Part shown: positions 1 to 22,397 of the stretch, in pieces
Layout of the letters: every line of letters begins with the position of its first letter
Numbering within the stretch: position 1 is the stretch's first letter
Virus record (IMG/VR): IMGVR_UViG_3300027777_000168
Coordinates: 1-22,397 of that record
From: a virus
Direction: 5' to 3' (one strand)
DNA length: 22,397 nucleotides
The notes under the pieces: generated by a model
What the model was told of the DNA's origin: nothing
The model's input: only the letters and a program-made list of their open reading frames with translations
Database searches by the model: none
Program-made: the position numbers and the translations under genes

Positions 1-157
1 TGATGCTAAGGCATCTTGGGGAACAAACAACTTGACTATTGCTCCTTCTTCTGGAAGTACAATCCAAGGTTCAGTACAAAATTTGATTTGCAATGTTTCG
101 AATTGGCAAGTTACTCTTTACTTTAACAACACATCTTGGTATGTAATCATTACTTAA
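1..157 (+). CDS. Tail-fibre-like protein, C-terminal end only (5' truncated)
   Basis: An open frame enters from the left edge (first full codon at base 2) and stops with TAA at 155-157, giving 51 visible residues. The fragment has the pattern NLTIAPSSGSTIQG, then a hydrophobic stretch, then VTLYF and a final WYVIIT. This alternation of short beta-strands ending in WYVI is common at the C-terminus of phage fibre and appendage proteins, where it forms a beta-structured receptor-binding or trimer-capping tip. The start lies outside the window, so length and N-terminal domains are unknown. The next gene starts one base after the stop, so the two are almost certainly co-transcribed. The structural role is inferred from pattern and context only. 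Confidence 0.7.
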   Translation, partial: DAKASWGTNNLTIAPSSGSTIQGSVQNLICNVSNWQVTLYFNNTSWYVIIT

Positions 158-158
158 T

Positions 159-515
159 ATGGCTATCAATCTTTCAACGCTAGTTAATCAGACTAACCCG
201 CTTCAGCTTGCAAAAGTTTGGGCAAATTTTGGGGTTGTCTCTCCTGGAACAACTCTGACAATCCGTTCCTCCTATAGCGTCTCAAGCATCACAAGGAACG
301 GCACAGGTGATTACACAATTAATCTGTCGATCACAATGGCAGATTTAAACTATGTAATGGTTGGATCAAACAGTTACAACCAAACAACTTACGGATCTTC
401 GGCGGCAATCGTTGCTCCTTACACCAAAACCACTACAACTTGCCGTATCTTAACTAATGTGGGAAACAACGGGCAGGAATCGCAGGAAGTTGATGTCGTA
501 ATTTTCGGAAACTAA
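159..515 (+). CDS. Small tail/appendage protein, lectin-like beta-sandwich
   Basis: 118 residues. After a short N-terminal segment containing AKVWANFG, the protein carries TIRSSYSVSSITRNGTGDYT followed by INLSITMADLNYVMVGS. I recognise this arrangement (a segment like KAWVNF, then a SYNVSS-type strand, a GTGDYT turn and a M-D-NY strand) from many phage tail-fibre tips and small appendage proteins. It is probably a receptor-binding or fibre-tip domain encoded as its own gene. There is no signal peptide or membrane segment. The ATG at 159 is one base after the upstream stop and has only AT-rich sequence (ttaatATG) before it. Family recognition is by memory; the receptor is unknown. Confidence 0.7.
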   Translation: MAINLSTLVNQTNPLQLAKVWANFGVVSPGTTLTIRSSYSVSSITRNGTGDYTINLSITMADLNYVMVGSNSYNQTTYGSSAAIVAPYTKTTTTCRILTNVGNNGQESQEVDVVIFGN

Positions 516-519
516 TCAT

Positions 520-954
520 ATGAGTCAAGTAATCGTTTATACTAATTCTACAGGAAATGTTTCTGTTTGTACTCCATCGAATGAATCAGATATTAACCAA
601 GTGCTGATAAAGGATTGCCCTGTTGGAGCAATTATTGTTGATTCATCAACGCTACCATCTGGAGCAGATGCTCAATTCTTTAATTCATGGGAGCTTAATG
701 GTTCTTCTGTTTCTGTAAATTTCACAAAAGCACAATCTCAGCAAACATCTGTTCTTAATAAACTTGTCTACGATGAGTCGGGACATCGTGCTGTAAAAAC
801 CCTTTCTGGAGTTTCTAATGTTATTTCTGATTCCGATTGGAAAATATTGGTGACTAATGCACAATTTGGTATTGCAACATCTAGCACAACTGCTGAACTT
901 ATTGCCGCAATTGTTCCTGTACAAGCAGCTATTGACGCGAATTCGGCTATATAA
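520..954 (+). CDS. Phage tail-region protein of unknown function
   Basis: 144 residues. The first half reads like a small conserved phage family found next to tail-fibre genes: an N-terminal strand (VIVYTNSTGNVSV), a central strand with LIKDCPVGAIIVDSSTLP, then FFNSWELNGSSVSVNFTKAQ. The LP-x-(8-9)-F-x-x-W-E pattern followed by a strand and an Ala/Gln helix is what I recall from proteins sometimes annotated as fibre assembly or hypothetical proteins. The C-terminal half is Ala/Ser/Thr-rich and probably helical, ending in TTAELIAAIVPVQAAIDANSAI. The start is four bases after the upstream stop, with no Shine-Dalgarno sequence. The reading frame is secure, the function is not. Confidence 0.65.
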   Translation: MSQVIVYTNSTGNVSVCTPSNESDINQVLIKDCPVGAIIVDSSTLPSGADAQFFNSWELNGSSVSVNFTKAQSQQTSVLNKLVYDESGHRAVKTLSGVSNVISDSDWKILVTNAQFGIATSSTTAELIAAIVPVQAAIDANSAI

Positions 955-955
955 T

Positions 956-962
956 AAACCAT
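956..962 (+). repeat. AAACCAT direct repeat, left flank of the GIY-YIG gene
   Basis: AAACCAT occurs just before the endonuclease start, and again at 1563-1569 across the start of the nozzle gene. Removing one copy plus the intervening DNA (607 bases) would join the 520-954 gene to the nozzle ATG with a six-base spacer, a clean ancestral junction. Confidence 0.6.
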
Positions 963-1571
963 ATGGCTCAAGACGGAAAGTGCGGAATTTATGGATTTCG
1001 TAATTCCATAAATGGGAAATGGTACATTGGTCAAAGCGTTAATATTAAAGAAAGAATCAGAGCGCATAAATCCGCACTAAATGCTGGTTATCATAATAAT
1101 GAGCATTTTTTAAGAGCTTGGAAAAAGTATGGAGAAGCATTTTTTGATGTTTTGATTTTAGAAGAATGCAATCAAGATATGCTGGATACAAGAGAAACAG
1201 CATGGATTGCTTATCACAAAAGCACTATTAGAGAATTTGGCTATAACTTGCTTTCTGGTGGTGGTGGACTTAAAAAACACTCAGAGGAATCCAAAAGAAA
1301 GTTGTCATTAAAAACAAAAGGAAGAAAAGGAAAACCTCTTTCAGAAGAAACTAAAATAAAACTTTCTTTGATTAATAAAGGTAAAAAACATACTCCAGAT
1401 GCAATACGAAAGATTGCAATAGCAAGTCAGAACATGACTCCTGAAAGTAGGGAAAAGATTAAAAGGAATCTTATTGAAATTTATAAAGATCCAGAACGCA
1501 GAAAGAAACAATCTGAATATGCTAAAAAAAGATGGGAAAAGCATAAATCAAAAGATATTGTAAAACCATGA
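963..1571 (+). CDS. GIY-YIG homing endonuclease with NUMOD3-type DNA-binding repeats
   Basis: 202 residues. The GIY-YIG nuclease domain is complete: GIY at residues 8-10, YIG at 21-23, the following Arg in IKERIRAH (R31), the metal-binding Glu in LDTRETAWI (E78) and the conserved GYN (N95). After residue ~103 come basic repeats of the NUMOD3 kind (SEESKRKLSLKTKG, SEETKIKLSLINKG, TPDAIRKIAIASQ) that bind DNA in the minor groove in related enzymes. The C-terminus is Lys/Arg-rich. It is free-standing, not inside an intron or intein. Its stop TGA overlaps the ATG of the next gene (ATGA at 1568-1571). A hand count of 1261-1320 gives 33% GC. The gene is probably a recent mobile insertion that cuts a related phage genome lacking it. 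Confidence 0.92.
   Translation: MAQDGKCGIYGFRNSINGKWYIGQSVNIKERIRAHKSALNAGYHNNEHFLRAWKKYGEAFFDVLILEECNQDMLDTRETAWIAYHKSTIREFGYNLLSGGGGLKKHSEESKRKLSLKTKGRKGKPLSEETKIKLSLINKGKKHTPDAIRKIAIASQNMTPESREKIKRNLIEIYKDPERRKKQSEYAKKRWEKHKSKDIVKP
1563..1569 (+). repeat. AAACCAT direct repeat, right flank of the GIY-YIG gene
   Basis: Second copy of the repeat at 956-962. It spans the last bases of the endonuclease and the AT of the nozzle gene ATG. Seven-base repeats can arise by chance or by repair-mediated insertion. Confidence 0.6.
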
Positions 1572-3766
1572 GCGCAGATGGAAGAGTTTATGATGGAACA
1601 ACGAGTACGGTTGCTATGGATGCCGAAACGCATCCATCAAACCTTCCTCCGAATTATGTTTCTTCATGCGTAAATCGTTCTTTTCGGCAAAGTGTAAATA
1701 ATACTCGTCCTCCCTTTACCGATCTTAAAATCAATGTTGCCTTTGGTCAAGATCCTCAAATCCTAACTGATTTCCAAACTGGGAATTTCCAAGGTGCTTA
1801 TCCTTATAGATCAGTAAAATCTGGATCTACTGATGGGATTGTTTGCTCTGTGGCTGGAGTAATTTACTTTATTTCCATAGTCAACAATATCTGTACACTA
1901 TATAAGCTCATTGACGGCAATGATCCGTACATGATGCATACTTGGTTTGTTCAAGCAGAAGATTGGATCTACATCCAAAATGGATACCAAGATGCTATCG
2001 CTTGGAATGGTGTTATTTCTGGTGCGCCAACAAATCTCCAAGCGCAAGGGATTAATGGAACAAATATTAACCTTACTTGGACAAATAATTCCCCTGGCGC
2101 AACATTTATAGAGCTTCAATCCCAAACTGCTGGCAATGTTTTTACAACATTTGCAACAATTGCTTATGGGCAAGATTATTATAATTTCGCAACATATGAT
2201 TCCGTAACTCAATACTCTTTCCAACTAAGGTCTATTTATCCAGATGGATCAAGTACTCCTTGGTCAAACATTGCGACTACATCTTCTGGAAACCCACAAA
2301 TAACAGCAGAACAAACAGGCAATGTTTATAGGTTAAACCCTGCAAAACAACAGATGCCAATTGGAACCATCATGGCGTATGCATATGGTCGAGTTGCTGT
2401 TAGCGATAAGTTCAATAACATTTATGTTTCCGATATTATCTATGGAAATGGATTTACTACTACTTCAAACACGCAAAACTTTACTGAACAAACCTATTGG
2501 GCTGAAGGAGGCTCATTCACCCCTCCTGCAAATCTTGGGGTAATTACAGGAATGAGGGTAATGCCTTCTTTGAACATCAATGTTCGCGGACAAGGAGAAT
2601 TGGTTGTTTTTTGTGAAAGCGGATCTTTTACTTTGGATCTTTCGCAAGACAGGGCGACATGGCAAGCCAACAACATTCAAAAAGTTTCCCTTATTGGAAG
2701 AGGATGCCGATCTCCTTGGAGTATTTGCGGCGTAAACAATGATGTCTATTTCCGTTCTGATGATGGATGGGCGTTTTACAACAATGCTCAAGTTGATTTC
2801 TATAATGCCCTAGCATTCCGCAAAATTAGTAGAGAGGTTCAGCCTTGGGTAAACTATGATACCCCGTGGTTGAGGCAGTTTGAATCTGCAATGTATTTTG
2901 ATAATAGGATCGTTGCTACAGTTTCCCCATTCACGGTATCTACATCTGATCAATACGGATTGCATCGTCCTAGTAGGGCAATGATTGTGCTTGATGTTGA
3001 GCAGCAAGGTCAGGTTGACCCAGGCTCCTATCTGCCAACCAAATGGAATGGTCTATGGGAAGGCCCACAGCCCACCCAGCTCCTTACCGCACAAATCAGG
3101 GGAGTGCAGCGTGGATTTTGTTTCTCATTTGATGGCGACAATGTAAACCGACTGTATGAGCTTCAGAACAGTAGCATCCTTGCAAGTGGAGTTGACGATT
3201 ACTCACAAGTTTACGGAAGTGTGCCTATCAAATCTTACTTTGTAACAAAGAGGTTTGATTTCACGCCTAACCCAGGGGCAAGCAGATTTGTAAGAAAGCA
3301 ACTTGCTGGAGGTCAGGTATGGATTTCTAATCTAAAAGAAGCCGTGACAATAGCCTGTCAGTTTAGACCTGATTCTTATCCTTGCTACACAACGCTTTCT
3401 AATCCAATTACTATTGGTCTTGATGAATGCACTCCTGTAACCACTGGCTGCGTACCTGTGTTGTCCCAACCTAGATACCAGCAGCTTAAATTTCCTACTC
3501 CAGATATTAATGATTGTGAATCCTTTTCTCAAATCAGCCCACAGGAGGGTGCTGAGTTTCAACTCAAAGTACAAATAACTGGTTCATGTATTGTAGACAG
3601 GATTCGCTTGTCTGGAATATTCAATGACTCCCTTGATAATCCACAGGGAGATTGCCCTGATACTTTCTATAATGATCCAACTCCAGTGAAATGCCCCTGC
3701 GAGTGTGATTTGACATACTATCGGATTGTACCTCTTCCTAAATATGTATCTAAAACTTGTTCTTAA
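1568..3766 (+). CDS. Tail nozzle / tail tubular B-like structural protein with FN3 insertion
   Basis: 732 residues, close to the length of podoviral nozzle proteins (T7 gp12 is about 790). The core resembles large beta-rich tail-tube-end proteins: WIYIQNGYQDAIAWNG, AYAYGRVAVSD followed by NIYVSDI, ITGMRVMPSLN, a GELVVFCESGSFTLDL strand pair, SLIGRGCRSPWSICGVNNDV and YFRSDDGWAFY, the order seen in proteins annotated as tail stabilisation or tubular B. Residues ~154-244 form an inserted fibronectin type III-like domain (PTNLQAQG, INLTWTNNS, YSFQLRSIYPDG, WSNIATT). The last ~130 residues hold ten cysteines, including CPCEC, possibly for inter-subunit stability. The start ATG overlaps the endonuclease stop. 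Nozzle assignment is inferred from pattern and neighbours. Confidence 0.65.
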   Translation: MSADGRVYDGTTSTVAMDAETHPSNLPPNYVSSCVNRSFRQSVNNTRPPFTDLKINVAFGQDPQILTDFQTGNFQGAYPYRSVKSGSTDGIVCSVAGVIYFISIVNNICTLYKLIDGNDPYMMHTWFVQAEDWIYIQNGYQDAIAWNGVISGAPTNLQAQGINGTNINLTWTNNSPGATFIELQSQTAGNVFTTFATIAYGQDYYNFATYDSVTQYSFQLRSIYPDGSSTPWSNIATTSSGNPQITAEQTGNVYRLNPAKQQMPIGTIMAYAYGRVAVSDKFNNIYVSDIIYGNGFTTTSNTQNFTEQTYWAEGGSFTPPANLGVITGMRVMPSLNINVRGQGELVVFCESGSFTLDLSQDRATWQANNIQKVSLIGRGCRSPWSICGVNNDVYFRSDDGWAFYNNAQVDFYNALAFRKISREVQPWVNYDTPWLRQFESAMYFDNRIVATVSPFTVSTSDQYGLHRPSRAMIVLDVEQQGQVDPGSYLPTKWNGLWEGPQPTQLLTAQIRGVQRGFCFSFDGDNVNRLYELQNSSILASGVDDYSQVYGSVPIKSYFVTKRFDFTPNPGASRFVRKQLAGGQVWISNLKEAVTIACQFRPDSYPCYTTLSNPITIGLDECTPVTTGCVPVLSQPRYQQLKFPTPDINDCESFSQISPQEGAEFQLKVQITGSCIVDRIRLSGIFNDSLDNPQGDCPDTFYNDPTPVKCPCECDLTYYRIVPLPKYVSKTCS

Positions 3767-3770
3767 AGTG

Positions 3771-3799
3771 TTGCAATAAAATCAAAACATACCTATAAC
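3771..3799 (+). promoter_or_regulatory. Candidate sigma70-like promoter before the short fibre gene
   Basis: TTGCAA (3771-3776) and TATAAC (3794-3799) are separated by exactly 17 bases in one of the few intergenic gaps of the structural block (3767-3809). Four of six and five of six positions match the bacterial consensus. The predicted transcription start would lie only about four bases before the ATG at 3810, giving a nearly leaderless message, which fits the lack of ribosome binding sites here but also makes a chance match possible. Confidence 0.3.
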
Positions 3800-3809
3800 T
3801 TAAATAATT

Positions 3810-4283
3810 ATGGACAATCAGAGTTCTCCAGCACAGCTTTTGTTTCCGATGGTTCCTTCAACTTATTGCCCTGAAGGGACTTGGAGTGATGTGCTTAATT
3901 CTTTCACCACTCTGTATTTAAACAATGGAACGGTAAATATCCCTGGCCTCAACCAGATTACTCCCCAGCAGATTCAGACAATTCAGCAAAATGTGCTTAC
4001 AATCCAAAACCAATTGGATGCAGTCAGCTACAAAACAGGAAGCATTACCTCTATTACTACAGGCATTGGCAGCTATGCTGTTACTTTTCCATCTGCCATG
4101 CCAAGCTCTGCTTACCAGATTAGTGTTTATTTTGTAGCTACTGGAACTCCTACTGCTATTCCGACTTGGAGTGTTTCCTCTGGGACAATTACAACCAGTG
4201 GATTTACTTTCTTTGCAAATTGTGCTTCTGGATCTAATGTCTCCTCTATAGTATGGTCAGTTTATAACCTGAGTGTACTTTAA
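3810..4283 (+). CDS. Short tail fibre / appendage with trimeric coiled coil and lectin-like tip
   Basis: 157 residues in three parts. Residues 1-48 hold a probable virion-attachment segment (STYCPEGTWSDVLNSFTTLY). Residues 50-73 form a textbook coiled coil: I55, I58, V62, I65, L69 and V72 sit at 3-4-3-4-3 spacing with polar Gln/Asn between them, typical of a trimerisation stalk. Residues 76-157 are a beta-sandwich-like tip (SITSITTGIGSYAVTFPSAM, YQISVYFV, FTFFANCAS, SSIVWSVYNLSVL) similar in layout to H-type-lectin-like fibre tips. The order attachment, stalk, tip is that of a short receptor-binding fibre. There is no Shine-Dalgarno sequence (taaataattATG). The receptor is unknown. Confidence 0.65.
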   Translation: MDNQSSPAQLLFPMVPSTYCPEGTWSDVLNSFTTLYLNNGTVNIPGLNQITPQQIQTIQQNVLTIQNQLDAVSYKTGSITSITTGIGSYAVTFPSAMPSSAYQISVYFVATGTPTAIPTWSVSSGTITTSGFTFFANCASGSNVSSIVWSVYNLSVL

Positions 4284-4310
4284 ACAAAACAACCCCAACC
4301 TAATAATAAA

Positions 4311-4493
4311 ATGGCTAAAGAAATGAATCGTGCTACCGAACCAAAACTACAGAGCGAAGGATTCAGCACTCGCGGAAATATTAGACCCAACATGAGCAAC
4401 AACCCTCGTGGTAATGAGTTCACTGGAATCTTCTACAGTGGCAAGCTCCAGCCCGAACCATGTTCCCCTGGTCGTGGTTCTTCCAAGAAATAA
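4311..4493 (+). CDS. Small basic protein, unknown
   Basis: 60 residues, rich in Asn, Arg, Pro, Gly and Ser, with no hydrophobic core and a basic tail ending SPGRGSSKK; it is probably disordered. It includes NEFTGIFYSGKLQPEPCSPG, the only segment that looks able to fold or bind. The ATG follows aataataaa and has no Shine-Dalgarno sequence; the next gene starts one base after the stop. It is the first of three consecutive tiny genes in the virion block, so it may be a minor virion or assembly factor. I do not recognise the family. Confidence 0.55.
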   Translation: MAKEMNRATEPKLQSEGFSTRGNIRPNMSNNPRGNEFTGIFYSGKLQPEPCSPGRGSSKK

Positions 4494-4494
4494 T

Positions 4495-4746
4495 ATGGCT
4501 TCTCACGGCATACAATATACGGTTGATAAAACCGAGAAGGGCATTGTCTCTGATCGTGCTATGCCACAACCCATGCAAAAGCTACAGATCAAAGGCGACA
4601 TTGCTGCTATTCGTGCGTTTAAGGACGCTAGAACAGCTCGCATCAAGTCAATTGGTGAGGCTAATGACAAGTGTTTGTCTGTAGGAGGCCCTGCTAATGA
4701 GGCTTCTATGGGCAAGGGAAGCTCCTTCAATTCTGATTGGCTCTAG
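4495..4746 (+). CDS. Small protein, unknown
   Basis: 83 residues starting at MASHGIQYTVDKTEKG. I chose the ATG at 4495 because it lies one base after the upstream stop in the aatATGg context used throughout the block; a longer reading from 4408 would run almost entirely over the neighbouring gene. The centre (QKLQIKGDIAAIRAFKDARTARI) is probably helical and basic; the end (GPANEASMGKGSSFNSDWL) is flexible. There is no membrane segment. It may be a virion or assembly factor by position. I do not recognise the family. Confidence 0.6.
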   Translation: MASHGIQYTVDKTEKGIVSDRAMPQPMQKLQIKGDIAAIRAFKDARTARIKSIGEANDKCLSVGGPANEASMGKGSSFNSDWL

Positions 4747-4749
4747 CAT

Positions 4750-4917
4750 ATGCGACTCCCTAAGATCCCTGTAGGTGGGTCGATGAGGAGCAAGATGCTA
4801 AAGGTCAAAGCAGCTCCATCAATCAAGTTGTCCTCTTTGTCTAGCACAGAGGGGCCAAAGCGTCCTGTTACAAGGAATCTTAACGGTCATTCTATTTCTC
4901 GCGGTGAAATGATATAA
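4750..4917 (+). CDS. Tiny basic protein, unknown
   Basis: 55 residues: ATG at 4750 (catATGcgactc), TAA at 4915-4917. The sequence begins MRLPKIPVGGSMRSKMLKVK and is rich in Lys, Arg, Ser and Pro, with a net positive charge and no hydrophobic segment. It begins three bases after the upstream stop and ends four bases before the next ATG, filling a gap of about 175 bases in an otherwise gapless block; this is the main reason to believe it. I do not recognise the family. It could be a small DNA-binding virion component. Confidence 0.5.
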   Translation: MRLPKIPVGGSMRSKMLKVKAAPSIKLSSLSSTEGPKRPVTRNLNGHSISRGEMI

Positions 4918-4921
4918 TTTT

Positions 4922-5929
4922 ATGCTCTACGATCTGCAATATATTATGGAAGCGATTCGCCCTTATGCGGGGAATAGCGGAACTTGTAATACCAGATTGC
5001 AGATTGAGTATACCAATAAGGCCCGTCGCCTTTTGTGGAATAAAACCGATAGTGATGCAACTTGCGAGTATGTTTGCATAAAATGTGTAAATGGTATTTT
5101 GACGCTACCTAGCATTTACAAACAAGTCCGTTTGGCATGGATTGATGGAAACCCAGTAAGTCTTGGCAATGAATGGTATCAAAGCGTTCCCCAAGAAACA
5201 TGGGTCGATGCATCTAGTGGTGGATATGGAAATGGATGGGGACAGGCTTATGCTTGGAATGGGGGAAACAAGAAGTTCATTGAGATTGGAGGTAAGCACA
5301 TTACATTCCAAAATTATGATCTTGCTCCCTATCAGCTTTGTATTGAATCTGAATCTCCGTTAGATGTTGGTACGGATATTACTTTCTTTGGAGAAGATTC
5401 CTATGGAACAAGAATTAGCGAAACAATTACTCTTGGCCTTGCTCCAGCTTATACTTATTCAACTAATTTTTTTAAGTCTGTTTTCCAAGTAACCAAAGGT
5501 CAAACTAAGGGAAGAGTACGGCTTTATTCATATGAGCCTGACAACCAAGCTCAGATGCTGTTGTCAATCTATCAGCCCTATGACATAAATCCTAGTTTTC
5601 GTAGGTATGCTATTAAAGGGCGTGTTAGGGATTCAGTCGTCTTGTATTGCAAAAAGAATTACCAAGATATTTATAACCCTACTGATCAAGTAGAGTTTAC
5701 TCCAGAAGCCATGATTTCTGCTGTCATGGCAGTTGTCTATCGTGAAAACAAAGGAAGTGATGAACTTTACAATGTTTCTTTACAGAATGCTATTTTTGAA
5801 GTGAATAGAGAAACTGCTGATCAAGAAGAACCTACTGGCAGCCCAATTAGGCAATTCTCAAATAATATGATGTTGAATGCTTTAGTGCCAACTTATGCAT
5901 GGGATGATGGAGCATCATGGCCTTATTGA
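4922..5929 (+). CDS. Conserved phage virion protein, candidate tail adaptor
   Basis: 335 residues. Middle and C-terminal parts resemble a family I know from tail regions of many short-tailed and metagenomic phages: an N-terminal helical part with IEYTNKARRLLW, LPSIYKQVRLAWIDGNPVSL with a W-Y strand, LCIESESPLDVGTDITFFGE (matching the usual L-R-V-Y-A-D, D-x-G, I-x-F-x-G pattern), ISETITLG, STNFFKSVFQVTKGQTKGRV followed by RLY, and YQPYDINPSFRRYAIKG. The last block (Y-x-P-x-x-x-x-P-x-(Y/F)-R-R-Y) is especially characteristic. The family lies next to nozzle or tube genes, so a tail-tube adaptor (role of T7 gp11) or minor virion protein is plausible. The function within the virion is inferred. 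No ribosome binding site is visible. Confidence 0.6.
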   Translation: MLYDLQYIMEAIRPYAGNSGTCNTRLQIEYTNKARRLLWNKTDSDATCEYVCIKCVNGILTLPSIYKQVRLAWIDGNPVSLGNEWYQSVPQETWVDASSGGYGNGWGQAYAWNGGNKKFIEIGGKHITFQNYDLAPYQLCIESESPLDVGTDITFFGEDSYGTRISETITLGLAPAYTYSTNFFKSVFQVTKGQTKGRVRLYSYEPDNQAQMLLSIYQPYDINPSFRRYAIKGRVRDSVVLYCKKNYQDIYNPTDQVEFTPEAMISAVMAVVYRENKGSDELYNVSLQNAIFEVNRETADQEEPTGSPIRQFSNNMMLNALVPTYAWDDGASWPY

Positions 5930-5930
5930 T

Positions 5931-6434
5931 ATGGAAGAAATTATTGAAATATCTGATATTGATAAGGTTGAGGCCGAATTAGCCAACCTTCCTTCTGTTG
6001 ATTTGCCATTAGAGCATTTCTTTGTTCCTGGAATGTATGTCCGTAAAATCTTTATGCCAGCAGGATCTGTAGTTGTTTCGATGAAGCACAAAACAACTCA
6101 TCCGTTTTTTATACTGAAGGGAAAGGTTGCTGTTTTGAAAGAATCACCAAATGGTGGTTTTGAGCAAGAGGCATTGTATCAAGGTGGTGATATGGGTATT
6201 ACTAAACCAAATACAAAGCGATTTCTTTGGAATGTAGAAGATACTGTTTGGGTAACCTGTCACGCCAACCCAAATGATATTGAAGATCCTGATGAAATAG
6301 TATTAAATATTGCTGAAAGAACAAATAATCCTCTGATTGATAATAACTCTCCACAATTTAACCAATGGAGAAAAGACATCAGCCCTAGTTTGATCCATAC
6401 AAATAAAGAACTTGAACTGTCATGCGTTTCCTAA
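5931..6434 (+). CDS. Cupin-fold protein in the virion gene block
   Basis: 167 residues from the ATG at 5931, one base after the upstream stop; an in-frame ATG at 5895 would overlap the neighbour by 35 bases and is less likely. Residues ~32-110 follow a single-domain cupin or double-stranded beta-helix pattern: YVRKIFMPAGSVVVSMKHK, then HPFFILKGKVAVLKE, GGDMGITKPNTKRFLWN and VEDTVWVTCHANPND. Two His (H53, H57) lie where the first cupin metal motif normally has HxH, but the usual Glu and the second-motif His are not obvious, so metal binding and catalysis are uncertain. Such proteins occur beside phage structural genes; the role is unknown. An acidic N-terminus and a polar C-terminus flank the domain. 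Confidence 0.65.
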   Translation: MEEIIEISDIDKVEAELANLPSVDLPLEHFFVPGMYVRKIFMPAGSVVVSMKHKTTHPFFILKGKVAVLKESPNGGFEQEALYQGGDMGITKPNTKRFLWNVEDTVWVTCHANPNDIEDPDEIVLNIAERTNNPLIDNNSPQFNQWRKDISPSLIHTNKELELSCVS

Positions 6435-6472
6435 AAACACCACATACTATTTCTGAATATAGGCATTATAAG

Positions 6473-7630
6473 ATGCCTGTGTATGAGACTATTGCAGCCG
6501 TTGGAGCAACAACAATTATTGGAGGATTAACAGTAGGAGGTCTTGCTGCTGGTGCAGCAACAGCGGGTGCTGGAGCATTAGCGTCTTATGGTGTTAGTAA
6601 ATTGATGAGTGGAGGAAGTGGTGGTGGGGGTGGTGGTGGTGGGGGTGGAATGCCAGCATATAATAATTCTGGAGCAGACCCTTATGTAAGTAGGCAGCAA
6701 CAATCTGCTGCAGCACTTCAGCCTTATGCTCAACAGCTTTACAATCAAGGTCAGGATATGTATGCAAGCAATCTTGCTTATGGTCAACAGGCTCAAAAGT
6801 ATGTTCCAACAGCAGAGGATTATACAGCAACGCAATCAAATATCTTTAACACTGCTGCAAATCAAGGCATAGACTTTGCTAGAAGGGGAACGCAAGCAAA
6901 CATTGCAAATCAAGAAGCTGTAACACCTGGGTCTACCGCACAAAGGCAATTGGCTAATCAGCAGCTTAATTCATACATCCAAGGTCAGGTTCCTCAAGAT
7001 GTACAGCAGCAGATTAATCGAACAGTAGCACAGAATCTTGGTGGAGGATTTAATCTATTTTCTGGAGGTGGACAAGCTCCTCAAAACTTTGCTCGCAACA
7101 TTGGGCAAACAAGTGTTGGTCTTTCTCAATACGGATTGAGTGCCGCATCTACTTGGCAGCAGCTTGCAAACCAAATGGTAGTTTCTCCTACCGCTGGATT
7201 ATCTGCTGGTCTGGAAGCGCAAGGTTTAGCCCAATCTCAAGTTGGACAAAGAGCAGGACTTGGGTTGCAAGCAACGGGTCTTGGGTTAAGTGCAAATCAC
7301 CAAGCTATTAACGATGCTATTTCCTCATTCAGCCCATTGGCTACAACGGCTCAAATGAATATTGGTGCAGCTCAATATGGAGGAAATATGGCAGCAAATA
7401 ATGCTGAAAATATTTACCAATCACAAGCTAACCAATATGGCGCAAATATGGCACAGCAACAAAACCAACAGGCCCTTGGACTTGGTGTTGCTAAAATGGG
7501 ATTAGGAGCATATGATGCTTACAATAAAGCTAACTATTACAATAATCTTAGTGGAGGATTACCTTCATTTATGGGAACGCAAGCTGGCGCAAATGCAGCT
7601 CTTGGATTTACTCCAACAATGGCAAAATAA
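6473..7630 (+). CDS. Ejection-type internal virion protein (Gly/Ala/Gln-rich)
   Basis: 385 residues from the ATG at 6473 (MPVYETIAAVGATT). An in-frame ATG at 6422 would add 17 residues and overlap the cupin gene by 13 bases; I prefer 6473 because its attataagATG context matches the others and the product then begins just before its hydrophobic segment. Residues ~7-43 are a long Gly/Ala/Thr/Ile stretch (IIGGLTVGGLAAGAATAGAG) that could insert in a membrane, followed by a run of about ten glycines. The rest is Gln/Ala/Asn-rich and probably helical (QQQSAAALQPYAQQLYNQGQ, QNQQALGLGVAKMGLGAYDA). Hydrophobic N-terminus, helical Gln-rich body and position before two further large genes match podoviral ejection proteins (T7 gp14 role). 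The assignment is inference. Confidence 0.55.
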   Translation: MPVYETIAAVGATTIIGGLTVGGLAAGAATAGAGALASYGVSKLMSGGSGGGGGGGGGGMPAYNNSGADPYVSRQQQSAAALQPYAQQLYNQGQDMYASNLAYGQQAQKYVPTAEDYTATQSNIFNTAANQGIDFARRGTQANIANQEAVTPGSTAQRQLANQQLNSYIQGQVPQDVQQQINRTVAQNLGGGFNLFSGGGQAPQNFARNIGQTSVGLSQYGLSAASTWQQLANQMVVSPTAGLSAGLEAQGLAQSQVGQRAGLGLQATGLGLSANHQAINDAISSFSPLATTAQMNIGAAQYGGNMAANNAENIYQSQANQYGANMAQQQNQQALGLGVAKMGLGAYDAYNKANYYNNLSGGLPSFMGTQAGANAALGFTPTMAK

Positions 7631-7642
7631 TCACAGAATAAT

Positions 7643-8761
7643 ATGTCTATAGGATACTACAATTTTGGTAATGTGATGGCTGGCAACCAGCAAGTTGTCA
7701 ATTCTATGGCGGGACTTGGAGAGCAAATCTCTGGAGCTATTGAGAACCATGCTCAGACACAAGCTGCACAAGCCATGCTTCCTGCTCTCCAGCAAAGCTA
7801 TCAGCAAGGTATGCAAAAGATTGCCAATGGTGATCCTAATGGAATGTCAGACATCTACAGTGCAGCTTCTTCGGCATCACAGATTCCCATGCTTCAGTCT
7901 TTTGCTCAAAACGCCATTACAACTGGACAATCTGCAAATATCCATGCACAAGGAGCCGCTAAGACTCAAGCATATTTACAAGGACAGCAAATGTCCAGCA
8001 TGGTAGCGCATCCAGAAATGTATAATTCTGATGGTACACTTAATACTAGCAAATTGGGTCAACCTGCTTCTGCAAAACCATTGACTCCTTATCAACAAGA
8101 ACAGGTAGAAAAAACTGCATCTAGCAATAAGATTTCTCAAGTAAATCTGTATAATTCTCTTTATTCTGGAAATGGAAAAGATGAAGTTGGAATAGCTGGA
8201 TATGCCGATAAGATTAACAAGGGGATTAAAGAAGGCGTTAATGTTGCTCCAGAAGATTTGCAGAATTTCGCAAAAAGATATAGTTATTATAAACAGACCC
8301 AAGCTGGATATGGAAAGAATGCAATTCCAAATGAAGATATAGAGAAAGCATATGATGAAGTTAAAAATCATCTTGTTACTGCACAAGGTGACTTAGAATC
8401 AAAAATTCAAGCAGCAAAAAAGAAAGGCGAAGATCCGTCTAAAATTCCTAATCCAGAAAGGCATTGGTATAACGCTATATGGACTGATTCCTCAAATGAC
8501 TTAACTGCTCAAAATTCAAAATTAAAAGAAACTATTTCCAATTTTGATAAGATTAACAATATTGGGAAAAAAGAAAGTGCTGGAGGACTTCCTTCCGCTA
8601 AATCCCAACCAGTTGCAGATCAACAACAAAGTCAAGATTCTCAAATGCAACAAGGTAATGCTACCTTTAATTCTCCCAATGATGTAAAATCAGCTTTCCA
8701 AGCTGGGAAAATTAGTCAAGATCAAGCGGTTCAATTGTTACAACAATTCCCAAATAAATGA
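7643..8761 (+). CDS. Ejection-type internal virion protein (Gln/Ala-rich helical)
   Basis: 372 residues. The first ~110 are helical, Gln/Ala/Met-rich (GNQQVVNSMAGLGEQISGAI, QTQAAQAMLPALQQSYQQGM); the middle is charged and helical with YADKINKGIKEGVN and SKIQAAKKKGEDPSKIPNPE; the end is Gln-rich (QQQSQDSQMQQGN) and closes with NDVKSAFQAGKISQDQAVQLLQQ. That last motif resembles the short EDALAFLG-type motifs at the start of the next protein in being a small amphipathic helix with an acidic or polar cap. The TGA stop overlaps the ATG of the giant gene (ATGA, 8758-8761), indicating translational coupling. Position and composition suggest the role of T7 gp15. I recognise no catalytic motif. Confidence 0.55.
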   Translation: MSIGYYNFGNVMAGNQQVVNSMAGLGEQISGAIENHAQTQAAQAMLPALQQSYQQGMQKIANGDPNGMSDIYSAASSASQIPMLQSFAQNAITTGQSANIHAQGAAKTQAYLQGQQMSSMVAHPEMYNSDGTLNTSKLGQPASAKPLTPYQQEQVEKTASSNKISQVNLYNSLYSGNGKDEVGIAGYADKINKGIKEGVNVAPEDLQNFAKRYSYYKQTQAGYGKNAIPNEDIEKAYDEVKNHLVTAQGDLESKIQAAKKKGEDPSKIPNPERHWYNAIWTDSSNDLTAQNSKLKETISNFDKINNIGKKESAGGLPSAKSQPVADQQQSQDSQMQQGNATFNSPNDVKSAFQAGKISQDQAVQLLQQFPNK

Positions 8762-9111
8762 ACCAAGATGAAGCACTTGCATTTCTAAATCCAACTCAAG
8801 GGAATCAGTTGGACACACCGATCCAACAAGAGTCAATGTCTCCAGATGAGAAGGGGACGCAATTAGCTCCACAGCTTAGTTCCACTGGAATGAGCCAAGA
8901 AGATGCTTTGGCTTTTCTTGGTGTTAATCAACAGCAGCAGAAAGCTCCTATTCCAGATTCATCTTATCTTAATTCTCAGATTCCTGCGGCTCAACTGCCA
9001 GCGTCAGATCCAAATAATCTGACCTCTAATTACACTCAATCAGTTCCCCAGCCAACGCCTCAAGCATCACAAGGAATGAGCAAGGAGGATGCATTGGCGT
9101 TCCTTGGGGCA
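8758..9111 (+). repeat. Three EDALAFLG peptide motifs at the N-terminus of the giant protein
   Basis: MNQDEALAFLN (from 8758), MSQEDALAFLG (from 8890) and MSKEDALAFLG (from 9076) share an M-S/N-x-(D/E)-(D/E)-A-L-A-F-L core, at residues 1, 45 and 107. The linkers are Gln/Pro/Ser-rich and probably disordered. They look like short amphipathic docking helices, perhaps for a partner in the virion. Confidence 0.8.
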
Positions 9112-12100
9112 AGTCCTAGCCCTACTCCAGAGCAATCTGGAAAGACTATTAATCTGCCAGCAACCTCAATACAACAACAGACTCAAGGCGTTGAACCAAC
9201 AGAGTCAGCAAAGCGTCCTGTAGGGTTCCTAGAGGCCGCTGGAAGAGGATTAATTGGCGGTCTTGCCAAGACCAATGAACTTATGGCTAAAGGGGTTGGT
9301 ATTTTCCCTTATGTTGAAGATAAGACACTTCAAGCATTTGGGATAGATAGTAATATTTACAACCGCTACATGAGAGCAGTCCACGCCACGGGGCTTGGGC
9401 AACCTGGAGTTGAAGCAGAAGCCATTAAGCCTACTGAAGAACTGACTACTGGTGGAAAGATTGGTCTTGGACTTGGTGAAATGGGATCACAACTCCCATA
9501 CATGGCAATGTCTGGGGGAGTTGGTGCAGAAGAAGCCGCCGCGCAAAATGCATTCCAAGTTGTCAAGCCTTTGATGCCGAGGATTACGGAAAGCATCCAA
9601 GCAATGCTTCCTATGGCGGCTCAAGCTGGTGCTGATGCCGTAGAACAATCTGCTCAACAAGGAGATAATCCTATTGTTCAAACTGCTAAAGGAATAGCAC
9701 AAGCTACTGCTACTGCCGCAATTGGCGTTGTACCACTTTCTGCTAGAAGCAAAATTGTTAATCCTTTAGGAAGGTTATTGGAACAGGGTGCATATGGATA
9801 TATTACTGGTCTTCCAATTGGGGAACAGCAAAAGGTTGTTGATTCATGGGTGAATGGTAAACCTTATGTTCCTAGTGAATGGAAGGATATGGCTATACAA
9901 GCTATTCCAATGGCCTTTATGACAGGAGCATTTGGTGTATTACACGCTCCAAAGGCTCAAGCAAAGATAGATGCCGCATCTGGTGGCCCAGAAACTACGC
10001 TTACTCCATCTAAAAACCCTGTAGTCAATGAGCGTGAGGCGAAGATTAACGCAATGGCTGATGCCCAAGCAACTGTTCCAGAGGCCCCAAATCCTATTAA
10101 GATTACCCCTGAGCCTACGGCTAAACCTCCTGCTGCTGATTTGCGTAGTTTGATAGCTGATCAAGCAATGCACGATGAAGGATCTCCAGAGTATGAGGCT
10201 ATACAAGCACAGATTGATGCCCTTAATAAACCCGCTGAAGTAAAAGCATCACCAAAAAGAACAGAAGATGCATTGGCTTCCAAATGGTCAGAAATGCAAT
10301 CTTATCCAGAAGGAAGTCCAGAGCGAGAAAAGGCTTTTCAAGAATACATAGATATTTCTAGTGGAAAAACCAAACCCGCTGAAGCTACTGCTGAAGCACA
10401 ACCTACACAACCAAATGCCATTCAAGAGCCAAGCGCAACGGAAGCTATGCTACGCCCTCAAATCACAGGGCAAGGCGAAGTCGTGGAATTGCCAAGAGTG
10501 GGAGAAGGGAACGCCAAAGTCCCTGCCCAAGAAACTAAAGCCCAAGAAGTAGCTCCTAAATACTCTACAGAAGTTCAAGCTAAACTTGATGAGATTGATG
10601 CAAATGTAAAACTTTCAAAAATCATTTGGAAAAGACAATTAGATGCTGGTCAACTTACTAACTCAGAATACCAAAGTCGCTCAAAGGGATTAGGAATGCG
10701 AACAGCGGCTGAAAAGCGTCAAATTACTGGAGAGCTTACTGCTAAAGAACAAGCCGCAAAAGATAAGCGTGAAGAATCTAACTACAAAGGAAAGCCTGTT
10801 TCTGTTGATGGTCGCAATGGTACAATCATCGGCAATCCTTTTGGTCGAGTAAAGGTAAGGTTCTCTGATGGAACTGAATCCACCCATCTTCCAGAAAAGA
10901 TTCAAGCTCCTGTTGAAGTTAAAGCTCCTATTGAAGTTAAAGCTCCTGTTGAAGTTAAAGCCCAAGAAATAGCCCCAACTGAGCCAGCAAAACCAGAAGA
11001 AGTAACCCTAACCGAAAAGGAACAGGCAGATAAGGCATTACTAGATAAGATTGACGCTGAAGCAGGAAACCCCAAAGCACCAAAACCAAAAGCCAAGGAA
11101 GTCAATCCATATTCAGATATTCTGTACCGATATGAGAACGGCGAAGAAAATGCAATTACAAGTCCTAGCGATTTAGTAAAAGAGGTTGAGAAAATAGCCA
11201 AAAGGCAAAGGAATCAAAACCTTAAAGATGCTATAACAAGATACAGGGATGCTACCGATCTTGGTGCTGATGTTGAACCAGAAGTTGAACGATTGCTTAA
11301 TGAAGTGAAGCGTGAAGCTGATCGTTATAAATCTCCTTTATCAGAAAAAGCTAAAAGAATAAAGACAGCAAAAGATAAGGCTGTAGAAGTATTTGGTGAT
11401 GCTGCTAATAATTTGAATTATGTTCTTGAGAATAAGATTCTTGATCCTGCTCAATATAGAAAGCGTGTAAAAGCTGGTCTTATGAAAAAAGGCGGGGAAT
11501 ATGATTTCTTTGACAAAGCAAAACTCCCAAAGAAAGTTCGTGACCTTATTTTTTCAAGGGATGGAAGTCCTATTGATGAAGTGGCAGGAATTATGCGTAA
11601 AACTCCATATGAACTACTGGAGGCTATTCAAGAAGCATATATTGCTAAAGAAAAACTAGATAAAGATAATTTAGCAAAAGAAAAATACGAAGAGGAAAAA
11701 GTAAAAAATGCTCTAAAGATGGAGCAATTAAAAAGAACAAATCCCGAAGAATACGATAGAATAGTTGAAGAGGATGCCCGTAACTTCCTTAATTCAAAAC
11801 TTAAGCGTGAAGGTGGATCTATTGAAGAGTTGCCAGAAATTGTAAAATGGGCTGATAAGACTATTAAAGAAGGTCGAAAAAGGTTAAATATAGGTTTAGA
11901 TCCAGAGTTACTTTTTGCTTATGCTGTAAAATCTGCACACTTTTTGGGAGTGAGAACAAATGATTTTGCAAGATGGTCAAAACAAATGGTGAAAAAATTT
12001 GGAGAACAAATTCAACCACACCTTGAAAACATTTGGGGAAGAGTTCGTCAACACGCATCAGGTGAATACAATCTTATTGATGATCCATTTTGGGAAAAGA

Positions 12101-15100
12101 ATTCTGGAACACCAAAGAAAGGAGAAGAAGCATATACGCCTAGCAAAATTGCATGGAGTGATGCGGCAAGAGATATGCTTGGCGTTAATATTCATCCTTC
12201 TGAATTGCCTTCTCTTGATGATGTAAACAATATTTCCAAATGGCCTGAGTCGTTAAGGGATTTAGCAACAGTCAATGATGTAAGTTACAAACTAAACCAA
12301 GCAACTGATGTAGCTGGAAATGAAGTTTTAGACATTGTAACAACCCCAATGGAAGAGGAGGGCGGGACTCTTACTGAAAGGTTGGGCGACTTTGGTGGTG
12401 CATCATTTAGAAACAGATTGCGTAAAGACATTCAAAAAAGAAATGATGCAATTGAAAGAATAAAGGAAAAGACAAAAGGCCTTTATACGGATGAAGAAAT
12501 TCTTGAAAGGGCATCTGAATTACCTAATGCAGGAAGAATTTATGCAGAAGATATATTCGCAAGGTCAAAAGAAGGCAGATCCAGACTTGAAAATTGGGCT
12601 GATAAAACCATTAAAGAATCCAAGAAGCGTTTAAATGTTGGACTAGATCCAGAGGTTCTTTCTGCCTATGCCGTCAAAGGTGCTTTCAAAATTGCCCGTG
12701 GAGTTCGTGACTTTAGTGAATGGTCAAAGCAAATGGTACAAGACTTTGGAGAAGCTATTCGTCCACACCTCGAAGACCTTTGGAGCCAAGCAAAACAGAT
12801 TCATTCAGAACGAGAGAAATACGCCTCTAAACCCCTTACGGATAAGGAGGCTTTTGCCAAAAAGGTTGCTGATGCTTTTACCAAAGGGAAGATGGAGCCT
12901 GTTACTGAAGAGGAGCTTGGAAATGTGCTGGCTAAGAAGTTTCCTAACATTACACCAAGTGAGATTAGTGACCTTCACGCTATGGCTACAGGAAAGGAGA
13001 AGCCTCCTGCTCCTTACGCTGGAGTTTCTGCTGGAGAAGAAGGTCAAGGGGAAACCCCAGAACAAATTTCTATTCGCAAAAAAGATCAGGCTGAACAAGT
13101 TAAGCGAGGAATATTAACAAGTGTAATTGATACAGCACAGGGATTGTCAGATGAAAAATTAATAGAGCGTGGACGGCAAAACTTAGCAAATGGCGTTGAC
13201 CCAAACCAAGCCCTTGAAAAAGCAAGGCAGGGAGATGCTGAATCTTTATCAACAGCAAGGGCGCATTTTGACACTGTTCTAGCTCCAAGGGTGAGTGAAT
13301 TACTTAAAACTAAAGGCCCAAAATCACCAGAATATATTAAAGCTTCAAGAGAGGCTACGGAATATTATCGAGGAATCCGTGAGGGTCTTTCGGTTGCTTC
13401 TGAAGCATTGAGAACAGCAAAGAGGCAAGTTGATCTTACTGATGCATCTTCAATAGCTAGAGAATACACAATTCAAACTGGTGAAGAACCTACTTTATCT
13501 CAACATGACCAAATTCGCAAAGTTGCAGATAAGGTAGATAAAACTATTAAAGAATCAGATAAAGCTAGTGATGATCACAAGGTGGTAATGGATGGAGGGC
13601 TTGCTGAAGTTGATGTTCAAATTCCGACCTCTGTTGAAGAAGGTCGTCAGCAAGTTGCTGACCTTTCTAATGCCCAAGGGAAAAAAGCAAAGGAAGAGAT
13701 TGATCGTCTTAATAACGAGCTAGAACAAACCAAGCGTGATCTTGAGGAAATTAAGCAAGCCAAGGCTACTGGTCAAGATGCTGAATCGCTAAAGGCTTAC
13801 TACGAGGCAAAGCTAAAGGATGTACAGGGTCAACTTGAATCCCAACCAAAGTATGGGAAAGAGGTTTTTGAGCAAGCTAAGAAGATTGTAGATAAGTGGA
13901 AAGCTGATGCCGTTGAAGCAGAAAAACTTTTGCGTAAACAACTTAACCAGATGGGATCTTCCCCAGATCCTACTATCATCCTGACTCTTGCTAGGATTAT
14001 GAGGGCGCATATCGGTGAACTTGCCCTTGATTTTGCCAAATCATCTGCTCGTTTGATTGAAAAGTTTGGCCCGAAGATTGAACCATTCTTAAAAGATGCA
14101 TGGGCTAAGGCTCAAGAACTTATTAAGGGAGAGAATGGAGGAGAGAAAGCTGTTAAATCTGTTAGAAAAGCTGTTCCAAAATCCAAACCAGTTGAGAAGA
14201 TGACTCCTGCTGAAAAAGCTTCCGATAGTCTCCGTAAGCGCATTGCTCAAGCACAAAAGAAGATTGATGATCTCAATAGCGGAAAGATTACAACTCCTAA
14301 AGAAATTGAGAAGGTCACCAATGAAGAAATCCAGCGTCTTGAATCTGAATACAACCAAAAGAAAAAGGAACTTGCTGATGCTCGTTTAAAGTCAAAACAA
14401 AGGGAATTGTTTGAGAAGGGCAAAGTGGGAGACGAATTAAATCCAGAACAAATCAAAACTCTGTGGGAGTCAGCAAAGAGATTCTATTTAGACAAGGGTG
14501 AAAGCGATTACGACAAGATGATTTCTGATCTTGGTAGTGACTTTGGGCTTACACCAGATCAAATTCGCAAAGGATTTGCTACCCCAAAAGGCGCAAAGAA
14601 AGCATCTGATGAGATGTATATTAAGCAACGCAATAGACAAATGGCATTGGATGAGGCAAAGCGTTGGCTGGATAACCAAAAGGCAAGTTGGATTGGAAAA
14701 ATCTTTGGAGCTGTTGCCGAAAAGACATTTAAGTTAGCTATCCTTGGTCATGGTACTGCATTCATTGGAACCCATGCTCCACAAACGCTTTATACCCATT
14801 CAAGACTTGCATTTAAGGCATGGCTAAAAGGGCTTTCTTATAGTTTTACAGGAAAGGATGGAAGAATCCAAAATATTGTTGATAACAAAGATTTGATAAA
14901 TCGACCAAACTGGATTGCAGCCCGAAAGGGTGGGCTTGAGAATGATCCTAGAGAAATTAGAAGGGAAGGGGCAACTCCAGCTAGAAGTGATTCTGTTCTT
15001 GCTAAAGCATTGGATACGATTAGTGGAGGTAGAGGATTTGATGCCTTGTTCCATTTGCGTCAAGATATGTTTGATCAGGCATGGGAGCAGCTAAGTATTA

Positions 15101-16038
15101 CACAAAGGACTCCAGAGATGGCAGAAATGTTTGCCAATAAAATTAACAATGCTACTGGATTTACCAAAGGAGGAAAAACTTCTGCTAGTATTCTTCAAAG
15201 CCCTATTACTAAAGTTCTTTTCTTTGCACCAAAGTTGATTGCAAGTAGATTCAAATGGCTAATCCAAGATCCTGCTCGCATGATTGGTACTTTTGGCAAA
15301 ATGGCTAATCCATTTGTCAAAGTATCTCCAGAAGAAAGGATGAGTGCTGTTTATGAAGCAAAAAACAAAGCAAAGTTCTTGGGTGTTTTAACTGGAACCT
15401 TGCTTGCAAACCAAGCATTGCTATCTGTTACTGGAAGTAATCAAGGCATTAACTTTACCGATCCTAAAAAGAATGATTGGCTTTCTTACAAGGGATTTGG
15501 TTACAACTTTGCTACAGTTGGTGCATTCACTCGTATAGCAAGGCTTTTGGCATCGGAATATAATGCTGTTTTTGGTGATCTTTCTCGCTGGCAAAAAGCA
15601 AAAGGAGGTCGTGAACAAGCAATGAAAGACTCTCTTTATACTTATTTAAGAAGTGGATTAAGCCCGATTACTAGAGATATTATTGTAGCGGCAACTAGAA
15701 AAGATTATGTAGGAAATACAGTTCCTTGGTCTAGCGAACAACCAGATAGAGGTCGGAGGAAGTTGACTTACCGCGAAGTTATTCAAGAACAATTTGCTCC
15801 AATTCCTATTTCTGAAGCTGCAACACAAAAGGAAATACTTCCTGCGGTCGCTAAAGCTGGATCTGCTGCCCTCTTGGGGGCAAGGCTTGAGACTCCTGCT
15901 GATATTGAAGAATACAAGAAGTCATTGGAATCAAGGCAAAGTCCATCATCTTCCAATAATCCATTTGGATTGAAGAGTTCTAGCGCAAAACCATTTGGGT
16001 TAAAAAGTTCAACCGCAAAACCATTTGGGTTAAAGTAA
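8758..16038 (+). CDS. Giant polyvalent ejection protein (2426 residues)
   Basis: The largest gene, about a third of the window. Visible layout: three short EDALAFLG motifs at residues 1, 45 and 107; a Gly/Ala-rich amphipathic region ~155-400; a disordered Pro/Ala/Glu/Lys region with a tripled VKAP unit (~717-734); before it a small SH3-like barrel ~677-715 (GKPVSVDGRNGTIIGNPFGR, then VKVRFSDG); three copies of a ~70-residue domain (1031-1098, 1280-1347, 1714-1790); coiled coils ~1637-1698 and ~1820-1890; a hydrophobic C-terminal domain ~2149-2334 (VLFFAPKLIASRFKWL); and a 30-base tandem repeat at the C-terminus. This resembles the large polyvalent proteins of phages, and the C-terminal domain recalls the family called LPD38. 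Such proteins are thought to enter the cell with the DNA. I see no transglycosylase, methylase, helicase or protease motif. Confidence 0.75.
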   Translation: MNQDEALAFLNPTQGNQLDTPIQQESMSPDEKGTQLAPQLSSTGMSQEDALAFLGVNQQQQKAPIPDSSYLNSQIPAAQLPASDPNNLTSNYTQSVPQPTPQASQGMSKEDALAFLGASPSPTPEQSGKTINLPATSIQQQTQGVEPTESAKRPVGFLEAAGRGLIGGLAKTNELMAKGVGIFPYVEDKTLQAFGIDSNIYNRYMRAVHATGLGQPGVEAEAIKPTEELTTGGKIGLGLGEMGSQLPYMAMSGGVGAEEAAAQNAFQVVKPLMPRITESIQAMLPMAAQAGADAVEQSAQQGDNPIVQTAKGIAQATATAAIGVVPLSARSKIVNPLGRLLEQGAYGYITGLPIGEQQKVVDSWVNGKPYVPSEWKDMAIQAIPMAFMTGAFGVLHAPKAQAKIDAASGGPETTLTPSKNPVVNEREAKINAMADAQATVPEAPNPIKITPEPTAKPPAADLRSLIADQAMHDEGSPEYEAIQAQIDALNKPAEVKASPKRTEDALASKWSEMQSYPEGSPEREKAFQEYIDISSGKTKPAEATAEAQPTQPNAIQEPSATEAMLRPQITGQGEVVELPRVGEGNAKVPAQETKAQEVAPKYSTEVQAKLDEIDANVKLSKIIWKRQLDAGQLTNSEYQSRSKGLGMRTAAEKRQITGELTAKEQAAKDKREESNYKGKPVSVDGRNGTIIGNPFGRVKVRFSDGTESTHLPEKIQAPVEVKAPIEVKAPVEVKAQEIAPTEPAKPEEVTLTEKEQADKALLDKIDAEAGNPKAPKPKAKEVNPYSDILYRYENGEENAITSPSDLVKEVEKIAKRQRNQNLKDAITRYRDATDLGADVEPEVERLLNEVKREADRYKSPLSEKAKRIKTAKDKAVEVFGDAANNLNYVLENKILDPAQYRKRVKAGLMKKGGEYDFFDKAKLPKKVRDLIFSRDGSPIDEVAGIMRKTPYELLEAIQEAYIAKEKLDKDNLAKEKYEEEKVKNALKMEQLKRTNPEEYDRIVEEDARNFLNSKLKREGGSIEELPEIVKWADKTIKEGRKRLNIGLDPELLFAYAVKSAHFLGVRTNDFARWSKQMVKKFGEQIQPHLENIWGRVRQHASGEYNLIDDPFWEKNSGTPKKGEEAYTPSKIAWSDAARDMLGVNIHPSELPSLDDVNNISKWPESLRDLATVNDVSYKLNQATDVAGNEVLDIVTTPMEEEGGTLTERLGDFGGASFRNRLRKDIQKRNDAIERIKEKTKGLYTDEEILERASELPNAGRIYAEDIFARSKEGRSRLENWADKTIKESKKRLNVGLDPEVLSAYAVKGAFKIARGVRDFSEWSKQMVQDFGEAIRPHLEDLWSQAKQIHSEREKYASKPLTDKEAFAKKVADAFTKGKMEPVTEEELGNVLAKKFPNITPSEISDLHAMATGKEKPPAPYAGVSAGEEGQGETPEQISIRKKDQAEQVKRGILTSVIDTAQGLSDEKLIERGRQNLANGVDPNQALEKARQGDAESLSTARAHFDTVLAPRVSELLKTKGPKSPEYIKASREATEYYRGIREGLSVASEALRTAKRQVDLTDASSIAREYTIQTGEEPTLSQHDQIRKVADKVDKTIKESDKASDDHKVVMDGGLAEVDVQIPTSVEEGRQQVADLSNAQGKKAKEEIDRLNNELEQTKRDLEEIKQAKATGQDAESLKAYYEAKLKDVQGQLESQPKYGKEVFEQAKKIVDKWKADAVEAEKLLRKQLNQMGSSPDPTIILTLARIMRAHIGELALDFAKSSARLIEKFGPKIEPFLKDAWAKAQELIKGENGGEKAVKSVRKAVPKSKPVEKMTPAEKASDSLRKRIAQAQKKIDDLNSGKITTPKEIEKVTNEEIQRLESEYNQKKKELADARLKSKQRELFEKGKVGDELNPEQIKTLWESAKRFYLDKGESDYDKMISDLGSDFGLTPDQIRKGFATPKGAKKASDEMYIKQRNRQMALDEAKRWLDNQKASWIGKIFGAVAEKTFKLAILGHGTAFIGTHAPQTLYTHSRLAFKAWLKGLSYSFTGKDGRIQNIVDNKDLINRPNWIAARKGGLENDPREIRREGATPARSDSVLAKALDTISGGRGFDALFHLRQDMFDQAWEQLSITQRTPEMAEMFANKINNATGFTKGGKTSASILQSPITKVLFFAPKLIASRFKWLIQDPARMIGTFGKMANPFVKVSPEERMSAVYEAKNKAKFLGVLTGTLLANQALLSVTGSNQGINFTDPKKNDWLSYKGFGYNFATVGAFTRIARLLASEYNAVFGDLSRWQKAKGGREQAMKDSLYTYLRSGLSPITRDIIVAATRKDYVGNTVPWSSEQPDRGRRKLTYREVIQEQFAPIPISEAATQKEILPAVAKAGSAALLGARLETPADIEEYKKSLESRQSPSSSNNPFGLKSSSAKPFGLKSSTAKPFGLK
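10906..10959 (+). repeat. Three tandem 18-base units (APVEVK)
   Basis: The unit gctcctgttgaagttaaa occurs three times in a row (10906, 10924, 10942); the middle copy has one substitution (Val to Ile codon). It encodes APVEVK, APIEVK, APVEVK inside the Pro/Glu/Lys-rich linker just after the SH3-like segment. It is probably a length-variable spacer produced by slippage. Confidence 0.9.
11848..12050 (+). repeat. Giant protein repeat domain, copy 1
   Basis: Residues 1031-1098: WADKTIKEGRKRLN, GLDPELLFAYAVKSAHFLG, DFARWSKQMVKKFGEQIQPH, LENIWGRVRQ. A helix, a G-x-D-P-E turn, a helix, then a DF-x-x-W-x-x-x-M-x-x-x-FG-x-x-I-x-P-x-L motif. I recall the same motif in very large phage and mobile-element proteins. 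It aligns with copies at 12595 and 13897. Confidence 0.8.
12595..12800 (+). repeat. Giant protein repeat domain, copy 2
   Basis: Residues 1280-1347: WADKTIKESKKRLN, GLDPEVLSAYAVKGAFKIA, DFSEWSKQMVQDFGEAIRPH, LEDLWSQAKQ. It is very close to copy 1 in protein and still visibly similar in DNA (for example gctgataa-ac-attaaaga and tagatccagag), pointing to a fairly recent duplication within the gene. Confidence 0.8.
13897..14129 (+). repeat. Giant protein repeat domain, copy 3 (diverged)
   Basis: Residues 1714-1790: WKADAVEAEKLLRKQLNQMG, SSPDPTIILTLARIMRAHIG, ALDFAKSSARLIEKFGPKIE, PFLKDAWAKAQEL. It keeps the same helix plan and the FG-x-x-I-x-P-(H/F)-L-x-(D/N)-x-W core but has lost the tryptophan after DF. 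It is more divergent than copies 1 and 2, so it is the oldest copy or under different constraint. Confidence 0.65.
15961..16035 (+). repeat. 30-base tandem repeat encoding the C-terminal PFGLK tail
   Basis: The word ccatttgg begins at 15961, 15991 and 16021, an exact 30-base period, and the third unit is cut after 15 bases by the stop codon. It encodes PFGLKSSSAK, PFGLKSSTAK and PFGLK, the very end of the giant protein. Third-base differences between units show that the peptide has been kept while the DNA drifted. Confidence 0.95.
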
Positions 16039-16045
16039 AAATCTC

Positions 16046-16074
16046 TTGCCAACTGTTAGGAAATTTTGCATATT
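16046..16074 (+). promoter_or_regulatory. Candidate sigma70-like promoter after the giant gene
   Basis: TTGCCA (16046-16051) and CATATT (16069-16074) are 17 bases apart in the 59-base gap 16039-16097. Five of six and four of six positions match the consensus, and the predicted start near 16081 would leave a short leader before the ATG at 16098. No terminator hairpin is visible in the gap. It could separate expression of the small genes and glycosyltransferase from the virion genes. Confidence 0.3.
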
Positions 16075-16097
16075 TCATTTTCACTTCAGCAACCACT

Positions 16098-16484
16098 ATG
16101 TCTAAAAAATATATCCTTCCTCCGTCACTTAAATATCCGTTTGAGCAATCTGAATTCCCAGGCGATCTGAATCTTAAAGAGATTCGTGAGCATGGAGAAA
16201 AAAGCAAGCTCCCAGAAGTAAGTTTTTACCAAGCAGTTGTTATTGCCCTGTTGGAGCAGCGTAATTACTTTGTAGTCGAGACGCTACGATACGCCAAACA
16301 ATACGGACAACTACCCCAAGAAGAAGAAAATGGAAACGAACCAGCAACCACAGAAGATCAAGAGGAAGTATCAAAAGAAGAAGTCTACCCAGAAGGAGAA
16401 GTCACTCTCAAAGTCCTTCCCCCTCCCACAGAACAGCCTAGAACCAAGTTTACCAAATCCTATTCCGATGACGATCAAAGCTGA
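16098..16484 (+). CDS. Small acidic protein, unknown
   Basis: 128 residues. The first ~75 look folded (YILPPSLKYPFEQSEFPGDL, then NLKEIREHGEKSKLPEVSFY, AVVIALLEQRNYFVVETLRY) with two or three helices; the rest is a strongly acidic, Pro-rich disordered tail (EEENGNEPATTEDQEEVSKE). No signal peptide is seen. The ATG at 16098 follows the only clear gap after the giant gene, and the last 17 bases overlap the next gene. I do not recognise the family; it could be a small scaffold, chaperone or regulator. Confidence 0.6.
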   Translation: MSKKYILPPSLKYPFEQSEFPGDLNLKEIREHGEKSKLPEVSFYQAVVIALLEQRNYFVVETLRYAKQYGQLPQEEENGNEPATTEDQEEVSKEEVYPEGEVTLKVLPPPTEQPRTKFTKSYSDDDQS

Positions 16485-16671
16485 TCCTGTTGGAGATATG
16501 CAAAAAGAAGCGGCATGGGAGGCAATTATTTCTGGGCTGTCAGCATCTGGTGAGCTATCTCCAGAGATGCTAGGAAAGAAGGGTGGATTAGATCGTGTAA
16601 GCGTTCTTGCTATTCATGCCGCTGGTTTGGCAAAAGTCTTTCATGTCGAGTTCGTGAAAGCCAATGGCTAG
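16468..16671 (+). CDS. Small helical protein, unknown
   Basis: 67 residues from the ATG at 16468 (MTIKADPVGDMQKEAAWEAI). The frame stays open upstream to 16330, but that part is the out-of-frame image of the previous gene's acidic tail (low-complexity Lys/Gln/Pro), so I start at 16468. The protein is helical with a small-residue loop (SGLSASGELSPEMLGKKGGL) and ends VSVLAIHAAGLAKVFHVEFV. Its stop overlaps the glycosyltransferase start by eight bases, so the two are probably translated together. Function unknown. Confidence 0.55.
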   Translation: MTIKADPVGDMQKEAAWEAIISGLSASGELSPEMLGKKGGLDRVSVLAIHAAGLAKVFHVEFVKANG

Positions 16672-18181
16672 AGTCCATGTTAATACTGGAAGATATGGAG
16701 ACATAATCTGTTTCCTTCCTGTTCTCCTAAATGAGTACAAAGAGACGGGGGTAAAAGCCCGTCTTGTCATTTCCAAAGATTATGCATCCATCTTGGATGG
16801 CGTTTCTTATGTCGAGCCATTGGTGTTTGATGGGCGTTTTGAAGATGTTTCTGGTGCTATAGCATTCGCTAAAACTTTTTCCGATGATGTCAGAACATCT
16901 CAGGTCGTTGGCATCTCCGATGTGATCGTAAGTCAAGTCTATGGCAATAGTCATGCCCCAAAGATCATATGTGATTCTTTCCAGAAAGATGCTTGGAAAC
17001 TAGCTGATAAGTTAGAACTTTGGCCTAGTCAACCTCAGCTGGTATTTGATAAAAGGGATAAGAAAAGAGAAAAAAGGTTATACAAGTATATCCCTACGCT
17101 AAAACCTTGGATTGTCGTCTCAACTGGAGGCATTTCATCTCCTTTTCCGTATAGCGATTTGCTTTGGGAGATATTGAATCACTCTTTAAAAGAATTTCAC
17201 ATTGTTGATCTGGCTAAAATAAAGGCTGAAAGGATGTATGATCTTCTTGGGATTATGGATCATCCCAATACAGCAGCAATGATCCTAACGGATAGTGGCA
17301 ACTTGCACCTCTCATACGCCACTAAGAAGCCTGTACACGCACTTGTGGCAGATTCACCGACCTTATGGCATGGAGCCGCTTGGAGGCCCTCCTATGCCTC
17401 TTATACACGCTACAAGAACTTCCCTAGAGATGTAACTAGGATCTTGGATCTGATCCGCAACCCTCCTGCAAAGCCAAAGCATCCCGATATTGTTCATGTT
17501 TACTCAAGGCTACCCAATGCCGCAGGAGAAGAGAAACGCCGCAATGATCTAGCCGCAAGCACTTGGAATGTTGGTTGGGTAGATTGTGGTCTAGATGACA
17601 ATTGCTTTGTCAGGCACTCTGCCAACTCAATACCAAACCAGAAGAAGGAAATCCCCATGATCAAGGAGATGATCAAGTTTGCTTGTTGTGGAAGGAAGGA
17701 CACCGACATTGTGGTGATTACCAATACGGATATTTGCGTCACGACCGACATCATAGAGAAGATTCGGAAAGCTCCACTAGGATATGCCTTCAGACATGAT
17801 TACAAGTATCTAGATAAGATCATTCCAGACGATCAGATTGCAGGAGATAAATACCCTGGTTGTGACTTGTTTACAATCCCTGTGGGATGGTGGAGAAGGA
17901 ACCATCACTTGTACCCTGACATGGTGATTGGTAGGCACTCATGGGATAGGATTATGCGAGAGCTAATCAAATTAGCAAAGGGACAGGAGATAGAAAAAGC
18001 TATCTACCATCAGCGGCATGATTCTATGTGGGAACAAACGGAACATATCAACTCTGATTTATGCAACCTACGCAATGGTAGGCTGGCAAGGGAATGGTTA
18101 CTGGAAAGGAAGATGCCTCTGGAAGAGTTGGAGTTCTTGAACTACGAGGGAAAATTTAAAAAGCCTGTACGGAAGCGTTAG
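16664..18181 (+). CDS. Two-domain glycosyltransferase (GT9-like plus GT-A-like)
   Basis: 505 residues with two glycosyltransferase-like domains. Residues 1-~265 resemble family 9 (heptosyltransferase-type, GT-B): the N-terminal GRYGDIICFLPVL loop (G12-D13), WIVVSTGG, and MILTDSGNLHLSYATKKPVH, a close match to the family's D-S-G-x-x-H-L-x-x-A motif. Residues ~275-505 resemble a GT-A sugar transferase found in many phages and bacteria: HVYSRLPNA near the start, DIVVITNTDICVTTDI (N-T-D in the place of a metal-binding DxD), CDLFTIPVGWW, PDMVIGRHSWDRIMRELI and IYHQRHDSMWE. Probable role: altering host surface polysaccharide or decorating phage DNA or virion. It is the last rightward gene, one base from the convergent methyltransferase. 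Donor and acceptor are unknown. Confidence 0.8.
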   Translation: MARVHVNTGRYGDIICFLPVLLNEYKETGVKARLVISKDYASILDGVSYVEPLVFDGRFEDVSGAIAFAKTFSDDVRTSQVVGISDVIVSQVYGNSHAPKIICDSFQKDAWKLADKLELWPSQPQLVFDKRDKKREKRLYKYIPTLKPWIVVSTGGISSPFPYSDLLWEILNHSLKEFHIVDLAKIKAERMYDLLGIMDHPNTAAMILTDSGNLHLSYATKKPVHALVADSPTLWHGAAWRPSYASYTRYKNFPRDVTRILDLIRNPPAKPKHPDIVHVYSRLPNAAGEEKRRNDLAASTWNVGWVDCGLDDNCFVRHSANSIPNQKKEIPMIKEMIKFACCGRKDTDIVVITNTDICVTTDIIEKIRKAPLGYAFRHDYKYLDKIIPDDQIAGDKYPGCDLFTIPVGWWRRNHHLYPDMVIGRHSWDRIMRELIKLAKGQEIEKAIYHQRHDSMWEQTEHINSDLCNLRNGRLAREWLLERKMPLEELEFLNYEGKFKKPVRKR

Positions 18182-18182
18182 A

Positions 18183-18812
18183 TTATCTCTTGGGTTTTTG
18201 AAATACTAAAAAGTAGCTGTGGAATATCCTAGCGTGTTTTTGTTGACCTTTTTGTGGTGAAGGCATCCTGTGCTTTGCCGCTAGTATGAATAAATCAGCA
18301 AGTCTAAATCCTTCATTCTCTGCCATTGCAATCGTATTATAATGAGTGCAATGCATTTTGTGATTGTGAATAATGTCTTGGCATTTGAATACAAAATGGC
18401 CTCCCTTTTTAAGTATTCTCCAAGCCTCGCTAATTGTATCCCTATAATGATCTTCTAATTCATCATAAGACCAATAGCCGCCAAATCTAGCAGTCATGGC
18501 AACCTTTCCTTCTTTGTGATCTCTTCCCCCTTTTACATAAGTTAAGAAGGGTGGATCAAATACAATGCTGTTTAAGCATTCTGATTCGATTGGTAATGCC
18601 CGACTATCTCCTTGAACTGCTTCTGGCTTTTGTGGTTGGACATCATAGCATAGCACGGGTCTTGGTATAGTTTTCCAAAAGGAACCATTTCCATAGGTCA
18701 TGTCACAATCAAAACCCTGCTTGCAATGAAGTTTAAGAATAGCATTTAGAATATCATCTTGTGATTCATAAATACTACGGATAACAGGAGCATCAAATAG
18801 TTCTAAATTCAT
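18183..18812 (-). CDS. DNA methyltransferase (DPPF motif, class I)
   Basis: 209 residues starting MNLELFDAPV. I chose the ATG at 18812, one base after the upstream stop (TAAgATG); an ATG at 18836 lies inside the previous gene. Motif IV is DPPF at 86-89, typical of N6-adenine or N4-cytosine methyltransferases, preceded by an acidic strand and GDSRALP. The SAM-binding motif I region is DMTYGNGSFW (37-46). The later part (SEAWRILKKGGHFVFKCQDI) is the usual strand-helix after motif IV. There is no visible target-recognition domain, and it is short compared with restriction-linked enzymes. No restriction partner is visible. The likely role is protection of phage DNA from host restriction; substrate and site are unknown. 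Confidence 0.82.
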   Translation of the reverse strand: MNLELFDAPVIRSIYESQDDILNAILKLHCKQGFDCDMTYGNGSFWKTIPRPVLCYDVQPQKPEAVQGDSRALPIESECLNSIVFDPPFLTYVKGGRDHKEGKVAMTARFGGYWSYDELEDHYRDTISEAWRILKKGGHFVFKCQDIIHNHKMHCTHYNTIAMAENEGFRLADLFILAAKHRMPSPQKGQQKHARIFHSYFLVFQKPKR

Positions 18813-18813
18813 C

Positions 18814-19026
18814 TTACTCTCCCTCGTTACCTTCATGCTCTTCCATAACGCAATGCGTTATAGGTGAATCCTGCTGTGGCATTACTTGGTTCTGTGGGAA
18901 AACCATGTAGTACTCACCGCACTTGGCTCCATCATTCTCTGATAGGTTTGCCACATAGAATGTCTGTGGTTGGATTGGTGCTGTATGCATAAGCGTCAGC
19001 ATGGTTAGGGCTTGTAATTGGTTCAT
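18814..19026 (-). CDS. Small protein, unknown
   Basis: 70 residues. The ATG (19026-19024) overlaps the TGA of the HNH gene upstream, and its TAA is one base before the methyltransferase start. The N-terminus (MNQLQALTMLTLMH) is mildly hydrophobic, then TFYVANLSENDGAKCGEYYM and an acidic tail with EEHEGNEGE. No metal-binding pattern is evident. I do not recognise the family. The overlap at its start and the narrow gap at its end support a real gene in a coupled operon. Confidence 0.5.
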   Translation of the reverse strand: MNQLQALTMLTLMHTAPIQPQTFYVANLSENDGAKCGEYYMVFPQNQVMPQQDSPITHCVMEEHEGNEGE

Positions 19027-19637
19027 GATTTTTTTCCTTTTCTTATGTTTTCTTCAGCCCATAGGGGTTGAAAATTTGTGTAGTGGTTAATATTTATAAG
19101 CTCTTCTTCTGTGGTTGCTGATGCTACGGGAACAATATGATCGTAATGCCACTCACCATGATTTTCCCATGTCATTCCTTCTTTGAATTGAGATTCAATG
19201 TGGTTTTGGAAATCTTTAAAAGAGCAACCAAGTATTTGATATGTTTTTGTTTTTTTACTATAGCCTCTTTTTTTCAATGACATTGATATAAGGTTTCTAA
19301 TTGAAACACTTAATTTGTATAAAGGGTTATTTGATCTTTTGTTTTTGGAATATTCTTTTGCCCAATTATTTATACATTCTCTATTATTAATTCTCCATTG
19401 TTTTACTTTTGTTAAAACTCTTTCTTTGTTGTTTTCTTTCCATTTACGAGAACTGCATTTTGATTTGTCAGGATTATTTCTTCGCCACACCCTAGCGAAT
19501 TCATTATTTTTATTATGCCGTTTGTAATATTTATCTGGAGTAAGCCATACTTCCCCCGTAGGCGATTGTTTACTGCGAGACCAGTAAATTTTACCGTCCT
19601 CTCTTATGTCTCCCTTTTTATGTTTTTTCTCAATCAT
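19023..19637 (-). CDS. HNH homing endonuclease with basic helix repeats
   Basis: 204 residues. The C-terminal nuclease module is EWHYDHIVPVASATTEEELI, then NHYTNFQPLWAEENIRKGKK: D166-H167, N188 and N197 fit the HNH pattern D-H-I-x-P, N-x-Q-P-L, E-x-N. The middle has repeats of the form R/K-x-W-x-x-N-N-x-E (KWKENNKERV, KQWRINNREC) that probably bind DNA. The gene is very AT-rich: my hand count of 19261-19320 gives 25% GC. Both ends are ATGA stop-start overlaps with the flanking small genes (19634-19637 and 19023-19026), so it sits in the operon without damaging either neighbour. A free-standing mobile gene, not in an intron. Confidence 0.88.
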   Translation of the reverse strand: MIEKKHKKGDIREDGKIYWSRSKQSPTGEVWLTPDKYYKRHNKNNEFARVWRRNNPDKSKCSSRKWKENNKERVLTKVKQWRINNRECINNWAKEYSKNKRSNNPLYKLSVSIRNLISMSLKKRGYSKKTKTYQILGCSFKDFQNHIESQFKEGMTWENHGEWHYDHIVPVASATTEEELININHYTNFQPLWAEENIRKGKKS

Positions 19638-19924
19638 CTTTTATATTTTACACAAACACTCGACATATGAAAGTTGCCTCGCACGATGTCACATTCATAG
19701 GCTCGGAGCATTCCCATTCCTCCAAATCCAGCAGACAGCCTGTGTTTAATAGCTGAATCACATTTAGACTTAGATGTATAAGCTGATTTACCACAAGCGC
19801 ACTTTTTCGGCTTTTCAATAAGTTTTACCAATCCCATTTCTATTGCTTCCTTCCTATTCATTGGTGCTAGGTCTGGAGTATCTAGCCCAATCTCGTTTAG
19901 TATATTATCAATTGATGATCTCAT
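19634..19924 (-). CDS. Small Cys/His protein, probable zinc ribbon
   Basis: 96 residues. The N-terminal ~40 residues look helical (IDNILNEIGLDTPDLAPMNR, IEMGLVKLIEKPKK). A compact Cys/His set follows: C42 and C44 (KKCACGKSAYTSKSKC), C55, then AYECDIVRGNFHMSSVC with C78, H86 and C91. The layout CxC-G-K-x-x-Y, helix, (L)RAYEC, GNFH-(L/M)-(T/S)S is one I recall from small phage zinc-ribbon proteins of unknown role. Both ends use ATGA overlaps, so it is translated with its neighbours. It probably binds nucleic acid or a host protein. Confidence 0.6.
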   Translation of the reverse strand: MRSSIDNILNEIGLDTPDLAPMNRKEAIEMGLVKLIEKPKKCACGKSAYTSKSKCDSAIKHRLSAGFGGMGMLRAYECDIVRGNFHMSSVCVKYKR

Positions 19925-20130
19925 TGGTTTATTTGTTTTTTTAGTTCAGCAAGATCCCTCATGCTGTTTCTGGTGTCTTGAATTGTTTCCCATTCCATTA
20001 CGCCATCTGCTATTGCTATAGCGCGATCACGCTCTGCATTAGAACGATCTAGTTTTTCTTGCATAGTTAACTCTGGTCTAGCGTTCACAATTAAAAAATC
20101 TGCTACGAATTGTTTTATTTCTATGTCCAT
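19921..20130 (-). CDS. Small charged helical protein, unknown
   Basis: 69 residues, rich in Asp, Glu, Arg and Lys with heptad-like spacing (VADFLIVNARPELTMQEKLD, NAERDRAIAIADGVMEWETI), probably an extended helix or coiled coil. No metal or catalytic motif is seen. The start (20130) is eight bases after the replication-like gene's stop, with only A-rich sequence before it (aaacacaaATG). The stop overlaps the next start (ATGA). I do not recognise the family. Confidence 0.5.
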   Translation of the reverse strand: MDIEIKQFVADFLIVNARPELTMQEKLDRSNAERDRAIAIADGVMEWETIQDTRNSMRDLAELKKQINQ

Positions 20131-20138
20131 TTGTGTTT

Positions 20139-20636
20139 TTATTTAGTAATACTATTAAGGTATTCTTGTTGGGTTGATTTAGGCCAAGAGCTAAACGGCA
20201 ATGTATGCCATTGAGGGTGAATTTGAACTGATTCTGGGTATGCTGCTGATCTCCACTCGAATGCTTCTTGTTCATTTACTCCAAGTTTAGAAGTAATGGT
20301 TGGCTTTTCTATTTTTAAAGCTGAATAGTCCATACCATCATCCTCCCATCGTTGTTGGTTCAGCCAAGTGGAAGCGTGAGGTATGAACTTGCCCATCTCC
20401 TTTTGCCAATCTGGTGAGACAATTGCTTTCCGTAAGGCCGCTAGGAGTATATCCAGCTCTGGTAGGTTGTTCTTTGCCCAAGATGCCCTTGCTGCTCCTT
20501 TGCCAATCTTTTTAGGGTAGGCTGACCAGAAGAATTCAAAACCGTCTATAGCGGCTTTCTTGCGCCGTTTAGGGCTATTCTCAAGCTGGACTTCTTGCCC
20601 ACAACAGGGGCATATATCTGGTTCATAACTCTTCAT
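20139..20636 (-). CDS. Replication-organiser-like protein (phage primosome family)
   Basis: 165 residues. The middle carries a block I associate with C-termini of phage replication proteins and DnaT/O-like primosome components: FEFFWSAYPKKIGKGAARAS, W, ALRKAIVSPDWQKEMGKFIP, HASTWLNQQRWEDD. In relatives this FW-x-x-YP-(K/R)-K block and the FIPHAxTWLNQxRW motif follow an origin-binding domain. Here the protein is short and begins with a CPCCG knuckle (C9, C11, C12) in place of a large DNA-binding domain, so it is either a short variant or one part of a split system. The stop is eight bases before the next start. It implies that the leftward cluster includes replication functions. Confidence 0.65.
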   Translation of the reverse strand: MKSYEPDICPCCGQEVQLENSPKRRKKAAIDGFEFFWSAYPKKIGKGAARASWAKNNLPELDILLAALRKAIVSPDWQKEMGKFIPHASTWLNQQRWEDDGMDYSALKIEKPTITSKLGVNEQEAFEWRSAAYPESVQIHPQWHTLPFSSWPKSTQQEYLNSITK

Positions 20637-21133
20637 ATTTTTTTGAAAGTTGACCTATTGTTAGCTTGTTCTTTTGCGGTTGACCATTTGCAATTTAATG
20701 GTTCGTAATTTCCTTCATTATCAATTCGATCTATTGAAAGCCCTTTTTCCCAAGAGCTTCCCATATCAATAAGGAAATTTTCAAATGCTCTCCATCTATC
20801 GCATACTTTTATTCCTCTACCTCCATATCTATGCCATCTATTATTATAAGGATCTACGCACCTTGAAATCATTTTAGCCCAAGAAATATATATTCCTGTC
20901 AATTTCCCTCCAGATGCGTGTCCATGCTTCTTGTTTTTTTCTGATACCTTTTGGTATCTATCGCAACCACATCCCAATATTTTTCCATTTATTAGATGAT
21001 TTGCTCGTATTGTTTTTTCATTTCCGCAATCGCATTTGCATTTCCAATACCTATGCGATCCTTTGGTTGGATTTTTAACTAAACAAATAGCAGTAAGTTT
21101 TCCAAACTTCTGATATGATATATCATTATTCAT
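20633..21133 (-). CDS. HNH/AP2-type homing endonuclease
   Basis: 166 residues from MNNDISYQKFGKLTAICLVK. The frame stays open to 21259, but I start at the ATG at 21133: the domain begins there, and the upstream stretch encodes a different small gene in another frame. First half: a strand-rich segment with KCKCDCG and GCGC (C32, C34, C36, C55, C57), probably a metal knuckle. Second half: HGHASGGKLTGIYISWAKMI, RC, YGGRGIKVCDRWRAFENFLI, DMG, SIDRIDNEGNYEPLNCKWST, QANNR. This is the widespread phage HNH family with an AP2-like core; the D-R, N-C and N-N-R residues are present. The stop overlaps the replication gene start (ATGA), and its start overlaps the mini-gene stop. Confidence 0.85.
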   Translation of the reverse strand: MNNDISYQKFGKLTAICLVKNPTKGSHRYWKCKCDCGNEKTIRANHLINGKILGCGCDRYQKVSEKNKKHGHASGGKLTGIYISWAKMISRCVDPYNNRWHRYGGRGIKVCDRWRAFENFLIDMGSSWEKGLSIDRIDNEGNYEPLNCKWSTAKEQANNRSTFKKI

Positions 21134-21219
21134 AGTTTTATTAATGAAAAACCCCCTGCATATTTCCGTGTGAGATAGCCACAAAACGGGCATCGGGAAT
21201 AGCAGAGGGTCAAATTCAT
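21130..21219 (-). CDS. 29-residue Cys-knuckle mini-protein
   Basis: ATG at 21219-21217, TGA at 21132-21130. The product includes CYSRCPFCGYLTRKY and ends in FSLIKL. Evidence that it is real: its TGA overlaps the start of the HNH gene exactly as ATGA, the junction used at five other places in this leftward block; the ATG has the A-rich context aaaacaaaacaATG seen elsewhere; and CPFCG is a classic zinc-knuckle sequence in small phage proteins. Only three cysteines are present (C6, C10, C13), so metal binding may need a second molecule or a partner. It may instead be the remnant of a longer zinc protein. It lies in a different frame from a weaker 42-codon upstream extension of the HNH gene. Confidence 0.5.
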   Translation of the reverse strand: MNLTLCYSRCPFCGYLTRKYAGGFSLIKL

Positions 21220-21263
21220 TGTTTTGTTTTAGGGATCTCACTCCCATTAAGGTGTTCATAATA

Positions 21264-21599
21264 CTAAAATGGCTCGTAAGTCCAAGTCTTTTTCTTATAC
21301 TGAACAGCAGTAAATATAAACCAAGGATGCATTTCAGCGGCTACTTTAATTTTTATTCTACCTGCTTGATGCCAAAACCCCTTAATTTCTATAAACTCAA
21401 TAGATCCATCTTTATGAATTACTAGAAAATCAGGAGTATATGTTGTTAATTTTGCGAGCTTCAATGCCATAGCCTCAAACTGCCAGTGATGTATTTCTCC
21501 ACCCAACTTTCGCTGTTGAAGCAATGAAGCATAGGCTTGCTCTGTTTTGTTCATTGTTCCAGCAACCCGTCTGGTAATATTTGCTTTTGCTTTAATCAT
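21264..21599 (-). CDS. PD-(D/E)XK nuclease, DUF1064-like
   Basis: 111 residues, about the family length. The catalytic core is visible: E20 in NKTEQAYASLL, D57 in YTPDFLVI, then E71-I-K73 in IEFIEIKGF, giving the D-x(13)-E-x-K spacing of PD-(D/E)XK nucleases. RIKIKVAAEMHPWFIF follows, as in DUF1064 proteins of phages. Relatives are small nucleases, some proposed as junction-resolving or DNA-processing enzymes in replication and recombination clusters, which suits the neighbour with a primosome-like protein. The start (21599) is one base after the upstream stop, and no ribosome binding site is seen. The exact substrate is unknown. Confidence 0.8.
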   Translation of the reverse strand: MIKAKANITRRVAGTMNKTEQAYASLLQQRKLGGEIHHWQFEAMALKLAKLTTYTPDFLVIHKDGSIEFIEIKGFWHQAGRIKIKVAAEMHPWFIFTAVQYKKKTWTYEPF

Positions 21600-21600
21600 T

Positions 21601-21801
21601 TTAGTTTTTTATCGGCTCAATAAGATACTCGCACTTAAATGTGATGATTTGTGGTGGCATAATCATGCTGTAAACCTCTGGCCTTGGAGCAGTCCTGCGA
21701 AGACAAGTCTCGCATCCCTCGCGCCATCCTTCAATGTCGTCTCCTGATCCGTTGCAACGCGCAATGTCGTTGGCTAGTGTGTTTGTTGCTCTATTTGTCA
21801 T
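21601..21801 (-). CDS. NDIARC-type small phage protein
   Basis: 66 residues: MTNRATNTLANDIARCNGSG, then a conserved core WREGCETCLRRTAPRPE, then MIMPPQIITFKCEYLIE. I know this pattern (NDIARC, C-x-x-C-x-R-R, PPxI-x-x-x-C-E) from small conserved phage proteins of Proteobacteria with no assigned function; four cysteines (C16, C30, C33, C57) could bind zinc. Its first codons (MTNRATN) closely resemble those of the gene at 22288 (MTNKSTN), including the DNA. The start is an ATGA overlap with the upstream gene. Confidence 0.65.
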   Translation of the reverse strand: MTNRATNTLANDIARCNGSGDDIEGWREGCETCLRRTAPRPEVYSMIMPPQIITFKCEYLIEPIKN

Positions 21802-21995
21802 TGTTGAGTGAATCCTTCAATGATTCCTGCGTAATGGTGGATCTGCTTGACTAGTGCCTCGGCTTTCTCGGCGCGATCTTTCCAATGCGCGGCCATTGCG
21901 TCGCCCCGCATCGCGGCATCCATAACCATTTCTTTGAGTTTAGATAATTCAGATGAAACTTCGACCTCGTTGTTGGGTGTCTGTGGTTGGTTCAT
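21798..21995 (-). CDS. Short coiled-coil protein, unknown
   Basis: 65 residues from the ATG at 21995 (MNQPQTPNNE), chosen because it forms an ATGA overlap with the previous stop; an ATG nine bases earlier is also in frame. The body is one long helix (SSELSKLKEMVMDAAMRGDA, AAHWKDRAEKAEALVKQIHH) with leucine/alanine heptads, so an oligomer or coiled coil is likely. A hand count of 21841-21900 gives 58% GC, high for this window. Relatives occur as small early phage proteins. I see no function. Confidence 0.55.
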   Translation of the reverse strand: MNQPQTPNNEVEVSSELSKLKEMVMDAAMRGDAMAAHWKDRAEKAEALVKQIHHYAGIIEGFTQQ

Positions 21996-22288
21996 AGTTC
22001 GCAACCCTCCTCGACGTTTTCGTTTTCATTCACGATACGAGCATCGAATCCTAGGTGAGCTAAAAGCTGTTGCAGCCTGTTGTCATCGCATGGCCCAGAG
22101 CAAACCTCTTCACCATTGACAAACCATGTTTCCCCCCACTCCGTGCAACATCCATCGCCGCACTCGTAATAGTATGGTCGCTTTGATAGCTTGATCGGAG
22201 TTTTTGCAACCCCGTTGTCATTGTTCGTTATCATTTGTGTATTGTCTGTGTTCGTTATCATTGATCGGTTTGTTGATTTATTTGTCAT
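21992..22288 (-). CDS. Small Cys-rich phage protein with repeated N-terminus
   Basis: 98 residues from the ATG at 22288. The conserved part (~39-85) is YYYECGDGCCTEWGETWFVN, GEEVCSGPCDDNRL, LLAHLGFDARI; the C-G-D-G-C-C and x-P-C-(D/E)-D-N pattern is familiar from small phage proteins of unknown role and suggests a metal site or disulphide-stabilised fold. The N-terminus is low complexity (Thr/Asn) with in-frame ATGs at residues 10 and 19, each opening a copy of MITN; either could be the real start. It is the first gene of the leftward cluster inside the window. Its stop overlaps the next start as ATGA. Confidence 0.65.
   Translation of the reverse strand: MTNKSTNRSMITNTDNTQMITNNDNGVAKTPIKLSKRPYYYECGDGCCTEWGETWFVNGEEVCSGPCDDNRLQQLLAHLGFDARIVNENENVEEGCEL
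22222..22235 (-). repeat. AATGATAACGAACA repeat, second copy
   Basis: Exact second copy of the word at 22262-22249, on the minus strand, opening the second MITN segment of the Cys-rich protein. Confidence 0.85.
22249..22262 (-). repeat. AATGATAACGAACA repeat, first copy
   Basis: A 14-base word at 22262-22249 (minus strand) recurs exactly at 22235-22222, offset 27 bases, in frame. It encodes M-I-T-N twice at the N-terminus of the Cys-rich protein. It is probably a short duplication that provides alternative start codons. Confidence 0.85.
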
Positions 22289-22397
22289 CGTTGAGTGTAT
22301 TTAATTATTATGTTTAGTTATTTGTCATGTTCGTGCTACTTATCTTCGGAATGTGTAGCAGCATTACTACATAACGGTAGTATTCGTGTTTACTAGC
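22289..22397 (-). promoter_or_regulatory. Leader/regulatory region of the leftward cluster
   Basis: 109 bases to the window edge with no convincing gene. It holds a third copy of ATGACAAATAA (minus strand 22328-22318), here followed by a stop to make a four-codon frame (22328-22314). It also holds short inverted repeats: TGCTAC (22334-22339) with GTAGCA (22355-22360), and ACTAC (22366-22370) with GTAGT (22377-22381). An AT-rich stretch (acataataattaaat) just before the first gene could contain a -10 element, but I find no well-spaced -35. The operon may equally continue from beyond the edge. Confidence 0.35.

Follow-up and report, generated by a model that had tools for sequence, protein, structure and literature searches.

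To our knowledge, the way in which large proteins are sorted into the heads of phages has been worked out in just a few cases (T4 and P1). DarB of phage P1 needs an N-terminal signal for head entry, of which 30 residues suffice for a reporter (PMC9024508), and the internal proteins of T4 have a capsid-targeting sequence (PMC3012670). The DarB-like giants of the Bcep22/JC1 type that were inspected are 4433–4985 aa long, and the four that were scanned have combinations of SLT, InPase, Eco57I-type methylase, SNF2 helicase, LPD3, LPD38, and LPD39 domains. In CsCl-purified virions of JC1, gp69 is abundant, with 51 unique peptides (PMC9144972). Phage-type polyvalent proteins are multi-module giants encoded near structural genes (Iyer et al., 2017; PMC5512222), and the criterion applied here is a single polypeptide with at least two domains recognised as effector or LPD domains.

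The window, i.e., the whole stretch of DNA that was analyzed, is a 22,397-base uncultured virus record. It encodes a giant protein with repeats at several scales, including a helical domain (HD), and the features discussed below are as follows.

7643–8761 (+): upstream gene, 372 aa, overlapping the start codon of the giant gene; the C part of its product co-segregates with motif type
8711–8743 (+): ISQDQAVQLLQ, a peptide similar to MSQEDALAFLG, at the C-terminal end of the upstream gene product
8758–16038 (+): giant protein gene, 2426 aa, an uninterrupted single open frame with full or partial relatives in L003–L007
8767–8790 (+): N-terminal motif copy 1, DEALAFLN, aa 4–11, a degenerate copy
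8899–8922 (+): N-terminal motif copy 2, EDALAFLG, aa 48–55, with 5 synonymous and 0 amino-acid changes relative to copy 3 in 8 codons
9085–9108 (+): N-terminal motif copy 3, EDALAFLG, aa 110–117 (motif scan and codon comparison)
10904–10961 (+): tandem APVEVK linker, 18-base unit in 3.2 copies (TRF), with one unit in L006
11845–12066 (+): HD copy 1, aa 1030–1103 (profile search)
12592–12813 (+): HD copy 2, aa 1279–1352, the copy closest to DarB-like proteins
13915–14133 (+): HD copy 3, aa 1720–1792, matched at i-E 1.6e-11 by a profile seeded without it
14437–15924 (+): conserved C-terminal module, aa 1894–2389, 81–88% identical in five relatives
15961–16035 (+): C-terminal tail with three (N/K)PFGLK units, a 30-base repeat (TRF, period 30, 2.5 copies, score 115)

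The frame from which a protein of 2426 residues had been read was confirmed to be uninterrupted. An initial search of other virus contigs yielded five relatives; those inspected have a similar arrangement of neighbouring genes, and three full-length relatives have 2031, 2365, and 2437 aa. The giant gene sits among late virion genes, with tail-fibre-like genes (PHROGs) and a GIY-YIG homing endonuclease gene on its 5' side, and the same block is found in the relatives. On its 3' side are two small genes, a 505-aa gene, and then DNA-metabolism genes in the opposite orientation.

The three N-terminal EDALAFLG motifs that the sequence-only reading had pointed out are real, with the first one degenerate. 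The best-three-copy score of the window protein was 72, compared with a mean of 43.9 and a maximum of 57 among 300 shuffles, none of which reached it. Exactly three N-terminal copies were found in the window protein, L003, L005, and L006 (0/300 shuffles each), as well as in G006, L049, L033, and L056; pattern scans of IMG/VR added EDALAFLG-type triplets, also of exactly three copies, in L193, L200, and L204. Every checked relative whose N-terminus is intact has a peptide triplet, and each has its own peptide: GLFDDLL in L003, NPFADLIP in L005, NVYEQF/NVYAQF/NPYAQF in L006, and EDALAFLG in the window. The first copy falls within residues 1–4 in all four of these proteins. Like a capsid-targeting sequence, the motif of the giant protein is thus a short peptide at the extreme N-terminus. 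Within a protein, the copies are near-identical peptides with mainly synonymous codon differences (in L003, 5 synonymous and 0 nonsynonymous of 7 codons) and unrelated flanks. Conservation of the peptide despite scrambled codons and unrelated flanks indicates selection on the peptide itself.

Peptides of this kind extend beyond the near family. NPFDQFD, a peptide of large phage proteins, was chosen for a pattern scan of IMG/VR and was found at at least 120 loci, compared with 7 loci for the reversed control in the same scan. Among the matches listed, it lay within 60 aa of the ATG in 79 of the 80 ORFs examined (about 11 would be expected if positions were uniform), none of the 124 exact copies was beyond residue 400, and at least two loose copies were present in 48 of the 80 ORFs examined. 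NPFADLIP was found in 33 stretches in an IMG/VR pattern scan, and the string NPFDQFD had no occurrence in the open-access literature searched. The giant NPFDQFD proteins L061 and L071 also contain HD, which ties the NPFDQFD class to the window protein. Other tagged proteins are of the entry type, including L003 with its Glucosaminidase domain, proteins in which an NPFDQFD or NPFADLIP tag accompanies a domain resembling FlgJ (L068) or lambda lysozyme (L048), and gene 16 of the cultured phage Pam1. The product of this last gene begins with MQNFFDQFD, and the gene is close to one annotated as an injectosome translocase. In the cultured phage Pam5, the product of gene 13 begins with LVPVDxDPFA twice. 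No tag was found in the product of VSN-002 gene 40, a homologue that occupies the corresponding injectosome position, directly after a P22-type translocase gene. These scans suggest that the thrice-repeated peptide of the window protein is one of a widespread and apparently undescribed family of short tags at the N-termini of phage delivery proteins, and the tag system would reach well beyond the window protein.

The interval between tags 1 and 2 holds different inserts in different relatives. In L003, it contains a Glucosaminidase domain (Pfam, above cutoff, E 2.7e-9), and the PDB sequence matches of this insert are murein hydrolases. In L005, a different insert occupies the same slot and matches an uncharacterised PHROG family (8.7e-8), with weak peptidase matches. 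The L005 insert looks like a double-psi/3D-type domain and may have a cell-wall role, for which searches of Pfam and PDB gave no support. Nothing recognisable was found in this slot in the window protein and L006. These patterns suggest that the enzyme is an optional insert that is absent from the window protein; judging from L003, the lack of an enzyme is a trait of this member only.

The motif types also appear in front of shared sequence. Contig G006 (L193; L214–L216), with 55,371 bases, has, at its two ends, different alleles of the same three-gene block that surrounds the giant gene. One end encodes the N-terminal 292 aa of a protein with three EDALAFLG copies, the other a 2263-aa protein with three DPFADLIP copies and an L005-type insert, and the two proteins are near-identical for about 150 residues past the motif region. 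Since the contig ends share gene order, two strain variants were possibly joined by assembly, and the two alleles may represent either a real duplication or such a joining. Whichever origin the ends have, the comparison of the two alleles indicates that the whole motif set is swapped in front of common sequence. On the evidence of these alleles and of the relatives, the three peptides are retained together and exchanged together.

The upstream protein partly follows these exchanges. Its C part tracks motif type, with 44% identity within types and 18% between them, which ranks first among 210 relabelings; no such tracking is seen for its N part (26/210). ISQDQAVQLLQ is found in the upstream protein of all four phages of the EDALAFLG type, and of none of the other types, as part of a near-identical ending, GKISQDQAVQLLQxFPxK, that resembles the motif. 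Such co-segregation can mean functional matching or just physical linkage in one recombination block.

HD is a domain of about 75 aa, searched with a profile that was seeded with the first two copies of the window protein together with four DarB-like proteins; its E-values refer to a small set with filters off. Three copies of a helical domain of about 70 residues had been proposed, and because copy 3 was matched by a profile seeded without it, the triplication is genuine. They are old, however, and unequally related, with 58% identity between copies 1 and 2 and only 23–26% between copy 3 and either of these. The profile found two copies per near relative and one each in JC1 and LASTA, both of which are outside the seed. 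HD copies split into three groups. The copy in slot 2 of L004 (aa 822–897) groups with window copies 1 and 2 (support 0.85). HD types thus seem to change slots, and the pattern would not be one of simple triplication.

Residues 1290–1351 of the window protein match the DarB-like family PHROG_10089 (E 6.7e-11); this match, over HD2, is the only one that the protein has in PHROGs. A tblastn search with HD2 found 38 phage records, with E-values to DarB-like giants in the 2e-9 to 2e-8 range, and one phage-like Parabacteroides plasmid, on which the protein is annotated LPD38. HD is present in JC1 gp69; in JC1 and BcepIL02, it occurs once, about 200–300 aa N-terminal of the methyltransferase. P1 DarB had no convincing HD match (best i-E 0.01). 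Only F, G, and L are invariant in HD, with no enzyme-like set of conserved polar residues. Structure prediction of the modules, as the sequence-only reading had advised, was informative for HD only: its AF2 model has three helices at a moderate pLDDT of 74.3, and the model of the C-terminal module, from six sequences, was unusable (pLDDT 37.6). The HD model had no match in the PDB fold search, and in a viral library its top match was an LPD-annotated protein at a best E of 0.012, which is suggestive only. Taken together, HD is proposed to be a helical adaptor common to DarB-like proteins, one that changes slots as a spacer or adaptor would. A candidate assignment of HD to LPD36 was rejected; its place ahead of the methylase agrees with LPD36, but the GXGU motif described for that family is not apparent, and no profile of LPD36 was matched. 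On the Parabacteroides distasonis plasmid NZ_OY725834 (L014), the LPD38 protein with HD has 4970 aa, carries two N-terminal copies of a DLGDFSxFE peptide, and is encoded near a terminase gene.

Two further repeats reported earlier were found by TRF as described. The linker reads APVEVK/APIEVK/APVEVK in its 18-base tandem, and with one unit in L006, it looks like a linker expansion. The tail repeat reads NPFGLK/KPFGLK/KPFGLK up to the stop codon. The C-terminal module has one hydrophobic helix-like stretch and was not found outside the near family, with an empty genome profile search and only E-values above 4 in a relaxed tblastn search. Identification of this module as LPD38 was rejected, as Pfam gave no match and neither hhalign nor hmmsearch linked it to C-termini that carry LPD38. 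Matches of the giant protein to DUF1388, HrpF, and Internalin were also discarded as low-complexity or weak.

Compared with the Bcep22/JC1-type giants, the window protein is alike in size class, in its late structural position after fibre genes, and in having HD, the domain by which it resembles the DarB-like family; some members also have an N-terminal murein hydrolase. It differs from them in lacking methylase, helicase, LPD3, and LPD38, in its C-terminal module, and in having three HD copies rather than one and three N-terminal tags. The dyad of DNA methylase and SNF2 helicase, present in JC1 and BcepIL02, is absent from it. Searches of Pfam, NCBIfam, PADLOC, and PDB sequences gave no significant match to a catalytic domain, and the enzyme domains of polyvalent proteins, which had been read as missing, are indeed absent (no methylase, no helicase, and no Pfam enzyme match). 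The polyvalent layout suggested at the outset stands only in part. HD is shared with phage-type polyvalent proteins and links the protein to DarB-like giants with LPD3, LPD38, and LPD39, and the profile search advised for LPD families gave the DarB-like PHROG match. However, no LPD family scored above cutoff in Pfam, nor were two or more effector or LPD domains found; with no LPD match of its own, the protein is not polyvalent by the formal definition. By these searches, the window protein is one that shares a single domain with DarB-like virion proteins and lacks the features by which either the DarB-like or the polyvalent proteins are defined.

The P1 DarB signal and the T4 capsid-targeting sequence are, like the tags, short N-terminal peptides, and the P1 and T4 proteins are virion-internal. 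The tags differ in having three copies and other sequences, and their part in packaging is a predicted one. They have no sequence identity to the P1 or T4 signals, and the resemblance is one of position and behaviour. The P22-type injectosome offers a further likeness in the FDQFD start of Pam1 gene 16 next to the translocase gene and in the place of VSN-002 gene 40 directly after one, but apart from the tag type these proteins have no relationship to the giant protein, and VSN-002 has no tag. A murein hydrolase domain is not universal among podovirus ejection proteins, and none was found in the window protein.

The virion delivery guessed by the sequence-only reading is plausible, and we consider it fairly probable that the giant protein is a virion protein loaded at assembly and delivered with the DNA, with the N-terminal triplet serving as docking tags. 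A loading or docking function is the reading that best accounts for the position, brevity, and multiplicity of the tags and for their occurrence alongside entry enzymes. The protein would enter the particle during assembly, its three peptides binding a repeated partner and loading it into the head, much as the first 30 residues of P1 DarB do (an analogy of position and behaviour). Candidate partners are the portal, a scaffold, the head wall, or a protein ejected along with it, for instance the one encoded by the overlapping gene upstream. In some relatives, a murein hydrolase inserted in the slot between tags 1 and 2 would serve passage through the cell wall; HD would act as the shared adaptor, and the strongly conserved C-terminal module may be the constant working part.

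The same peptides may instead act after ejection, by binding a membrane or a host protein. They bracket murein hydrolases in L003 and L068, yet the strict proximity to the start codon and the multiplicity across many proteins fit known capsid signals better, as does the precedent of P1 DarB and T4, and this alternative seems unlikely. We are similarly doubtful that the giant protein is an injected polyvalent effector in the strict sense, with HD repeats or the C-terminal module acting on host defences. HD is common to DarB-like antirestriction proteins and its top viral fold match is annotated as LPD, but Pfam found no LPD or enzyme domain, the invariant residues of HD do not resemble those of an enzyme, and DarB of P1, which has been tested for antirestriction activity, lacks a convincing HD match. 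The earlier proposal that the repeat domains are the effectors found no support, as HD is spacer- or adaptor-like and the N-terminal repeats are tag-like. Triplet sets, cassette swaps, the N-terminal placement of NPFDQFD, and the P1 DarB signal all point to a tag array rather than an effector.

A tape-measure protein has a near-constant length within a close group, and its gene lies between tube and tip genes. The great length, the helical content, and the hydrolase domain in L003 would suit the tape measure of a long-tailed phage, one that includes a murein hydrolase in some relatives, and the contigs have no other candidate of such size. Nevertheless, the gene follows fibre-like genes, the relatives range from 2031 to 2437 aa despite C-termini that are 81–88% identical, and HD has kin in the podovirus JC1, so that a tape measure is quite improbable. 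Neutral tandem-repeat expansion without function would suit the varying copy number of the APVEVK linker, but hardly N-terminal peptides that are identical despite scrambled codons and unrelated flanks and that are kept in three copies in each intact relative checked; we regard it as very improbable for the repeats.

Loading by docking tags could also be general. Tentatively, many phages may share undescribed N-terminal address tags, usually in several copies and swapped as cassettes, that load entry proteins; the tag type may match a partner encoded by a neighbour, as the co-segregation of the upstream C part with tag type suggests (1/210, against 26/210 for the N part). If true, a compact N-terminal tag in many uncultured phages would make ejected proteins predictable from sequence.

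Several minor observations concern other genes. A search for the P22 portal family, which bears on the podovirus question, found it absent, and in the search for T7 portals no control gave a match. The relative L006 has a probable portal of 848 aa and a probable terminase of 643 aa, located at L022 11080–16437. Neither had a tblastn match at E 0.01 among 50,697 phage records, and L006 apparently represents a phage lineage so far unsampled. In the window, the GIY-YIG homing endonuclease gene amid the tail-fibre-like genes (963–1571, +) has NUMOD3 motifs, and the region 18183–21259 (−) contains genes for an orphan-type DNA methyltransferase, an endonuclease VII-like protein, a replication-initiator-like protein, and an HNH endonuclease. 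Finally, a 402-aa gene contains a short GTGGTGGTGGGGGTG tandem repeat at window positions 6618–6648.
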